Shown: positions 1 to 64,000 of the stretch, in pieces | How the letters are laid out: every line of letters begins with the position of its first letter | Numbering within the stretch: position 1 is the stretch's first letter | Assembly (NCBI RefSeq): GCF_027923555.1 | Contig: NZ_AP025523.1 | Span: 2,794,484-2,858,483, forward strand | Source: Vulcanimicrobium alpinum | GTDB taxonomy: Bacteria; Vulcanimicrobiota; Vulcanimicrobiia; Vulcanimicrobiales; Vulcanimicrobiaceae | DNA length: 64,000 bases | Direction: 5' to 3' | The notes under the pieces: model-generated | What the model saw: only the letters and a program-made list of their open reading frames with translations | Databases searched by the model: none | Told to the model about the DNA's origin: nothing | Position numbers and translations under genes: made by a program

Positions 1-78
1 CGCCACGACGAGGATCGGGAGCGCGAGCACGGCGGTCGTCAGCAGCGCATCGCGAACGAGTCCGTCAAAGGCATCCAT
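1..78 (-). CDS. fliQ: FliQ, flagellar export gate (N-terminal part)
   Basis: Only the first 26 codons lie in the window; the gene runs off the left edge. The start is ATG at 78. The peptide begins MDAFDGLVRDALL and continues into a hydrophobic stretch VLALPILVVA, the pattern of the first FliQ membrane helix (alanine/leucine-rich, then a proline before a second hydrophobic run). FliQ is a small inner-membrane subunit of the flagellar type III export gate and packs with FliP and FliR. In most genomes it directly follows fliP, but here fliP ends near 8838, so unrelated genes lie between them. The identification rests on a short stretch and on the flagellar context. Confidence 0.6.
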   Translation of the reverse strand, partial: MDAFDGLVRDALLTTAVLALPILVVA

Positions 79-128
79 GCCGCGATGCTGCGACACGGAT
101 GTTGCCGCGATGCTGCGGCGTTATGGCG

Positions 129-1838
129 TCAGTGCATCTCGCGCGCGACCGCCGAGCCGCTCCCGCCGACCAAAAAGTCGAAGTCGGCGCCGCGCTCGGC
201 GCCCAGGACGTGCTGCGTGTAGAGGTTCGCGTAGCCGCGCGCGAACTCGGGCGGTGCTGGCGTCCACGCGGCGCGGCGGCGCGCGAGCTCGGCGTCGTCG
301 ATCGCGAGCGTGAGCCGGCGGTTCGGTACGTCGAGTTCGATCGGATCGCCGTTGCGCACCAGCGCGAGCGTCCCGCCGACGGCCGCTTCCGGCGACGTGT
401 GCAGGACGACGGTGCCGTAAGCCGTCCCGCTCATCCGCGCGTCCGAGATGCGCACCATGTCGGTCACGCCGGTCGCCAGCACCTTGGGCGGCAGCGGCAT
501 GTTCCCGGTCTCCGGCATCCCGGGATACCCGCGCGGACCAGCGCCCTTGAGCACCAGCACGCACGACGCGTCGACATCGAGATCCGGATCGTCGATGCGC
601 GCTTTGAAGTCTTCGATCGTCTCGAAGACGACCGCGCGGCCGCGATGCGTGAGCAGGGACGGCGTCGCCGCCGACGGTTTGATCACCGCGCCGCTCGGCG
701 CAAGGTTGCCGCGCAGCACCGCGATCCCGGCCCGCTCCCGCACCGGCGCATCAAAGGTGCGGATCACCTCGCGATTCCAGCACGGCGCTTCCGCCGTCGC
801 TTCGCCGATCGTCGTGCCGTTCACGGTGAGCGCATCGCGGTGCAGCCGTTCGCCAAGCTCGCGCACCACGGCCGGCACGCCGCCCGCGTAATAGAAGTCT
901 TCCATCAGAAACCGGCCCGACGGCTGCAGGTCGACGAGCAGCGGCAGGTCGCGTCCGAGCCGGTCGAAGTCGTCGAGCTCGAGCGGGACGCCGATGCGTC
1001 CGGCGATCGCGAGCAGATGGATCACGGCGTTGGTCGAGCCGCCGATCGCGGCGTTCACGCGGATCGCGTTCTCGAACGCTTGTCGCGTCAGGATCTTCGA
1101 CATGCGCAGATCCTCGTGCACCATCGCGACGATTCGCCGGCCCGCGAGCTGCGCCAGGGCGTAGCGCCGCGAATCGACGGCGGGGATCGCCGCGTTCCCG
1201 GTCGGCGCGATCCCGAGCGCTTCGGCCATGCTCGCCATCGTCGACGCCGTTCCCATCGTCATGCAGTGGCCGTTGCTCCGCGATTGCCCCGCTTCCGCGT
1301 CGAAGAACTCCGCCCACGTCATCCGGCCCGCGCGCACGTCTTCCGAGAACTGCCACACCATCGTCCCCGAGCCGATGTCGCCGCCCTGGAACTTGCCGTT
1401 GAGCATCGGGCCGCCGGTCACCATGATCGCTGGCAGATCGACGCTCGCCGCGCCCATGAGCTGCGCCGGCGTCGTCTTGTCGCAGCCGCTCAGCAGCACG
1501 ACGCCGTCGACGGGATTGGCCCGGATCGACTCCTCGACGTCCATGCTCATCAGGTTGCGGAACATCATCGTCGTCGGGCGCATGTACGTCTCGCCGAGCG
1601 AGATCGTCGGAAACTCGAGCGGGAAGCCGCCCGCCTCCCACACGCCGCGCTTCACCGCTTCCGCGACGCGCCGCAAGTGCACGTTGCACGACGTGAGTTC
1701 CGACCACGAGTTGCAGATCCCGATCACCGGGCGACCATCGAAGACGTCGGGCGCAAACCCCTCGGCGCGCATCCAGCTGCGATGGATGAACCCGTCCCGG
1801 TCGCGTTTGCCGAACCACTGAGCGCTGCGCAGTTCCAT
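129..1838 (-). CDS. IlvD/Edd-family sugar-acid dehydratase
   Basis: A 569-residue dehydratase of the IlvD/Edd family, most like the pentonate dehydratases (L-arabonate, D-xylonate type) that remove water from a sugar acid to give a 2-keto-3-deoxy acid. Three iron-sulfur ligand cysteines are visible at C51 (LTSCNVHL), C119 (LSGCDKTTPAQ) and C192 (SNGHCMTMG), spaced as in L-arabinonate dehydratase. K121 follows the second cysteine, where the family carries a modified lysine. A C-terminal ISDARMSGTAYG segment holds the catalytic serine. The gene is divergent from an SDR gene only 38 bp away and close to a sugar-type ABC transporter, which supports a catabolic rather than a branched-chain amino-acid role. 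Exact substrate unknown. Confidence 0.88.
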   Translation of the reverse strand: MELRSAQWFGKRDRDGFIHRSWMRAEGFAPDVFDGRPVIGICNSWSELTSCNVHLRRVAEAVKRGVWEAGGFPLEFPTISLGETYMRPTTMMFRNLMSMDVEESIRANPVDGVVLLSGCDKTTPAQLMGAASVDLPAIMVTGGPMLNGKFQGGDIGSGTMVWQFSEDVRAGRMTWAEFFDAEAGQSRSNGHCMTMGTASTMASMAEALGIAPTGNAAIPAVDSRRYALAQLAGRRIVAMVHEDLRMSKILTRQAFENAIRVNAAIGGSTNAVIHLLAIAGRIGVPLELDDFDRLGRDLPLLVDLQPSGRFLMEDFYYAGGVPAVVRELGERLHRDALTVNGTTIGEATAEAPCWNREVIRTFDAPVRERAGIAVLRGNLAPSGAVIKPSAATPSLLTHRGRAVVFETIEDFKARIDDPDLDVDASCVLVLKGAGPRGYPGMPETGNMPLPPKVLATGVTDMVRISDARMSGTAYGTVVLHTSPEAAVGGTLALVRNGDPIELDVPNRRLTLAIDDAELARRRAAWTPAPPEFARGYANLYTQHVLGAERGADFDFLVGGSGSAVAREMH

Positions 1839-1876
1839 GAGGATGCCTTTTCAGTCGCCGCGCGAAATCCCGCGCC

Positions 1877-2620
1877 ATGAATCAGCTCGACCTGCGCAAT
1901 CGCGTGGCCGTGGTCACCGGCGGCGCATCGGGGATCGGCAACGCGATCGCGCACCGCATCGCGGCGTCAGGCGGCAAGGTGAGCCTGTGGGACGCGAACG
2001 GTGAAGCTGCGGAGTCGGCGGCGGCGACGATCGGCGCCGCGCACGCCGCGCGCGCCGACGTGCGCGACTACGCGTCGGTCGAGCACGCGCGCGACGTCAC
2101 GCTGCGCACCTTCGGGCGGATCGACATTCTCGTGAACAGCGCCGGGATCACCGGGCCTAACGCGACGACGTGGGACTATCCCCTCGACGGCTGGCAGAGC
2201 GTCATCGACGTCAACCTCACCGGGACGTTCCACTGCTGCCGCGCCGTGGTCGCGCCGATGCGCGCCGCCGACTACGGCCGGATCGTCAACATCGCCTCGG
2301 TCGCCGGCAAGGAAGGGAATCCCAACGCCTCGGCCTACAGCGCATCGAAAGCCGGCGTCATCGCGCTCACCAAGTCGCTGGCGAAGGAACTCGCGACGAC
2401 GGGGATCCGCGTCAACAGCGTCACCCCCGCGGCCGTCGAGACGCCGCTCTTCAGCCAAATGACCGAGGAGTTCATCGCGTACATGAAATCCAAGATCCCG
2501 ATGAACCGGTTCGGAACGGTCGCCGAGATCGCGGCGCTCGTCGCCTGGCTCTGCACCGAGGAGTGCTCGTTCACGACCGGCGCGGCGTTCGACATCTCCG
2601 GCGGCCGCTCGACGTACTAG
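1877..2620 (+). CDS. SDR-family oxidoreductase
   Basis: A 247-residue classical short-chain dehydrogenase. The dinucleotide-binding motif TGGASGIG is at residues 14-21, NSAG at about 87-90, catalytic S141, and YSASK with Y154 and K158. It probably oxidises or reduces a sugar or sugar-acid hydroxyl with NAD(P)H. It faces the IlvD/Edd dehydratase across a 38-bp divergent spacer and is followed two bases later by the MOSC gene. A step in the same sugar-acid pathway (for example a keto-deoxy-sugar dehydrogenase) is likely, but the substrate cannot be read from the sequence. It ends with a TAG stop. Confidence 0.85.
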   Translation: MNQLDLRNRVAVVTGGASGIGNAIAHRIAASGGKVSLWDANGEAAESAAATIGAAHAARADVRDYASVEHARDVTLRTFGRIDILVNSAGITGPNATTWDYPLDGWQSVIDVNLTGTFHCCRAVVAPMRAADYGRIVNIASVAGKEGNPNASAYSASKAGVIALTKSLAKELATTGIRVNSVTPAAVETPLFSQMTEEFIAYMKSKIPMNRFGTVAEIAALVAWLCTEECSFTTGAAFDISGGRSTY

Positions 2621-2622
2621 CG

Positions 2623-3258
2623 ATGGCGCACCTCGCTTCGGTCAACGTCGGCGGCGTCCGCACCATCGACAGCAACGGACGGCCCGTCACGACGGGGATC
2701 TTCAAGGAGCCCGTGGCCGGCCGCGTCGCGGTACGCGGCGTGAATCTCGATGGCGACGACCAGGCCGACCGCTGCGTGCACGGCGGGCCGGTGCGCTCGA
2801 TTTATGCCTATGGTTGCGAAGATTACGTCTGGTGGGAGTCGGAGCTCGGACGAGCAATGCCGCCGGGCACGTTCGGCGAGAACCAGACGACGGCCGGGAT
2901 CGACCCCAACGACGCGCTCGTCGGCGAACGGTGGCGTATCGGCAGCGTGCTGGTGCAGGTCACCATACCGCGCGTCCCGTGCTACAAACTCGGGATAAAG
3001 ATGGGCGACCCCCACTTCGTGAAACGTTTCGCCGGCGCGCTGCGCCCCGGCCCGTACTTCACGATCGTCGAGGAAGGCGAACTCGGCGCCGGCGATCCGA
3101 TCGAGGTGGTCCACAAGCCCGGCCACGCGCTCACGATCCGCGAAACCTCGCGCATCTATCTCTTCGACCGGCCGCGCCTCGCCGAACTTCTCGTCCCCGA
3201 GCTTCCCGAATCGTGGCGGGGATGGGTCACCGAACTCGTCGAGGAAGCGCGCGGGTAA
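2623..3258 (+). CDS. MOSC domain protein (YiiM-like)
   Basis: A 211-residue single-domain MOSC protein. The start at 2623 lies two bases after the SDR stop. Typical features are the N-terminal TGIFKEPV segment, DRCVHGGP, GTFGEN, and the conserved cysteine in IPRVPCYKLGIKMG that in MOSC domains handles sulfur for the molybdenum cofactor. Family members of this size (YiiM) take part in Moco-dependent reduction of N-hydroxylated compounds, but most are unassigned. Its stop overlaps the next start (TAATG), so it is translationally coupled to the ABC ATPase. A Moco-linked function beside a sugar transporter is unexplained. Confidence 0.85.
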   Translation: MAHLASVNVGGVRTIDSNGRPVTTGIFKEPVAGRVAVRGVNLDGDDQADRCVHGGPVRSIYAYGCEDYVWWESELGRAMPPGTFGENQTTAGIDPNDALVGERWRIGSVLVQVTIPRVPCYKLGIKMGDPHFVKRFAGALRPGPYFTIVEEGELGAGDPIEVVHKPGHALTIRETSRIYLFDRPRLAELLVPELPESWRGWVTELVEEARG

Positions 3259-4343
3259 TGGCCTCGGTACGCCTGAAGTCGGTCAGCAAACGGTTTGGCA
3301 CCACCGTGGTCGTCGACGACGTCACCCTCGACATCGCCGACCGCGAGTTTCTCGTTCTCGTCGGCCCGTCGGGCTGCGGCAAGTCGACGACGCTGCGGAT
3401 GATCGCGGGGCTCGAGGAGGCGTCGGGCGGCGACATCTTCATCGGCGACCGCCGCGTCAACGATCTCGGGCCGAAAGACCGCGACATCGCGATGGTCTTT
3501 CAGAACTACGCGCTCTACCCGCACATGAACGTCTACGACAACATGGCGTTCGGCTTGAAGATGCGCAGCATGCCGCGCGCCGAGATCGATCAGCGCGTCA
3601 ACGAAGCGGCGGAGATCCTCGGCCTCGGACCGCTGCTCAAGCGCAAGCCGAAGGAGATGTCGGGCGGCCAGCGCCAGCGCGCCGCGCTCGGCCGCGCGAT
3701 CGTGCGCCATCCGGCGGTCTTCCTGATGGACGAACCCCTCTCGAACCTCGATGCCAAGCTGCGCGTGCAGACGCGAACGGAGATCGTGAAACTGCACGAG
3801 CGCGTCGCGACGACGATGATCTACGTGACCCACGATCAGATCGAGGCGATGACGATGGGGCATCGCATCGTCGTGATGAAGGACGGCGTCGTCCAGCAGG
3901 TCGCCTCACCGCAAGAGGTCTACGACCATCCCGCCAACCAGTTCGTCGCGGGCTTCATCGGCTCGCCGACGATGAGCTTTCTGCCGTGCCGGCTGGAAGC
4001 GGAGGACGGCGCGCTGTTCGCGCGGGGCGCCTCGTTCTCGGTGCGGCTCCCCGACGACAAACGCGCGAAGCTCACCGCGTCGCATGCTGCGGCGGTGACG
4101 CTCGGGGTGCGTCCGGAGGACATCGCGCTGCATGCCAACGAGGCCGGCTCGATTCCGGCGGTCGTCGATGCGGTCGAGTCGCTGGGGTCGGAGCAGGTGC
4201 TGTATTTCCGCTGCGACGGAGCGCAGGTGACGGCCCGCGCGTCGGCGCAGGCCGCGGTCGCGACCGGCGATACGATTGCGCTTGGGATCGACCCCCGCCG
4301 CATGCATCTCTTCGATGCCGCGTCGGGGGGGGCGTACTTCTAA
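3258..4343 (+). CDS. sugar-type ABC transporter ATPase (MalK/UgpC family)
   Basis: A 361-residue ATPase of the carbohydrate-importer (CUT1) type. Walker A is GPSGCGKST near residue 35, the Q-loop lies in VFQNYALYPH, the signature is MSGGQRQR and Walker B is VFLMDEPLSNLDAK. A C-terminal TOBE-like region of about 120 residues is typical of MalK/UgpC proteins. The start overlaps the MOSC stop by one base. The two permeases and the binding protein of the same class lie just downstream on the opposite strand (4601-7628), so this ATPase is very likely their energy subunit although it is transcribed separately. One ATPase of this family may also serve several importers. Confidence 0.92.
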   Translation: MASVRLKSVSKRFGTTVVVDDVTLDIADREFLVLVGPSGCGKSTTLRMIAGLEEASGGDIFIGDRRVNDLGPKDRDIAMVFQNYALYPHMNVYDNMAFGLKMRSMPRAEIDQRVNEAAEILGLGPLLKRKPKEMSGGQRQRAALGRAIVRHPAVFLMDEPLSNLDAKLRVQTRTEIVKLHERVATTMIYVTHDQIEAMTMGHRIVVMKDGVVQQVASPQEVYDHPANQFVAGFIGSPTMSFLPCRLEAEDGALFARGASFSVRLPDDKRAKLTASHAAAVTLGVRPEDIALHANEAGSIPAVVDAVESLGSEQVLYFRCDGAQVTARASAQAAVATGDTIALGIDPRRMHLFDAASGGAYF

Positions 4344-4344
4344 C

Positions 4345-4512
4345 CTAGCGCCAGCGGCGGAACTCGCGCAGCGCCAATTCGCGCTCGAGTTCGTCGGTGA
4401 GCACCATATCGCGATCGAACCGCGGTTCGGGCGCGAAGTGCTTGGCAAGGCGTGCCAGCGCGCGAAGAAGCCGGTTCGTCGCGGAAGCCGGGCGGGGAAG
4501 GGTCTGTTGCAT
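4345..4512 (-). CDS. small hypothetical protein
   Basis: A 55-codon reading frame starting MQQTLPRPAS and ending REFRRWR, with a charged C-terminal half containing LTDELERELALREF. It is convergent with the ABC ATPase, with stops two bases apart, and lies downstream of the permease genes. No family is recognised. The basic N-terminus and acidic-basic helix suggest a real small protein rather than noise, but evidence is limited to an intact frame in an otherwise empty 257-bp gap. Confidence 0.35.
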   Translation of the reverse strand: MQQTLPRPASATNRLLRALARLAKHFAPEPRFDRDMVLTDELERELALREFRRWR

Positions 4513-4600
4513 GACGCGTCCAGGATACGCCCGCCTGCCGTTCCGTCGCAGCCCAGATAGTCTCTATAGGATTTTCCGATAGCGGCGGGCGCCGGTTCCG

Positions 4601-5425
4601 TTACTCCTTGACCGAACCCGACATCCCCGCGACGTAATATTCGACGAAGAAGAAATACACGAGGACCGCGGGGAGCACGCCGATCAGCGCGCCCGCCATC
4701 AACTGCCCCCACTGGAACACGTCGCCGCGGATCAGCTCGGTCGTCATCCCGACCGCGACCGTCTTGTTCCCCGACGACGACATGTACACCAGCGCGTATA
4801 GATACTCGTTCCAAGATAGCGTGAACGAGAAGATCGCCGCGGAGATCAGGCCGGGGACGGCGATCGGGAAGATGATCCTCCACAGAATCGCGAGATTGCT
4901 CGCACCGTCGACGCGGGCGGCCTCTTCGAGCTCGCGCGGGATGTTCTTGAGGAAGCCGATCAAGAGCCACGTGCAGAACGGGACCAGGAACGTCGCGTAG
5001 ATCGGGACGAGCGCCCACAGTTTGTCGAACCAGTGCAGTTGGATGATGATCGTCGCGAGCGGGATGAACAAGATCGCCGGCGGGACGATATAGGCAAGGA
5101 AGATCGCGGTGCTCACCGTCTGCCAGCCCGGGAAGCGCAAGCGGATGATCGCGTAGGCCGTGATGTACGAAACGAAGACGCTGAGGATCGTCGAAGCGAC
5201 CGAGACGAAGAGCGTGTTCGCGAACCACTGCAGGTACGCGGTCGTCGTGAGCAGGCCGACGACGTGCTCGAAGGTGGGGTGAAAGATCCAGAACGGGTTG
5301 GGCGTATTGAGCAGTTCCTCGCGTGCTTTGAACGTCGTGAGGATCATCCACAGAAACGGCAGCATCAGGAAGACGCCGTAAAACGCCAGCGGGAGATAGA
5401 TGCGCAGCGCGCTTCGCCGCGCCAT
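4601..5425 (-). CDS. ABC sugar transporter permease (MalG type)
   Basis: A 274-residue inner-membrane permease with six predicted membrane segments. The cytoplasmic EAA loop is visible as LEEAARVDGASNLAILW, which docks on the ATPase. Members of the MalG/CUT1 permease family import sugars or polyols. The start ATG overlaps the stop of the MalF-type gene (TGATG), so the two are coupled. The order binding protein, MalF-type and MalG-type is the usual one. The ATPase is encoded convergently at 3258-4343. Confidence 0.92.
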   Translation of the reverse strand: MARRSALRIYLPLAFYGVFLMLPFLWMILTTFKAREELLNTPNPFWIFHPTFEHVVGLLTTTAYLQWFANTLFVSVASTILSVFVSYITAYAIIRLRFPGWQTVSTAIFLAYIVPPAILFIPLATIIIQLHWFDKLWALVPIYATFLVPFCTWLLIGFLKNIPRELEEAARVDGASNLAILWRIIFPIAVPGLISAAIFSFTLSWNEYLYALVYMSSSGNKTVAVGMTTELIRGDVFQWGQLMAGALIGVLPAVLVYFFFVEYYVAGMSGSVKE

Positions 5426-6312
5426 CAGCGTTCCCGCACCGAACGCACGACGAAAAACGCCAGGATCACCATCAGGACGATCGGCGAGACGGCGATCGCC
5501 GCCCCTTCGCCGAGCTGTCCGCCGGTGATCGCCCGCTGATACGCCAGCGTCGTGAAGACCTGGGTCGCGTCGGTGGGTCCGCCGCGCGTGATCGTCCAGA
5601 TCAGTTGGAAGTCGGTGAGCGTGAAGATCGAGGAGAACGCGACCAGAATCGTCGTGATCGGCATCAGCAGCGGCCAGGTGATCCGGCGGAACGCCTGCCA
5701 TCCGCTCGCGCCGTCGATCGCCGCGGCTTCGTAGAGATCTTTCGAGATCGACTGCAGTCCCGCCAGATAGCCGATGGCGAAATACGGCAGGCCGCGCCAG
5801 ATGTTCACGACGATCAGCGCCCAGCGCGCGTTCCACGCGTGGCCGAGGAAATCGATGTTGCTCTTGATCAGGTGCAGTCGGATCAGCAGCCAGCTCAGCG
5901 CGCTGAACTGCGGATCGAGCAGCCACAGCCACGCGAGCGCCGAGAGCACCGTCGGCGCGACCCACGGCAGCAGCATGAGGGCGCGCGCCGCACGCTGACC
6001 GCGAAACGGCCGGTTGAGGATCAGCGCCAACGCCAAGCCGAGCACGAGTTTCCCAGCCTCGGCGAAGAACGTGTAGAAGCCCGAATAGAACGCCGCGCCG
6101 CGGAACGTCGGATCGGCGAAGATCGTCGCGTAGTTCTGCAGCCCGACGAACGTCCCCGGGTTCCCGAGCGTCGCGCTGGTGAGGCTGAGCCACACGCCGA
6201 GCAGCAGCGGATACGCGAGCAGCCCGATCAGAATGATCGCCGCGGGTGCGATGAGCACGTAGCCCAGCACCCGCGGCGAATCCAGCCGCGCCAGCAGCGG
6301 CGAGCGCTGCAT
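5425..6312 (-). CDS. ABC sugar transporter permease (MalF type)
   Basis: A 295-residue inner-membrane permease. The EAA loop reads LYEAAAIDGASGWQAF, and the C-terminal half has the FQLIWTITRGGPTDAT signature of MalF/UgpA-type permeases. The start ATG at 6312 overlaps the stop of the solute-binding protein and the stop overlaps the next permease start, both as TGATG, so the three genes form one translationally coupled operon. It pairs with the MalG-type permease to form the membrane pore. Confidence 0.92.
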   Translation of the reverse strand: MQRSPLLARLDSPRVLGYVLIAPAAIILIGLLAYPLLLGVWLSLTSATLGNPGTFVGLQNYATIFADPTFRGAAFYSGFYTFFAEAGKLVLGLALALILNRPFRGQRAARALMLLPWVAPTVLSALAWLWLLDPQFSALSWLLIRLHLIKSNIDFLGHAWNARWALIVVNIWRGLPYFAIGYLAGLQSISKDLYEAAAIDGASGWQAFRRITWPLLMPITTILVAFSSIFTLTDFQLIWTITRGGPTDATQVFTTLAYQRAITGGQLGEGAAIAVSPIVLMVILAFFVVRSVRER

Positions 6313-7628
6313 CAAGCGCGCTTGTAAATCGCGCTCAGCCGCGTCTCGGCTTTGCGCATCGCATCCTTGACGGCCATCTTGTTGACGCACGCGTCGGCGA
6401 ACATGTCGACGACGACGAACTCGTCGAGCGCCTGCGCCGCCGGCTTTCCGGGCCGGCCGTTGAAGCCGTCGAACTTCGCGCTGAGCAGCACGTCGCGATA
6501 CGGCGTGATCTGCGGATCCGACGTCCACACCGGCAGATCGCCGTACTGCTTGAGCGCCGGCGTCACGTAGCCGCGCATCCCCGTCACCCACTCGCCGGCC
6601 TGCGCGGAATCGAGCATGAAGCGCAGATACTCTTTCGCCGCCTGCGGATACTTGCTGTACTTGAAGATGAACGCCGAGCTGAAGTTGTTGAGCGTCGTGC
6701 GCTGTTTGCTCGGACCGTACGACGGAACCGCGTGCGCGATGTCGGGATAGATCGCCGGGAACTGATCCTTCGCGACGTACCAGATGCTGATGCCGTTCAT
6801 CGTGAGCCCGCACTGGCCCGCGAGAAACGCCTGGTTGTTGCTCGGATCGAGCCAACCGGAGACGCCCTCGATCATCGTCTCGTACAGCGCCTTGGCGTAC
6901 TCGAGCGCGTTTGCCGTCTCCGGCGAGTTGATGGCGATGCTGTTGTCGGGGTTAGCTTGTTTACCGCCGAACGACCACAGCACCCAGTGCGTCCAACTGT
7001 TGGCGTCGCCGACGGCGTGGCCGAGTGAGAAGCCGCAGGGGTGACCGGCCTTCTTCAGCCCGCGCGCGAGCTTCAGCATCCCGTCGAGGTCTTTCGGAAA
7101 CTCGGCAAAGCCCGCGTCCTTTGCCCAGCTCTTGCGATAGACGAGCGAGTTGCCGGTGACGCCGATCGGGAACGACACCCAGCGCTTGACGTCGGGATCG
7201 TAACAGTACGAACGCGCCGCGTCGTAGTAGCCGCCGTGGTTCTTCCCCATGTACTCGGCGAGGTCGGTCATGTCGACGAGTTTATCGGGATAGACGAACG
7301 GGTCGTCGTTCCAGCCCATGATGATGTCGGGGCCGGAGCCGACCTGTGCCGCGAGCGCCGCCTTCGGCGTCACGTCGGGCCAGGAGAGCGACTGGATCTG
7401 CACGGGCACGCCGGTCGCCGCGGTGAACTTCTTCGTGTTCTCCGCCCAGATGATGTCGTCGTTTTTGACGAACCCCGTCCAGCGCAGGAGTTGGAGCGTG
7501 GCGCCCTTTTCCGGCTTGAACGGAGACGCGTCGGCGGCCGAGGCGACCGCGGGGAGCCCCGCCGTCGCAGCCGCGCCGATGCCGGCGGCGGAGAGTGCAA
7601 GGAAACGGCGCCGGTCGAGGTCATGCAT
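6312..7628 (-). CDS. ABC transporter extracellular solute-binding protein, Tat signal
   Basis: A 438-residue family 1 extracellular solute-binding protein, the periplasmic receptor of the sugar importer. The N-terminus has a twin-arginine export signal (DRRRFLALSAAG, then an alanine-rich hydrophobic core), so it is probably exported folded. The mature part begins near residue 34 and contains an aromatic-rich ligand cleft. It is the first gene of the operon with the two permeases. The neighbouring sugar-acid dehydratase suggests a sugar, uronate or aldonate ligand, but this is inference. The 99 bp upstream, before metF, should hold the operon promoter. Confidence 0.9.
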   Translation of the reverse strand: MHDLDRRRFLALSAAGIGAAATAGLPAVASAADASPFKPEKGATLQLLRWTGFVKNDDIIWAENTKKFTAATGVPVQIQSLSWPDVTPKAALAAQVGSGPDIIMGWNDDPFVYPDKLVDMTDLAEYMGKNHGGYYDAARSYCYDPDVKRWVSFPIGVTGNSLVYRKSWAKDAGFAEFPKDLDGMLKLARGLKKAGHPCGFSLGHAVGDANSWTHWVLWSFGGKQANPDNSIAINSPETANALEYAKALYETMIEGVSGWLDPSNNQAFLAGQCGLTMNGISIWYVAKDQFPAIYPDIAHAVPSYGPSKQRTTLNNFSSAFIFKYSKYPQAAKEYLRFMLDSAQAGEWVTGMRGYVTPALKQYGDLPVWTSDPQITPYRDVLLSAKFDGFNGRPGKPAAQALDEFVVVDMFADACVNKMAVKDAMRKAETRLSAIYKRA

Positions 7629-7727
7629 ACGCGATCCTCTCGAAGGTAAGGACGATGCAATTTTTATCCGCGCATCGCTTGGTGATCCCTGCCCTGGCGC
7701 GGCCGCGGAACGGCCGCTTCCGTCAGA

Positions 7728-8606
7728 TCACCAGGCGCGGCGTGCCGCGAGCATCGCCGACATCACCGCTCGCGTCGCCGGCGAGCGGTTGAGCGTGTAG
7801 AAGTGAATCCCCGGCGCGCCCCGCGCGAGCAGGTCGGCAACTTGCAGGGTCGCGTACGCGACGCCGAGATCGATCACCGCTTGCGGATCGTTCCGTCGCG
7901 CTTCGAGCTCCGCGCGCAGGCTCGCCGGAATCGTCGCGCCGCACATCCTGGTGAAGCGGTCGATCTGCTCGTAGTTGGTGATCGGCATGATCCCCGGCAG
8001 GATCGGGACGGTGATCCCCCACTGCCGCGCGCGCTCGACGAACTCGACGTAGCGCGCGTTGTCGAAGAACAACTGCGTCACCAGAAACTCCGCGCCCGCG
8101 CGGACCTTCGCGGCGAGCGCCTGCAGGTCGGCGTCGAGGCTCACGGCCTCCGGATGTTTCTCCGGGTACGCGGCACCGCCGACGCAGAACGCGAACTCGC
8201 GCTTCACCAGCGCAATGAGATCGTTCGCATACCGCAATCCGCCCTCGACCGCGACGAAGCCCTCGCTCCCGCGCGGCGGATCGCCCCGCAGCGCGAGCAC
8301 GTTCTCGATCCCGCCGGACCGCAGGTCGCGCAGTACGCCGCGCAGATCGTCGACCGTCGCGCCGGTGCACGTCAGATGCGCCATCACGTCGAAGCCGGCA
8401 TCGCCGCGCAAACGCTTCGCGAGGTCCACCGTTCGCGAGCGGGTCGAACCGCCGGCCCCGTAGGTGATCGAGACGAAGCCGGGATCGAGCGGGCGCAGCG
8501 TCTCGATCGTCGCGAACAGCGTCTGCTCCGCGGCATCGTCCTTGGGCGGAAAAAACTCGAACGAGAAAAACGGCCGCCGGGTCCCGATCTTGTCCGCGAT
8601 GCGCAC
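7728..8606 (-). CDS. metF: methylenetetrahydrofolate reductase
   Basis: A 292-residue MetF, the FAD enzyme that reduces 5,10-methylene-THF to 5-methyl-THF for methionine synthesis. Signature segments are FSFEFFPPK at residues 14-22, SITYGAGGSTR, HLTCTGAT and LALRGDPP, followed by QLFFDN in the C-terminal half. The length matches the bacterial enzyme. It lies between the flagellar gene fliP (upstream, separated by a 231-bp repeat-bearing spacer) and the transporter operon and has no functional link to either. Confidence 0.95.
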   Translation of the reverse strand: MRIADKIGTRRPFFSFEFFPPKDDAAEQTLFATIETLRPLDPGFVSITYGAGGSTRSRTVDLAKRLRGDAGFDVMAHLTCTGATVDDLRGVLRDLRSGGIENVLALRGDPPRGSEGFVAVEGGLRYANDLIALVKREFAFCVGGAAYPEKHPEAVSLDADLQALAAKVRAGAEFLVTQLFFDNARYVEFVERARQWGITVPILPGIMPITNYEQIDRFTRMCGATIPASLRAELEARRNDPQAVIDLGVAYATLQVADLLARGAPGIHFYTLNRSPATRAVMSAMLAARRAW

Positions 8607-8696
8607 CTAGCCAGGTTCGGCCCATCCCCTGCGCATGACCCACACGATGCTGTCCAACTGCCGCCTCGTCGGGGACATTGGACGTTCGTCACCACC

Positions 8697-8797
8697 GTCA
8701 CCCTGAGCTTGTCGAATGGCGGCTCAATCGCGACCGCACGCGGCGCGTCCCCTTGCGGTCTCCACGGGATGCTGCCCTTCGACAAGCTCAGGGTGAC
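8697..8797. repeat. REP-type inverted repeat pair
   Basis: Two 20-bp arms, GTCACCCTGAGCTTGTCGAA at 8697-8716 and its perfect reverse complement at 8778-8797, are separated by 61 bp in the metF-fliP spacer. A partial third copy (GAGCTCACGGTGAC) follows directly. Related copies occur at 33424 and 56857 in this window. The sequence behaves as a dispersed extragenic palindrome that can fold in DNA or RNA and could also end transcription. Confidence 0.85.
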
Positions 8798-8837
8798 GAC
8801 GACGAGCTCACGGTGACGGCTAAAAGCCCGGGGCGGC

Positions 8838-9497
8838 TCAGCGGAAGCTCTGCACCACGCCGTTGGCGACGAGCGCCCAGCCGTCGACGAGGACGAACAG
8901 GAGCAGCTTGCAGGGCAGCGAGATCACGGGCGGGCTCAGCATCACCATCCCCAGGCCCATCAGAATCGCGGCGACGGCCAGGTCGATCGCGACGAACGGC
9001 AGATAGAGAGCGACCCCGATCGCGAACGCCGAGCGCAGTTCGCCGACGACGAACGCCGGGATTAGCACCGTGAGCGGCGTGCGCGCCAGCGGCTCGCCGG
9101 CCGGGCGATGTGCAACCCGCGCGAACACTGCGACGTCGCGCGCTTTCGTTTGACGCAGCATGAACGCGCGCAACGGAACCGCGGCGCGGTCGAGAAACGC
9201 CGACTGCGAAAGGCGCCCGCCCGCGTAGGGCCGGATCGCATCGCGCTGGATCGTCGCGAACGTCGGCGTCATGATGACGCACGTCAGCACGAGCGCGAGC
9301 CCGGTGAGCACCGTGTTCGGCGGCAGCGTTGCGGCGCCGATCGCCGAGCGCACCAGCGAGAGCACGACGATAATCCGCACGAACGACGTCGAGAGGACCA
9401 GTACGAACGGCGCGAGCGAGAGCAAGGTCAGCGCGGCGAGGACGTCGAGCGGAAGCGCGGAGTGGCCGCGGTTCGCGATCTGCAGCAGCGGTTCCAT
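8838..9497 (-). CDS. fliP: FliP, flagellar export gate protein
   Basis: A 219-residue inner-membrane protein of the flagellar type III export gate. The diagnostic FliP core is present: LLSLAPFVLVLSTSFVRIIV, LSLVRSAIG, PPNTVLTGLAL, then IPAFVVGELRSAFAIG and LGMVMLSPPVISLPCKLLLF near the C-terminus. The start at 9497 gives a protein without the cleaved signal peptide and periplasmic segment of enterobacterial FliP. A larger upstream extension is possible in frame but does not resemble FliP. It is the last flagellar gene before a non-flagellar block; fliQ resumes at the left edge. Confidence 0.92.
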   Translation of the reverse strand: MEPLLQIANRGHSALPLDVLAALTLLSLAPFVLVLSTSFVRIIVVLSLVRSAIGAATLPPNTVLTGLALVLTCVIMTPTFATIQRDAIRPYAGGRLSQSAFLDRAAVPLRAFMLRQTKARDVAVFARVAHRPAGEPLARTPLTVLIPAFVVGELRSAFAIGVALYLPFVAIDLAVAAILMGLGMVMLSPPVISLPCKLLLFVLVDGWALVANGVVQSFR

Positions 9498-9539
9498 GCA
9501 TCGATCCTGCGCCGCGCGCGCGTCCTCGGCGTGACCGCG

Positions 9540-9935
9540 ATGTTGCGGGAATGCGACGGAGAAGCACGCCGCAGGGAGGAGCCGACGCCGTACTTCGTCG
9601 TGATCCGAGAGCGCAGCGCGCGCTGGGACTGGTCGCTTCCGATGCACCGTCAGGTCGAGTGGGACGCGCACGCCGCGTTCATGGATACGCTCGAAGCCGA
9701 CGGTTTTCTGCTCGCCGGCGGCCCGCTCGGCGAGGAAGACCGCGCGGCGCGCGTCCTGCACGTCGTGAACGCGCCCGATCGCGACGCGGTCGAACGGCGA
9801 CTCGCCGACGATCCGTGGGAACCGTTGGGCCTGCTCCGCACTGAGAGCATCGAGCCGTGGACCGTACTCTTGGGCGGCTTTCGCGCGGACGCGCGGCTCT
9901 GGCGGCCGATCAGGGCTTCTCGATCAGTTCGGTGA
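9540..9935 (+). CDS. YCII-related protein
   Basis: A 131-residue plus-strand reading frame whose central part (YFVVIRERS, then VEWDAHAAFMDTLEADGFLLAGGPL) matches the YciI-like alpha-beta fold, including the characteristic H..F...L...G....GG spacing. Members are small dimeric proteins of mostly unknown enzymology. It stands alone on the opposite strand inside the flagellar operon, and its 3' end overlaps that of fliN by 26 bp. The start codon is uncertain; the ATG at 9540 lacks a clear ribosome binding site. Confidence 0.65.
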   Translation: MLRECDGEARRREEPTPYFVVIRERSARWDWSLPMHRQVEWDAHAAFMDTLEADGFLLAGGPLGEEDRAARVLHVVNAPDRDAVERRLADDPWEPLGLLRTESIEPWTVLLGGFRADARLWRPIRASRSVR

Positions 9936-10167
9936 CGCGCACGCCGAAGTTCTCGTCGATCGCGACGATTTCGCCGCGCGCGACGAGCCGGTCGTTGACG
10001 AGCAGGTCGACGGGACCGCCCGCAAGGCGATCGAGTTCGATCACCGTGCCCTTTCCGAGCTTGAGCAGATCGCGCACCTGCATCCTGCACGTGCCGAGCT
10101 GCGCCGTCACCTTCAGCGGGACGTGCATCAGCAGATCGAGGTTCTTCGCGTTGTCGGTCATCTGCAT
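9910..10167 (-). CDS. fliN: FliN, flagellar switch protein
   Basis: A short FliN (85 residues) consisting almost only of the SpoA domain: VPLKVTAQLGTCRMQVRDLL, then KGTVIELDRLAGGPVDLLVN and VAIDENFGVRVTEL. FliN forms the lower part of the cytoplasmic C-ring that binds CheY-P and the export ATPase complex. Two starts are possible: ATG at 10167, with a GGAG ten bases upstream, or ATG at 10161, which overlaps the fliM stop as ATGA. Both give essentially the same protein. Confidence 0.9.
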   Translation of the reverse strand: MQMTDNAKNLDLLMHVPLKVTAQLGTCRMQVRDLLKLGKGTVIELDRLAGGPVDLLVNDRLVARGEIVAIDENFGVRVTELIEKP

Positions 10168-10979
10168 GGCGGGAGAGCTCCGGTGGCGACGTCGTGGACG
10201 AAAAACGCGGCACGCGACGCAACGGCGCCCGCATCTCCCGAAGCGAGTCGGCGCCCCGCCACGTTCAGGGATGCCGGCGCGCCGACCTTGGTCGCGAGCG
10301 GCACGACGTCCCCGACGCGCAGCGCGGCTAGCCGCGACGCCTCGATTGTTCCTTCGGCAAAAACCGCGTCGAGGTCGAGCGCTACGGCGTCGAGGGCGGC
10401 GGCGGAGAGCGCCGCGCCTGCCGGCGCGTCGGGGATCGCGCGGACGATCCCGATGCCGAGCGTCAGACGGACCGGCGCGTGCACCCGCACGTCGAAGTAG
10501 GCGACGCAGGGCGGCACCTCGTGCGGCGAACGGGCGGGTCCGGTCGCGCTCCGTTGCGCGCACAGCGGGTCGAAGGAGGCCGCGCAGCGTGCCGCGATCC
10601 GCTCGAGCGCGAGCAGTTCGAGCGCGGAACAGGCGGCGTCCGGGAGTTCGGGGGCGCCGTCGGGCCCGCACGATTCGCCGAAGGCGCGCAGCACGAGCCG
10701 CCGGGCATCGAGCCGTGACAGCACCAGCACGACGTCGGTCCGCCGTCCGCGCGTGAGGAACAGCAGCGCGTCCCGCGCCAGCACGGACCACGCCTCGGCG
10801 CCGATCGCCGCGGGCTCACCGATCGCGACGTCGCACGACGCGCCGAGCAGCTCGCGCAGCGTGTCACCGATCCCGTTCGCGACGACGCATGCCGCGTCGA
10901 GCGGGATCGACGCGCGCGGAACGAAGCGCAACGCGCGCACGCCGCCGCGCGCCGGAGCGAACGTCGCGTCGGCGATCAT
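10158..10979 (-). CDS. fliM: FliM-like SpoA-domain C-ring protein
   Basis: A 273-residue protein in the fliM position, directly upstream of fliN. The C-terminal about 70 residues form a SpoA domain (IEASRLAALRVGDVVPLATK, then VAGRRLASGDAG). The N-terminal 190 residues are divergent and could correspond to the FliM middle domain; the conserved N-terminal CheY-binding peptide of FliM is not evident. Translation is coupled to the neighbours by ATGA-type overlaps. FliM links FliG to FliN in the motor switch. The call rests on the SpoA domain and position; overall similarity to FliM is weak. Confidence 0.65.
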   Translation of the reverse strand: MIADATFAPARGGVRALRFVPRASIPLDAACVVANGIGDTLRELLGASCDVAIGEPAAIGAEAWSVLARDALLFLTRGRRTDVVLVLSRLDARRLVLRAFGESCGPDGAPELPDAACSALELLALERIAARCAASFDPLCAQRSATGPARSPHEVPPCVAYFDVRVHAPVRLTLGIGIVRAIPDAPAGAALSAAALDAVALDLDAVFAEGTIEASRLAALRVGDVVPLATKVGAPASLNVAGRRLASGDAGAVASRAAFFVHDVATGALPPCR

Positions 10980-11701
10980 TTCAGCAGGTCCAGGGTCGTC
11001 TTGTCGACGTTAGCGCGCGTGCGCGCCGCCGCTCCGAGTGCTTGAAACTGACGATACGCTTCGTCGAGCCGTTCGATCCCCGCGTCGACGTCGATCGCTC
11101 CGGACTCGCGGCTGAACGGCGCCAGTCCCGGAAACGTCCCGTCGGCGGGCGTCCCGAGATGCGGCACGACGCCCGGCGGCGCGGCGACGTGCGTCGCGTC
11201 GACGCGCGGCGGATGCGTGCCGGCGGGGAAGCGCGCCAGCGCGATGCGGCCGATCGCGACGCGCTCGACGCTGCGCTCGCCGGTGCGCGGATCGATCGCG
11301 GCGCGCGTGTACGCGACGGTTCCGTCGGCGGCGATGCGGGTGTCCGCGGTGCGGCTGAGCGCGACATCCGCCGCCGGCAGGCGCAGCGGCACCGGGAGCG
11401 CGCCGCGCGCGTCGCCGCGCGGATAGCCCAGCACGTCGGCGCCGTCGCGCGTCCGCAGCACGCCGTCGTCGAAGCGCAGCGCGCCGTCGCGTTGGTACGC
11501 GCGCGCGCCGTCGGCGCCGCGCGTGACGAGCCACGCGCCGGGCGGGAGCGCGACGCTGAGCGGATCGCTCGACGGCTCGATCTGCGGTTCGGCGGCGACG
11601 TCGTCGTGGGCGGGAACCGCACCCGCCTGGTAGATTTCCCGCAGGTCCTGCGCGCGCGCGGCGATGCGATCGTACGCGTCGACCGCCGATGCTCCGTACA
11701 T
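10976..11701 (-). CDS. FlgG/FlgE-like rod or hook protein
   Basis: A 241-residue protein with the central motif of rod and hook subunits: GAWLVTRGADGARAYQRDGA followed by LRFDDGVLRTRDGADVLGYP, equivalent to the FTRDG..LD..G.LVT..G..V.G pattern of FlgF/FlgG/FlgE. A second block, IGRIALARFPAGTHPPR, corresponds to the IALA.F.NP.GL segment. The flanking heptad regions for coiled-coil packing are short, so the protein is much reduced. Its stop overlaps the fliM start by ATGA and its start overlaps the preceding gene, so it is part of the operon. Confidence 0.6.
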   Translation of the reverse strand: MYGASAVDAYDRIAARAQDLREIYQAGAVPAHDDVAAEPQIEPSSDPLSVALPPGAWLVTRGADGARAYQRDGALRFDDGVLRTRDGADVLGYPRGDARGALPVPLRLPAADVALSRTADTRIAADGTVAYTRAAIDPRTGERSVERVAIGRIALARFPAGTHPPRVDATHVAAPPGVVPHLGTPADGTFPGLAPFSRESGAIDVDAGIERLDEAYRQFQALGAAARTRANVDKTTLDLLK

Positions 11702-12225
11702 CACGCGGCCTCGCTTGCGATCCCGCGCCCGGCCAGCGCGAAGCGTGCGTGTGCGAGCGCGCGTTCCACCGTCTCGCGCAGCGCCGGCGCGCACACCGCG
11801 ACGACGCGCGTGCGCGCGCCGTCGCTGCGGATCAGCACGTGCACGCGGCCGGCATCGAGGCGAAGCGAGAACGCTGCGGGCGCGACGGCGGCAGCGGAGC
11901 GCCCCAGCGCCCGTTCGACGCGCCGCGCGAGCTCGCTGCGCGGGGCACGGCGGTCGCCGGCGAGCGGCGTCCTCGGTTCGCGCGCCGTCACACCGGCGAC
12001 GGAACGGCGCGGCCGGGCTTCACCTCGGCGCGCGCGCGGCGCTGCGGCGTCAAGGCGGTTCGGCGGCGACGGCGTGGCCGCGTGACGACGCGGCGATGCG
12101 GGCGCAGCGGCGCGCGCCGCCGGCTCGGCGACGTGCAGGGCGTGGTACCAGGCTTCGGAGAGTGCGCGCCGGTCGGTCCCGGCGAGCTGCGTCGCGAGGA
12201 CCGCGACGCTCGTGGTCTGTTGCAT
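11701..12225 (-). CDS. FliK-like C-terminal domain protein, tentative
   Basis: A 174-residue protein with an alanine/arginine/proline-rich middle of low complexity and an ordered C-terminal 60 residues reading FSLRLDAGRVHVLIRSDG, then VCAPALRETVERALAHAR and LAGRGI. This resembles the L.L.P..LG.V.V...DG pattern followed by a helix and final GI found at the C-terminus of FliK hook-length control proteins. Position in the operon and a disordered N-terminal part also fit FliK. The match is judged by eye and is weak. Its stop overlaps the hook-like gene start (TGATG). Confidence 0.4.
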   Translation of the reverse strand: MQQTTSVAVLATQLAGTDRRALSEAWYHALHVAEPAARAAAPASPRRHAATPSPPNRLDAAAPRARRGEARPRRSVAGVTAREPRTPLAGDRRAPRSELARRVERALGRSAAAVAPAAFSLRLDAGRVHVLIRSDGARTRVVAVCAPALRETVERALAHARFALAGRGIASEAA

Positions 12226-12274
12226 GCGGTCGATGCCTCCGCACCGACCGTAGCGCTCGCGCGTGAACGAACCG

Positions 12275-13939
12275 CTACGCGGATGTTGCCGAACGGCGCG
12301 CGACGCGCCGGCGGCCGTCGTCGAATTGCGCCCCCGGCGCCAGGTAGAGCGCGGCGTTGCCTAGATCGAACGTCGCGACGAAGTTGCGCAGCACGCCCAG
12401 ACCGACGTTGCCGGCATCGACGCGATCGGCGAACGCCCCTTCACGCGCGAGGACGACGTCGACGGTGCGATGATAGAGCGGGACGCCGCCGAGCTCGAGC
12501 TGATCGAGCGAACTGCGGTACGTCGCGTTCGCGCCGCCGATCCCGAAATTCGTCGACGCCCGCAGCGAGAGCGGGACGATCCCCGGATGCGCGTCGACGA
12601 ACGGCCGATAAAGCAGCATCTCCGAACTGCTGCCGGTATCGACGATGAACGGCGCGGTCAGTTGGTTGGCGCGGAAGGTCGCCTCGGCGAGTTCGCGATC
12701 GACGTCGAGGTCGACGCGCGTCCCGTGCGGTGCGAACGAACCCGGCCGGCCGAACCGCAATTGATGGTTCGCGAAGTCCATCTCGACGACGGCCGAGGCG
12801 AAAAACGGATACCCGAGGATTCCGTCGATGTGCAGGCCGCCGGTGCTGCGCGCGATGTCGAGCGACGAGACGACGACATCGTTCATCGCCGCGCCGTCGA
12901 GCTCGAGTTTCGGCAGCGTCGCGACCTGCAGGCCGCCGCTGCGCGTCGCCCCGCGCACTTCGAGCGCGCCCTGCGGCGCGATCCCCGCGGCCTTGAGCAC
13001 CGCGCTGTCGACCAAGATCGACTGCGCGCCGGTGTCGAGCAGGAAGAACCAGTCGCGGTTGGCGATGCGCACGGTGACGCCGACGTGGCCGTCGCGTTCG
13101 AGCAGCGGCACGGTGTGAATGCGATCGGTCGCGAGCAGGCGCGGTTCGAGCGGCGCGAACGTCGCCGGATCGACCGCTCCGTCGATCGTCACCGACGTCG
13201 TCTGCTGCACGGTGTCGAAGCGATGGTCGCCGTCGGTGAGCACGGAGCGGAACGGCACCTTGCGGCCCTCCACGTCGCGCCAGTCGCTGTAGTCGACGTA
13301 CGACGGGCCGTCGCCGTCGAGATACTCGAGGCGCAGCGGCAGGCCGGTTACCGGGTCGATCCACAGCGTCTCCGGCTCGCCGCCGACGGCCTTCACCTCG
13401 AGCCGCCACGCATGCGTCGCCCCGACGTTGCCCCAGCCGGCGAACCGCGTGAGTTCCGGATGCGCGACGATGCGGCCCGAGTCGACGAGATCTTCGGTGA
13501 GCGCGCGGCGATGGAGAAAGCCGCGCAGTTCGCGCACGTTGCCGTTCGAGTTGCGCACGAAGACGCGATCGCCGCGGCGCAGCGTCGTCTCGCGCCGCGG
13601 TCCCATCGTATCGTCTTCGCGCTCGTTGTCACCGGCACGCACCGTCCGGAACGTCCCGGTCAGCCCTTCGCCCGCGAGCGAACCTTCCGCGACGTACGTC
13701 TTCACGTCATCGGCGTGCGTCGCGCGGTCGTACGCCGCGAGGATCGTCGTGACCGGAACCGGGACCGTCGCCGGCGCGGGCCGCCCGGCGGCGGGCAGGG
13801 CGAACGCCAGCAGCGCGGCGAGTGCCGCGCTAGCGGTTCCGATACTGGTCGAACGAAGCGAGGACGTTATTGACGTAAGTTTGCGTTTCGGCGTAAGGCG
13901 GGACGTCACCGTACTTCTCCACCGCGCCGGGCCCGGCAT
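12275..13939 (-). CDS. secreted two-lobe aspartyl protease-like protein
   Basis: An exported protein of up to 554 residues. After a signal-like segment (alanine-rich, ending near residue 51) comes a region of about 200 residues resembling LolA-type sheets (TLWIDPVTGLPLRLEY), then two retropepsin-like lobes, each with a catalytic-type motif: FLLDTGAQS at 301-307 and FIVDTGSSS at 432-438. Retropepsins normally have one DTG per chain and dimerise; two in tandem suggest a self-contained active site. The ATG at 13939 overlaps the upstream transglycosylase gene by 110 bp; a GTG at 13909 is an alternative start. It ends with TAG. Nothing links it to flagella except position. Confidence 0.75.
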   Translation of the reverse strand: MPGPARWRSTVTSRLTPKRKLTSITSSLRSTSIGTASAALAALLAFALPAAGRPAPATVPVPVTTILAAYDRATHADDVKTYVAEGSLAGEGLTGTFRTVRAGDNEREDDTMGPRRETTLRRGDRVFVRNSNGNVRELRGFLHRRALTEDLVDSGRIVAHPELTRFAGWGNVGATHAWRLEVKAVGGEPETLWIDPVTGLPLRLEYLDGDGPSYVDYSDWRDVEGRKVPFRSVLTDGDHRFDTVQQTTSVTIDGAVDPATFAPLEPRLLATDRIHTVPLLERDGHVGVTVRIANRDWFFLLDTGAQSILVDSAVLKAAGIAPQGALEVRGATRSGGLQVATLPKLELDGAAMNDVVVSSLDIARSTGGLHIDGILGYPFFASAVVEMDFANHQLRFGRPGSFAPHGTRVDLDVDRELAEATFRANQLTAPFIVDTGSSSEMLLYRPFVDAHPGIVPLSLRASTNFGIGGANATYRSSLDQLELGGVPLYHRTVDVVLAREGAFADRVDAGNVGLGVLRNFVATFDLGNAALYLAPGAQFDDGRRRVARRSATSA

Positions 13940-14414
13940 TGTAGGCCGCGACCGCCAATCGTTCGTTTCCGCCGAAACGGTCGAGTAAACCGCGCAGATA
14001 GCGCGCTCCGCCGGCGACGTTCTGCACCGGATCGTACGCGTCGCGGACGCCCATCGCCGCCGCAGTCTCGGGCATCAACTGCATCAGCCCTTGGGCACCG
14101 ACCTTGGACGTTGCGTTTGCGTCGAAGGCAGACTCGTTCGCGATCACCGCCTTGAGCAGGGCCGGATCGACCTGCCAGGCGGACGCATTCTGCGCGACCA
14201 GCGCGTCGATCTGCGCGGGTGCGACCGGGGCGTTGGGACGCGCCGCTTCGGGCGCACTCGCAACGCCGGCCGGCTGCGGTGCGAGCGCGAAGGCAAGGAC
14301 GTTCGCGAACCGGCCGTTGGCCGCGGGAGCGGGGACGGGCGGCGCCGGCGGCACGCCGGTGATCTCGGCGATCCGGTTCTGGATCGCGCCGATCTCCGAG
14401 GAGACGTCCATCAT
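13830..14414 (-). CDS. lytic transglycosylase (SLT domain)
   Basis: A 194-residue soluble lytic transglycosylase-like protein. The catalytic glutamate lies in AVIANESAFDANATSKVGAQ, followed by GLMQLMPETA and the AYNAGPGAVEKYG block, the three hallmarks of the SLT fold. The N-terminal 80 residues are proline/alanine rich. No clear signal peptide is seen, so export may use the flagellar route. Its start overlaps the fliI stop (ATGA). In this position it probably opens peptidoglycan for rod assembly, the role of FlgJ in enterobacteria. Confidence 0.88.
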   Translation of the reverse strand: MMDVSSEIGAIQNRIAEITGVPPAPPVPAPAANGRFANVLAFALAPQPAGVASAPEAARPNAPVAPAQIDALVAQNASAWQVDPALLKAVIANESAFDANATSKVGAQGLMQLMPETAAAMGVRDAYDPVQNVAGGARYLRGLLDRFGGNERLAVAAYNAGPGAVEKYGDVPPYAETQTYVNNVLASFDQYRNR

Positions 14415-15658
14415 TCGAGTCTATCGGCGAGCCGGCAGAGCTCCGTGAGCGTCCGCAGCGGCGGCGACGGCTCGGCATCCTGGCGCAGGAACGCGTCGAT
14501 CGGGGGCTCGGCGGCGAGGGCGCGCGCGAGATGCGGATCGCCGGCGGCGGGGTCGAGCCCGAGCGATCGCGCCTCGCGCGAGTCGTCGAGCGCGGCGACC
14601 GCGGCGCGCAGGCGCATCGCCGCACGCAGGTGAGACGGCGCCGCGACGTCCGCGGCGGTGCGGCTCGCGCTCGCCGGCAGATCGATCGCCGGAAAGCGGC
14701 CGGCGCGCGCGAGGCGCTCGCTCAGAACCACGTGACCGTCGAGCTGCGCGCGCGCCGCTTCGGTGACCGGGTCGTGGGCGGCAGGGCCGTCGGAGAGGAC
14801 CGTCGCGACGAGGGTGATGCTGCCGGCCCGCGTCGGTCCGGCGACTTCGACCAGGCGCGCGAGCCCCGCGAGCGCGCTCGGCGGGACGCCGCCGCGGCCC
14901 GCGGGTTCACCGGCCGCGAGCGCGATCTCGCGCGCCGCCGAGGCGACACGGGCGAGCGAATCGACGACGAGCAGCACGTGCAGCCCGCGCGCGCGCAGCG
15001 CCGCCGCCTGCGCGAACGCGACCTCGGCGGCGCGCAGGCGCTCCGTCGCGGGACGATCGCCGGTCGCGCAGACGACGGCGGTCCGCGGCGTGAGCGTGCG
15101 GAGGCGGCCTTCCGCTTCGCGGCCGCGTTCGCCGATCAGGGCGAGCACGACGGCGTCCGCCGACGAACCGCGCACGATCGCGTCGAGCAGCGTCGATTTT
15201 CCCGCGCCCGGCGCGCCGAAGAGTCCGATGCGTGCGCCGCGCGCGAGCGGCAGCGGTCCGTCGATCGCGCGCACGCCCGTCCAGAAGATGCCGTGCCCCG
15301 CGGCGCGTTCGGCGGCCGTCGGCGCGACCGGGATCGCGCGGCGAAGCGCGCCGCGAATCGGTGCGCCGCCGTCGAGCGGGAGCCCGCGCGCGTCGATCGC
15401 ACGGCCGAGCAGCGGCGTTCCCAGCGGCAGGCACAGGACCGCCGGATCGACGACGGCGAGATCGCCCGGCGCGACGCCGTCCAGCGAGCCGAACGGCGCC
15501 AACGTCGCGCAGCGCGGCGCCGCCGCGATCGCGCGCGCGTCGAGCGTTCCGCCTCGCGTGCGGATCCGCATCCCGTCGCCGACCGCGACGCCGCTCGCGT
15601 CGACTTCCACCAAACCGCCGCGGATCGCGGTGACCGCACCGGCTGCACGCCCGCTCAC
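14411..15658 (-). CDS. fliI: FliI, flagellar export ATPase
   Basis: A 415-residue F1-beta-like ATPase that energises flagellar type III export. Walker A is GAPGAGKST at residues 148-156, Walker B is in LHVLLVVDSLARVA, and GERGREAEG and a PTRAGSITLVATVLSDGPA block follow as in FliI/YscN. The start is taken as GTG at 15658, which overlaps the fliH stop (GTGA) and removes a long non-homologous extension. The length fits the family. Confidence 0.93.
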   Translation of the reverse strand: MSGRAAGAVTAIRGGLVEVDASGVAVGDGMRIRTRGGTLDARAIAAAPRCATLAPFGSLDGVAPGDLAVVDPAVLCLPLGTPLLGRAIDARGLPLDGGAPIRGALRRAIPVAPTAAERAAGHGIFWTGVRAIDGPLPLARGARIGLFGAPGAGKSTLLDAIVRGSSADAVVLALIGERGREAEGRLRTLTPRTAVVCATGDRPATERLRAAEVAFAQAAALRARGLHVLLVVDSLARVASAAREIALAAGEPAGRGGVPPSALAGLARLVEVAGPTRAGSITLVATVLSDGPAAHDPVTEAARAQLDGHVVLSERLARAGRFPAIDLPASASRTAADVAAPSHLRAAMRLRAAVAALDDSREARSLGLDPAAGDPHLARALAAEPPIDAFLRQDAEPSPPLRTLTELCRLADRLE

Positions 15659-16149
15659 GCGAACGCCTCGAGCACCGCGGCGAGCCGCACGCCAAAGCGC
15701 GCGTCGACGCTGCCGCAGGCCAGTTCGACGATCGCGTCGCCCGGGGCAAGTGCCGGATCGATCGCGATCTCCGCACCGTGCAGTCGCGACGCGTCGCTCG
15801 CGCAGACACGCACCCGCACGATCGGCACGTCGCCGACGATCCGCGCGACGAGCGCCTTCAGGTCGCACGGCGCAATCCGGAGTTCGCGGCCGAGCACGGA
15901 TGCGGCGATCTCGCGGAGCAGGCGCGCGAGGTGCGCATCGAACGCATCGGCGAGCCGCGCGCGGAACAGCCGCGCATCGCGCAGCACGTCGACAACGACA
16001 GCATCGTCCCCGCACCGGTCGCCGTCGCGCGCATCGGCGTCGCACACGACGGCCTCGCCGCTGACCGCGTCGGCGTCGCTCGCAGCCGCGTTCTGCGGCG
16101 CTGCGCCGCGCAACATCTCCGCAAGCGAGTTGAATTCAGCCGCGGGCAC
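15655..16149 (-). CDS. fliH: FliH-like export ATPase regulator
   Basis: A 164-residue protein between fliF and fliI. Its C-terminal half has the FliH/V-ATPase E-subunit pattern (LLREIAASVLGRELRI, a helical segment, then a beta-rich VRVCASDASRL and IDPALAPGDAIVEL). FliH holds FliI at the membrane export gate. The start is taken as GTG at 16149, overlapping the fliF stop by 14 bp; longer in-frame starts give an arginine/serine-rich extension read from fliF antisense composition. Low sequence conservation is normal for FliH. Confidence 0.75.
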   Translation of the reverse strand: MPAAEFNSLAEMLRGAAPQNAAASDADAVSGEAVVCDADARDGDRCGDDAVVVDVLRDARLFRARLADAFDAHLARLLREIAASVLGRELRIAPCDLKALVARIVGDVPIVRVRVCASDASRLHGAEIAIDPALAPGDAIVELACGSVDARFGVRLAAVLEAFA

Positions 16150-17602
16150 GGACGAGATCCTCCGGGGAGGGGACGAGCGATCCGTTCGCACGATCGAGCC
16201 GCCGCACGATCGCGGCGCGTTCGTCGGGGACGTACAGTTCGAGGACCGCGGCGGCAGTCGCCGTCGGCAGACCGGCGATGATCGCGGCCGCGACATGCGG
16301 CGGTTCGCCGGCGAGCGCGCCGCGGATGCGCGCCGGCGCGATCCCTGCGACCTCGCGCGCGGTACGCCGCGCCGCCGCCGCCTCGGCGATGTGCACCGCC
16401 GCGGTCGCGAGCGGACGCGCCGCGAACGCCGCGATGCCGATCAGCGCCGCGGCCGTCACCGCCTGCGGGACGACGCCGGCAAACGCGAGCGCCCACCCGG
16501 GCGCAGCCGCGCCGCGCGCCGCGCGAACGGCGCCGTCGCCGAACGCGACCGCTGCGACCTGCACGTCGTCGCCGCGTTCGCGCCGCACGCCGGCCGTCGC
16601 GCTCGCAAGTTCGCGGATCTTCACGAGGTCCAAGCCGCGCGCCGCATCGACGAAGACCGCGACGCTGAGATGCGCCGTCGCGCTCGCGTCGACGACGCGG
16701 TGGTCGTCGCGCGTCTCGCTCCCGCGGTCGTCGCTGACGTTCGACTTCGAGTACTTCTTCGCCGGAGACGCATAGCGTTCGTCGCTTGACGAACGAGCGA
16801 TCGTCCCGCCGATCGCCGAGCGGCGCACGTCGCGGACGTCGCGCCGTTCGCCGAGCGCCTCGCGGTGGACGCGAACGATCGTCGAACCGGCGCCGAACGC
16901 CGCGTCGAGCGCGCTCTGCAGCGATCCTTGGACGTCGGCGGCATCGTCGCCGGGATCCGCCGCGAGCGCGATGCCGCGATCGTCCAGCACCGTGACGCGC
17001 TCGGCATCGAGACCCGGAACGCCGCCGGCGACGAACGCTTTGATCCCGGCGATCGTCCGCGCGCCCAGATGCGCGCCCGGCGCGAGCGTCACGCGCACGC
17101 TCGCGCTGGCGTCGCGATGCGGTTCGTCGGCGTACACGCCGCCGCTGGCCGGCGCGATCACGACGCGCGCGTCCGCGACGCCGTCGACGCCACGCAGCCC
17201 CAGCGCGAGGTCGGCGGCGAGCGCGTCGCGCGTCTGGGCTTCGAGGACCGTCTGCGGCGTGAGCGCGCCGACGTGCGCGAGCGTCTCGTCGCTCCCGGCG
17301 AGATGCGGGTGCGGAACGCCGGCGAGCGCGAGCCGCAGGAGCAGCGCACCGCGCTTCCCCGGATCGACGCGCACGTTGTCGGCGGTCGACGCATACGGCA
17401 CGTTCCAAGCAGCGAGCCGTTGCTCGACCTCGGCCAGTTGATCGGGATGCAGCGGCGTCGCGTACAATGCGACACGCAGATCGCGGGTCGCGCCCACGCC
17501 GAATGCGGCGAGCGCCGCGAGCGCAACCAGCGCGCCGGCGGCGGCGAACCGCAGGCGCGGCGAGAGCGCGCGCACGCCGGCGAGCAGATCCTGCGCGCGC
17601 AT
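16136..17602 (-). CDS. fliF: FliF MS-ring protein with FliG-like C-terminal tail
   Basis: A 488-residue MS-ring protein. TM1 lies at about residues 19-37. The ring-building motifs occupy 40-350, including the ALYATPLHPDQLAEV and VADARVVIAPASGG blocks. TM2 is at about 369-397. The cytoplasmic tail is not the usual short FliG-binding helix: residues 424-470 (IRGALAGEPPHVAAAIIAGL and AAAVLELYVPDERAAIVRRL) match the EHPQ-type armadillo repeat of the FliG middle domain. No separate fliG is present in the cluster, so this looks like a natural FliF-FliG(M) fusion without the FliG torque domain. It starts two bases after the fliE stop. Confidence 0.85.
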   Translation of the reverse strand: MRAQDLLAGVRALSPRLRFAAAGALVALAALAAFGVGATRDLRVALYATPLHPDQLAEVEQRLAAWNVPYASTADNVRVDPGKRGALLLRLALAGVPHPHLAGSDETLAHVGALTPQTVLEAQTRDALAADLALGLRGVDGVADARVVIAPASGGVYADEPHRDASASVRVTLAPGAHLGARTIAGIKAFVAGGVPGLDAERVTVLDDRGIALAADPGDDAADVQGSLQSALDAAFGAGSTIVRVHREALGERRDVRDVRRSAIGGTIARSSSDERYASPAKKYSKSNVSDDRGSETRDDHRVVDASATAHLSVAVFVDAARGLDLVKIRELASATAGVRRERGDDVQVAAVAFGDGAVRAARGAAAPGWALAFAGVVPQAVTAAALIGIAAFAARPLATAAVHIAEAAAARRTAREVAGIAPARIRGALAGEPPHVAAAIIAGLPTATAAAVLELYVPDERAAIVRRLDRANGSLVPSPEDLVRARG

Positions 17603-17603
17603 C

Positions 17604-17882
17604 TCAGATCTGCATCCCGAGCAGCGAGGAGACCGCCTGGGTCGCGCGCTGCGCTGCGGTCGCGGCGATCTGCAGGGCGATGTCGGCGCGGGCGCGCTCG
17701 ACGATCATCTCCTGCAAGCCGCCGCGGTGCGCCGCGAACGCCTGCTCGGCGCGATCGGCACCGTCGAGGATCGCGCCGGCCGCGTCGACCAGCGCCGCGA
17801 ACGGGGAGCCCGAGCGCTGCGCGGGCGAGGCGAGCGGCGCCGCGACGGGCGCGGCGTCGGGGAGGAGCACATCGACGCGCAT
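17604..17882 (-). CDS. fliE: FliE, hook-basal body protein
   Basis: A 92-residue FliE. The family core is visible: SPFAALVDAAG, then a helix with HRGGLQEMIVERARADIALQ and the C-terminal ATQAVSSLLGMQI, equivalent to the A..AY.EIM.M.I segment. FliE joins the MS ring to the proximal rod. The start overlaps the flgC stop by one base (TGATG), and fliF follows after one spacer base. Confidence 0.9.
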   Translation of the reverse strand: MRVDVLLPDAAPVAAPLASPAQRSGSPFAALVDAAGAILDGADRAEQAFAAHRGGLQEMIVERARADIALQIAATAAQRATQAVSSLLGMQI

Positions 17883-18259
17883 CAGGAGCGCCCCACGTCG
17901 AGGGTGCGCTCCGCGATCCGTTTCCCGACGTCGAACACCGAGGCGTTCGCTTCGTAGGCGCGCTGCGCGTCGAGAACGGCGATCATCTCCGTGAGCGCGT
18001 CGGCCGCCTCGCCCCCGCGCGCCGTCCCCGCAAGCTCCGTCTGCGGCGCCGCGTCCAGCGCGGCGGCGAATTCCGGATCGACGCCTTCGCCGTCGCCGTC
18101 GCCGGCCGGCGCGGCTGCGAAGCGCGCGACGAGCCGCGCGTACGGATGCTCCGGCGTCGACGCTTGGGCGGCCGCGACGTTGCGCGCCGCCACGTCGAGC
18201 AGCGCGCGCTGCACGTGCATCCCGTCGGCGGCGACCGCGAGCAGATCGAACTCGCTCAT
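17882..18259 (-). CDS. flgC: FlgC, proximal rod protein
   Basis: A 125-residue rod protein. The N-terminus SEFDLLAVAADGMHVQRALL followed by DVAARNVAAAQ is the FlgC version of the rod/hook signature (F..L.IAASGL.AQR...D.IA.NIANA). The C-terminal EMIAVLDAQRAYEANASVFD matches the closing helix (EM..M..A.RAYEAN....). The middle is shortened. Start ATG at 18259, seven bases after the preceding gene. Confidence 0.92.
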   Translation of the reverse strand: MSEFDLLAVAADGMHVQRALLDVAARNVAAAQASTPEHPYARLVARFAAAPAGDGDGEGVDPEFAAALDAAPQTELAGTARGGEAADALTEMIAVLDAQRAYEANASVFDVGKRIAERTLDVGRS

Positions 18260-18266
18260 CGCGGCC

Positions 18267-18458
18267 TCACTTCGCGACCGTGCGCAATTCGGCGAAGTGC
18301 GCGCGCAGCGCGTGCAGCAGCGCCTCTTCGAAGAGGCCTGCCTGGGCGATGCGCGCGCCGGCACGCTCGTCGCGCGCAGCGGTCGGCGCGAGACGTTCGA
18401 GGCGATCGCGCGCGGCGAGCGCCGCGCGCGCGGTGTCGGTCGTCGGGTCGAGGTCCAT
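18267..18458 (-). CDS. flgB: FlgB-like short protein (C-terminal half only)
   Basis: A 63-codon gene at the flgB position, first in the operon. Its last 30 residues (RIAQAGLFEEALLHALRAHF, then AELRTVAK) match the closing helix of FlgB (LA.N.L.YEALL..L...F..LR.A), but the N-terminal rod signature with ANIANA is missing and no upstream in-frame extension restores it. It may be a reduced FlgB or a truncated remnant. The 135-bp spacer to the right, facing a plus-strand gene, should contain the operon promoter. Confidence 0.5.
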   Translation of the reverse strand: MDLDPTTDTARAALAARDRLERLAPTAARDERAGARIAQAGLFEEALLHALRAHFAELRTVAK

Positions 18459-18535
18459 GTGCGGATCGTGCCGGACGAAGATGAGCGGAACGTTGCCGCA
18501 GTATGAGGAACCTCCGGACGTGCTGTTCCGTCGAA

Positions 18536-18584
18536 GGGTGCGAAGGCAGCGGACCCCCTCCACCACCGCTGCCTTCACCCTTTT
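18536..18584 (+). terminator. hairpin with T-tract in cyclase leader
   Basis: GAAGGCAGCGG at 18542-18552 pairs perfectly with CCGCTGCCTTC at 18566-18576 around a 13-nt loop. A further GGGT/ACCC pair (18536-18539 with 18577-18580) extends the stem past one bulge. TTTT follows directly and the cyclase GTG start lies ten bases later. It looks like an intrinsic terminator or attenuator in the 5' leader. Confidence 0.6.
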
Positions 18585-18593
18585 CAGCAGCCG

Positions 18594-20306
18594 GTGAAAG
18601 CATATGAGGCGGGGACCGAAGCGTTCGCGATCCTCCGCCACCAAGCCGAAGAAGTGGGCGACGCCGAACTCCTCGCCGCCGTCGCGGCGGCCGAGCGCGC
18701 CTTCGAGCGCGCGGCGCTCGAGCGGGCGTCGCTCGAGAGCCGCCTGAACGCGACCGCGACCAACGCCGAACGGGAGTACACAAAACTCCGCACGCTCGGC
18801 CGCGTTGCCGAAACGGTCAATTCCTCGCTCGAGCTCGACGTCGTGCTGCGCCGCGTCCTCGACACCGCGGTTGAGGTGATGGAGGCCGAGCGCGGTTTCC
18901 TGATGATCGCCAACGAGCAGAACGTCCTCGAGCTGACGACCACGCACGGGATCGACCGCGCCACGGTCGAGGGCGACGCGATGCGCCCCTCGCAGACCAC
19001 GGTGCGGCGCGTGTTCGACACCGGGGTCCCGGTCGTGACCACCGACGCGCAGCAGGATCCGCGCTTCAACGTCAACCTGTCGGTGCGCGCGATGCGTCTG
19101 CGCTCGATCATCTGCGTCCCGCTGCAGATCCGCGCGCGCACGATCGGCGTCGTCTACCTCGACTCGCGCATCACCCCCGGCCTCTTCTCACCCTCGGATC
19201 CCGATCTGCTCGGGACGTTCGCAAACCAGGCGGCGCTCGCGATCGAAAACGCGCGGCTCTTCGACGCCCTGCGCGTGCAGGTCGCGCAGATCACGCGCCT
19301 CGAGCGCCTGCAGGCGCGCGTCCTCGAATCGATCACCAACGGCGTCATCACGCTCGACGGCGACGGCCGCATCGGCAGCTTCAACGACGCCGCCGCCGAG
19401 ACGTTCGGCATCGAGCGCGACGCGATGCTCGGCAGCCCCGCCCGCGCGCTCGACGCGCTGATCCCCGGGATTACCGCGATGCTGCGCGAGCACACCGGCG
19501 AGAGCCGTCCGATCGAGATGACGGCCGCGCACGCAACGCGCGGCATCCTCGCGCTCGAAGTCCGCATCGTCCCGATCGACGCGCCCGACGAGGGGACGAA
19601 ACGCGGCTGGGCGATCGCCGTCAGCGACCTCACCGAACGCCGCCAACTCGAACGCCTCCACGCGGCCGACGTCGAACAGCGCCAAGCGATCCGCGACGCG
19701 TTCTCCCGTTACCTCGCCCCGCACGTCGTCGAGCAGCTGATGCGCGCCCCCGGCGGCGTCGCACTCGGCGGCGAACGCGCCACCGCAACCGTCCTCTTCG
19801 CCGACATCGAAGGCTTCACCGAACTCGCCGAACGCCTCGACGCCGACCGCGTCGTCGAGATCCTCAACACGTTCTTCAGCAGCGCCGTCCACACCGTCTT
19901 CGAACACGACGGCCTCCTCGACAAATTCTACGGCGACGGCCTCATGGCCGTATTCGGCCCCCCACGCGTCCGAGAAGACGACGCAACAAGAGCCATCGCC
20001 GTCGCCGCCGCGCTCCACACCGCCGCCTCCACCATGACCGCCGACGGCCACCCCCTCCGCCTCTCCATCGGCATCGCCACCGGCGACGTGGTCGCCGGCC
20101 ACATCGGCAGCCACAAACGCATGGACTACACCGTCATCGGCGACGCCGCCAACCTCGCCAGCCGCCTCCAATCCGCCGCTCCCGCCGGCCACACCTACAT
20201 CGACGACGCCACCTACCAACGCCTAAAAACGAAGCCCCACAACGAAACCCTCATCGCAAAAATCCGAGGCAAAACCGCCCCCGTCACCATCCACGACATC
20301 ACCTAA
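18594..20306 (+). CDS. GAF-PAS class III nucleotide cyclase
   Basis: A 570-residue cytoplasmic signalling enzyme. An N-terminal helical/coiled part (1-70) is followed by a GAF domain (about 75-225, FLMIANEQN, SIICVPLQIRARTIGVVYLD), a PAS domain (about 240-365, NGVITLDGDGRIGSFNDAAA) and a class III cyclase domain (about 385-570). Metal-binding aspartates are in VLFADIEGFTELAERL and KFYGDGLMAVFGPP, and the transition-state residues are in GDAANLASRL. It makes cAMP or cGMP in response to a GAF/PAS signal. The start is GTG without a clear ribosome binding site, just after a hairpin. A Crp-type regulator at 24227 could be a target. Last third uses A/C-rich codons. Confidence 0.9.
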   Translation: MKAYEAGTEAFAILRHQAEEVGDAELLAAVAAAERAFERAALERASLESRLNATATNAEREYTKLRTLGRVAETVNSSLELDVVLRRVLDTAVEVMEAERGFLMIANEQNVLELTTTHGIDRATVEGDAMRPSQTTVRRVFDTGVPVVTTDAQQDPRFNVNLSVRAMRLRSIICVPLQIRARTIGVVYLDSRITPGLFSPSDPDLLGTFANQAALAIENARLFDALRVQVAQITRLERLQARVLESITNGVITLDGDGRIGSFNDAAAETFGIERDAMLGSPARALDALIPGITAMLREHTGESRPIEMTAAHATRGILALEVRIVPIDAPDEGTKRGWAIAVSDLTERRQLERLHAADVEQRQAIRDAFSRYLAPHVVEQLMRAPGGVALGGERATATVLFADIEGFTELAERLDADRVVEILNTFFSSAVHTVFEHDGLLDKFYGDGLMAVFGPPRVREDDATRAIAVAAALHTAASTMTADGHPLRLSIGIATGDVVAGHIGSHKRMDYTVIGDAANLASRLQSAAPAGHTYIDDATYQRLKTKPHNETLIAKIRGKTAPVTIHDIT

Positions 20307-20310
20307 AACC

Positions 20311-20328
20311 GCGTCGCAAAAGCGACGC
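20311..20328. terminator. hairpin after cyclase gene
   Basis: GCGTCGC-AAAA-GCGACGC forms a perfect 7-bp stem five bases after the cyclase stop. A weak T-rich stretch follows. It sits immediately left of the TTAA insertion site of the IS5-like element, and similar small hairpins (GGGCGC-AAA-GCGCCC) resume on the other side of the element. Confidence 0.5.
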
Positions 20329-20435
20329 TACCTTTAACAGGCTGATGAAAAATCGGCCGAGTTGATGTTGGCGTGACGGCGTTTTTCGCGTATTATAAGA
20401 GCAAGTCTCCTCATACCTTGGTGAGGTTGCGGCCG

Positions 20436-21137
20436 ATGCGGACTCATGATGAGCAGCGTGCATCCGTTTGGACGACGTTGCAGCCGGAAGACACCGTGCC
20501 CGGCGATCATCCGTTGCGCCCGATGCGCGTGATGGTCAACGAAATTCTGCGCGAACTCTCGCCGGAGTTTTCCAAGCTCTACTCGCGACGGGGCCGGCCA
20601 TCGATCGCGCCGGAGAAGCTGCTGCGAGCCTTGCTGTTGCAAATGTTCTACTCGATCCGCAGCGAGCCGATGCTGCTGGAGCAGTTGCGTTACAATTTGC
20701 TCTTTCGTTGGTTCGTGGGCTTGAGCATGGACGACAAGATCTGGGACCCCTCGACGTTCAGCAAGAACCGCGATCGGTTCTTGAATGGCGAAATCTCCGA
20801 GCGGTTCTTCGCCGCCGTGGTCGAGCGGGCGCGTGCCGACGAACTGCTCTCGAACGAGCATTTCACCGTCGATGGGACGCTAATCGAGGCGTGGGCCAGC
20901 CACAAGAGCTTTCGGCCCAAGTCGGACGACGAACCGCCGACCTCGAGCGGCGGTCGCAACGAGGGCGTGAACTTTCGTGGCCGGCCGCGCAGCAACGAGA
21001 CGCACGTCTCGAGTACCGATCCGGACGCGCGGTTGTACCGCAAGAGCAGCGGCGCGCCGGCGATTCTCGGCTATCTCGGACATGCTCTGATGGAGAATCG
21101 CAACGGCTTGATCGTCGGCGTGAAGACCACTCGCGCG
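20436..21137 (+). pseudogene. IS5-like transposase, 5' part
   Basis: This is the N-terminal half of an IS5/IS1182-type transposase: DUF772-like region (RRGRPSIAPEKLLRALLLQM, FRWFVGLSMDD) and the first catalytic aspartate in HFTVDGTLIEAWAS. The frame stays open from a GTG at 20373, but ATG at 20436 (MRTHDEQ) is a likely start. Homology stops at 21137, where the IS256 element begins; read-through ends at 21163 inside it. The rest of the gene resumes at 22506. Confidence 0.88.
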
Positions 21138-22505
21138 GATCGTGTCCCGGCCCGTGGTGTATGAGAGGGTCGCCCTTGTAGCATAGAGAGCGGCCATCGT
21201 GGCTTTCGGCGAAGGTTGTTTTTGCAACAAATAACCGACCGAAAGGGATCCACGATGGCCAAACCCAGTATCGCACTTTCCGAGCTCGTCGAAAAGGGCG
21301 GCGACGTCGACTTCGTTCGCGAGATGCTCCAGTACGCCGCGCAGCGGATCATGGAGATCGATGTTGAGGAACTCTGCGGCTTGCCCTACGGCGAGCGCGG
21401 CCCCGGCCGACAGAACGCCCGCAACGGCTTCCGCGAGCGCCAATGGGAGACGCGTTCCGGCACGATCGGACTGCGCATCCCCAAGTTGCGCAAAGGTAGC
21501 TACTTCCCCGCGTTCCTCGAGCCGCGCCGCACGGCGGAGAAGGCGCTCACCGCCGTCATCCAAGAGGCCTACATCCAGGGCATCTCCACGCGCTCGGTCG
21601 ACGAGCTCGTCAAGGCGATGGGGATGACAGGCATCTCCAAGAGTCAGGTCTCACGGCTGTGCGAAGAGATCGACGAACGCGTGAACGCATTTCTTACCCG
21701 GCCGATCGAAGGCGACTGGCCCTATCTTTGGATCGACGCGACGTACGTGAAGACGCGCTCCGGCGGACGCATCGTCTCGGTCGCCGTGATACTGGCCGTC
21801 GGCGTAAACACCGATGGGACACGGGAATTGTTGGGCCTCGCGGTTGGTCCGAGCGAAGCAGAGCCGTTCTGGATCGACTTTCTTCGCAGCTTGAGCCGCC
21901 GCGGATTGCGCGGTGTCAAGCTCGTCATTTCCGACTCGCATGTCGGCCTGAAAGCGGCCATCGCGAAAGTATTCAAAGCAACGTGGCAGCGCTGCCGCGT
22001 GCATTTTATGCGAAACGCGCTCGCACATGCGGGTAAAGGGCAACGGCAGATGGTCCTCGCGTTGATCAACACGGTATTCGCGCAAGAGACAGCGGAAGCT
22101 GCGCACGAGCAATGGCGTATCGTCTCCGAGCAGCTTCGGCAGAAGTTCCCGAAGCTCGCGGCGATGATGGACGACGCCGAGAACGACGTGCTCGCGTACA
22201 TGGACTTTCCCAAGGCGCACCGCAAGCAGATCGTCTCAACCAATCCGCTCGAACGGGTCAACGCGGAGATCAAGCGGCGCACCGATGTCGTCGGTATCTT
22301 CCCGAACGATGCTGCCATCGTACGCCTCGTCGGTGCGCTCCTACTGGAACAGAACGACGAATGGCAACTGCAGCGGCGCTACATGCAACTCGAAGGACTC
22401 AGTGCCGTCAGCGATAATCAGCCCGCCAAGCTCTCCGCCGTGATTAACGGCTGAGCGCTACCCTCGCCGAGCCACCGCTCGTACACCACGGCTGGGGACA
22501 CGATC
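21138..22505 (+). mobile_element. IS256-family insertion sequence
   Basis: A 1368-bp element with inverted ends: left GATCGTGTCCCGGCCCGTGG and right, read inwards, GATCGTGTCCCCAGCCGTGG. Both continue into GTGTAYGAGMGG. It is flanked by an 8-bp target duplication CTCGCGCG at 21130-21137, seen as CTCGCGGCG at 22506-22514 with one extra G. It carries a full-length transposase gene and sits inside the IS5-like transposase, so it arrived later. Everything needed for mobility appears intact. Confidence 0.9.
21255..22454 (+). CDS. IS256-family (Mutator-type) transposase
   Basis: A 399-residue DDE transposase. Catalytic residues are in [10 protein letters not shown] (first D), [14 protein letters not shown] (second D) and [14 protein letters not shown] (E); the CRVHFMRN motif of the family follows the second D. 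The N-terminal [19 protein letters not shown] block is typical. The start ATG at 21255 follows an AAAGGGA ribosome binding site. The gene is intact, so the element may still be active. Confidence 0.95.
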
Positions 22506-22895
22506 CTCGCGGCGACCGGGATCGCCGAACGCGAAGCAGCGCTGGAATTGATTCGCGGGGTCAGCGGAAGCAACCGAATCACGCTCGGCGCCGACAAGGC
22601 GTACGATACCAAAGACTTTGTCGAGGCGTTGCGAGCGCTCAACGTGACGCCGCACGTTGCTCAAAATACGACCCGTCGCCGCAGCGCGATCGACCGCCGA
22701 ACCGTCCGCCATCCGGGCTACACGGTGAGTCAACGCAGGCGCAAGTTGATCGAGGAGAGCTTCGGGTGGGGCAAGACGATCGGCCGATTGCGCAAGGTGC
22801 ATTTCCGCGGGCTTGATCTGGTCGGCGACATTGTGCGCTGGACGGCCGCGGCGTACAACTTGATCAGGATACGCAATCTGAGGGCCGCGACATGA
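22506..22895 (+). pseudogene. IS5-like transposase, 3' part
   Basis: The continuation of the transposase started at 20436. It begins after the target duplication with ATGIAEREAALELIRG and holds the second catalytic aspartate (LGADKAYDTKDFVEAL) and the glutamate (RRKLIEESFGWGKTIGRLRK). Joining ...VKTTRA at 21137 to TGIAERE here restores a normal transposase, apart from one extra base at the junction. It has no own start and is not expected to be functional. Confidence 0.85.
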
Positions 22896-23032
22896 TGCGA
22901 AGTGATGCTGACCCGAGGGGCGTTTTCGAGATGAACCGCTCGGCAACGGGCTTCGAGAGGTCCGCCGACCTCCCGAAAACCGTGCTGAACGGGCAGTTTG
23001 CGAACCACGCGCCGATTTTTTCAGCACCCTAT

Positions 23033-23316
23033 TAAAGCGATGCGAGCAAAGCGACGCATCGCGAACAACGGAAGGGCGCAAAGCGCCCAACCCCTCCCGT
23101 CGCGAGTGCCACGCGCGCCGGCAACTCCCCAACCCAACCCCCGACGACGGAGCCCACCCATCGTGCCCGTGTCGCGGGAGCGCGGCATCGCAACGTCGGG
23201 GCCTTTTTCGCGAGTGAAGCGCAGGATGCGCGAGAACGAGCGAAAACGGAGCGGCCCTCGCACACGAAGTGCGAGGGCCGCGTCCCCGACGTTGCGATGC
23301 CGCGTTCCCGCGACAC
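23033..23316. repeat. large structured palindromic element (copy A)
   Basis: This is a 284-bp noncoding stretch between the IS element and rpsI. Two 33-nt arms (23169-23201 and 23284-23316) are reverse complements with one mismatch. Between them an inner hairpin has a perfect 13-bp stem (23251-23263 with 23269-23281) and an ACGAA loop. Smaller hairpins precede it: GCGATGCG/CGCATCGC near 23037-23062 and GGGCGC-AAA-GCGCCC near 23074-23088. The same layout, with the same inner-loop start ACGA and shared AGGAT and GCGAGA words, recurs at 47230-47354. Open frames through it are by-products of the palindrome. Confidence 0.8.
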
Positions 23317-23327
23317 CGCCACCAATA

Positions 23328-23723
23328 CTACCGCTTCGAAAACTGGAAGCGTTTACGAGCCTTCTTACGCCCGTACTTCTTCGATTCTTTCTCCCGCGGA
23401 TCACGCGTCAGCAGCCCATTCCGCCGCAACGGCTCCCGCAACGACTCATCCATCTCCAGCAACGCCCGCGCAATCCCATGCCGAACCGCACCGGCCTGCC
23501 CGGAAACCCCGCCCCCCTCGCACTTCACATCCACATTGAACCGCGAAAGCGACTGCGTCACCTCCAACGGCTGACGCACGATCTGCTGCAGCGAAGGCCG
23601 CGGAAAATACTCATCGACCGGCCGCTTGTTCACGGTGATCACACCCTGCCCCAGCGAAAGCCGAACCCGAGCGATGCCGCGCTTGCGGCGCCCCGTCCCG
23701 TGGAAATTATCGGTCGTCTGCAT
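23328..23723 (-). CDS. rpsI: 30S ribosomal protein S9
   Basis: A 131-residue uS9. Typical segments are [19 protein letters not shown] near the N-terminus, [20 protein letters not shown] and the basic tail ending [13 protein letters not shown], whose terminal KR reaches the ribosomal P site. The ATG at 23723 overlaps the rplM stop (TGATG), as in the standard rplM-rpsI operon. A GTG one codon earlier is also in frame. Confidence 0.97.
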
Positions 23724-24148
23724 CACGCAAGCTGCTCCGGCTGCTGCGCCGCGTGCGGATGCTCCGCACCGGCATACACGTTCAAGCGTCCAAGGTGCAC
23801 GTCACGCATCCGGTTCGTCGCGAGCATCCCGCGCACGGCGCGCTCGATCAGCCGTTCCGGATACTTCGCCCGCACCTGCGCCGCGGTCTCGGTGCGCAGA
23901 CCGCCCGGGAAGCCCGAGTGCCGGTGATAGACCTTCTGCGTCCACTTGCGCGGCGCGAGCTCGACCTTGTCGGCGTTGATGACGATGACGTGGTCGCCGT
24001 CGTCGATGTGCGGGGTCCAGGTCGGCTTCGAACGCCCGGAGAGGGCACGCGCGATGCGCACCGCGAGCGTTCCGAGCCGCTGCCCGGTCGCGTCGACGAT
24101 GTACCAGTCGTGCTGGGTCTCGGCGGTCTTTTGCTGATATGTGCGCAT
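23723..24148 (-). CDS. rplM: 50S ribosomal protein L13
   Basis: A 141-residue uL13. The N-terminus [20 protein letters not shown] and the blocks [11 protein letters not shown]-like ([16 protein letters not shown]), [25 protein letters not shown] and [15 protein letters not shown] are diagnostic. The start at 24148 is chosen because homology begins there; an upstream extension is possible but not L13-like. Together with rpsI it forms the usual two-gene operon. Confidence 0.97.
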
Positions 24149-24226
24149 GGGTCTCGTCGGATCGTGAAAAGAAGTGCGCGGCCCGGCCGTCTGGCTGAGG
24201 GCGCGGCAACCCATGGAGTATACGGT

Positions 24227-24886
24227 TCAGGAACCCCGGAAGTCAACCGCCGCGAGCTCCGCCAGACGCTCCGGACGGAGCAGGACGAGCCCCCGCAAGC
24301 GGCTGCCGCGCACGAGACCCTCGCGCGCGAACGCGGCCACCGCACTCGAGCACGACTCGCGGGTCGTGCCGGCCAGGCCGGCCAGATCCTCCTGCGAGAG
24401 CGGCAGGTCGAGCCGCACCGCGCCGTCCGCCTGCGCGATGCCGGCGTCCTCGGCGAGTTCGAGCAGCGCCCCGGCCACCCGCGACTCGACCGGAGCGCGG
24501 CTGAACGCCTCGAGCTTGCGCTGGACGCGCAGGGTCCGCCGGGCCAGCGACCGGGCGATCGTCGCGTACATCGCGGGGGCGGCGGCGGCGTGGCGATCCC
24601 ACACCTCGCTCGAGACGCGCAGGATCGCGCCGTCGGTGACGGCCTCGGCCCCGCTCTCGGCGGAGCGGTCGCCGAACACCGTCCCGGGCGCGAGGAGCTG
24701 GCCCGGGCCGGCTAAGACGAGCGTCACGTCGCGGACGAACGCCGCATTGCGGAAGACCCGGAACCAGCCGTCGTACACGACGGCAACGGCCGGGGCGTCG
24801 AGCGGGACGATCGTTCCGCGGCCGACCGAGACCACGCTGCCGTCGGCGGCCAGGCGCTCCAGGACGGCGGAATCCAGTGCGGGCAC
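24227..24886 (-). CDS. Crp/Fnr-family transcriptional regulator
   Basis: A 219-residue regulator with an N-terminal cyclic-nucleotide-binding-like beta roll (1-110) and a C-terminal winged helix-turn-helix (LPLSQEDLAGLAGTTRESCS, then AVAAFAREGLV). The dimerisation helix contains LARRTLRVQRKLEAF. The residues that bind cAMP in Crp are not clearly conserved and no Fnr cysteine cluster is seen, so the ligand is open. The gene is divergent from the PYP-like gene, separated by about 50 bp or overlapping depending on that start, and may regulate it. Confidence 0.88.
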   Translation of the reverse strand: MPALDSAVLERLAADGSVVSVGRGTIVPLDAPAVAVVYDGWFRVFRNAAFVRDVTLVLAGPGQLLAPGTVFGDRSAESGAEAVTDGAILRVSSEVWDRHAAAAPAMYATIARSLARRTLRVQRKLEAFSRAPVESRVAGALLELAEDAGIAQADGAVRLDLPLSQEDLAGLAGTTRESCSSAVAAFAREGLVRGSRLRGLVLLRPERLAELAAVDFRGS

Positions 24887-24939
24887 GGGGCTGGATTGCG
24901 TTGCCGGGTCGTTCCGCCCCCTCCGCGAATGAACCGCTC

Positions 24940-25311
24940 GTGGACGTCAGCGGTTCGGAGGCGATCTTCGACCTCGGGGAGACCGAGGTCGATGCGTTGC
25001 CGTTCGGCCTGATCGGGGTCGATGCCACCGGGACGATCGAGCAGTACAACGCGTACGAATCGCGGCTTGCCCGGCTCTCGAAGGAGCGCGTGATCGGCCG
25101 CAACTTCTTCCGCGACGTCGCGCCTTGCACCGCGGTGAAGGAGTTCCAGGGCCGCTTCGAGCGCTTCGCGGCGGAGCCCGGCGACGGCGCCGAGTCGTTC
25201 GATTTCGAATTCCGCTTCCCGTTCGGACGGCAGTTCGTGAACATCACGTTCCTGCGCAGCGCCAAGAGCGGTCAGATCAAGATTCTCGTCAACCGATACG
25301 ACGAACAGTAG
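24940..25311 (+). CDS. photoactive yellow protein homologue
   Basis: A 123-residue single PAS domain that aligns without gaps to photoactive yellow protein over the chromophore region. QYNAYE gives the equivalents of Tyr42 and Glu46 (here Y36, E40). VIGRNFFRDVAPCT gives the equivalent of Cys69 (C63), to which p-coumaric acid is attached in PYP. The PYP residues Thr50 and Arg52 are replaced by Ala and Leu. PYP is a cytoplasmic blue-light sensor. The start is taken as GTG at 24940, giving PYP length; the frame is open from a GTG at 24877. A chemoreceptor gene follows 26 bp downstream. No hydroxycinnamate ligase or ammonia-lyase is in the window. Confidence 0.72.
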   Translation: MDVSGSEAIFDLGETEVDALPFGLIGVDATGTIEQYNAYESRLARLSKERVIGRNFFRDVAPCTAVKEFQGRFERFAAEPGDGAESFDFEFRFPFGRQFVNITFLRSAKSGQIKILVNRYDEQ

Positions 25312-25337
25312 GACCACTCGCACCCAAGGAGCCTCCG

Positions 25338-26723
25338 GTGGCACTCTCTTCGTTGGATCTGTTCTTGATCGCGGCGACCGTTGCGGCCGCCGTCGCCGCG
25401 GTCGCGGCGATGCTCGCCGGTCGGCGCGCGTCGCGCGCGATCGCCGCCCAGCGCGCGATCCTGCGCGGCGCGCTCGACGTCGCCGGGAGCGATCGCATCG
25501 AAGACCTGGTCGGCGGGATCGTCGCCGCGCGCCGGCGCGCCGACGCGATCGCCGCGCTCGCGCCGGCCGCCGACGAGGTCGTCGAACGGCAGGCGAGGCT
25601 CGCCAGCGCGCTGGTCGCGCGCGACGCCGCGGGGATCGCCGCATAGGACGCGCTGACCGCGACGTTCGGCGCGCTCACCACCGCGAACGGCGCGGTCACG
25701 GAACTCACGCAGGGCGTCGGCGAAGCCGGCGCGGCGGTCGAGCAGGCGGTTTCGTCGATCAGCACCGTCTCCGACAACATCACCGGAATCGCCGAAGGCG
25801 TCGGGACAGTGAGCTCGTCGATCGGTCAACTCGCGGTCTCCGTGAATCAGGTAGCCGGCTGTGCGCGCGAAGCGTCGACCCTCTCGCTCGAAGCCGACCG
25901 CAAGGCGCGCGACGGCGGGGTCGCGGTCGAGCGGCTCGTGCGCTCGACGCGTGAGATCGCCGACGACATCAACACCGTCGTCTCAACGATGGAAGAACTC
26001 GGCACCGCGTCCGAACGGATCGGCGCGATCGTCGAAGTGATCGACGCGATCGCCGACCAGACGAACCTGCTGGCGCTCAACGCCGCGATAGAAGCCGCGC
26101 GCGCCGACGAGCACGGCCGCGGCTTCGCCGTGGTCGCCGACGAAGTGCGCAAACTCGCCGAAAGTTCGGCCCAGTCGACGCGCGAGATCGGCCAGCTCGT
26201 CAAAGACATTCAAGCGAAGACCGCCGAGGTCGTGCGCTCGACGACGGCCTCGGGGACGAAGGCGGAGAGCGGCCTGGAGATGGCCGCTCTCGCCGGTCGC
26301 ACGATCGCCGACATCCCGTCGTCGGTGAGCAAAGCGAACCGGCTGATCGAGCAGATCTCGATGGCGGCGCGCGAATAGGCGGCCGGGTCGTCGGCGATCG
26401 TGAACTCGGTCGAACAGATGAACCTGCTGATGCGCGAAGCAGCGCGTTCGCTCGAAGAGCAGAACACGTCTAACCGGCAGATCATTCAGATCATCGCGAA
26501 GATCCAGCGCCACGCGAACGGCGTCGAGGAGACGCTGGCGCGCCAGCGCGGCGCGAGCGAGAAGCTGATGGCGCAGGCGAAATCGCTCGCGGCCGCGGGC
26601 CGCGCGACCGCCGACGCAAACGCCGGCTTCGACGACCTCGTGATCTCGCTCCGCGACCGCCTGCGGCGCGTCGCTTCGGGTCAGCTCGTCGCCCGCGAGG
26701 AAGCGGCTCTCGCGAGCCGCTGA
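25338..26723 (+). pseudogene. methyl-accepting chemotaxis protein with two in-frame TAG codons
   Basis: This is one continuous 461-codon frame broken only by TAG at 25644-25646 and 26376-26378. The start GTG at 25338 has an AAGGAG six bases upstream. A hydrophobic helix (residues 5-27) is followed by a helical linker without a periplasmic sensor domain. Then comes the MCP signalling hairpin with the canonical tip ([39 protein letters not shown]). The second TAG stands where MCPs have Gln in the EQAAG motif, so CAG to TAG explains it. No frameshift is present. Without readthrough the protein is cut into three pieces. The neighbouring PYP-like sensor suggests a light-responsive receptor. Confidence 0.85.
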
Positions 26724-26726
26724 GGC

Positions 26727-27500
26727 TCAGGGACGCAGCGCGACCGGCCGGTACGTGTCGAACGCGTCGTAGCGGACGCCCGCGAGATAGAGTCCGTGCG
26801 CGGGCGCCGTCGTCCCCGCGGCGGTGCGGTCACGCGCCGCAAGCGCGCGCGCCGTCAGCTCGAGATCGCGATAGCCGGTCGCGACGTCGACCAGCGTCCC
26901 GACGATGATGCGCACCATCCGGTGCAGGAACGCGTTGCCGCGCACCGTGATGCGCACCAGATCGCCGGATCGCGCGGCGTCGATTGCAAACACCTCGCGC
27001 ACGGTGCCGCCGCGTTCGGGAAGCTCGCCGCAGAACGTCACGAAGTCGTGCTCGCCGACAAGCGGCGCGGCGGCCTGCACGAGGCGCGCATCGTCGAGCG
27101 CACGCGGAACGATCCACGCGCGCGCGCGCCAGATCGCCGACGGATAGGGACGGTTGACGATCAGGTAGTCGTAGACGCGCTCGAGCGCGTCGAAACGCGC
27201 GGAGAACCCGTCGGCGACGAGCGCGGCATCGCGGACCACCAGATCCGCGGGCGTGCAGGCGTTGAGCGCAAGGCGCAGGCGTTCGATCGGAAACGCGCGC
27301 TCGGCACGGAACGAGATCACCTGCCCGGTCGCGTGGACGCCGGCATCGGTGCGGCCGGCGGCGCTGATCTTCACGACCTGATGGAAGAGCCGCGCGAGCG
27401 CGTCTTCGAGCGCGCCGGCGACGGTGCGCAGCGCGGGCTGGTACTGCAGCCCGTGAAACGCGGACCCGTCGTATTCGACGACGAGACGATACGTCGGCAC
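26727..27500 (-). CDS. truA: tRNA pseudouridine(38-40) synthase
   Basis: A 257-residue TruA, which isomerises uridines 38-40 in tRNA anticodon arms. The catalytic aspartate is D52 in SAAGRTDAGVHA. Other family blocks are YDGSAFHGLQYQP at the N-terminus, RVYDYLIVNRPYPSAIW and NAFLHRMVRIIVGTLVDVATGY. The gene is convergent with the chemoreceptor gene, three bases apart. A strong terminator lies just upstream, so it has its own transcription start. Confidence 0.96.
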   Translation of the reverse strand: MPTYRLVVEYDGSAFHGLQYQPALRTVAGALEDALARLFHQVVKISAAGRTDAGVHATGQVISFRAERAFPIERLRLALNACTPADLVVRDAALVADGFSARFDALERVYDYLIVNRPYPSAIWRARAWIVPRALDDARLVQAAAPLVGEHDFVTFCGELPERGGTVREVFAIDAARSGDLVRITVRGNAFLHRMVRIIVGTLVDVATGYRDLELTARALAARDRTAAGTTAPAHGLYLAGVRYDAFDTYRPVALRP

Positions 27501-27514
27501 CCGCCGGGATTCAC

Positions 27515-27548
27515 GAAAAACAGCGAGGCCGCCTTGCGGCGGCCTCGC
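27515..27548 (-). terminator. intrinsic terminator of DUF5069 gene
   Basis: GCGAGGCCGCC and GGCGGCCTCGC (27523-27533, 27538-27548) form an 11-bp perfect stem with a 4-nt loop. On the minus strand it is followed by TGTTTTTCG. It ends the transcript of the gene at 27573-28022 before truA. Confidence 0.88.
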
Positions 27549-27572
27549 GTCGGTCTGCGGGGCGGCGTGCCG

Positions 27573-28022
27573 TCAGGAGGCGACGCGCTGCGGGACGGGA
27601 CGCTTCTCGTCGAGGTCGAGGAGATCGGGCCACGCGGTGACGTCGGTGCGGTCGGGCGCGACCTGGTTTCGTAGCTCGAGGAAGTACGCGTGCGACTCGG
27701 AGCCCGGCTCCGGTCCCGCTTCGAGGAAGTGCGCGTTGAACTGCTCGATCTCGGCCGGCGACGTCTTGTCGACGAACGGCTTCACGTAGGCCTCGATCTC
27801 GCCGACGCTGTTCGCCTTCTTGATGACGTCCATCAGCGCTTCGTGATCGACGCCGAGCAGGCCGAACACGGCCTTGTCCATCGGGCAGTTGTAGTGATAC
27901 TCGCCGTTGGTCCCGTTGGCCGTGGCGATGCCCTTGTCGATCGCTCGGCCGACCTGCACGACACCGTGCAGCTTCTCGCGGACCGAACGGGGATACGACG
28001 TGGTCAAATCTTTTTGCAGCAT
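27573..28022 (-). CDS. DUF5069 family protein
   Basis: A 149-residue protein of the DUF5069 type. Recognisable blocks are LTTSYPRSVREKLHGVVQVG, RAIDKG, GEYHYNCPMDKAVFGLLGVD and the C-terminal ELRNQVAPDRTDVTAWPDLL. The start ATG at 28022 matches the beginning of homology (MLQKDL); an in-frame ATG at 28064 is less likely. No function is established; the conserved HYNCP..D segment suggests a ligand or metal site. It is followed by a strong terminator. Confidence 0.8.
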   Translation of the reverse strand: MLQKDLTTSYPRSVREKLHGVVQVGRAIDKGIATANGTNGEYHYNCPMDKAVFGLLGVDHEALMDVIKKANSVGEIEAYVKPFVDKTSPAEIEQFNAHFLEAGPEPGSESHAYFLELRNQVAPDRTDVTAWPDLLDLDEKRPVPQRVAS

Positions 28023-28104
28023 TGCGAGTGCTTTGACTGCCGCCGCGCCGCAGAGGTTGCGCACCGGTCACGCGGAGCGTGCCCTCGTCGCTCGTACTCG
28101 GGCT

Positions 28105-29610
28105 CTACGGTTCGTCCTCGCCGTCGTCGTCGGGTTCGTCGGCGCGGAGCGGTCGCTGCAGCGGGAAGAGCAGGACGTCGCGGATCGACCCGTTGTTCGT
28201 CAGCATCATGACGAGGCGGTCGACGCCGATTCCGATCCCGGCGGTCGGCGGCATCCCGTACTCGAGCGCGCGGACGAAATCCCAGTCGGGTTCGGGGACT
28301 TCTTCGTCGCCCGCAGCGCGTTCGGCGAGCTGCAGTTCGAAGCGGCGGCGCTGATCGTCGGGGTCGTTCAATTCGGTGAACGCGTTCGAGAGCTCCATGT
28401 GCGCGGCGAAGAGTTCGTAGCGCTCGGTGATCTCGGGATCGTCCTTCATCCGCTTCGCCAGCGGCGAGAGCACGACCGGATAACCGTACACGAACGTCGG
28501 TTCGATCAGATGCGGCTCGACGATGCGTTCGAAGAGTTTGTCGAGCGCGTGCGCGTGGGTCGGCGACTCCGGGATCCCGTACTCACGCAGCAGCGCGAAA
28601 CACGCGCCTGGGTCGAGCAGCTGCTCGCGCGTGATCCCGGCATACTCCTCGAACGCGGCGAGATAGTTCAGCCGCCGGAACGGCGTCGCGAACGAGATCG
28701 CATCCTCACCGAAGACGAACTGTTCCGAGCCGTGCACCGCGCGCGCCAGATGCGCCATCAGCGCCTCGTTGAAGCGCATCATGTCGTGGACGTCCCAGAA
28801 CGCCGCGTAGAGTTCGAGCATCGTGAACTCGGGATTGTGCGTGCGGTCGATCCCCTCGTTGCGGAACGTCCGCCCGATCTCGTACACGCGCTCCATCCCA
28901 CCGACGATCAGCCGCTTGAGATAGAGCTCCGTCGCGATGCGCAGTTTGAGCGGGATGTCCAGCGCGTTGGAATGGGTGAGGAACGGGCGCGCCGTCGCGC
29001 CGCCGGCGATCGTGAGCAACGTCGGCGTCTCGACTTCGAAAAACCCCTGCGCGTCGATGAAGCGGCGCATCTCGCTGACGATCCGCGAGCGCTGGATCAT
29101 CACGTCGCGCACCGGCGGGTTGACGATCAAATCGACGTAGCGCCGGCGGTAGCGCTTCTCGACGTCGGTGAGGCCGTGCCACTTGTCGGGGAGCGGCTGC
29201 AGCGATTTGCCGAGGACCTCGAAGGTGCGCACGTGCAGCGAGAGCTCGCCGGTCTTCGTGCGGAAGACGAACCCCGTCGCGCCGACAATGTCGCCGCGCT
29301 CGACCTCCTTCGCGATCGCGAACGCGTCGTCGCCGACGTCGTTCGCGCGCACGAAGAGCTGAAAGCGTCCGGTGCGGTCGTGCAGATCGAAGAAGATGAC
29401 CTTGCCCTGCCCGCGCGCCGCCATGATCCGTCCAGCAATCGACCAGTCCGTCTCCTCGGAACGGCCCTGCTCGCCCAGATCCGCGTAGCGCGTCGCCAGG
29501 TCGGCGGCGTGCGCCGTGACGTCGAACCGCGTCGCGCGGAACGGGTCGACGCCGCGCTCGCGCAACGCGGCGAGCCGGGCTCGCCGTGCTGCGACCAGAC
29601 TTTCGCTCAC
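28105..29610 (-). CDS. lysS: lysyl-tRNA synthetase, class II
   Basis: A 501-residue class II LysRS. An N-terminal OB-fold anticodon-binding domain (about 55-150) is followed by the catalytic domain with motif 1 (RRFIDAQGFFEVETPTLL), motif 2 (YEIGRTFRNEGIDRTHNPEF) and motif 3 (GIGIGVDRLVMML). Length and domain order are standard. It charges tRNA-Lys in the cytoplasm. greA lies eight bases upstream, in the same operon. Confidence 0.97.
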   Translation of the reverse strand: MSESLVAARRARLAALRERGVDPFRATRFDVTAHAADLATRYADLGEQGRSEETDWSIAGRIMAARGQGKVIFFDLHDRTGRFQLFVRANDVGDDAFAIAKEVERGDIVGATGFVFRTKTGELSLHVRTFEVLGKSLQPLPDKWHGLTDVEKRYRRRYVDLIVNPPVRDVMIQRSRIVSEMRRFIDAQGFFEVETPTLLTIAGGATARPFLTHSNALDIPLKLRIATELYLKRLIVGGMERVYEIGRTFRNEGIDRTHNPEFTMLELYAAFWDVHDMMRFNEALMAHLARAVHGSEQFVFGEDAISFATPFRRLNYLAAFEEYAGITREQLLDPGACFALLREYGIPESPTHAHALDKLFERIVEPHLIEPTFVYGYPVVLSPLAKRMKDDPEITERYELFAAHMELSNAFTELNDPDDQRRRFELQLAERAAGDEEVPEPDWDFVRALEYGMPPTAGIGIGVDRLVMMLTNNGSIRDVLLFPLQRPLRADEPDDDGEDEP

Positions 29611-29618
29611 GCGGCCGG

Positions 29619-30122
29619 CTACGAGGCTTTCTTGGTTTTCTTGGGGTCTTTGTTGATCGCTTCGATCTTGTACTTCATCTGGCCGCGCGGCGTGGTGACG
29701 TCGACCGTCTCGCCTTTCTTGCGGCCCATGAGCGCGCGTCCCAGCGGCGACTCGTTCGAGAGCCGCGCGTTCTTCGGATCGGCCTCGGCCGAGCCGACGA
29801 TCGTGAACTCGTGCGAGGTCTTCGAGCCGACTTCCATCACCTTGATCGTCGCGCCCAAGTGGACTTCGTCCGCGACGTAGTCGCTCGCGTCGATGACGCG
29901 GGCGTTGCGGATCATCCCTTCGAGCTTGAGGATGCGGCCTTCGACGAAGGCCTGTTCCTGTTTCGCATCTTCGTATTCGGCGTTTTCGGAGATGTCGCCG
30001 AACTCTTTGGCTTGACGGATGCGCTCGTTGACCTCGCGTCGATGAACGGTTTTCAGTTCGTCCAGCTCGTCCTCGAGCTTCTTGAGTCCATCACGGGTCA
30101 AAACGATTTCTTTGTCGTTCAA
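29619..30122 (-). CDS. greA: transcription elongation factor GreA
   Basis: A 167-residue GreA that rescues backtracked RNA polymerase by stimulating transcript cleavage. The acidic tip of the N-terminal coiled coil is FGDISENAEYEDAK. The C-terminal globular domain includes SPLGRALMGRKKGETVDV. No ATG is near the start of homology; a TTG at 30122 with GGGAG six bases upstream is the best start (LNDKEIVLTRDG). It overlaps the 3' end of the permease gene by 32 bp and is followed by lysS. Confidence 0.94.
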   Translation of the reverse strand: MNDKEIVLTRDGLKKLEDELDELKTVHRREVNERIRQAKEFGDISENAEYEDAKQEQAFVEGRILKLEGMIRNARVIDASDYVADEVHLGATIKVMEVGSKTSHEFTIVGSAEADPKNARLSNESPLGRALMGRKKGETVDVTTPRGQMKYKIEAINKDPKKTKKAS

Positions 30123-31488
30123 AAGCGACTCCCGATTGTTGTCCGCCCCCGGCTCGCGACGCGCGGCGAGCCGCGCGGCCCCTCCAGAGCGCCAGGGGAA
30201 GCCCGATGATTGCGGAGGCGGCGATGAAACCCCTCGTTGGCGGATCGTCACCCCACAGCGCGGCGGCAAGAATCCCAATGAGGATCACGGCGGATGTACC
30301 CGGGAGGATCGCTCCCGACCACCGCTTGCTCTCTGTATCGGCAAAAACGCGGACTGCCGCCGCGGCGGTGAGCACGAACAGCACGCCGAGAAACCACGAC
30401 GTCCCGGCCAGGACGAGATCGAACGCGTTTTTCGCGGTCGGCGAGACGCCGGCGGCGAGGCAGAACGCCAGCGAGAGGATCGCGATGACGACGATTGCCG
30501 CGGTGGGCTCCTCGCGGCGGTCGAGCCGTCCGAGCGGCGCGGGAAGGACGCCGTCGCGCCCCATTGAGTAGAGGCTGCGCGTCAAGTAGACGAGCGTCGT
30601 CTGCAGCGAGGCGGCGAACGAGAGCAGGACGGTGAGGGTGAGTACCTGTTCCCAGCCGCCGCCGAGGAGGCCCCCGACGTAGGCGAGCGCGTCGCGGTCG
30701 TGGCCGGCGAAGCCCGCCGCGGAGCCGATCCGCTCGAAGGCGACGATTCCGGCGATGAGGATCGCGCTGGTGAGCGCGAGCCCGAGGAGGCCGCCCGCCC
30801 CGGGAGCACCGGCGTCGCCCTGCGCCTCTTCGGCCGTCGACGCCGACACCTCCCAGCCGTCGATCATCCAGATGCCGACGACGGTCGCCGCGACCAGGCC
30901 GCTCCAGGGGACGCCCCCGCCGGCGAACGCGACCGCGCCGGGACGCGGGTGCGCCGCGGCAACGGCGGCCGCGACGCCGAGCACGCCGAGTTCGGCGGCG
31001 AGCAGGAGCAGCGTCAGCGTCGTGGTCGGCTTGAGACCGTACCACAGCAGCAGCGACGTCGCGATCACCCAGCCGCAGCCGACGAGCGCGACGGCGAGCG
31101 GGTTCGCGGCGAGCGCCGGCGCGACCAGATCGAGCGTGTAGGTGCCGGCCGGCAGCGCCGTCGCGAGCGTCGCGAAGACGTTCGCGACGATCAGGATCCA
31201 CGCGCCGTACGCGCCCGCTTCCGGACCGAACGCGCTGCGGATCCAGGCATACGACGAGCCGGCGTCGCGCTGCCGCTCGCCCAGGCGCTTGTAGCCGCTC
31301 GCGATCATCGCCATCAGCACGGCGATTAGCACGACGGCGAGCGGCGTCCAGCGGCCGGCGGCGGCGATCATCGGCGCCATCGTCGTCGCCAGCGAAAACG
31401 CCGGCCCGATCGCGGCGGCCGCGACGACGGCGAGATCGCGCAGCGCGAGAACGCGCCGCAGGTGCGGCTGCGCCGGCGCCTCGTTCAG
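30091..31488 (-). CDS. APC-family amino-acid permease
   Basis: An inner-membrane permease of about 465 residues and 12 predicted helices, of the amino acid-polyamine-organocation superfamily. Family features are the first-helix glycine-rich IGPAFSLATTMAPMIAAAG and DAGSSYAWIRSAFGPEAGAYGAW. No ATG, GTG or TTG lies near the start of homology; the frame most likely begins at a CTG at 31488 that overlaps the OsmC stop (CTGA). The substrate is unknown. A second APC permease is encoded two genes upstream in the same operon. Confidence 0.8.
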   Translation of the reverse strand: MNEAPAQPHLRRVLALRDLAVVAAAAIGPAFSLATTMAPMIAAAGRWTPLAVVLIAVLMAMIASGYKRLGERQRDAGSSYAWIRSAFGPEAGAYGAWILIVANVFATLATALPAGTYTLDLVAPALAANPLAVALVGCGWVIATSLLLWYGLKPTTTLTLLLLAAELGVLGVAAAVAAAHPRPGAVAFAGGGVPWSGLVAATVVGIWMIDGWEVSASTAEEAQGDAGAPGAGGLLGLALTSAILIAGIVAFERIGSAAGFAGHDRDALAYVGGLLGGGWEQVLTLTVLLSFAASLQTTLVYLTRSLYSMGRDGVLPAPLGRLDRREEPTAAIVVIAILSLAFCLAAGVSPTAKNAFDLVLAGTSWFLGVLFVLTAAAAVRVFADTESKRWSGAILPGTSAVILIGILAAALWGDDPPTRGFIAASAIIGLPLALWRGRAARRASRAGGGQQSGVAFERQRNRFDP

Positions 31489-31964
31489 ACGGCGGCCCCC
31501 GCGGTGACCGCCGGCTCGTTGCGGACGGGGAAGTTGACCGAGTTCGCGATGAAGCACTCGCGATGCGCCCGCGCGTGCAGCGCGGTCACCTCGTCGATCC
31601 GCGACGCGTCGGCGATCGTCACGCGCGGGTGCAGCACCACCTCGCGAAACCGGATGCGGCCGTCGACGAGCGACATCTCGCCGCGCGCATCGTCCTCGTA
31701 CGACGTCACGGCGATCCCGGCGCGCGCGCACAAGGCGAGATACGAGAGCAGGTGGCACGCGGAGAGCGACGCGACGAGCAGATCTTCGGGGTTGTGCAGA
31801 CGCGCGTCGCCGCGGAAGTGCGTGTCGGCGGACCCGTGCAGCGGCACCTTTCCGTCGCACTCGACAACGTACGCGCGGCTGTAGGTCGCGTATTCGAGCG
31901 CCGGGCCCGACGCGGCGCCGGTCCAGCGGAGCCGCGCGGCGTAGCGGTGCGGGCGAACGTTCAT
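31485..31964 (-). CDS. OsmC-family peroxiredoxin-like protein
   Basis: A 159-residue OsmC/Ohr-like protein. The reactive cysteines lie in DLLVASLSACHLLSYLALC and in HRECFIANSVNFPV, as expected for thiol peroxidases of this family; the N-terminal HNPEDLL motif precedes the first. It probably reduces organic hydroperoxides or handles related thiols. It lies between two amino-acid permease genes with ATGA and CTGA overlaps, so it is co-translated with them, although no functional link is obvious. Confidence 0.88.
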   Translation of the reverse strand: MNVRPHRYAARLRWTGAASGPALEYATYSRAYVVECDGKVPLHGSADTHFRGDARLHNPEDLLVASLSACHLLSYLALCARAGIAVTSYEDDARGEMSLVDGRIRFREVVLHPRVTIADASRIDEVTALHARAHRECFIANSVNFPVRNEPAVTAGAAV

Positions 31965-33394
31965 GATGCGCTCGTTCGCCGCGCGGCGACCGCCTCTTCG
32001 CGCAGCAGCGAATGGCGGAAGCCGTACGCGGCGTAGATGCCGATTCCCACCACGAACCAGACCAGGAAGCGCAGCCACGTCAGCGGCTGCAGTCCCTCAA
32101 TCGTCAGCCATAGGCACAGCGCGATCCCGATCGCGGGGACGGCGACCGGACCGAACGGGACGCGGAAGGGCCGTGCGGCGTCGGGTTTGGTGAAGCGCAG
32201 CGCCATCACGCCGGCGCACACGATCACGAACGCCGAGAGCGTCCCGATGTTGACGAACTCGAGCAGAAGCCCCAGCGGCAGGCCCGCCGCGAAGAGCGAG
32301 ATGACCGCGCCGGTGATCAGCGTGACGACGACGGGCGTGCGCGTGCGATGGTTCACGCGCCCGAACACGGGCGGGATCATGCGGTCGCGCGACATGACGT
32401 AGAGGATGCGGATCTGGCCGAGCAGCGAGGTCAGCATCGACGCCGCGGCGCCGGTGACCGTGCCGATCAGCACCGCCCCGAAGAGCCAGGGATTGTTCCC
32501 CGCCGCCTTCACCGCGTCGAGCATCCCGGAGTTCGCCGAGACCTTGTCCCACGCGATCACGCCGACCGTCACCGCGGCGGCGGCGGTAAAGAGGACCGCG
32601 CCGACGATCAGCGATCCGACGATCGCGCGCGGCACGTCCCGCGTGGGGTCGTGCGCCTCTTCGCTCGCGACCGTGACCGTGTCGAAGCCGATGTAGGCGA
32701 AGAACACAAGCGCGGCGCCGGCGACGATCCCGTGCCCGCCGCGCGGCGCGAACGGATGGAACGCGCCGGCATGCACCGTGCCGCCGAGCGCAAGAACGAA
32801 GGCGGCGATCGCGACGATCTGCACGACGACGAGCACGAGATTCGTCGCCGCCGACTCGCGGATCCCGATCGCGAGCACCGCCGAGAGCAGCACCACGGCG
32901 AGCGCGGCGATCACGTCGACCTGCGAGTGCGCGAGGTCGATCCCGTGCGCGTTCACGATCACGTTGCCTTGCTGCGCCCACGCCGGGAGCGCGAGGCCGA
33001 CGTTCGCCAGCAGCTGTTGCAGCGCGCCGGAGAGCGTGGCGGAAAGCGGCGCGACGCTGATCCCGTATTCGAGCAGCAGATCCCAGCCGATCACCCACGC
33101 GACGATCTCGCCGAGCGCAGCGTACCCGTAGGTGTACGCGCTGCCGGCGATCGGGACCATCGACGCGAGCTCCGCGTAGCAGAGAGCGACGAACAAGCAC
33201 GTCAGCCCCGAAAGGCCGAACGACGCGACCACGCCGGGGCCGGCGGCGTTCGCACCCGAGCCCACCGTCGTGAAGATCCCGCCGAGCATCGTGCCGAGAC
33301 CGACTGCGATCAGCCCGCCGACGCCGAGGACGCGGCGCAGCGATGCGCCCTCGACCGGCAGCCGCTCGCGATCGTGCGGCTGCGTCGCAAACAA
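31961..33394 (-). CDS. APC-family cationic amino-acid transporter-like permease
   Basis: A 477-residue permease with about 12-13 membrane helices. Near the N-terminus are GVGGLIAVGLGTMLGGIFTT and a conserved YAELASMVPIAGSAYTYGY, and FFAYIGFDTVTVASEEAHDP later, a pattern typical of the CAT (cationic amino-acid) branch of the APC superfamily. It is probably an amino-acid/proton symporter. It heads an operon with the OsmC protein, another APC permease, greA and lysS. Stop overlaps the OsmC start by ATGA. Confidence 0.92.
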   Translation of the reverse strand: MFATQPHDRERLPVEGASLRRVLGVGGLIAVGLGTMLGGIFTTVGSGANAAGPGVVASFGLSGLTCLFVALCYAELASMVPIAGSAYTYGYAALGEIVAWVIGWDLLLEYGISVAPLSATLSGALQQLLANVGLALPAWAQQGNVIVNAHGIDLAHSQVDVIAALAVVLLSAVLAIGIRESAATNLVLVVVQIVAIAAFVLALGGTVHAGAFHPFAPRGGHGIVAGAALVFFAYIGFDTVTVASEEAHDPTRDVPRAIVGSLIVGAVLFTAAAAVTVGVIAWDKVSANSGMLDAVKAAGNNPWLFGAVLIGTVTGAAASMLTSLLGQIRILYVMSRDRMIPPVFGRVNHRTRTPVVVTLITGAVISLFAAGLPLGLLLEFVNIGTLSAFVIVCAGVMALRFTKPDAARPFRVPFGPVAVPAIGIALCLWLTIEGLQPLTWLRFLVWFVVGIGIYAAYGFRHSLLREEAVAARRTSAS

Positions 33395-33408
33395 TCGAGC
33401 GAGCAGGC

Positions 33409-34341
33409 TCAGACAGTCACCCCGTCACCCTGCGCTTGTCGAAGGGCGATGACGCGCGGGCGCAGCGCGAGCCGCGCGAGCAGATCGCGATAGTCGTCTT
33501 CGGTGACGTCGGCCCACGCTTTTCCGAGCAGCGCGACGAGCGCCGCTTCCACGACGTTGGTCCCGAACGACCGGCCGCCGAAATCCGGCGTCGTCGTCAC
33601 CAGCCGCGCGATCCCGCGCGCGCGCAGAAACTCGATGTCGCGTTCGGTCAGCGTGTTGGTGATGACGGTCTTCCCGTCGAGCCGTTCCGGCATGAACTGC
33701 CGCATGAAGTGATAGTCGCCGGCGATGATCTCGGCGTCGTCGTAGTATTCCGGATACTTGGCCTGCGGCGCGCGGTCTTGTTTCTTTCCGGTCGGATAGA
33801 AGAACTGAAACGGCAGCTTGCACGCGTCGGGGAGATACTTGCGCGCCATCGATTCGAACTCGTCGAGCCCGCGCACCGGACGATCGAGGTCGAGCGCGAA
33901 GATGAAATCGCCGAAGATCACGTCGGCGCCGGCCTGCACGAGCGCCTGCGCCATCCCGAAGCGGTCGAGCGCGCTCACCATCAGCACCCGCTTCCCGCGC
34001 AGATCGATCTTCAGCTCGTCCTGCAGAAACGCGATCGCCTCGCGTTCGAGCGTGTTCTTAAGGCCGCTCCCGTCGACGACCGGCGTCGCGGTCGCCGCGG
34101 CCAGGAGCCGCAGCCCGTCGCGCAGCGCGTAGCGGTCGCTGCCGGCGTAGAGGTAGACGTCGATCCCGCCCAGACCGATCGCATCGACGGTACCGTCGAG
34201 TTCTTTGATCTTCGCGATCGCGCGGTCGATCGAACCGTCGACGCCGATCCGCGCGATCTCGAAGCGCTCGCCGAGCAGGTCCACCTCGGCGCGATGGTCG
34301 CGCGACGACGATCCGAGCGAGACCGAGACGACGCGCTTCAC
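33409..34341 (-). CDS. uncharacterised protein partnered with AAR-like reductase
   Basis: A 310-residue protein. The N-terminus RVVSVSLGSSSRDHRAEVDL and the blocks AIGLGGIDVYLYAGSDRYAL and GSGLKNTLEREAI look like a conserved family that is sometimes labelled quinate 5-dehydrogenase without evidence; no NAD-binding GxGxxG is visible near the start. The start is GTG at 34341, overlapping the stop of the reductase-like gene (GTGA), so the two are coupled and probably act together. The last dozen residues (ALRQAQGDGVTV) are encoded by a dispersed REP sequence, so the original C-terminus was extended or replaced. Confidence 0.72.
   Translation of the reverse strand: MKRVVSVSLGSSSRDHRAEVDLLGERFEIARIGVDGSIDRAIAKIKELDGTVDAIGLGGIDVYLYAGSDRYALRDGLRLLAAATATPVVDGSGLKNTLEREAIAFLQDELKIDLRGKRVLMVSALDRFGMAQALVQAGADVIFGDFIFALDLDRPVRGLDEFESMARKYLPDACKLPFQFFYPTGKKQDRAPQAKYPEYYDDAEIIAGDYHFMRQFMPERLDGKTVITNTLTERDIEFLRARGIARLVTTTPDFGGRSFGTNVVEAALVALLGKAWADVTEDDYRDLLARLALRPRVIALRQAQGDGVTV
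33424..33447. repeat. REP copy inside a gene end
   Basis: GTCACCCTGCGCTTGTCGAA plus GGGC differs at one base from the arm at 8697. It lies inside the 3' end of the gene at 33409-34341 and encodes its last residues. Confidence 0.8.
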
Positions 34342-35447
34342 GCCGACACCGCGCGCCGCTGCTCGGCGGCCGCCCGCGTGCGCGCGAGGTGCTCGCGGGT
34401 GATCGCGGTGTCGAACGCGCGCATGTCGGCGAGCGCGAACCCGTCGCGCTCGGCGAGCGCGTCGATCTCGCGCACCCGGTCGAGGTCGATCCCGCGCCCC
34501 AGCGTGTAGGATTCGCAGCGGTTTTCGAGCGCCAGCACCATCGTCTCCGACATGCACGCCAGCGCCGTCCCGGCCGGCAGGTTCAGATCGAAATCGGTCC
34601 CGGGTTCGCGGACGCGTTCAGCCCGCCAGTCGCCGGGGACGCGCATGTTCCCGCCTTCGACGACGAGGACGTCGGGGCGTTCGGTCGCGACGCGGCGCGA
34701 GACGTCGTGCGGGAGCGAGAGCTCGCACACGACCGCGCCGGTGCGCAGATCGCCGGGTTCGATCACGTCCTGCGTCGACGACGTCGCGGTGAGCACCAAG
34801 TCGGCGCGCTGCACCGCCTCACCGATCGCGGTGGTGTGCGACGACGCGCACGGCAGCCGCTCGCGCACGCTCTCGTGAAACTTGCGCAGCCGCGTCTCGT
34901 TGCGCGCGACGAGGATCATGTGCGCGACGCGCGGCGCGATCAGCTCCACGCACGCGGCGCCGATCGAACCGGTCGCTCCGACGACGACCGCCGTCGACGA
35001 CGCGGCGTCGATCCCCATTTCGTCGGCGCCGCGAAACAGACTGCGCACGCCCGCGGCAATGGTGAGCGAGTTGCCCGTCGTCACGGGGATCGGCGCGCGC
35101 TGCGCGACCGTCACGCCGCCGTCGCCGACGACGCCGGTAAACGCACCGAGCCCGGCGACCTGCGCGCCGAGTTCCGCGCCGACGCGGATCGCGCCGACGA
35201 TGCGTTCGTAGACCTGCTCGCGCGGCAGTTCCAGCATCTGCTGCGGCAGCAGCGGCGCGGCGACGAACCAGCCCTCGGTCTCCCGGCCGTCGGGCGTGCG
35301 AATCCCCGTCAGATGCGCGGCCGCGTACGGCGGCATCCACTCCAGGATCTTGGCGACGATCGGGCGCCCCTTGCCCTTCGCACCGGGCTCGTAGCGCACC
35401 ACATCTTCAAACGAGAGCGGGTGGATCACAAAGCAGAATTTCGTCAT
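34338..35447 (-). CDS. acyl-ACP reductase-like oxidoreductase
   Basis: A 369-residue protein resembling cyanobacterial long-chain acyl-ACP reductase (AAR). Shared features are LGAQVAGLGAFTGVV, the TTGNSLTI segment, a Rossmann motif VVVGATGSIG at 154-163, ILVARNETRL, and a late cysteine in ALACMSETM (C298) that matches the AAR active-site ACFAEAM. AAR makes fatty aldehydes from acyl-ACP with NADPH. No aldehyde deformylating oxygenase is nearby, so alkane synthesis is not indicated. The gene is coupled to an uncharacterised 310-residue partner. Substrate assignment is inference. Confidence 0.7.
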   Translation of the reverse strand: MTKFCFVIHPLSFEDVVRYEPGAKGKGRPIVAKILEWMPPYAAAHLTGIRTPDGRETEGWFVAAPLLPQQMLELPREQVYERIVGAIRVGAELGAQVAGLGAFTGVVGDGGVTVAQRAPIPVTTGNSLTIAAGVRSLFRGADEMGIDAASSTAVVVGATGSIGAACVELIAPRVAHMILVARNETRLRKFHESVRERLPCASSHTTAIGEAVQRADLVLTATSSTQDVIEPGDLRTGAVVCELSLPHDVSRRVATERPDVLVVEGGNMRVPGDWRAERVREPGTDFDLNLPAGTALACMSETMVLALENRCESYTLGRGIDLDRVREIDALAERDGFALADMRAFDTAITREHLARTRAAAEQRRAVSA

Positions 35448-35514
35448 CCGCGCGGAGCATTTTCGCCGTCCGGCGCCGGGAGCCCGCGCCCCGGAACGGG
35501 AATGGAACGCGGGC

Positions 35515-36174
35515 ATGAATCAGACGCTCAACGCCATCGACGAGCTCGTCCGCATCCCTGCCCCCTGTCCGTCCCCGATGGGACTCGCGTGTGACGGCAC
35601 GGATCTCTGGATCGGCTCGCTGGAAACGAATCGAATCTACGGCCTGCGCGCTTCGCAAGGCTCGGTGTTCGAGGAGGCAAAGGCGCCGGGCAGGCCATTC
35701 GGGATCACGGTGACGGGTGACGCGCTCCGCGTCGTCGTCGGCGAAGGCGAGCACGACGAACGCTACGTGCGCCGCTATATCATGGGCAAGGATTTCAAGT
35801 CGGAGAAGATCGCGTGCCCCGACTTCACCGGATCGTTCCTCGCCTATGACGGCGACCGGCTCTACCTGAGCCAACGCGACAACCAAACCATCTTGGAATT
35901 GGACGAAACGGGGACCGTGCTGCGCACGATCCCCGTTCCGCGTCAGATCACCGGGATGGTCGTCGTCTCCGGCCGTTTCTATCTGGTCACCACCGAAAGC
36001 CGCGAGTCCGACGACTACCGCCTGCTGTGCCTCGACGCACGCAAAGAACAGCCCGAGGTACATGAGCTCGCGTCGATTCCGTTCATCGCGCGCGGGCTCG
36101 GGTGGGACGGCTTCAAGTTCTGGACCAACGATCGCGACAACAACGCGATCGTCGCATTCGCCAAGCCCGACTAG
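35515..36174 (+). CDS. beta-propeller-like hypothetical protein
   Basis: A 219-residue protein made of repeated strands with the DGTDLWIGSLETNRIYGL / YDGDRLYLSQRDNQTILELD / WDGFKFWTNDRDNNAIVAFA pattern of a six-bladed (YncE/SMP-30-like) propeller. No signal peptide or catalytic motif is evident. It may bind a small ligand or act as an intracellular sensor. It is the first plus-strand gene after the AAR-like operon and is followed 20 bp later by a frameshifted gene. Confidence 0.7.
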   Translation: MNQTLNAIDELVRIPAPCPSPMGLACDGTDLWIGSLETNRIYGLRASQGSVFEEAKAPGRPFGITVTGDALRVVVGEGEHDERYVRRYIMGKDFKSEKIACPDFTGSFLAYDGDRLYLSQRDNQTILELDETGTVLRTIPVPRQITGMVVVSGRFYLVTTESRESDDYRLLCLDARKEQPEVHELASIPFIARGLGWDGFKFWTNDRDNNAIVAFAKPD

Positions 36175-36194
36175 GAGCGGCGGGTCCGCTCGGC

Positions 36195-37267
36195 GTGACG
36201 GCGCCACGGTATCGTCGTTCGAGCGTCCGCGCGGTCATCGAATCGCTCGCGGGCGATCGCGCCGTCGCGGCGTCGCTGCACGACGCGCTCTGGGCCGTCT
36301 TGTGGAACCGCCGCTACGACGACGTCCACGAGCCGATCTGGCTGCCCGATTCGGGGTTCGCCGGCGTCTCGCCATCGCGCGCCCGCTCGATGACGGCGGG
36401 CTCTTCGCCGGCATCGACGCCGGCGAGACGTTCCTCGCGATCCGCATCGCGCCGCAGCAGGCACCGCCGCCGATCGGCAGCCGCGTTCGGGTCGCGCCCG
36501 CCGCCCGCGACCGCTGGCGTTTCGCCGAGGTGCAGCCGCTCGGCGCCGGGATCGACCTGCGCTTCGACGAGCACGGCGGCGCGAGCGACGACGCGTGGGT
36601 CGACACGCTGCGCTCCGCGGTGCCGCGCCTGCGCACGATGTTCGAGGAACAGCGCGAGCGGCTCGCGAGCCGCGGCGCGCAGCTCGGGGCGCTCCAGGAA
36701 CCGTCACCGCTCGAAGAGATCTGGCGCGAGCACGTGAGCGCGATCGGCGAGCGGGTGATGACCGAGACCGACTACACCGACAAAGAGGCCGCCTCTCTCG
36801 CCAAAGCGCGCGCGCGCGGCGCGCGTTCGGCCGACGAGGAAGAACGCCGGATCCTCGCGGCGCGCAAGAAGCGCTATACCGAACGGCTCAACGAGGCGGT
36901 TGCGGCGTTTCGCGAAGAACGCTGGCCGGCATTGCGCGAGCAGGGTCTCGCCGAAACGCAGCGCTACAGCGATTACCGCACCGAGATGGTGCGGCTCGAG
37001 GATGCGCTCATGCGTCTGCGCGCGTTGAGCGAGCGTGCCGTCAAGGCGATGTCGATGCTCGACGCGATCGCGAAGGCGGGGTTCCGCGTCGCCGCGATCG
37101 AGATCCCGGAGTCGCGGCTCGAGGAAGCCGCCTACGCCGACGACGTGCTGCGCAGCGTGGAGCTCCTCCACGCCGCGATCCCCGTGCGCGCGACGTTGTC
37201 GGCGGCGAGCTTCAGCGCCTACCGGGCACCTACGGCCGGTCCGTCGGTGATCCCGCCGCGGTACTGA
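36195..37267 (+). pseudogene. hypothetical protein gene with single-base frameshift
   Basis: The reading begins at GTG 36195 (TAPRYRRSSVRAVIESLAG, LWAVLWNRRYDDVHEPIWLP) and is then open only in another frame from about 36356 (RRRLAIARPLDDGGLFAGID) to TGA at 37267. The two frames join as LPDSG-VRRRLAIARP if one G is added to the four-G run at 36353-36356. The second half is a long charged coiled-coil region (EEERRILAARKKRYTERLNE). No family is recognised. It is a recent mutation, a phase-variable tract or an assembly error. The 3' end overlaps the SRPBCC gene by 49 bp. Confidence 0.75.
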
Positions 37268-37704
37268 GGGCGGGCTTCGGCTTCGCGCTTGAGCGCCGCG
37301 AGCATCATCTCGGAGTTCTCGCGCACTTTCTTCTGCAGGGTCGGACCGATCAATTCGGCGAGCGTCGGCACCCCGAAGTCGTACGTCACGCCGAGCACCA
37401 CGCGCGTCGTCGCGCCGTCCTGTTCGAACGTCCAGGCGCCCTCGAACGTATCGAGATCGCCTTCGATCAGCGCGTAGTCGATGCGCAGCGCGGCGTCGTC
37501 GAAGCGGTCTTCTTCCGTCCACTCGATCGGCGCGTCTTCGACGAGCGTCTTCCAGCGCGTTACGATCCGATCGGGATGGCGCGAGACGACGGTGACGCTC
37601 TCGACGTCGGGCATGAACTCGGGGAACCGCTCCTGCTCCTTGGCGAGCTCGTAGACGCTCGCGGCCGGCGCCTCGATCTCGATCGTGCACTCGACGAACG
37701 GCAT
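37219..37704 (-). CDS. SRPBCC-family protein (polyketide cyclase/Coq10-like)
   Basis: A 161-residue START/SRPBCC protein. The N-terminal VECTIEIEAPAASVYELAKE and FPEFMPDVESVTVV, then the conserved WTEEDRFDDAALRIDYALIE and TFEGAWTFEQDGATTRVVLG, follow the Coq10/cyclase pattern of a hydrophobic-ligand cavity. The family includes aromatases, cyclases and lipid-binding proteins; the ligand is unknown. The start overlaps the aminotransferase stop (TGATG). Confidence 0.85.
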   Translation of the reverse strand: MPFVECTIEIEAPAASVYELAKEQERFPEFMPDVESVTVVSRHPDRIVTRWKTLVEDAPIEWTEEDRFDDAALRIDYALIEGDLDTFEGAWTFEQDGATTRVVLGVTYDFGVPTLAELIGPTLQKKVRENSEMMLAALKREAEARPQYRGGITDGPAVGAR

Positions 37705-38963
37705 CAGCGCAGCACCCCGAGCTGCGCGTACGCGGCATCGACCGCGCCGTCGAACGCGCGGAGCGCGGCGGCGACGTCGTCTTCGCTCACGTTGAGCGGG
37801 GGCTCGAGACGGATCACTCGCTGCTGGTTGAGCGTCCAGGCCGCGGTGACGCCGCGTTTGAGCAGTTCGGGGATGATCGCGCCGCCGTAGCCTTCGTGCT
37901 GCAGTTCGACGCCGACCAGCAGTCCCGCGCCGCGCACGGCGGCGATCACCTGCGGGACGCGTTCCGACGTCGCGCGCGCGCCGGCGAGAAGCTGCGCGCC
38001 GCGTTCGCGCACGTTCGCAACGAGATCCTCATCGACGAGGACGTCGAGCGCGGCAAGCGCCGCGGCGCACGCGAGCTCGTTGCCGCCGAAGGTCGACGTG
38101 TGCAGCAGCGGCGCCTTGCCGTAGGCGGCGTTCCACACCGCCGGCCGCGCGATGTAGGCGCCGATCGGGATCACGCCGCCGGAGAGCCCTTTGGCGAGCG
38201 TCATCACGTCGGGGACGACGCCGTCGCGCTCGCACGCGAAGAGGCTGCCGCAGCGGCCCAGGCCGGTTTGCACCTCGTCGGCGATTAAAACCGCCCCGCT
38301 CGCATCGCAGATCGCACGCACGTCGCGCAGATACCCGGGCGGCGGGACGTTCACGCCGCCCTCCCCCTGCACGGGCTCGACGATCACCGCCGCGACGTCC
38401 GCATCGACGGCGTCGCGCAGCGCGCGCGCATCGCCGAACGGGACGCGCCGCACGTCGGCGAGCAGCGGCGCGAACGGGTCGCGAAACGCGTCGCGGCCGC
38501 TCACCGAGAGCGCGCCGAACGTCTTCCCGTGATACGACGCGTCGGTCGAGACGAACGCCGGGCGGCGGGTCGCCGCGCGCGCGAGCTTGAGCGCGCCTTC
38601 GACGGCCTCGGCGCCGCTGTTCGCGAAGAACGAGATCGCGAGATCGCCCGGCGTGAGCTCGGCAAGCCGTTTCGCGAGCCGCCCCATCAGCGGGTTGAAC
38701 ATCGTGCGCCCCGAGAGCGCCATGCGGTCGAGCTGATCGCGCACTGCGGCGACGACCCGCGGGTGCCGATGACCCAGCGTGAAGACGCCGTAGCCGCCGG
38801 CGAAATCGAGATACCGCTTTCCGGCGGAATCGACGATCACCGAGCCTTCGGCGTACACTTCGACCGGCGAACCGGAGAGCTTCATGACCCGCGCGAGCGG
38901 CGGGTTCACGTACGCGCGGTAATTGTCGTAGGCTTCCTGCGCGAGATCGACCTCGACGTTCAC
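37704..38963 (-). CDS. class III aminotransferase
   Basis: A 419-residue PLP enzyme of the class III (acetylornithine/putrescine/4-aminobutyrate) aminotransferases. Motifs are FANSGAEAVEGALKLARAAT, SYHGKTFGALSVSG, VIVEPVQGEGG, LIADEVQTGLGR and the PLP lysine in MTLAKGLSGGVIPIGA. A start at GTG 38963 overlaps the dus stop (GTGA). The sequence around the substrate pocket resembles putrescine-type enzymes, but substrate choice within this class cannot be settled by eye. Confidence 0.9.
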   Translation of the reverse strand: MNVEVDLAQEAYDNYRAYVNPPLARVMKLSGSPVEVYAEGSVIVDSAGKRYLDFAGGYGVFTLGHRHPRVVAAVRDQLDRMALSGRTMFNPLMGRLAKRLAELTPGDLAISFFANSGAEAVEGALKLARAATRRPAFVSTDASYHGKTFGALSVSGRDAFRDPFAPLLADVRRVPFGDARALRDAVDADVAAVIVEPVQGEGGVNVPPPGYLRDVRAICDASGAVLIADEVQTGLGRCGSLFACERDGVVPDVMTLAKGLSGGVIPIGAYIARPAVWNAAYGKAPLLHTSTFGGNELACAAALAALDVLVDEDLVANVRERGAQLLAGARATSERVPQVIAAVRGAGLLVGVELQHEGYGGAIIPELLKRGVTAAWTLNQQRVIRLEPPLNVSEDDVAAALRAFDGAVDAAYAQLGVLR

Positions 38964-39982
38964 GCGACGGCGAGCTCGGGTTCGCGCGCCTCGAGCTGCG
39001 CGATCGTCTGCTTGAGGATCGCGAGCGTCTCGGCCGCGGTCTCCGTGCGCATCAGCCGCTCGCGCAGCGCGCTCGCGCCGGCGAACCCTTTGAGGTAGTA
39101 GCCGAGATGCTTGCGCATCTGCGGCACCGCGCGCGGCTCGCCCCACTCCTCGACCATCGTGAGGTAATGGTGCACGGCGAAGCGCAGACGCTCCGGCGCG
39201 CCGGGGACCGGCGCCGGCTCCTCGTCGGCCATCAGCGCGCGCAGGCGCGAGACGAGCCACGGATTCCCGAGCGTCGCGCGCCCGAGCATCACGCCGTCGA
39301 CGCCGCTCTCGCGCATCCGCTGCATCGCGTCGTACGGGTCGGCGAGGTCACCGTTCCCGATCACCGGGATGTCGACGGCGCGCTTGAGTTCGGCGATCTT
39401 CGACCAGTCGGCGCTCCCTTTGTAGAACTGCTTCGCAGTGCGCGCATGCAGGGTGAGCGCCTGCACGCCGACGGCCTGCGCGCGCTTCGCGACCTCGACG
39501 AAGACGAGGTCGGCTTCGGTCCAGCCGAGGCGCATCTTCATCGTCACCGGGCAGTCGACCGCGTCGACGACGGCCTTCATGATCGCCTCGCAGCGATCGA
39601 CGTCGCGCAGGCACGCGCTCCCGCCTTCGGTCTTGGTGACCTTCGGTGCTGGGCAGCCGAAGTTGATGTCGACGATGTCGGCGCCGCACTCGCGCACGAG
39701 ATTCGCGGCGGTCGCCATGATCTGCGGATCGTTGCCCCACAGCTGCGTCGACACCGGCTTCTCGACGCCGTGCTGATCGATCATCTCCATCGTGCGCTTC
39801 CCGCCGTACTGCAGCGCGTTCGAGGAGACGAACTCGGTGACGGTGAGCCCGAAGCCGAACGGCTTGTAGAGCGCGCGCAGGGTGCGGTTGGTCACCCCCG
39901 ACATCGGCGCGAGCACGATGGGGGGTGAGATCTCGATCGGTCCGATCCGGAGCGGCGGGGTCACGACCCGGGAGTATACCAC
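38960..39982 (-). CDS. dus: tRNA-dihydrouridine synthase
   Basis: A 340-residue DusB-like FMN enzyme that reduces uridines in tRNA. The N-terminal VLAPMSGVTNRTLRALYKPF, VDINFGCPAPKVTKTEGGSA with catalytic C124, and PVIGNGDLADPYDAM followed by GVMLGRATLGNPWL are family hallmarks. It follows coaX after 12 bases and is coupled to the aminotransferase, so it belongs to the coenzyme A operon transcript. Confidence 0.94.
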   Translation of the reverse strand: MVYSRVVTPPLRIGPIEISPPIVLAPMSGVTNRTLRALYKPFGFGLTVTEFVSSNALQYGGKRTMEMIDQHGVEKPVSTQLWGNDPQIMATAANLVRECGADIVDINFGCPAPKVTKTEGGSACLRDVDRCEAIMKAVVDAVDCPVTMKMRLGWTEADLVFVEVAKRAQAVGVQALTLHARTAKQFYKGSADWSKIAELKRAVDIPVIGNGDLADPYDAMQRMRESGVDGVMLGRATLGNPWLVSRLRALMADEEPAPVPGAPERLRFAVHHYLTMVEEWGEPRAVPQMRKHLGYYLKGFAGASALRERLMRTETAAETLAILKQTIAQLEAREPELAVA

Positions 39983-39994
39983 ACCCGCCCCCCG

Positions 39995-40780
39995 TCACCC
40001 TGAGGCAGCGCTGCCGTTGGCGTGGAGATGGCCGAGGCGGAGGCCGTGGAGGACCAGGTGCGGTTCCACCCGCTCGATAACCGCCGTCTCCGCGGCCACC
40101 ACCGGGGCGAGGCCGCCGGAGGCGATCACGCGGGCGTCCTCGCCGAGCATCCCGCGGATGCGGCGCACCAGCTCCTCCGTCTGCCCGACAGCGCCGTAGA
40201 TTAGCCCCGCTTGGATCGACGTCACCGTCTCGCGGCCCACCGGGACCCCCGGCGCGACCAGCGCCACCTGCGGCAGCTTCGCGGTGCGGCCGACCAGCGC
40301 GTCGAGCGAGACCTGCAGCCCCGTCGCAATCGCCGCTCCGACGTATGCTCCGTCGCGATCGATCGCGCCGAACGTCGTCGCCGTGCCGAAGTTGATCGCG
40401 ATCGCCGGCGTCCCGACGAACGCGACCGCGCCGATCGCCGCCGCGATCAGATCGCTCCCGACTTCGCGCGGCCGCTCCGTGCGCACGATCAGCGACGTCT
40501 GCGTCGCCGCGCTGAAAAACGACGGCACGACGCCGAAGTACTTCTCGCATCCCTCCGCGAGCGGCCGGTCGACCGATGGAACGACCGACGACACCGCGAT
40601 CGCCTCGATGTCACCGATCGCGAAGTGCGCCGCGGAGAAGAACGCCGCGAACAGCACGCCGTACTCGTCGGGCGTGCGGCGGCGCGCCGTCGTCACGCGC
40701 CACGTGCCGAGGATCGCGCCGGCACGATCGAACGCACCGAGTTTGGTCTCGGTGTTGCCGACGTCGATGCAGAGCAGCAT
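39995..40780 (-). CDS. coaX: type III pantothenate kinase
   Basis: A 261-residue CoaX, the first enzyme of coenzyme A synthesis. The nucleotide-binding start LLCIDVGNTETKLGAF, then the pantothenate-binding GSDLIAAAIGAVA and the AINFGTATTFGAID block, are typical. The start ATG at 40780 overlaps the coaBC stop (TGATG). It lies in one operon with coaBC and panC, giving three consecutive steps of the pathway. Confidence 0.95.
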   Translation of the reverse strand: MLLCIDVGNTETKLGAFDRAGAILGTWRVTTARRRTPDEYGVLFAAFFSAAHFAIGDIEAIAVSSVVPSVDRPLAEGCEKYFGVVPSFFSAATQTSLIVRTERPREVGSDLIAAAIGAVAFVGTPAIAINFGTATTFGAIDRDGAYVGAAIATGLQVSLDALVGRTAKLPQVALVAPGVPVGRETVTSIQAGLIYGAVGQTEELVRRIRGMLGEDARVIASGGLAPVVAAETAVIERVEPHLVLHGLRLGHLHANGSAASG

Positions 40781-41979
40781 CACGCGTCCGCCTGCGCGCG
40801 CTTGCGTTCGAGGATCGCGTCCCACAGCCGCGCGGCGAGCTCGCGTTTCGACCCGCTGCCCAGATCGCGCCGGCCGTCGGTGCCCCACAGCACCACGAGC
40901 GCGTTATCGACGTCGCCGAAGCCGCGCGTCCCGCCGACGTCGTTGACCGCGATCAGGTCGAGGTGCTTGCCGGCGAGCTTTTCGCGCGCGTGCGTTTCGA
41001 AATCGCTCGTCTCGGCGGCAAAGCCGACGAGGAACAGCGCGCCGTCGCGGCGCGCTCCCAGGCCGGCGAGGATGTCGGGGTTGCGCTCGAGCGCGATCGC
41101 GGTGACCTCCTCGGTCTTCTTCACCTTCTGATCGTGCGTCACGGCCGGCCGCCAGTCGGCGACCGCGGCGGTCGCGATCGCGATCGTCGCGCCGCCGGCG
41201 AGTTCGCGCACCGCGGCGTCCATCTCGCGCGCGGTGGTGACGCGCACCACGTGCGCGCCCGGAGGCGGCGAGGCCGTCGTCGGCCCCAGCACGAGATCGA
41301 CCGCCGCGCCGCGCGCGAGCGCCTCGGCGGCGAGCGCGATCCCTTGCGTCCCGGTTGCGGCGTTGGAGAGAAAGCGCACCGGATCGATCGGTTCGCGCGT
41401 CGGTCCGGCGGTGATCAGCACGCGCTCGCCGCGCAAGTCCTCGCGCGCGCCGAGCGCCTGCGCGATCGCCGCGAGCAGCGCGTCCTCGTCGGCGAGCCGA
41501 CCCGCCCCGTGTTCGCGCTCGGCGAGAAATCCGACGCCGGGCTCGACGATCGTCGCGCCGCGCCCGCGCAGCGTCGCGAGGTGCGCAGCGGTCGCGGGAT
41601 GCTCGAGCATCGACGTGTTCATCGCCGGCGCGAAGACGAGCGGCGCCCGCGTCGCCAGCAGCACGTTGCTCAGGAGATCGTCGGCGAGCCCGAGCGCGGC
41701 CTTCGCGATCGTGCTCGCGGTCGCGGGGACGACGGCGACCACCTCCGCGTCGCGCGCGAGCGCGATGTGGGGGATCGCGTCGACCTGCTCCCACAGCGAG
41801 GTGTGAACCGGACGCCGCGCGAGCGCCGCGAACGTCGCGGCGCCGACGAAACGCTCCGCGTCCTCGGTCATCACGACGTCGAGGACGGCGCCCTTCTGCA
41901 CCAGCCGGCTCGCCAGCGCCGCCGCTTTGTAGGCTGCGATTCCGCCGGTCACGCCGAGCAGAATCCGCCGGCCGTTCAC
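40780..41979 (-). CDS. coaBC: bifunctional phosphopantothenoylcysteine synthetase/decarboxylase
   Basis: A 399-residue fusion. The N-terminal flavodoxin-like CoaC half starts RILLGVTGGIAAYKAAALAS and contains the PAMNTSMLEHPA motif; the C-terminal CoaB half has VLITAGPTREPIDPVRFLSN, AATGTQGIALA, IATAAVADWRP and NDVGGTRGFG. In E. coli CoaC a cysteine (ACGDIG) in the flexible flap assists decarboxylation; the aligned segment here reads LAEREHGAGRL without cysteine. Coenzyme A synthesis from pantothenate is still likely, since other lineages vary here. It lies between panC and coaX. Confidence 0.93.
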   Translation of the reverse strand: MNGRRILLGVTGGIAAYKAAALASRLVQKGAVLDVVMTEDAERFVGAATFAALARRPVHTSLWEQVDAIPHIALARDAEVVAVVPATASTIAKAALGLADDLLSNVLLATRAPLVFAPAMNTSMLEHPATAAHLATLRGRGATIVEPGVGFLAEREHGAGRLADEDALLAAIAQALGAREDLRGERVLITAGPTREPIDPVRFLSNAATGTQGIALAAEALARGAAVDLVLGPTTASPPPGAHVVRVTTAREMDAAVRELAGGATIAIATAAVADWRPAVTHDQKVKKTEEVTAIALERNPDILAGLGARRDGALFLVGFAAETSDFETHAREKLAGKHLDLIAVNDVGGTRGFGDVDNALVVLWGTDGRRDLGSGSKRELAARLWDAILERKRAQADA

Positions 41980-41983
41980 CGCC

Positions 41984-42829
41984 TCACCGCTCGCCGTCCG
42001 CCGGAAGGATCGGTTCGTTGTCGATCAGTCGCGTCGCGCCGGCCCAGACGCTGCCGATCGCGAGCGCCGGCGGACGGACCGGATCGGCGGCCGCAAACGT
42101 GCGGGGGTCGACGACGTCGAGATACGCTTCGCGCAGCGGTTCACGCAGTTCGCCGCGCGCGCGGGCGACGATCCGCGCGCGGTCGGTCTCGCCGGCGCGC
42201 ACCGACGCGACGATCGCGTCGAGCGCGTGGTGGAGGGCCGGCGCGGCGGCGCGCTGCGAATCGTCGAGATAGATGTTGCGGCTCGAGAGAGCGAGGCCGT
42301 CGGCTTCGCGCACGGTCGGCGCGACCACGAGTTCCAGCCCCAGATTCAAGTCGGCGATCACGCGCTGCAGCACCGCGACCTGCTGCGCGTCCTTGGCGCC
42401 GAAGTAGGCGCGCTCGGGGTCGACGGTCGAGAACAGCTTCACGCACACCGTCGCGACGCCGCGGAAATGCCCCGGGCGCAGCGCGCCTTCGTAGCGGCTG
42501 CCGACGTCGCCGGGCTCGACCGACGTCGAGAACCCCGGCGGATACATCGTCGCGACATCGGGCGCGTAGACGAGATCGACGCCCGCCGCGCGCAACGTCG
42601 CGACGTCGTTGTCGAACGCACGCGGGTACCGTTCGAAGTCTTCGTTCGGGCCGAACTGCATCGGGTTCACGAAGACCGACGTGACGACGGTCGCATTTCC
42701 CGCGCGCGCCCGCTCGACGAGCGCGAGGTGTCCCGCGTGAAGCGCTCCCATCGTGGGTACGAGACCCACCGGACGCTCGGCGGCAGCCAAGACCGATCGG
42801 ACGTCAGCCGGGGTGCGGGCGATGTGCAC
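41984..42829 (-). CDS. panC: pantothenate synthetase
   Basis: A 281-residue PanC, which joins pantoate and beta-alanine with ATP. Motifs are VGLVPTMGALHAGHLALVER with the HIGH-like element, SVFVNPMQFGPNEDFERYPR, FRGVATVCVKLF, YFGAKDAQQVAVLQRV and ALSSRNIYL with the KMSKS-like element. It heads the panC-coaBC-coaX-dus operon, with four bases before coaBC, so vitamin B5 synthesis and its conversion to coenzyme A are grouped. Confidence 0.96.
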   Translation of the reverse strand: MHIARTPADVRSVLAAAERPVGLVPTMGALHAGHLALVERARAGNATVVTSVFVNPMQFGPNEDFERYPRAFDNDVATLRAAGVDLVYAPDVATMYPPGFSTSVEPGDVGSRYEGALRPGHFRGVATVCVKLFSTVDPERAYFGAKDAQQVAVLQRVIADLNLGLELVVAPTVREADGLALSSRNIYLDDSQRAAAPALHHALDAIVASVRAGETDRARIVARARGELREPLREAYLDVVDPRTFAAADPVRPPALAIGSVWAGATRLIDNEPILPADGER

Positions 42830-42831
42830 GT

Positions 42832-43128
42832 TCAGCCGCGCAGGACACGGAGCGTCGTGCGGCCCACAACGAAGGCTTGACCGACGTCGATCGCTTCGGG
42901 CGCGTCCAGCGGCCGGCCGGCGACGCGGGTCCCGTTCCGGCTGGCGAGATCGGCCAAACGTAAGAAGCCGTCGGGTTCTTCATAGAGTCGGGCGTGTTTG
43001 CGGGAAATATACCTGTCGATGGTAATGCAGGCGGTGGCCACCGCGTCATCACGGCCGATGGTGATCTCCCGCTCGAAAGCCCAAGTTTTCCCGTCGAGCG
43101 GGCCGCTCATCACCTCGAGGACGTACAT
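42832..43128 (-). CDS. FHA-domain protein
   Basis: A 98-residue protein that is nearly all FHA domain: WAFEREITIGRDDA, then ITIDRYISRKHARLYEEPDG, LADLASRNGTRVAGRPL and VGQAFVVGRTTLRVL. The GR, S..H and NG residues that read phosphothreonine peptides are all present. A partner kinase is not in the window. It sits two bases upstream of panC and divergent, across 57 bp, from a small plus-strand gene. Confidence 0.9.
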   Translation of the reverse strand: MYVLEVMSGPLDGKTWAFEREITIGRDDAVATACITIDRYISRKHARLYEEPDGFLRLADLASRNGTRVAGRPLDAPEAIDVGQAFVVGRTTLRVLRG

Positions 43129-43185
43129 CGCCGAACCGCCTTCGCGCGGTCGTGACGGCCGGTCCTCTCCGAAGGAAGCACACGC

Positions 43186-43398
43186 ATGGACAAGGACGAC
43201 GTTCAGCTGATGGAAATCGAGCCCGAAGCGCTGCGAGCCGCCGAGTTCATGCAGGCCGCCGAGGTCCTCGCGACGATGCCCGGAAAGCGCATCACGGCGG
43301 CGCGGCTCGAGGAGACGCGGATCGCGATCGAGACCGAAGACGGCACCGTGTATTTCTTCTACGGCTTCATGGGCGAGGAGAAGCCGCCGGCCTCGTAG
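43186..43398 (+). CDS. small acidic hypothetical protein
   Basis: A 70-residue protein with an acidic helical N-terminal half (LMEIEPEALRAAEFMQAAEV) and a strand-rich C-terminal half (ITAARLEETRIAIETEDGTV, then YFFYGFMGEE). A GAAGGAAG ribosome binding site precedes the ATG. It is divergent from the FHA gene and its 3' end overlaps that of the gamma-lyase-like gene by 40 bp. No family is recognised; it ends with TAG. Confidence 0.6.
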   Translation: MDKDDVQLMEIEPEALRAAEFMQAAEVLATMPGKRITAARLEETRIAIETEDGTVYFFYGFMGEEKPPAS

Positions 43399-44633
43399 AC
43401 CGCCTGGGCCGCGAAGACGGCGCCGAGAACCGCGTGCTCGGCGGTAATTCCGCCCTGAAGATACACCTCGAACGGCGGCCGCAGGGGCGCATCGCACGAG
43501 AGATCGATCGTCGCGCCGCTGACGAACGAGCCGCTCGACATGATGACCGGATCGACGTAGCCGGGCACCGGCCCGGGCTCGGGTGCGAAGCGCGCGTTGA
43601 CAGGCATTGCGCGCTGGAGACCGCGAGCGAAGGCGATCAGCCGCTCGCGGTCGCCGAGGCGAATCGCCTGCACGATGTCGGTGCGCAGGTCGCCCGGGAT
43701 CGGATCGACGGCGCAGCCCAGCTCGGCGAACAGCGCGGCGGCGAAGTCGAGGCCGCGCAGCGTCTCGGCGACGACCAGCGGCGCGTAGAACAGCCCCTGC
43801 ACGAGCGCCCGGCCGAATCCCAGCGTCGGGCCGAGACCGGCGCCGATTCCGGGCGCGAAGACGCGCGCCGCGATCCGTTCGATGAGATCGGCGCGGCCGG
43901 CGAGGTAGCCGCCGGTCGGGGCGAGACCGCCTCCGATATTCTTGATGAGCGAACCCGCGATCAAGTCGGCGCCCGCTTCGAGCGGTTCGCGTTCTTCGAC
44001 CAGTTCGCCGTAACAGTTGTCGACGAACACCACGGCCTCGCGATGCGCGCCGCGCACCACGTCGATGGTGGCCGCGATCGCGTCGATCGTGAGCGAGCGC
44101 CGCACGGCGTAGCCGCGCGAGCGCTGGACGAAGACGACCGCCGGGCGCTGCGCGCGCACCGCGTCGCGCAGCGCGTCGAGGTCGGTCTCGCCCGCGCCGG
44201 TCCGCGCGACCTCGGCGTAGCGCACGCCGCGTGAGACCAGCGAGTACGGCGCGGTCGCGATCGCGTGGCGCAACGTGTCGTAGGGTGCGCCGTTGGCGGC
44301 GAGCAGCGTTGCGCCGGGCGCGACGAGAGCGTCGAGTCCGGCGACGATCGCGTGCGTTCCGCTGACGATCGAGAGCCGCGCCAGCACACGCTCGGCGCGG
44401 AAGCAGCGCGCCAGCAGCGACTCGTACCGCTCGCGCGCGGCGTCGTCGTAGCCGTAGCCGGTGGTGCCGGCGAGGTCGGACTCCGCGATCCCCTCGTCGA
44501 GGAACGCGCGCAGCACGCGCGCGCGCACCGCGACGGCGCGCGGATCGCGGCGCTCCAGCCACGGTGCGGCGCGCACGGCGGCGTCGCGCACGCGGGGAGC
44601 GAGCGCGATGCCGTCGAGGAGCGCGTCGATCAC
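43359..44633 (-). CDS. methionine gamma-lyase family protein (aluminium-resistance type)
   Basis: A 424-residue PLP enzyme of the family often called methionine gamma-lyase or aluminium resistance protein. Motifs are GTTGYGYDDAARERYESLLA, VSGTHAIVAGLDALVAPGAT, FVQRSRGYAVRRSLTI, VFVDNCYGELVEEREP and the PLP lysine in GSLIKNIGGGLAPTGGY. Members probably cleave sulfur amino acids but are poorly studied. The start GTG at 44633 overlaps the stop of the EIIC gene (GTGA). Confidence 0.9.
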   Translation of the reverse strand: MIDALLDGIALAPRVRDAAVRAAPWLERRDPRAVAVRARVLRAFLDEGIAESDLAGTTGYGYDDAARERYESLLARCFRAERVLARLSIVSGTHAIVAGLDALVAPGATLLAANGAPYDTLRHAIATAPYSLVSRGVRYAEVARTGAGETDLDALRDAVRAQRPAVVFVQRSRGYAVRRSLTIDAIAATIDVVRGAHREAVVFVDNCYGELVEEREPLEAGADLIAGSLIKNIGGGLAPTGGYLAGRADLIERIAARVFAPGIGAGLGPTLGFGRALVQGLFYAPLVVAETLRGLDFAAALFAELGCAVDPIPGDLRTDIVQAIRLGDRERLIAFARGLQRAMPVNARFAPEPGPVPGYVDPVIMSSGSFVSGATIDLSCDAPLRPPFEVYLQGGITAEHAVLGAVFAAQAVYEAGGFSSPMKP

Positions 44634-45916
44634 GCCGAGTCCGCGCGTGCGACGGTGCGTTCGTAGACGCGCACGAACGGGAGCCAGATCGCCCCGGCGA
44701 TCGCGAGATTGACCGCGAGCAGCACCACGGCGCGCCAGTCGAGCGTGGCGAGGAAGACGTTCGCGAACGTCGGGACGCCGGAGGGGATGTAGAACACCGG
44801 CTTGCCGGCGAGACCGAGCGCCATCGCCGCGTAGGTCGTGATCGAGAGCACGAGCGGTGCGACGACGAACGGCACCGCCAGCACCGGATTGTACGCGAGC
44901 GGGAGTCCGAAGATGACCGGCTCGTTGATCCCGCACAGCGACGGCAGGATCGACGCCCACGCGATCTTCTTCAACCGCGGAACGCGGCTGCGCAGCAGCA
45001 GCGCGACGAGCGGGAGCGTCGCGCCGGCGCCGCCGGGAAAGACGAACAGAAACGTCGAGACGACGACGATGTGCGGGATCGGCGCGTGGTGGCCGTGCGC
45101 CGCCGTGTTCGCCGCCTGCAGGCTCAGGTAGACGGGGAGGACCAGCGCAGCGAGCAGCGCCGGCCCGTGGATCCCGACGAGCCACAGCGCCGCTTCGATC
45201 ACCGTGATGAGCGCGAGCGCGACGAAGCTGTCGCCGAGCGTCGCCAGCGGCGCGATCAGCGCCGCCAGCGCGCCTGCGAGCGAGACGTGCAGGACGAAGA
45301 GCAGCCCCGAGACGGCGTAGATCGCCAGACCGCCGATCACGTCGCCCTTGTAGGGACCGAAACGCCGGCGTCCGAGCGCAAGCGCCCCGGCCGTCGCCAG
45401 ACACACGACGATCGCGGTGAAGAGCCCGCTCACGCCGAGCGTCGTCGCGAACGCGCCCCAGCCGCTCTTTCCGCGCGAGAGCGCGAAGAACAGAAACGCC
45501 CGCACGGCGGCGGGCGGCATGACGATCCAGAACACGACGAACGAGATTCCGACCATCGGCGCTTCGGCGTACTTCAAGCGCACCGCGAGACGGTACGAGA
45601 GCGCGAGCGTCATCACGATCGACGCGAGCGCGAACGCCGGCTCGATCCCGGCGCGCAGCCGTTCCGCGACGTTCTCCCAGCCGTTGAGCGGAAACACTTG
45701 CGTGAGCAGGTAGAGCACGACGGCGATGAACGCGACCGGCAGCGTCTCGCGCAGCGCGTTCACCGCGGGTGCATCGGCGAAACGCTGCGCGTACGGCGCG
45801 ACCGCGCGTTCCAGCCGGGCGACGACGCCGTCGCCGGCCGGAAGCGGATAGGTCAGTTCGTCGGCGGGCTCAGAGCTTGCGGATGACGGCTTCGACGCGG
45901 CCGACGATGGAGACAT
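44630..45916 (-). CDS. PTS EIIC-like permease (lactose/cellobiose type)
   Basis: A 428-residue membrane protein of the CelB/LacE EIIC type with about ten helices. The substrate motif CGINEPVIFGLPLAYNPVLA is clear, and the last helices contain GKPVFYIPSGVPTFANVFLA. No EIIA, EIIB, HPr or Enzyme I gene is in the window, so it may work with distant components or as a stand-alone carrier. It overlaps the end of lexA by 47 bp if the ATG at 45916 is used; a later start is possible because the first 30 residues are serine-rich and not conserved. Confidence 0.85.
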   Translation of the reverse strand: MSPSSAASKPSSASSEPADELTYPLPAGDGVVARLERAVAPYAQRFADAPAVNALRETLPVAFIAVVLYLLTQVFPLNGWENVAERLRAGIEPAFALASIVMTLALSYRLAVRLKYAEAPMVGISFVVFWIVMPPAAVRAFLFFALSRGKSGWGAFATTLGVSGLFTAIVVCLATAGALALGRRRFGPYKGDVIGGLAIYAVSGLLFVLHVSLAGALAALIAPLATLGDSFVALALITVIEAALWLVGIHGPALLAALVLPVYLSLQAANTAAHGHHAPIPHIVVVSTFLFVFPGGAGATLPLVALLLRSRVPRLKKIAWASILPSLCGINEPVIFGLPLAYNPVLAVPFVVAPLVLSITTYAAMALGLAGKPVFYIPSGVPTFANVFLATLDWRAVVLLAVNLAIAGAIWLPFVRVYERTVARADSA

Positions 45917-46484
45917 CGTCGGCGTAGATTGGCGCCATAGCCGAGTTTTCCGGCTGGAGCCGGATCCGGCCGTCTTCGCGGAAGAACCGCTTCACGGTTG
46001 CTTCGCCGTCGATCATCGCGACGACGATCTCGCCGTTGCTCGCCGTCGGCTGCGGTTCGACGACGATGAGGTCGCCGTCGAGGATCGCCGCGTCGATCAT
46101 CGAGTCGCCTTTCACGCGCAGCATGAAGCCGCCGCGCCGCGGCGCCCACGCCGCCGGAAGGACGAAGTGGTCTTCGAGATTCTCGGTCGCGGTGATGGGA
46201 ACGCCGGCGGCGACCCGCCCGACGACCGGGAGCGTGACCGATTCGACCGCCGGGGGCTCGTCGCCGCTGCGCGACGCGACCAGCGCGCGCGGCTTGGTGG
46301 GATCGCGTTTGAGAAACCCGTGGCGCTCGAGCGTCTTGAGATGCGACTGCACCGTCGAGGACGACGAGAGCCCCACCCGTTCGCCGATCTCGCGGACCGA
46401 CGGCGGGTACCCGCGCTCGCTCGTGAAGTCGCGGATCACTTCGAGGATTCGCTGCTGCTTCTCGGTCGTGGCCCGCTCGGCCAT
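45870..46484 (-). CDS. lexA: SOS repressor LexA
   Basis: A 204-residue LexA. The winged helix-turn-helix is at 8-65 (QQRILEVIRDFTSERGYPPS, REIGERVGLSSSSTV). The self-cleavage site is A93-G94 (RVAAGVP), with catalytic S128 (GDSMIDAAILDGD) and K165 (ATVKRF). The start ATG at 46484 gives standard length. Two CGAAC-N4-GTTCG-type boxes lie in the divergent upstream region, one overlapping its -35 element, so it is autoregulated. Confidence 0.97.
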   Translation of the reverse strand: MAERATTEKQQRILEVIRDFTSERGYPPSVREIGERVGLSSSSTVQSHLKTLERHGFLKRDPTKPRALVASRSGDEPPAVESVTLPVVGRVAAGVPITATENLEDHFVLPAAWAPRRGGFMLRVKGDSMIDAAILDGDLIVVEPQPTASNGEIVVAMIDGEATVKRFFREDGRIRLQPENSAMAPIYADDVSIVGRVEAVIRKL

Positions 46485-46577
46485 CGATGCCCCCTTTGAG
46501 AATGCCACCCTGTAGGCACAGCGCGATGAGACGCTGCGGATCGGCGGAGCCGGGTAGGCGCCGCCCTCATTGACGCG

Positions 46578-46607
46578 ACCATACCACAGAAGCTGCGCGC
46601 GATGCAA
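46578..46607 (-). promoter_or_regulatory. lexA promoter
   Basis: On the minus strand, TTGCAT (46607-46602) and TATGGT (46583-46578) are separated by 18 bp, a good sigma-70-type promoter pointing to lexA. The -35 hexamer overlaps the SOS box at 46605-46618, so LexA binding would block it. Confidence 0.65.
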
Positions 46608-46618
46608 ACATACGTTCG
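46605..46618. promoter_or_regulatory. LexA binding site (SOS box 1)
   Basis: CAAACATACGTTCG matches the Gram-positive SOS box CGAACATATGTTCG at 12 of 14 positions. It overlaps the lexA -35 element. Confidence 0.8.
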
Positions 46619-46625
46619 AAAAACC

Positions 46626-46654
46626 TTGACGGCGGCACTCCATCTTGCTACCAT
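46626..46654 (+). promoter_or_regulatory. promoter of LysM (YneA-like) gene
   Basis: TTGACG (46626-46631) and TACCAT (46649-46654) are spaced by exactly 17 bp and point to the gene at 46701. The transcription start would fall at about 46661, at the edge of the second SOS box. Confidence 0.75.
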
Positions 46655-46662
46655 CTAGGGGA

Positions 46663-46676
46663 CGAACGAGCGTTCG
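46663..46676. promoter_or_regulatory. LexA binding site (SOS box 2)
   Basis: CGAACGAGCGTTCG has perfect CGAAC and GTTCG half-sites. It lies just downstream of the LysM-gene promoter, a position that blocks transcription when LexA is bound. Confidence 0.85.
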
Positions 46677-46700
46677 GCCCAACATCTAGGGGGAATCGGA

Positions 46701-46991
46701 ATGGCACTCTACCCAATCAAACGAGCGAAACCGACCCTCATGCCGCTGGTGGTGCTGGCCGGCCTGAGCCTGGCGGTGACGGTCCCGGCTCTCTCGAGCA
46801 CGGTCCACGCCGCACCTCCGGTGACGTACACGAACGCCACGGTCCGCTCCGGCGACACCCTCTGGTCCCTCGCGGAACGCAGCACCACATCCGGTGCCGA
46901 CGTCCAAGCGACGGTCGACCAAATCATCGCCGCCAACCACCTCGCCAACGCCAACCTCAGCGTCGGCCAACAACTCCGCATCCCCCACTAA
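46701..46991 (+). CDS. YneA-like SOS-controlled LysM protein
   Basis: A 96-residue protein with an N-terminal membrane anchor (residues 12-30) and one LysM domain (43-95: YTNATVRSGDTLWSLAERS, IIAANHLANANLSVGQQLRI). Size, anchor plus single LysM, divergent placement from lexA and an SOS operator in the promoter all match YneA of Bacillus, which halts cell division after DNA damage. LysM would hold it to peptidoglycan outside the inner membrane. A strong AGGGGGAA ribosome binding site precedes the ATG. Sequence similarity to YneA itself is low, so function is inferred from architecture and regulation. Confidence 0.8.
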   Translation: MALYPIKRAKPTLMPLVVLAGLSLAVTVPALSSTVHAAPPVTYTNATVRSGDTLWSLAERSTTSGADVQATVDQIIAANHLANANLSVGQQLRIPH

Positions 46992-47054
46992 CCAACAGCA
47001 CCCCACTCGCGCGAGCGCCTTCCCCCGCGCCCCGCGATCGCCAACCGTCCCCCG

Positions 47055-47088
47055 AAAAACGAGCCGCAAGGACGCGAGCTCGTTTTTT
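47055..47088. terminator. terminator after LysM gene
   Basis: AAAAACGAGC and GCTCGTTTTT (47055-47064, 47078-47087) form a 10-bp stem with a 13-nt loop that ends in a run of six T. The A-rich left side makes it bidirectional. Confidence 0.85.
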
Positions 47089-47229
47089 CATATCCCAACG
47101 CCACTCCGTCGCGAACAAATCCTTGCCCCCGATTCGCACGCAACCCAACCCCAAATTTTTCCTAGGACAAGCGTCAACTCCGCAACGCACACAGCGCAGC
47201 AACGCGCGCACCACCCACGACGCCGGGCG

Positions 47230-47354
47230 GGCGCGGCTTGGTCTCGGGGCGCTTTGCGCGGGCGCGAAGCCAGGATAGCGAGAGCGACCGCGCAACGCAG
47301 CGCCCTCGCGCGCACGACGCGCGCGAGGACACGTGCCCCGAACCAAGCCGCGCC
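47230..47354. repeat. large structured palindromic element (copy B)
   Basis: Arms at 47230-47250 and 47335-47354 are reverse complements apart from one extra base. Between them an inner hairpin has a 10-bp stem (47304-47313 with 47319-47328) and an ACGAC loop. The layout equals copy A at 23033-23316: outer arm ending CGGGGC, a CTTT-GCGCG-AAGC-AGGAT-GCGAGA segment, inner hairpin starting CCCTCGC with an ACGA loop, then the second arm. Arm sequences differ between copies while pairing is kept. It lies between two convergent genes, in a stretch from 46992 to 47394 that otherwise holds only a terminator. Confidence 0.78.
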
Positions 47355-47394
47355 GCCCCGGCCCCGAGCCACCACCGGCGACCAGCGCAGTGAG

Positions 47395-47607
47395 TCATCG
47401 CCCCCCCTGCACGACCACGACGCTATGTCCGTCATGTCGTTCGAGAAACACGAGCCCCTCGTCCATCCACCCGTCAAGGCCGCCGGAGAGATGCTTCTGC
47501 ACCTCGCGCACCACGTGCCGCCTGCTGCGCAGCCACTGCAACTCGGAACGCGGTGCCGCGAGCCACACCGCTTCTTCGCACTCCTCGCACTGATATCCGA
47601 ATCGCAT
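47395..47607 (-). CDS. small CxxC hypothetical protein
   Basis: A 70-residue protein starting MRFGYQCEECEEAVWLAAPR. A CxxC pair near the N-terminus suggests a zinc or thiol site, but the matching second pair of a zinc ribbon is absent. The rest (VREVQKHLSGGLDGWMDEGL, VFLERHDGHSVVVV) alternates helix and strand. It lies downstream of the terminator that ends the receptor gene. No family is recognised; support is composition and intact frame. Confidence 0.45.
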   Translation of the reverse strand: MRFGYQCEECEEAVWLAAPRSELQWLRSRRHVVREVQKHLSGGLDGWMDEGLVFLERHDGHSVVVVQGGR

Positions 47608-47630
47608 CGCACGACTATACCAACAAAACA

Positions 47631-47660
47631 GAAGCGGCCCCGCTTGCGCGGAGCCGCTTC
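47631..47660 (-). terminator. terminator of the TonB-type receptor gene
   Basis: GAAGCGGC pairs with GCCGCTTC, and an inner CCGC-TTGC-GCGG extends the stem past a one-base bulge on each side. On the minus strand TGTTTTGTTG follows. It stands 28 bp after the receptor stop. Confidence 0.85.
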
Positions 47661-47687
47661 CGTTCTCGATCGAGATGACCGCGAGAC

Positions 47688-50600
47688 TTAGATCTTGATC
47701 CGCGCCTCGAAGTACATGTTGAACGGGAACCCGGAGAACGTCGGATCGTACGGGGTCCGCAGGAACGGCTGAAGCGCGTTCCCCGGATTGTACGCGTTAC
47801 CGAACGGCACCGGGCCAGAGCCCGCGCCGTACGTGGCGGTGTAGCCGCACGCCTTGTTCACCGAGAACGGAACCTTCGTACCGCCGAAGCAGGTGTTCAG
47901 GATGTTCGCGAAGTTGCCCACCAGCGTCACGCGCTTGTTCACGTCGTATGTGATCTGCGTGTGGAGCAGCAGGTTGGACGGCGCCACGAACGCGCCGACG
48001 TTATCGAAGCGTCCGGTGTAGACGTTCGGAATCGCCGCCAGCGTGCCGCAGTTGGTCGCGTCGAACGGTGAACCGCCGACGGCGCCGTAGGGATAACGCG
48101 GGTCGCCGGCGACGGAACTGGCGAGACCAGCTCCGCAACTCGTCGGGTCGATACCCTGGTTCGAGAGCGGAACGCCGTAGCGCACGCCGCCGGTGTACTG
48201 GAGGGCCGGCGTGATCGCCAACGGTCCGCGCTTGTACTGGACGAGCAACGTCCCGACGTAGGGCGCGCCGTACTGGGTGTACCCGCCCGCACCCACGCCG
48301 CCCGGGAACGTATCGTACGTCGCGTACTTGCCGTTGACATCCATCAACGGCTGGATCGGCGCATTGTAGTACGGATTCGCGATCGAACCCGCCGCGCACG
48401 CGGTGTCCGCCGCGCCGGCCGTCGTGTAGCACGGCGCACCGCCGCCCGCCTTGGTGAACCCGTTGTAGGCCGAGATCGCGGTGTTGAAGCCGTCGATCAC
48501 GCCGACGCCGTTCTTGAGGCGCTTGTAGGTGATGTAGCTGTTCGTGTACGCAAAGGACAGCTTCGCGGCAAGGCCGTTGCGCGAGAAGTCACCCTTGTCG
48601 AGCTCGAACTCGAAGCCTTGCGACGTCTGCGCGCCGACGTTGACGCCGGAGACGAAGTTGGTCTTCTGATCGAGGTAGAACTGCTGAATCTGATCCTGCG
48701 TCTTGCGCAGGAATGGCGTCAGCTTGATCGACGTATCGCCCTTGAACTGGTGTTCGAACGAGAAGTCGTAGTTGTTCGCGACCGACGGCTTGATCACGTC
48801 GCCGTGACCCGGCGTATTGCCGATACCGTTGAGCACGAAGTTCTTCAGGTTGATCGGCGCGCTCGACTGCAGGAAGTTGTACTGCTCGAACGCGCTGTTC
48901 GGCGCTTCGGCATACCGCCCGTAGCTTGCGCGCAACACCGTGCGCGGATCGACGGTATAGGTGATCCCAAACCGTGGCTCGAGTTCGTTATAGGTAAAGG
49001 TTTGAGCCGACACGTTGAACTGCTGCGCGGTGGGGAACTGCTGGTTCCATGCCGCATAGTAGAACTGACGGGCCAGACCGCCGTTGGTCGTATCAGATCC
49101 GTTGAACTGGAACTGATCGTAGCGCAGCCCAAGGCTGATGTTGATGCGATCGGACGGCTTCCAATTGTCGGTGATCGACGCGGCCGTGAACTTCGGGGTC
49201 ACGGTGTTGTACGTCGCGTACTGCCCGTTGTTGAGCACGAGATATTGACACGGACCTGTGCCGCACGTGCCGCTTGCCGCGGGAACCGTTCCCGCGAGCG
49301 CCTGCTGCAATGTGAAGAAGCCCGTGTTCTTGCTGTTGAGGTTGCTGCCGCTGCCGTTGTAGCAGTTGACGGCGGCGTGGACGCCGGCGACGGCGGTCTG
49401 GCTATAGCAGATGCCGTTGCCGGGGTTCGACGAATCGACGAGCCCGCCGATCACCGTGTAGCGGTTGCGGCTATTCGGGCCGTACAGACCATTGATGTAC
49501 TGCTGATTGTTATCACGCAACGTGTTCGAGGTGGTGTACGAACCCTGAATCGACAGCAAGTGCTGCGAGTTCAGCTGGTCGGTGAACTGCGCGCTCACGC
49601 CGCGCGTGTGGCTGTGCAGTTCGTAGTCAGCCGGCACGAAGCCGAGGTAGTTCTGGAACGACGACTGCGGCCCGGTCTGCAGCCAGTCCGAGTAGTACGT
49701 GTAGCCGTAGACGCGCAGAAACGCGTTCGTTCCAAAGTTGTGCTGGTACTGCGCCTTCACGATCCCCTGATTGTTCACGAACGCGTCGCGCCGGTTGGGC
49801 TCGATGCATCCATTCGAAAGGGTATTCGTGGCGAGCGAGCAGTTCTGGATCCCATTGAGACGGCCGTTGGGCGACTGAGGGAAGAGGTACGCGCTCGTAC
49901 CGCCGCCCGTGAACGTGACCGGAAGCAGCGTCCCGGTCTTGAGCGACGACTGATACGCATCAATATACGCCGGCACGCCGACGCCGATTGCGTCCAGATA
50001 TGCGGCACCGCCCTGGTCGTTGGTCGACGTGTACGACAAATTGTCGATGAAGTTGTTGTCGTACAGGATCTGAATGTCGTCGCGGTTGCCGTCTTTACGC
50101 GGCAACCCGAAATGGAAGTTCGCGACCGTGTCGCGATCCCGAACTTCGGCGACCGAATCGGCGACATAGTTGCCGAGAACGTAGGCAGGCGTCGTGCCGC
50201 CGTTGGTGTAGTCGACGCCCGGTCCGCCGTTGCACGACGGGGCGGTGGTCGCGCTGGCGCATTGCGCCAGCGGTGCGCCGTAGTTCTGCTGCAGAGCGGC
50301 ACCGTTGAACTGGTCGTAGTAACGATAGTTCTGGTTGTACGCGCCCGCGCCGAGGTAATACGAAAACGTTCGCGACGGGTTCGCACCGCCGGCTTCGAAC
50401 GCAATCTTGTTATACATCGTCGGCGAGCCGATGCCCAGCGTCAGGTTGCGCGTCGCGGGCGCGGTACCGGTGCGAATGACCTGGTTGATGTAGCCGGAGA
50501 TGCCGTTGGCTTCCGCGTTCGCAGCGGGGGCGCCGGTGTACACCTGGAGCTCCTGCTGGCCGAGCGACGACGCCGGCCCCGAGGGGTAATTGTCGAACGC

Positions 50601-51236
50601 GCGGTTGACGGGGACGCCGTCGAGTTCGTAACCGATCTGGTCGTAGTCGCCGCCGCGAATCGAGAGCGTTGCTCCCGCGCCAATGTACCCGTTCTGGTTG
50701 GGCGCGACGTAGACGCCGGGGACGGTCGTCAGCGCCGAAAACGCGCTGTTGAGCGTGCCGCCGCCTCCGAACGCGGAGGCCTTATCCTGCGTCGTCGGGC
50801 TCACGGAGTAGACGTCCGCGGTCGTACCGGGCTTCACGAGCGCCGAAGCGGCGCGCGAGGCGACGGTACCGATCACTTTGAGTTTCGACGTCTGCGAGAG
50901 GCTGATGCTCTGCGCGGTGTCGGCCTGAATCGTGACGCCGTTGACGGTCGACGCGTCGTACGTTCCCGTCCCCGCAACGCTAACCGAATACGTGTCGGGC
51001 GCGAGCGAGAGAAACGAGAAATGGCCGGTCGCGTCGGTCTTGGTCGTTGCCGACTGCGAGGGGCTCGACGCGGTGACGCTTGCGCCGCCGATCGGCTTTT
51101 GCGATTGCGAATCGACGACGGTGCCGCTGAGCGAACCGGTCGTACCTGCCAGAACGCTTGTCGTTCCCTGGAGTACGAACGCAACGAGCAACAGAACCGC
51201 GACGATGCCGCGCCTCACCGAATGAGGAATAGCCAT
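47688..51236 (-). CDS. TonB-dependent receptor-like outer-membrane protein
   Basis: An 1182-residue outer-membrane protein. A signal peptide (1-30, ending SVLAG) is followed by a carboxypeptidase-regulatory-like beta sandwich (32-115: GSLSGTVVDSQSQKPIGGAS, GHFSFLSLAPDTYSVSVAG), a plug domain (about 150-260: TVPGVYVAPNQ, SIRGGDYDQIGYELDGVPVN) and a long tyrosine/asparagine-rich barrel that ends FPFNMYFEARIKI. It resembles the SusC/CirA-like receptors of oligotrophic phyla and probably imports or binds a large ligand; no TonB or transporter partner is adjacent. A GAAAGGAC ribosome binding site precedes the ATG. It is monocistronic with its own terminator, and the 165 bp upstream should contain its promoter. 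Confidence 0.9.
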   Translation of the reverse strand: MAIPHSVRRGIVAVLLLVAFVLQGTTSVLAGTTGSLSGTVVDSQSQKPIGGASVTASSPSQSATTKTDATGHFSFLSLAPDTYSVSVAGTGTYDASTVNGVTIQADTAQSISLSQTSKLKVIGTVASRAASALVKPGTTADVYSVSPTTQDKASAFGGGGTLNSAFSALTTVPGVYVAPNQNGYIGAGATLSIRGGDYDQIGYELDGVPVNRAFDNYPSGPASSLGQQELQVYTGAPAANAEANGISGYINQVIRTGTAPATRNLTLGIGSPTMYNKIAFEAGGANPSRTFSYYLGAGAYNQNYRYYDQFNGAALQQNYGAPLAQCASATTAPSCNGGPGVDYTNGGTTPAYVLGNYVADSVAEVRDRDTVANFHFGLPRKDGNRDDIQILYDNNFIDNLSYTSTNDQGGAAYLDAIGVGVPAYIDAYQSSLKTGTLLPVTFTGGGTSAYLFPQSPNGRLNGIQNCSLATNTLSNGCIEPNRRDAFVNNQGIVKAQYQHNFGTNAFLRVYGYTYYSDWLQTGPQSSFQNYLGFVPADYELHSHTRGVSAQFTDQLNSQHLLSIQGSYTTSNTLRDNNQQYINGLYGPNSRNRYTVIGGLVDSSNPGNGICYSQTAVAGVHAAVNCYNGSGSNLNSKNTGFFTLQQALAGTVPAASGTCGTGPCQYLVLNNGQYATYNTVTPKFTAASITDNWKPSDRINISLGLRYDQFQFNGSDTTNGGLARQFYYAAWNQQFPTAQQFNVSAQTFTYNELEPRFGITYTVDPRTVLRASYGRYAEAPNSAFEQYNFLQSSAPINLKNFVLNGIGNTPGHGDVIKPSVANNYDFSFEHQFKGDTSIKLTPFLRKTQDQIQQFYLDQKTNFVSGVNVGAQTSQGFEFELDKGDFSRNGLAAKLSFAYTNSYITYKRLKNGVGVIDGFNTAISAYNGFTKAGGGAPCYTTAGAADTACAAGSIANPYYNAPIQPLMDVNGKYATYDTFPGGVGAGGYTQYGAPYVGTLLVQYKRGPLAITPALQYTGGVRYGVPLSNQGIDPTSCGAGLASSVAGDPRYPYGAVGGSPFDATNCGTLAAIPNVYTGRFDNVGAFVAPSNLLLHTQITYDVNKRVTLVGNFANILNTCFGGTKVPFSVNKACGYTATYGAGSGPVPFGNAYNPGNALQPFLRTPYDPTFSGFPFNMYFEARIKI

Positions 51237-51401
51237 AGGCTACCTGTCCTTTCGAAGGGTGATATGTCGCACAGGAAGCCAAGCAAGTGACATTCCGTTC
51301 GACCTGCGACCCTTCTTGCGCCCCCCCAGCAAATCCCCTGGAACTCTTAACGAAACGGTAATAGCGGCGTAAACAAGCAGACCAAAACGGCCCTCTCGAC
51401 A

Positions 51402-52283
51402 TCAGACGGGGATCGGTTTCATCCGCTCGGCAAGCAGCGCCGGGATCTGCGAGGGACGATCGGCGACGGGGACGCCGCCTTCGGTGAACGCCTTCACCTT
51501 CGACTCGGGCGTGCCGGTGTTGCCCGAGATGATCGCGCCGGCGTGGCCGAGCCGCTTTCCTTTCGGGGCCGACCGGCCGCCGATGAATGCAACCACCGGT
51601 TTGTCCGGCAAATGGTCCTTGATGAAAGCCGCCGCGTCTTCTTCGTCGGACCCGCCGATCTCGCCTGAGACGACGATCGCGTGCGTCTCGGGATCGCCCG
51701 CGAACGCCCGCAGGCAGTCGACGAAGGTGGTGCCGATGATCGGATCGCCGCCGATCCCGACGCAAGTCGACTGCCCGAGGCCGGCGCGCGTCAGGCCGTC
51801 GACGATCTCGTAGGTCAGGGTCCCGGAGCGGGAGATCATCCCGACGTTTCCCTCTTTGAACACGTGGCCCGGCATGATCCCGACCAGCGACTTGCCAGGC
51901 GAGATGAGCCCCGGGCAGTTGCCGCCGACGATCCGCATCCCCGGCGTCGTCGCGACGACGCGCAGCATGTCGTGCGCCGGAATTCCTTCGGTGATGCACA
52001 CCGCGAGCTGAATTCCCGCGTCGTGCGCTTCCCACAGCGCGTCGGCGCCGGCGAACGGCGGCACGAAGATGATCGAATGCGTCGCGCCGGTCGCGTCGAC
52101 CGCGTCCTTGACCGTGTCGAAGACGGGTTGACCGCTTTCGATCGTCGTCCCGCCCTTGCCCGGCGTCACGCCGCCGACGATCTTCGTTCCGTACGCCAGC
52201 ATGCGCTGCGTGTGGAACGCGCCTTCGCGTCCGGTGATTCCCTGCACGATCACCTTGGAGTTCTTGTCGAGAAAGATCGCCAC
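51402..52283 (-). CDS. sucD: succinyl-CoA synthetase alpha subunit
   Basis: A 293-residue SucD. The CoA-binding Rossmann start reads [20 protein letters not shown], then [19 protein letters not shown] and the phospho-histidine site [15 protein letters not shown]. The start is GTG at 52283, one base after the sucC stop; the longer frame upstream is not conserved. With SucC it makes succinate and ATP or GTP from succinyl-CoA in the TCA cycle. Confidence 0.96.
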
Positions 52284-52284
52284 G

Positions 52285-53475
52285 TCAGTTCGCTCCGTTC
52301 GCAAGCGCGACGACTTTGGCCGCGCCTTCGTCCATCGTTTCGACCGGCACGAAACCGGCATCGGCGAGGATCTTGCGGCCCTCGTCGGCGTTGGTGCCCG
52401 TCAGACGGATCACCAGCGGCACCTTGCGGACGTCGCCGCCTGCGAGCGCTTCGACGATCCCTTTCGCGACCTGATCGCCGCGCGTGATCCCGCCGAAGAT
52501 GTTGATGAACATCGCCGTGACGCGCGGATCGGAGGTGACGAGTTCGTAGCTCTTCTTCACCAGCTCGGCTTGCGCGCCGCCGCCGATGTCGAGGAAGTTC
52601 GCGGCGCCGCCGCCGGCGTTCTTCACCGCGTCCATCGTCCCCATCCCCAGGCCAGCGCCGTTCGCGATCGTGCCGACGTTCTTCGGTGCCGCACCGGGTT
52701 CGTCGTCGAAGCGCGCGTAGTTCGACATTCCAAGACCGATCGCGACCGCCGCCGCCTGGTCGGCATCAGCCGGCTGTTTCTTGTTCCAGTCGGCGACGTC
52801 GGGATGTTTGTAGAGGCCGTTGTCGTCGAGATCGACCTTCGCGTCGGACGCGATCACGCGGCCGTCTTTCGTCAGCACCAGCGGGTTGATCTCGACGAGG
52901 TTCGCGCCGTAGTCCATGAAGAGCGTGTAGAGGGCACCGAGCAATCCGGGAAACGCCTTTCGATAGCCGACGGGAAGTTTCGCGGCGAACGCGAGCTGAC
53001 GGCCGATGAACGGCGAGTATCCCGCCGCCGGATCGATCCAGTACTTGGAGATCGCTTCGGGATGCGCTTCCGCCACTTCTTCGACGTCCATCCCGCCCTG
53101 CGAGGTGACGATGACGACGGGCTTCTTCGTCGCGCGATCGATCGTGATCGAGACGTACGCCTCGCTCGCGATGGCGACTTTCTCCTCGACCAGCAGCGAG
53201 CGGACTTCCTCGCCTTCGGGATTCTGAATGGACTTGAGGACCTTACCGATCAGTTCGCGCGCAAGCGTCTCGCCAGTCGCGGCGTCGTCGGCGAACTTGA
53301 TCCCGCCGGCTTTGCCGCGGCCGCCCATCATCACCTGACTCTTGAGCACCCACGATCCCGGATGCGCGGCGATGTAGTCGCGCACCTCGGCAGCGCTGGT
53401 GGCGTAGACGCCGTTCGGGGTCGGGATGCCGACGCGCCGGAACAGGTCCTTGCCCTGATATTCCATCAACTTCAT
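52285..53475 (-). CDS. sucC: succinyl-CoA synthetase beta subunit
   Basis: A 396-residue SucC. The ATP-grasp N-terminus [52 protein letters not shown] and the C-terminal [20 protein letters not shown] are diagnostic. ATG at 53475 is used; a second ATG three codons later is also possible. It is coupled to sucD. Confidence 0.97.
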
Positions 53476-53593
53476 GGCCTCGGCGGGCTTCGCGCCCCGC
53501 AGGCGGCTCCCTCGACGACGAGAGTCGCACGCCAACGAAGGCGCCGCTCGCCCGCCGCGACGAATGATTCAGTGCGATCCAAGGAGTGCACCC

Positions 53594-54361
53594 ATGCTCG
53601 TCCGCTCGCTCGTCGCCGCTTCGCTCCTCGCCGCTGGTTCGCTTGCGCCGTCGCTCGTCGCGGCGGGTGATGCGCCGAAGCCGCTGCGAACGCTCGTCTA
53701 TGACGTGACGTACAGCGCGCACAGCATCCACGACAAGCGCACCTCGGGCTTCAACGGCGCGTACGGCAACGGAACCAACAGCGGCCCGAGCAGCGTCAGC
53801 GCGGGCAACGGTACCGCGTCGATCGGGCTCGACGGCAGCGATCGGGGGCAGCTCACCGTCGAGGTCATCGCGGCGCCGCCGAGCGGCGGGCTCGTCGTCG
53901 ACACCGCGTACACCGGCCGGCTCAGCACGCAGCCGAGGCTGCGCGTCGTGCTCTTCGACGACGGGCGGATGTCCGCCGATCCGCACGCGGCGCTGGGTCC
54001 CGAATCGGTCCACCTCCTCCCGCTGCTCGCGCGCGGCTTCATCGCCAACCGTGACGTGAGCCCGGGCTCGACGTGGACCGTCGATGTCCCGCCGCCGGGA
54101 CACGGCAAGATCGACTTTCGCGTCAGCCACGTCAACGGCGCGGCCGCGACGCTCAGTTACGAGGGCAGCATGACGGTCCCGGGCGTCGCCGGCTTCGACG
54201 AAGTCGACCGCGGGACGACCGAGTACGCGACCGACCTGCTGTCGCCGACGGGGTACGATCTCGTCGCGCACATCCGCCGCCAAATCGGGACGGACGAAAC
54301 GATCACGACCGACGCGCACTGGACGCTCACCCTAGTGCACGACACGTTCGCGAAGCGTTGA
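53594..54361 (+). CDS. secreted hypothetical protein
   Basis: A 255-residue protein with a clear Sec signal peptide (MLVRSLVAASLLAAGSLAP, cleavage near residue 24) and a beta-rich mature part (RTLVYDVTYSAHSIHDKRTS, DFRVSHVNGAAATLSYEGSM). An AAGGAG site lies seven bases before the ATG. No catalytic motif or family is recognised. The stop overlaps the start of the next gene, so the two are co-translated. It is divergent from sucC. Confidence 0.7.
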   Translation: MLVRSLVAASLLAAGSLAPSLVAAGDAPKPLRTLVYDVTYSAHSIHDKRTSGFNGAYGNGTNSGPSSVSAGNGTASIGLDGSDRGQLTVEVIAAPPSGGLVVDTAYTGRLSTQPRLRVVLFDDGRMSADPHAALGPESVHLLPLLARGFIANRDVSPGSTWTVDVPPPGHGKIDFRVSHVNGAAATLSYEGSMTVPGVAGFDEVDRGTTEYATDLLSPTGYDLVAHIRRQIGTDETITTDAHWTLTLVHDTFAKR

Positions 54362-54774
54362 ACGGCGCGCCGCCCGACGCGCGCGCCGTCGTGCTGTTCG
54401 ACGGCATGTGCAATCTGTGCAGCGGGGCGGTGCGCTTCATCGCCGCGAACGATCCCGGCGGCACGTTTGCGTTCGCGTCGCTGCAGTCGGCGCGAGCGAC
54501 GGAACTCCTCGCCGCAACCGGCGGCCCGCCGCACGATCCGTCGGTGGTTCTGCTCGCGTACGGAAGGCGCTACGAAGGGAGCGACGCGGCACTGCACATC
54601 GCGCTCGGCCTGCGCTTTCCGTGGCCGCTCGCGTTCGGCTTCATCCTTGTTCCGCGCACCCTGCGCGATCGCGTCTACGGATGGATCGCCGCGAATCGCT
54701 ACCGCTGGTTCGGCAGACGCGACGCGTGCGCCGTTCCCCCTAGTCCAGGCGGCCGAGTGAATCCCGCGCGATGA
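54358..54774 (+). CDS. DCC-family thiol-disulfide oxidoreductase-like protein (DUF393)
   Basis: A 138-residue DCC (DUF393) protein. The defining motif is VVLFDGMCNLCSGAVRFIAA, a CxxC after an aspartate, followed by FAFASLQS and YEGSDAALHIALGL. The family is related to thioredoxin and probably performs redox or heme-related chemistry in the cytoplasm. The start is TTG at 54358, overlapping the stop of the secreted protein gene. Its 3' end overlaps the acyl-CoA dehydrogenase gene by 35 bp. Confidence 0.85.
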   Translation: MNGAPPDARAVVLFDGMCNLCSGAVRFIAANDPGGTFAFASLQSARATELLAATGGPPHDPSVVLLAYGRRYEGSDAALHIALGLRFPWPLAFGFILVPRTLRDRVYGWIAANRYRWFGRRDACAVPPSPGGRVNPAR

Positions 54775-55906
54775 TGAGCTGCTGGATCTCCGAGGTTCCT
54801 TCGTAGATCTCGGTGATCTTCGCGTCGCGATAGTAGCGTTCGACCGGGAACTCCGTGGTGTAGCCGTAGCCGCCGTGGATCTGCACCGCCTCCGACGCGT
54901 GTTCGCGCGCCTTGGTCGACGCGAACAATTTCGCTTGCGAGGCGGCGATCGCGAACGGCCGGCCGGCGTCGGCGAGCGCCGCCGCGCGATAGACCATGAG
55001 CCGCGCCGCTTCGAGATCGGTCGCCATCCGCGCGATCTTGAACGAGACGCCTTCGAACGCGCCGATCGGCTTGCCGAACGCGATGCGGTCGCGCGCGAAC
55101 GTCACCGAGGCATCCAGGCACGCGGCGAGGATCCCGGCCGCCTGCGCCGCGATCCCGATGCGGCCCGCCGTGAGCGTCGTCAGCGCCTGCGAAAGCCCCG
55201 CCCCCTCCTCGCCGAGCAGCGCACCGACCGGCACGCGCACGTCGTCGAACGCCAGATCGACGGTATTCGAGGTGTGGATCCCGAGTTTCTCGGTCGTCTT
55301 CTCGACGACGATCCCCGGCAGCGATGTGTCGATGAGGAACGCGCTGATCCCCTTCGCGCCCGCTCCGCCGGTGCGGAACATCGCCATCACGACGCCCGCG
55401 TATCCGCCGTTGGTGCACCACTGCTTGCGGCCGTTCAGGACGTAGGCATCGCCGTCGCGACGCGCGGTCGCGCGCAGCGACGCGGCGTCGGAACCGGCGT
55501 CGGGCTCGGTGAGGCCGAAGCCCGCGATCGTGTCGCCGGCGGCGAGCCGCTCGAGCCACCGCGTTTTCTGGGTTTCGCTGCCGAGCGACGCGATCGCGCT
55601 GCAGATCATCGAGTGCACGGAGACGGTGACGGCGGTGCCGGCATCGACGCGCGCGAGCTCCTCGATCGCCAGCGCGTACGCGACGTAGTCGGCGCCGACG
55701 CCGCCGTAGGCGTCGGGGACCAGCATCCCCATCAGCCCGGCGTCGTTGAGCGCGCCGTAGAGCTCGCGCGGAAAGAGGTGCGCGCGATCCCAAGCGGTGA
55801 TGTGCGGCGCGATCTCGCGCTGCGCGATCTCCCGCGCGACCGCACCGATCGCGCGCTGGTCTTCGGTCGGTTCGAAGCCGACCGCGCGCGACTGGCCGAC
55901 CATCAT
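54740..55906 (-). CDS. acyl-CoA dehydrogenase
   Basis: A 388-residue flavoprotein that puts a double bond into acyl-CoA and passes electrons to ETF. Family blocks are FGLTEPDAGSDAASLRATA, the FAD-binding WCTNGG segment, GRIGIAAQAAGI, IHGGYGYTTEFPVERYYRDA and the catalytic glutamate in KITEIYEGTSEIQ. The length fits short-chain (butyryl-CoA) types. The ATG at 55906 overlaps the stop of the 3-hydroxyacyl-CoA dehydrogenase gene by ATGA. It ends with TAG. Confidence 0.94.
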   Translation of the reverse strand: MMVGQSRAVGFEPTEDQRAIGAVAREIAQREIAPHITAWDRAHLFPRELYGALNDAGLMGMLVPDAYGGVGADYVAYALAIEELARVDAGTAVTVSVHSMICSAIASLGSETQKTRWLERLAAGDTIAGFGLTEPDAGSDAASLRATARRDGDAYVLNGRKQWCTNGGYAGVVMAMFRTGGAGAKGISAFLIDTSLPGIVVEKTTEKLGIHTSNTVDLAFDDVRVPVGALLGEEGAGLSQALTTLTAGRIGIAAQAAGILAACLDASVTFARDRIAFGKPIGAFEGVSFKIARMATDLEAARLMVYRAAALADAGRPFAIAASQAKLFASTKAREHASEAVQIHGGYGYTTEFPVERYYRDAKITEIYEGTSEIQQLIIARDSLGRLD

Positions 55907-56805
55907 CGCGCGGCGGACGCCGGCGCGTAAGCGCCGTTCGGCGCCGCTGCGGGCACCGGCAACGCCGCCGTATAGTCGTAGAAGCCGCGGCCCGATTTCT
56001 TCCCGTACCAGCCGGCCGCGACGAACTGCTTGAGCAGCGGACACGGCCGGTACTTCGAGTCGCCGAAGCCGTCGTAGAGCACGTTCATGATCGCCAGGCA
56101 CGTGTCGAGCCCGATGAAATCGGCAAGCGCGAGCGGTCCCATCGGGTGATTCATCCCGAGCTTCATCACCGTGTCGATCGCCTCGACCGACGCAACGCCT
56201 TCGTAGAGTGCGTAGACCGCTTCGTTGATCATCGGGAGCAGGACGCGGTTGCTGATGAAGCCGGGGAAATCGCGGACTTCGACCGGCGTCTTGTCGAGGC
56301 CGAGCGCGAGGTCGCGGACGTGCGCGTACGTCGCGTCGGAGGTGGCGATCCCGCGGATGATCTCGACGAGCTTCATCACCGGGACGGGGTTCATGAAATG
56401 CATCCCGATCACGCGATCGGGCTTCGCGGTCGCGGCGCCGAGCGTCGTGATCGAGATCGACGACGTGTTCGAGGCGATGATCGCTTCGGGCGGCGTGTTG
56501 CGGTCGAGATCGCGGAACAGCTCGAGCTTCAGATCGAGCCGCTCGGTCGCCGCTTCGATCGCGAGATGGATGTCGAGGTCGCGAAAGTGCGGGCGCGGGT
56601 CGATATGGGTGAGAATCTCGCCGCGCTGCTCGGCGGAGAGTTTTCCCTTTTCGACGTCGCGATCGAGGCGCTTCGCGATCCCGTCGATCCCGCGCCGGAT
56701 GCGCGCCTCGTCGACGTCGTTGAGCAGCACCTCGTGCCCCTTGGCGGCCAGAACCTGCGCGATGCCGGCGCCCATCTGCCCGGCCCCGATGACCAAAACC
56801 CTCAT
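55903..56805 (-). CDS. 3-hydroxybutyryl-CoA dehydrogenase
   Basis: A 300-residue NAD(P) enzyme that interconverts 3-hydroxyacyl-CoA and 3-ketoacyl-CoA. Motifs are VLVIGAGQMGAGIAQVLAAK, ASNTSSISITTLG, IGMHFMNPVPVMKLVEIIRG with the catalytic histidine, and FPGFISNRVLLPMINEAV. Size is that of the single-function Hbd/PaaH proteins. The genes for acyl-CoA dehydrogenase and thiolase flank it, giving three of the four beta-oxidation activities; an enoyl-CoA hydratase is not in the window. Confidence 0.94.
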   Translation of the reverse strand: MRVLVIGAGQMGAGIAQVLAAKGHEVLLNDVDEARIRRGIDGIAKRLDRDVEKGKLSAEQRGEILTHIDPRPHFRDLDIHLAIEAATERLDLKLELFRDLDRNTPPEAIIASNTSSISITTLGAATAKPDRVIGMHFMNPVPVMKLVEIIRGIATSDATYAHVRDLALGLDKTPVEVRDFPGFISNRVLLPMINEAVYALYEGVASVEAIDTVMKLGMNHPMGPLALADFIGLDTCLAIMNVLYDGFGDSKYRPCPLLKQFVAAGWYGKKSGRGFYDYTAALPVPAAAPNGAYAPASAAR

Positions 56806-56856
56806 GAACCCGACTTCGCGCACCACGCCGCGGACCTTCCAGCCCTCACGGCGCCA

Positions 56857-56886
56857 TCACGCTGCGCTTCGACAGGCTCAGCGTGA
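56857..56886. repeat. REP-like hairpin
   Basis: TCACGCTG and CAGCGTGA form an 8-bp stem around a 14-nt loop that contains TTCGACAGGCT, the core of the REP arm at 8778 with changes. It lies in the 91-bp spacer between thiolase and dehydrogenase genes. Confidence 0.6.
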
Positions 56887-56896
56887 CGGGGAGCGG

Positions 56897-58234
56897 TCAG
56901 CCGACGTGGACGAGGACGGCGTCGCCTTGGCCGCCGCCGGAGCAGATTGCCGCGATTCCGTAGCCGCCGCCGCGCTTGCGCAGCTGGTGGACGACGGAGG
57001 CGACGATACGCGCGCCCGACGCTCCGATCGGATGGCCGAACGCGACCGCGCCGCCCTGCGCGTTCACGACGGTGGGATCGAGACCCAGGCGCGCCGCCGC
57101 GGTCAGCGCGACGGCGGCGAAGGCTTCGTTGATCTCCCACACGTGGATATCGCTCGCGCGCAGGTTCGTCTTGTCCAGCAGTTTCTGCGCCGCCATCGCG
57201 GGGACGAGGGCGAGGTACGGCGGATCCCACGCTACGCCGGCGTGATCGACGATCTCGCCGAGAGGTTCGACGCCGACGCTCCGCGCGTAGTCGAGCGAGC
57301 CCAGGACGAGCGCCGCCGCGCCGTCGTTGACGCCGGGCGCGTTGCCGGCGGTGATCGTCCCGCCCGGGTCGAGCGGCTTGAGTTTCGCCATCGCTTCGAT
57401 CGAGGCGTCGGTGCGCACCGGTTCGTCGCGATCGACGAGCGTGAACGGCACATCGCCGCTCACGTACGGCGAGAACTGCGCCGGATCGGCGACCATGTTC
57501 TCGGGCGGAACGTGGTTCCACACCGAGTCGCTCGCGCCGCCGCCGGCCATCGCCGGGATGCGCGGACGCGCCGCGTGCGGCACGCGATCGACGACGATCT
57601 TGCCCTTCGCTTTGGTCGCGACCTTGACCGGCGCGATCTCCGCCGCGAGCGCGCCCGCTTCGTGCGCGTCGGTCGCGCGCTTGTGGCTCTGGTACGCGAA
57701 CTCGTCCTGCACGGCGCGCGTGACGCCCAGCTCCGCCGCGACGCGCGCCCCCTGCGACGCCATTACCTCGTCGAAGTAATAGTCCCAGAGGCCGTCGTGG
57801 ATCATCGCGTCGACCACCACGCCGTTGCCGAAGCGGTATCCGTTGCGCGCGCCGGGGAGCAGGTAGGGCGCGTTCGACATCGACTCCATCCCGCCGGCGA
57901 CGACCACGCGATGATCGCCCGCCGTGATGTAGCGCGCCGCATAGGCGACGGCGAGGAGGCCCGAGGCGCAGACCTTGTTGATGGTCTCGGCGGTCGTCGT
58001 CTTGGCGAGGCCGGCTTTGAACGCCGCCTGACGCGCCGGGGCTTGGCCGACGCCGGCCTGCAGCACTTCGCCCATGATGACGTGCTCGACGTCGGCCCGG
58101 TCGATCCCGGCACGTGCGATCGCGTTGCGGATCGCGTCGCCGCCGAGCGACGTCGCCCCGAGCGAAGAAAGCGCGCCGCCGAGGCGGCCGAACGGCGTGC
58201 GGGCGGTCGCCAGGACCTGTGTACCGGACTTCAT
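56897..58234 (-). CDS. acetyl-CoA C-acetyltransferase (thiolase)
   Basis: A 445-residue thiolase. Active-site residues are the acyl-carrying cysteine in ETINKVCASGLLAVAYA, the histidine in GGAVAFGHPIGASGAR and the cysteine in IAAICSGGGQGDA. It is about 50 residues longer than usual because of an extra segment near residues 230-290 (RVPHAARPRIPAMAGGGASD, NHVPPENMVADPAQF). It condenses two acetyl-CoA or cleaves 3-ketoacyl-CoA, matching its two operon partners. Start ATG at 58234. Confidence 0.94.
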   Translation of the reverse strand: MKSGTQVLATARTPFGRLGGALSSLGATSLGGDAIRNAIARAGIDRADVEHVIMGEVLQAGVGQAPARQAAFKAGLAKTTTAETINKVCASGLLAVAYAARYITAGDHRVVVAGGMESMSNAPYLLPGARNGYRFGNGVVVDAMIHDGLWDYYFDEVMASQGARVAAELGVTRAVQDEFAYQSHKRATDAHEAGALAAEIAPVKVATKAKGKIVVDRVPHAARPRIPAMAGGGASDSVWNHVPPENMVADPAQFSPYVSGDVPFTLVDRDEPVRTDASIEAMAKLKPLDPGGTITAGNAPGVNDGAAALVLGSLDYARSVGVEPLGEIVDHAGVAWDPPYLALVPAMAAQKLLDKTNLRASDIHVWEINEAFAAVALTAAARLGLDPTVVNAQGGAVAFGHPIGASGARIVASVVHQLRKRGGGYGIAAICSGGGQGDAVLVHVG

Positions 58235-58284
58235 GATCGTCGTAACTTCGCCCGAACCGCCGCGGTTGCCCCGCGTCACGGGGC

Positions 58285-59226
58285 TCAGCGCGACAGGGTT
58301 GGGGTTTGGGTGCAGACGATCGTGGTATCGGGGTCGCAGCTCTCGCATTCGAACTGCACCGTGACGTGGGTGATGTCGAAGTCGTCGCGCATCGCGGTGT
58401 CGATCGTGCGCAGCACGAGCGTCGCTTCGCTCAGCTTGCGGTCGTCGAGGACGACGTGCGCGGAGAGCGCGTGCGATCCGGAGCCGATCGTCCACACGTG
58501 CAGATCGTGCACGTCGACGACGCCGTCGACGTCGCAAATGCGGGTGCGCACCGCCGGCACCTCGGCGTGACCGGGCGCGCTCTCCAGTAGCACGTCGGTC
58601 GCTTCGCGCACGATCGCAACGATGCCGGCGACGATGATCCCCGAGATGAGGATCGACATCGCGGCGTCGATCCACGCCGCGCCGGTGAGCAAGATGACGC
58701 CGGCGCCGACGATCACGGCGATCGCACCGAGCGCGTCGCCGGCGACGTGCAGCAGTGCCGCGCGCACATTGAGGTTCCCGTGACTGCCGCGCACCAGCAT
58801 CACGCCGACCGAGACGTTCACCGCCAGCCCGATCGCGGCGACCGCGGCCATCAGTCCGCCGGCCGGAAGCTCCGGATGGATCAGACGCTTCACCGCCTCG
58901 ATGACGATGAGGATCGTAACCGCGGTGAGCAAACCCCCGTTGGCGAGCGCGGCGAGAATCTCGTACCGTGCGAAACCGTAGGTCTGGCGGTGCGTCGCGG
59001 GGCGCTTCGACTGCACGGCGGCGGCGAGCGCGATCCCCAGCGCGACGACGTCCATCGTGACGTGGGCGGCGTCGGAGAGCAGCGCCAGCGATCCGGCGGC
59101 GATCCCGCCGGCGAGCTCCAGCACGGCGATCGCGGCGGTCGCGCCGAGCGCGATCTTCAGCCGGAACGTCGACGTGCCGTGCGCGTGACCGTTATCGTGC
59201 GCGTCGGCGTGCTGGTGGGCGTTCAC
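58285..59226 (-). CDS. cation diffusion facilitator (zinc efflux, CzcD-like)
   Basis: A 313-residue CDF transporter with six helices. The N-terminus is histidine-rich (HQHADAHDNGHAHG). Metal-site motifs are LLSDAAHVTMDVVAL in helix 2 and LLHVAGDALGAIAV in helix 5, and the cytoplasmic C-terminal domain contains DVHDLHVWTIGSGSHALSAH. It exports Zn2+ or related ions in exchange for protons. The start GTG at 59226 overlaps the preceding stop (GTGA). Confidence 0.94.
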   Translation of the reverse strand: MNAHQHADAHDNGHAHGTSTFRLKIALGATAAIAVLELAGGIAAGSLALLSDAAHVTMDVVALGIALAAAVQSKRPATHRQTYGFARYEILAALANGGLLTAVTILIVIEAVKRLIHPELPAGGLMAAVAAIGLAVNVSVGVMLVRGSHGNLNVRAALLHVAGDALGAIAVIVGAGVILLTGAAWIDAAMSILISGIIVAGIVAIVREATDVLLESAPGHAEVPAVRTRICDVDGVVDVHDLHVWTIGSGSHALSAHVVLDDRKLSEATLVLRTIDTAMRDDFDITHVTVQFECESCDPDTTIVCTQTPTLSR

Positions 59227-59828
59227 GAGCGCAGGGCTTTGACCGCCAAGACGGCGAGCATCGCGCCGAAGGTGAGGAACGTGCGGGACTCCGCTGCGGC
59301 GATCACTTCGGGATCGTACGACCCCTGCTGCGGCTCCGCGGGTTCCACCAAGGGAAACACCGGCGGCACGCGGCGGGTGTACTCGTCGAATTCTTCGCCG
59401 AACGTGCGCCGGAGGTACGCTTCTTCGTGCGGGACGATCGTCGCGTAGACGCCGAGCATCGCCGCGAGCGAACCGGCGACGAGCAGCGCGCGCGGCAGCG
59501 CGCCGTTCTTGCCCGTGAACGCGAACGCGAAGCCCGCCGCGGTGAGGAAGTTGCCGACGTAGAGCGGATTGCGGACGTACGCGTACGGGCCTGCGGTGAC
59601 GAGCTTCGGCGCGATGACGCGATCGCTGCGCGTCGTCACGCCGCTGTAGCCGACGGCCCACATCCGAATCGCCTCGCCGGTGAACGCGAGCGGCAAGCCC
59701 GTCGCGATCGAGAACGCGCTCGGCTTCCCGAGCGCCGCCAGCACGACCGCCGGAAGCGCGAGCAGCGTACCGCGCTGCGCGAACACGAGGGAGCGAAGAT
59801 CCTGGGCTTGGGACGAGTCGTCGTTCAC
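59223..59828 (-). CDS. isoprenylcysteine methyltransferase-like membrane protein
   Basis: A 201-residue membrane protein of the ICMT/phospholipid methyltransferase type. The diagnostic motif is LVTAGPYAYVRNPLYVGNFL, where SAM binds, followed by HEEAYLRRTFGEEFDEYTRR. About four helices are predicted. Bacterial members have unknown substrates, possibly lipids or isoprenoids. It is coupled to the zinc-efflux gene. Confidence 0.87.
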   Translation of the reverse strand: MNDDSSQAQDLRSLVFAQRGTLLALPAVVLAALGKPSAFSIATGLPLAFTGEAIRMWAVGYSGVTTRSDRVIAPKLVTAGPYAYVRNPLYVGNFLTAAGFAFAFTGKNGALPRALLVAGSLAAMLGVYATIVPHEEAYLRRTFGEEFDEYTRRVPPVFPLVEPAEPQQGSYDPEVIAAAESRTFLTFGAMLAVLAVKALRS

Positions 59829-59832
59829 CGGG

Positions 59833-60777
59833 TCACCTTGCGGAAGCGGCGGCGCGCGTTCGCGCGTCGTCGTAGACGGCGCGCAGCGCCGCCGTCAGGG
59901 GGATGCGGGGCGTCCAGCCCGTCGCCGCGCGCAGTTTCGCCGCGTCGCCGATGCTGACCGGGACGTCCGCCGGGCGCATTCGCGCTGGGTCCTCGCGCAC
60001 CTCGACGCCGACCCGCGCCAGGTCGATCAGGCGTCGCAGGACCTCGCGCATCGCGATCCCGCTCCCGCTCGCGACGTTGTAGACCTCGCCCGCCGCACCC
60101 GCGCCTTCGAGCAGCAGCGCGTACGCCTCGCAGACGTCGCGCACGTCGAGGAAATCACGGATCGATTCGAGGTTGCCGACCAGTACGCGCGGATCGCCGC
60201 AGGCGGCGACTCGCGCGATCTGCGCCGCGAATGCGGCGACGGCGAAGCGCTCGTCCTGCCCGGGGCCGATGTGGTTGAACGCGCGCGTTGCGACCGCGTC
60301 GACGCCGAACGAGCGCGCAAAGGCGATCGCCAGCGCCTCGGCCGCGACTTTGCTCGCGGCGTACGGACTGCGCGGGGCGAGCGGTGCGGTCTCGCGCAGC
60401 GGGAACGCGTCAGGCGGCTGAACGCCGTACACGTCGGCGCTCCCGACGACCAGGACGCGCGGCGCGATCCCGGTGTCGGCGGCGAGCGCGCGCGCCGCGT
60501 CGAGGAGATGCAGCGTCCCCGTCGCGTTGACGTCGAACGTCGCGGCGGGATCCTCGAGCGACGCGGGAACGAACGCCTGCGCGGCGAGGTGCGCAATTGC
60601 TTCGGGCTGCGCGAGCTCGACCGCGCCGCGGACCGCGAGCGGATCGCGCACGTCGAGCGCCAGCACGTCGTCGCCGCCGCGATGATCGGCCCGCACGACT
60701 TCGTGGCCGCGCGCCTCGAGCAGCGCCACCAGATGCGTGCCGACGAAGCCTCCGGATCCGGTGACCAGCACGCGCAT
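59833..60777 (-). CDS. NAD(P)-dependent sugar-nucleotide reductase/epimerase (Rmd-like)
   Basis: A 314-residue extended SDR. The cofactor site is VLVTGSGGFVGTHLVALLEA, the catalytic pair is in SPYAASKVAAEALAIAFARS (Y and K), and HIGPGQDERF plus NLESIRDFLDVRDVCEAYAL follow as in GDP-4-keto-6-deoxy-mannose reductase. Directly after gmd, it most likely converts the Gmd product into GDP-rhamnose or a related 6-deoxysugar for cell-surface polysaccharide. An epimerase role cannot be excluded. Confidence 0.88.
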   Translation of the reverse strand: MRVLVTGSGGFVGTHLVALLEARGHEVVRADHRGGDDVLALDVRDPLAVRGAVELAQPEAIAHLAAQAFVPASLEDPAATFDVNATGTLHLLDAARALAADTGIAPRVLVVGSADVYGVQPPDAFPLRETAPLAPRSPYAASKVAAEALAIAFARSFGVDAVATRAFNHIGPGQDERFAVAAFAAQIARVAACGDPRVLVGNLESIRDFLDVRDVCEAYALLLEGAGAAGEVYNVASGSGIAMREVLRRLIDLARVGVEVREDPARMRPADVPVSIGDAAKLRAATGWTPRIPLTAALRAVYDDARTRAAASAR

Positions 60778-60789
60778 CGCGCTCGCCTG

Positions 60790-62811
60790 CTACGTCGCTA
60801 CGAACGGGCGCAAGCGGTCCAGGTCGGCCTCGACCATCCGCCGCACGAGTTCCTCGAACGACACCTCGGGTGTCCAGCCGAGAACGCGTCTCGCTTTGGA
60901 CGGATCACCGACCAGCAGATCGACTTCGGCGGGCCGGTAGAACCGCGGATCGACGACGGTGTAGCGTTCGTAGTCGAGATCGACGGCATCGAACGCCAGC
61001 CGCACGAACTCGCGCACCGCGTGCGTTCGTCCTGTCGCGATCACGTAATCGTCAGCGACGTCCTGCTGCAGCATCATCCACATTGCGCGCACGTAGTCTT
61101 CCGCGTATCCCCAATCGCGCTGCGCGTCGAGGTTGCCCAGCCGCAGCTCGCTCGCAATCCCGAGCTTGATCCGCGCGACGCCGTCGCTGATCTTGCGCGT
61201 GACGAACTCTTTTCCGCGACGCGGAGAGTTGTGCACGATGCACTCCCCGACGCCGGCGTGAAAACGTCCGGTGGTCGTCGTGAAGTCGTAGAGCCAGCCC
61301 TGATAGTTCGGATCGGGAACGACGCGCTTGATTTCGGCAAGATCGCGCCGCAAGTGCGCTCTCCCCGCGCCGGCATTCGGCGAACGCAGATTGATCGAGT
61401 AGAACGGCCCGGGACGCTCCGGCGGTCCGACGTCGACGTTGAGCACCGTGTCCTGTTCGAGCGCGTGCTTCGCCATCCACCACAGCCCCATGGCGAGGAC
61501 CGGAGAGTTCGTCTTGAAGTTCTTGTAGGGATATTTGCCGTTGCCTGCTTTCAAGCCGTCGGTCTGATTGTAGCCGGCAAGGAAAGCGCGCCAGACTTCG
61601 ACACTTCCGTTGAGGACGATGCGAGGAACGCGTTTGTAGCCCGTTTCCGTGTAGCACTCTTCGCGGAGCCACTGCAGATACGTTGGCGCGCCGTTCAATG
61701 CGAGCGCGCCGACCGTCCGGTTCGGAACGAAACCGGACGACGTCGCCGTGTAGCGAACATTACCGCACGTGACGCGCTTCCATAGTTCCGCGAAGACACG
61801 ACGGAGCTGGGGATCGGAGTTCGTGAACTTCCCGCCAACGCGCCCGTCCGTGGAAAAGGCCGAACCGTCGCCGACGAACATTCCGAACATCCATGCCGTC
61901 TCGACCGAGCACGATGTCATCGCCGGCGGATCGGGAAGCGCTGCGCGCTGGAGGCGATTGCCCGCGACGAGCGTGCGCGCCGGCCGCTCGCCGTCCGCTG
62001 CAAAGATCACGTGGTCCGCGGTGGTCGTCACCGAGCCGCAGCGCGCCTCGAGCCGCGCGACCCCTTTGTTGTCGACGGCCGGACGATGGCGGTATGCCGT
62101 CCCGCCCAGCACCTGCACGAACTCCGCGCCGTCCCAGATTTCGAGCCCGGGTTTGACGTCGAACCGCTGCACGTTGGGACCCTTTTCGCGCACGCGCAGG
62201 ATCTCGCCGATGGGACGGACGTCGACGACGCAGTCTTCCCGGACGATGACCGGCGTATTCCCCGGCAGCGATTCGTGGTTGAAGAGAATTCCGCTGCAGG
62301 CGAAGATGTCGTACGACTCGCGATAATTGACGGTGATCCAGTGGCCGTAGACCTTCGCGACGCCGTACGGCGAGCGCGGATAGAACGGCGTGTCCTCGTT
62401 CTGCGGAACTTCCCGCACCTTGCCGAACATCTCGGAACTCGAGGCTTGGTAGAAACGGATGCCCTTGTCGACGGAGCGGATCGCTTCGAGCACGCGCGTG
62501 ACGCCGAGCGCGGTGAACTCGCCGGTGAGGACGGGTTGATGCCACGACGTCGGCACGAACGACTGCGCGGCGAGGTTGTAGATCTCGTCGGGACGGATGT
62601 CGGCGACGATCGAGGTGATCGAACTCTGATCGAGCAGGTCGCCCGAGACGATCTCGACGCGATCGCCGAGGTGTCCGATCCGTTCGTGCACGTCGGTCGA
62701 CGTGCGGCGCGTCATCCCGACGACGCGATAGCCGTGCGCGAGCAGCAACTCGGCGAGATACGAACCGTCCTGTCCGGTGACGCCGGTGATCAGCGCAGTC
62801 TTTTCGGCCAC
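60790..62811 (-). CDS. gmd: GDP-mannose 4,6-dehydratase containing an intein
   Basis: A 673-residue precursor. Extein 1-180 starts EKTALITGVTGQDGSYLAEL and includes the catalytic ASSSEMFGKVREVPQNEDTP and YPRSPYGVAKVYGHWITVNY. The conserved motif FNHE-SPRRG is split after E180 by a 348-residue intein (181-528). The C-extein continues SPRRGKEFVTRKI, LGNLDAQRDWGYAEDYV and YRPAEVDLLVGD. Joined exteins give 325 residues, normal for Gmd, which makes GDP-4-keto-6-deoxy-mannose. Ligation must occur for activity because the split motif lines the nucleotide-binding site. The next gene encodes the matching reductase. Confidence 0.95.
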   Translation of the reverse strand: MAEKTALITGVTGQDGSYLAELLLAHGYRVVGMTRRTSTDVHERIGHLGDRVEIVSGDLLDQSSITSIVADIRPDEIYNLAAQSFVPTSWHQPVLTGEFTALGVTRVLEAIRSVDKGIRFYQASSSEMFGKVREVPQNEDTPFYPRSPYGVAKVYGHWITVNYRESYDIFACSGILFNHESLPGNTPVIVREDCVVDVRPIGEILRVREKGPNVQRFDVKPGLEIWDGAEFVQVLGGTAYRHRPAVDNKGVARLEARCGSVTTTADHVIFAADGERPARTLVAGNRLQRAALPDPPAMTSCSVETAWMFGMFVGDGSAFSTDGRVGGKFTNSDPQLRRVFAELWKRVTCGNVRYTATSSGFVPNRTVGALALNGAPTYLQWLREECYTETGYKRVPRIVLNGSVEVWRAFLAGYNQTDGLKAGNGKYPYKNFKTNSPVLAMGLWWMAKHALEQDTVLNVDVGPPERPGPFYSINLRSPNAGAGRAHLRRDLAEIKRVVPDPNYQGWLYDFTTTTGRFHAGVGECIVHNSPRRGKEFVTRKISDGVARIKLGIASELRLGNLDAQRDWGYAEDYVRAMWMMLQQDVADDYVIATGRTHAVREFVRLAFDAVDLDYERYTVVDPRFYRPAEVDLLVGDPSKARRVLGWTPEVSFEELVRRMVEADLDRLRPFVAT
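61228..62271 (-). other. intein with LAGLIDADG homing endonuclease in Gmd
   Basis: A 348-residue intein. The N-terminal splice block is SLPGNTPVIVRED, with Ser1 instead of the more common Cys1. The B block is TTTADHVIFA, with the TxxH motif. The C-terminal block is RFHAGVGECIVHN, followed by Ser+1 of the extein. Between them are two LAGLIDADG-type dodecapeptides, AWMFGMFVGDGSA (about 306-318) and WRAFLAGYNQTDG (about 407-419), each with its catalytic aspartate, so the homing endonuclease appears intact. All splicing residues (His-Asn at the end, Ser+1) are present. Confidence 0.93.
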
Positions 62812-62816
62812 CCGGA

Positions 62817-63488
62817 TCAGTTCAAGATTTGAACGTTCCCACCATTCTCGTCGAACACGAAGCGCGACTCGTACAGCTCGTCACGTTCCATGCCGACCAC
62901 TTTCGATTGAATCACCAGCCGGTGCACCAGGCGATCGTTGTGGCGCACGATCCCCGAGTAGAAATACTGCACCAGCGGCGTGACGCGCGCATCGAGCGGC
63001 GCAAGCCGCCGGCGTTCGACGAGCATCTGCAGCAGACGCGTCTGCAGTTCTTTCGGCAGCAGGCGCGCCGTGTCGTCGGGGGTCATCCGGACCGCGGTGA
63101 GCTCTTCCTGCGCTTTGTTCGTCTCCGCGACCGGCTTGTCGGTCGAATAGCGGACGATCGCGTCCCAATCGTCCGCCGGAATCCCGGTGAAGCGCATCCC
63201 GTAGCGCCACACCTTGCGGCCTTGATGCTGCACGTTGTCCTGCCAGACCGTCTTCACGCGCAGCCAAACGGGACGCTGATCGATCTCCGCGCGCACCTCG
63301 CACTCGTCGCGCGGTATCGGCTCCTGAGTGAGGATGCAGAGACCGCCGCCGCTGATGTCGAGGCCGATCGCAGGGCGCGCGGCATTATTGTCGTCGCTAT
63401 ACGTCGCGCGGTACGGTTTGCGCTTGCGGGGAAACTTGCGCCGGTTCTGCTCTTTGCCGCTGAACCACGCCAGGAGCTCCGGGAGCAT
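62817..63488 (-). CDS. PilZ-domain protein
   Basis: A 223-residue protein with an N-terminal PilZ domain: NRRKFPRKRKPYRATYSDDN supplies the RxxxR c-di-GMP motif and IGLDISGGGLCIL the D/NxSxxG motif. The remaining 120 residues are charged and helical (KELQTRLLQMLVERRRLAPL) and of unknown role. It probably changes activity on binding c-di-GMP, perhaps for motility or polysaccharide synthesis, since the 6-deoxysugar genes follow six bases downstream. Confidence 0.88.
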   Translation of the reverse strand: MLPELLAWFSGKEQNRRKFPRKRKPYRATYSDDNNAARPAIGLDISGGGLCILTQEPIPRDECEVRAEIDQRPVWLRVKTVWQDNVQHQGRKVWRYGMRFTGIPADDWDAIVRYSTDKPVAETNKAQEELTAVRMTPDDTARLLPKELQTRLLQMLVERRRLAPLDARVTPLVQYFYSGIVRHNDRLVHRLVIQSKVVGMERDELYESRFVFDENGGNVQILN

Positions 63489-63535
63489 GGACTTCCCGTA
63501 CGATAGCGAACCGGCGCGCGGAAGTCCCCGCTTGC

Positions 63536-64000
63536 TTACCAGGCCTCTCCTGCGACCGCGTCCCACTGCGCCGGCCACGTGCCGCCCCAATCGTAGAGCG
63601 TCACCCCGAGCGCACCCTGCGCGCGCGCCTCGGCGATCGCGGCCGCGAGTTCGGGGCCGGGCGGCGCACCCCGCTTCGACAGCGATGTCGTCTGCGCGCC
63701 GACGTTGATCGGCAGATCGCGGCCCGCGAGCCGCCGGACGGCGGCGATCGAGCCAGCGACGGCGGTGCGCGCCTTCTCGACCGAATCCCACGGGCCCAGC
63801 ATGCGCCAATACGTCATCGGCTGAAGGACATCGGCGTCGCGCGCGATCGCCGCGTACGGGAAGCGTCGCGCGTCGAGCCGTTCGAGAAACGGATCCTCGA
63901 CCGTAGCGACGAGCAGTACGCCGCGCCCGACGGCTCTCCGCAGTTCGTGCAGGTACGTCGAGAGCGCGGTGAAGCCCGGCGCTCCGTCGCCGAGAAACTC
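63536..64000 (-). CDS. hypothetical TIM-barrel-like protein (C-terminal part)
   Basis: An open frame enters from the right edge and ends at TAA 63536; 154 residues are visible. Segments such as RRAVGRGVLLVATVEDPFLE, DADVLQPMTYWRMLGPW, LPINVGAQTTSLSKRGAPPG and GALGVTLYDWGGTWPAQW look like the last strands of a glycoside-hydrolase-type TIM barrel, with acidic residues at strand ends. No family is firmly recognised and the N-terminus is missing. Confidence 0.6.
   Translation of the reverse strand, partial: EFLGDGAPGFTALSTYLHELRRAVGRGVLLVATVEDPFLERLDARRFPYAAIARDADVLQPMTYWRMLGPWDSVEKARTAVAGSIAAVRRLAGRDLPINVGAQTTSLSKRGAPPGPELAAAIAEARAQGALGVTLYDWGGTWPAQWDAVAGEAW

Follow-up and report, generated by a model that had tools for sequence, protein, structure and literature searches.

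A photoactive yellow protein homologue paired with a Crp/Fnr-type regulator in phototrophic Vulcanimicrobiota

Of the photoreceptors for which a signalling partner is seldom known, free single-domain photoactive yellow proteins (PYPs) have been studied best. A candidate for such a protein is encoded in a stretch of 64,000 nucleotides (the window; G+C content 68.7%) of the genome (G000) of the Antarctic phototroph Vulcanimicrobium alpinum; this genome is complete and consists of a single contig of 3,508,363 bp. Its locus raises the questions of whether the protein is a genuine PYP, on which partner it could act and from where its chromophore could come.

Family, fold and chromophore pocket

The gene lies at genome position 2,819,423 and corresponds to the following feature of the window:

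24940..25311, (+) strand: pyp-alpha, single-domain PYP homologue (123 aa, GTG start, TAG stop)

As the sequence-only reading of this DNA had proposed, its product is a PYP homologue, which is supported by a profile search (TIGR02373 photo_yellow, E 2.9e-26), by phylogeny and by the predicted fold. The profile score of 92 bits is below the curated cut-off of 143 bits, which we did not take as defining the wider PYP family, because TIGR02373 is an equivalog model for H. halophila-like PYPs and a Ppr-type PYP (L046) also falls short of it, with 123.6 bits. The general Pfam PAS model gave only 27.6 bits. Among PDB sequences, the PYP domain of Ppr was the best match (1mzu, E 2.2e-19), followed by the PYP of H. 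halophila, and the alignment contains no gaps across the chromophore region, as had been claimed. Tyr42, Glu46 and Cys69 of PYP are kept as Y36, E40 and C63, again in agreement with that reading, and are joined by L26, F28, G29, I31, D34, G37, N43, G59, F62, F63, A67, P68 and F79 (13/13), so that none of the 16 strongly conserved PYP residues that could be placed (list from PMC12826048) is missing from the window protein.

Structure prediction, which had been suggested as a check, yielded an AlphaFold model (pLDDT 85.9) whose 40 best PDB fold matches are all PYPs, with a TM-score of about 0.88 to H. halophila PYP; listed plain PAS domains reach 0.62-0.68. When plain PAS domains were included in a phylogeny, the protein stood on the PYP side in the best tree, with a support of 50/81 for the split in this short alignment, the few columns of which leave deep branches weak. 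This moderately supported split and the low TIGR02373 score are what would speak for an ordinary PAS domain that has converged on PYP. Such a convergence is nevertheless highly improbable: the Ppr-type protein misses the same cut-off, a PYP family profile recovers every PYP at E < 1e-36 and no other PAS domain better than 5e-5, and the top fold matches and all 16 conserved residues are those of PYPs. Moreover, homologues with the same three residues were found throughout the phylum, which shows that the window protein is not a chance match.

Clear PYPs are encoded in about 24 of the 149 phylum genomes that we scanned. Cys69 is kept in 43 of 44 phylum PYPs, and 42 have also kept Tyr42 and Glu/Gln46. 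A tree with 106 rows unites the PYPs of the phylum in a single clade (support 100/96), to which two long-branch rows, one acidobacterial and one myxobacterial, also belong; another PYP copy of the phototroph G118 is placed outside this clade. The window protein is a genuine PYP family member of this Vulcanimicrobiota-specific clade. Its lineage had been called unexpected, a view that cannot be upheld: PYP has been listed in Ca. Eremiobacterota (PMC12826048, 2025), and one PYP, WPS_26150, was named for V. alpinum itself (PMC9758169, 2022). PYP in this phylum is therefore not news, and the window PYP is a further member of an established family; an earlier account of this pyp gene or its context was not found in the literature searched.

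The sequence-only reading had also pointed to changes at Thr50 and Arg52, which exist relative to H. halophila PYP but not relative to the family. Ala50 and Leu52 of the window PYP, like its Ser47 and Leu49, represent the PYP consensus, and the former two are the consensus of 984 PYPs (PMC12826048). No particular colour shift follows from them, contrary to what had been expected, since the four characterised Ala50 PYPs span a range of 435-465 nm (PMC12826048). The PYP domain of Ppr from Rhodospirillum centenum resembles the window PYP in its fold, its Tyr/Glu/Cys pocket and the gap-free chromophore region, but is fused to a phytochrome and a histidine kinase and carries Ser50, whereas the window PYP is a free single domain with Ala50 and Leu52. 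With H. halophila PYP (2phy/1nwz) it shares the single-domain organization, length, fold and key pocket residues, yet the two are only about 30% identical and differ at positions 50 and 52; moreover, the window locus has no pCL-TAL operon and features a divergent Crp partner instead.

A conserved Crp-PYP locus and its chemoreceptor neighbour

The surroundings of pyp-alpha comprise these features of the window:

23723..24148, (-) strand: rplM, bounding the conserved locus on the left
24227..24886, (-) strand: Crp/Fnr-type regulator, forming a divergent pair with pyp-alpha (start codons 53 bp apart)
24887..24939, no strand: divergent crp-pyp intergenic region, inspected in an alignment of five genomes
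25338..26723, (+) strand: methyl-accepting chemotaxis protein (MCP) with an N-terminal transmembrane stretch, starting 26 bp after pyp
26727..27500, (-) strand: truA, bounding the conserved locus on the right

The order rplM, divergent Crp, PYP and truA is present in all five genomes that bear a PYP of this alpha type, which belong to five genera. Across these five phototrophic genomes the Crp partners are 54-61% identical, and they exceed 200 bits in exactly these genomes, the next match in the phylum reaching 75 bits. The regulator has an HTH_Crp_2 domain that scores above its cut-off and a degenerate cNMP-binding domain (20.3 bits versus a cut-off of 27.5). Inspection of the aligned intergenic regions of the five genomes revealed no shared Crp operator.

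Reaction-centre genes (PF00124), which alone define phototroph status among the scanned genomes, occur in only six of the 149 (G000, G060, G061, G090, G095 and G118). Alpha PYPs were found in five of these six phototrophs and in no other genome, and the same holds for the PYP-Crp pair, which is absent from the 143 other phylum genomes (alpha PYP versus phototrophy: Fisher p 1e-8, kinship not corrected for). The sixth phototroph, G060 (82% complete), has pufLM and no PYP match; many of the relatives are MAGs, and absences are therefore soft.

The explanation that we favour, and to which we give about an even chance, is that of a blue-light PYP sensor that acts via the divergently encoded Crp/Fnr-type regulator on phototrophy genes. 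A p-hydroxycinnamoyl thioester on Cys63 would absorb blue light and enter the usual PYP photocycle, the resulting signalling state would act on the regulator, and the latter, with its degenerate cyclic-nucleotide domain, would adjust the expression of phototrophy genes. The window PYP thereby probably helps the cell to set its photosynthesis genes to light. In favour of this explanation we counted, beside the family, the pocket and the distribution and loss of the pair, the phototroph-linked delta and gamma paralogues, the coumarate ligase of G118 and the light response of bchM (all described below). Gene adjacency alone does not prove that PYP and Crp interact, and we counted this against the explanation, together with the missing shared operator, the PYP-less phototroph G060 and the fact that the association takes no account of kinship.

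The pair has also decayed together with phototrophy. Ten congeners, with rplM sequences that are 90-96% identical, have neither reaction-centre genes nor PYPs. In eight of them, rplM, MCP and truA occupy the same site, with the MCP intact and no intact Crp-PYP pair in place. Congener G124 retains a Crp C-terminus of 50 aa and a PYP C-terminus of 33 aa (each with 70% identity) immediately before the MCP, and PYP tails of 12 aa are left at this site in G123 and G128. These remnants imply that the ancestor of the genus possessed Crp-PYP, which the non-phototrophs then lost. They suggest vertical inheritance followed by loss of a phototrophy-linked locus, which bears on how phototrophy has spread in the phylum.

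V. alpinum is the reverse of its congeners, with an intact PYP and Crp next to a broken MCP. Its MCP gene contains two in-frame TAG codons (25644-25646 and 26376-26378) where the relatives have CAG (Gln), without a frameshift or excessive divergence. We rejected amber suppression as a rescue of this gene, since a search, which was not exhaustive, found no tRNA that fits a simple amber-suppressor pattern, and since TAG already serves as the natural stop of the window PYP, at a position where its relatives have TGA or TAA.

The state of the MCP bears on a second explanation, according to which the PYP is a phototaxis receptor that signals to the neighbouring chemoreceptor and thus to motility, as proposed for Leptospira PYPs. 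The two genes lie on the same strand at a short distance, no sensory domain was seen in the MCP, the arrangement Crp-PYP-MCP was ancestral to the genus, and a PYP adjoins an MCP again in the relative G118. Chemoreceptors without a sensory domain also adjoin the PYP genes of Leptospira clade B (PMC9664959), and V. alpinum shows phototaxis to light of 470 nm (PMC9758169). In contrast to the Leptospira pair, however, the chemoreceptor of V. alpinum is broken, and the neighbour that is conserved across phototrophs is the Crp-type regulator. Four other phototrophs have no MCP at the locus, and the congeners that have lost the PYP keep theirs intact, so that we rejected the MCP as a conserved partner and regard a phototaxis receptor at this locus as improbable. 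The ancestor may have had an MCP route, which looks closed in the V. alpinum strain.

A second chemoreceptor of V. alpinum is split over two frames (genome 1,282,678-1,283,114; L194 and L195), and two of the three MCP genes of this phototactic bacterium look broken. Near the crp-pyp locus, the window also encodes a GAF-PAS class III nucleotide cyclase (18594-20306); of the relatives with contigs that extend far enough, most have it on this side of rplM too. Transposase genes lie between this cyclase and rpsI (20373-22895), and the two that we queried had no match at that place in the relatives examined.

Chromophore supply

A search for chromophore-making enzymes, the other check that had been suggested, detected neither a tyrosine ammonia-lyase (TAL) nor a 4-coumarate-CoA ligase of the TIGR02372 family (profile search) in the complete V. 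alpinum genome. The only aromatic lyase is HutH, which lies in a hut cluster, scores 672 bits against a family cut-off of 539 and contains an SHACGVG loop; family score and loop led us to reject it as a tyrosine lyase. An AMP-ligase encoded beside the beta-type PYP was rejected as a coumarate ligase, as its best PDB match is an oxalate-CoA ligase. By inspection, an OxlT-like gene lies near this ligase gene. With neither enzyme in the genome, p-coumaroyl-CoA is without a known source in V. alpinum, which we likewise counted against the sensor explanation. The sequence-only reading had named this absence, together with a placement among ordinary PAS domains, as evidence against a PYP: the first part holds in V. 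alpinum as far as the searches reached, but the second apparently does not, as the window protein groups with the PYPs in the best tree.

These absences could mean that the protein is a PYP-fold sensor that works without p-coumarate, be it as an apoprotein, by cysteine redox-sensing or with another acyl thioester. Consistent with this idea, the phototroph G090 (99% complete), which has six PYP-like genes, contains no aromatic lyase at all, and the ligase next to the beta PYP of V. alpinum resembles oxalate-CoA ligases. On the other hand, Tyr42, Glu46 and Cys69 occur together in nearly all phylum PYPs, and the phototroph G118 does encode a PYP-type coumarate ligase (L184:15212-16429, (-) strand), about 5 kb from pufLM on the same contig and with crt genes nearby. 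This enzyme scores 302.7 bits against TIGR02372 (cut-off 335; next family 68) and is about 50-55% identical to the ligases beside burkholderial PYPs. TAL is part of only about 5% of published pyp operons and pCL of about 32%, so that a lack of both nearby is common, and it is accepted that p-coumarate may be taken up or that enzymes of broad range may serve instead (PMC12826048). With both missing from its complete genome, V. alpinum may import the compound, activate it by a ligase of broad range or do without it, and we consider the last of these, a sensor without p-coumarate, rather unlikely.

Paralogues and a possible wider role of free PYPs

V. alpinum encodes four PYP homologues, and the three besides the window PYP are 44-51% identical to it and all have the Tyr/Glu/Cys triad. 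The phylum PYPs fall into four subclades, alpha (the window type), beta, gamma and delta. Beta is broad and includes non-phototrophs. Among the 149 genomes, gamma PYPs are confined to four phototrophs, where the neighbourhood consists of ftsX-ftsE, a peroxiredoxin gene and the PYP gene, and delta PYPs are found in four phototrophs and, as one copy, in the non-phototroph G078. The delta gene of V. alpinum is located as follows:

L018:7064-7456, genome 2,562,096-2,562,455, (-) strand: delta PYP in the photosynthesis gene cluster, flanked by bchCXYZ and the gene of a hemL-like aminotransferase

The order bchC-X-Y-Z, delta PYP, hemL-like gene and, beyond it, bchP-G-B is shared by V. alpinum and G090; G095 has the left half of this order, where its contig ends, and G118 has bchZ-PYP-hemL. 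In V. alpinum, about 8.5 kb separate the delta PYP from pufLM.

The published WPS_26150 resembles the window PYP in being a PYP homologue of the same organism, but is very probably a different paralogue. With the PEP carboxylase WPS_26910 (PMC9758169) at 2,640,177 as an anchor, interpolation of locus tags puts WPS_26150 at about 2.566 Mb, which fits the delta PYP at 2.562 Mb, and we thus rejected an identity with the window PYP. The delta protein in the photosynthesis gene cluster shares about 45% identity with the window PYP.

In purple bacteria, BLUF and B12 photoreceptors do the job of tuning photosystem and tetrapyrrole synthesis. Free PYPs of Vulcanimicrobiota, one paired with Crp and another beside bchXYZ and the hemL-like gene, could conceivably adjust the synthesis of the photosystem or of tetrapyrroles to blue light, a proposal that we put forward only tentatively. 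With a transcription factor as its one conserved partner, a distribution restricted to the phototrophs of its phylum and decay in non-phototrophs, the window PYP offers a direct and testable partner and output. V. alpinum would be well suited for such work, being cultured and phototactic, with no receptor identified and with a light-responsive bchM, which is 2.9-fold up in light (PMC9758169).

Several paralogues deviate in their pockets. The delta PYP of G078 (L136), whose genome has no reaction-centre genes, carries Trp in place of Cys69. In the phototroph G090, an in-frame gap deletes Tyr42 and Glu46 of the delta PYP (L132), possibly due to misassembly. A beta PYP of G118 (L122:7959-8321) has Gln46, a variant whose natural representatives have reportedly not been studied (PMC12826048); directly after its gene comes that of a chemoreceptor whose membrane part has several helices.
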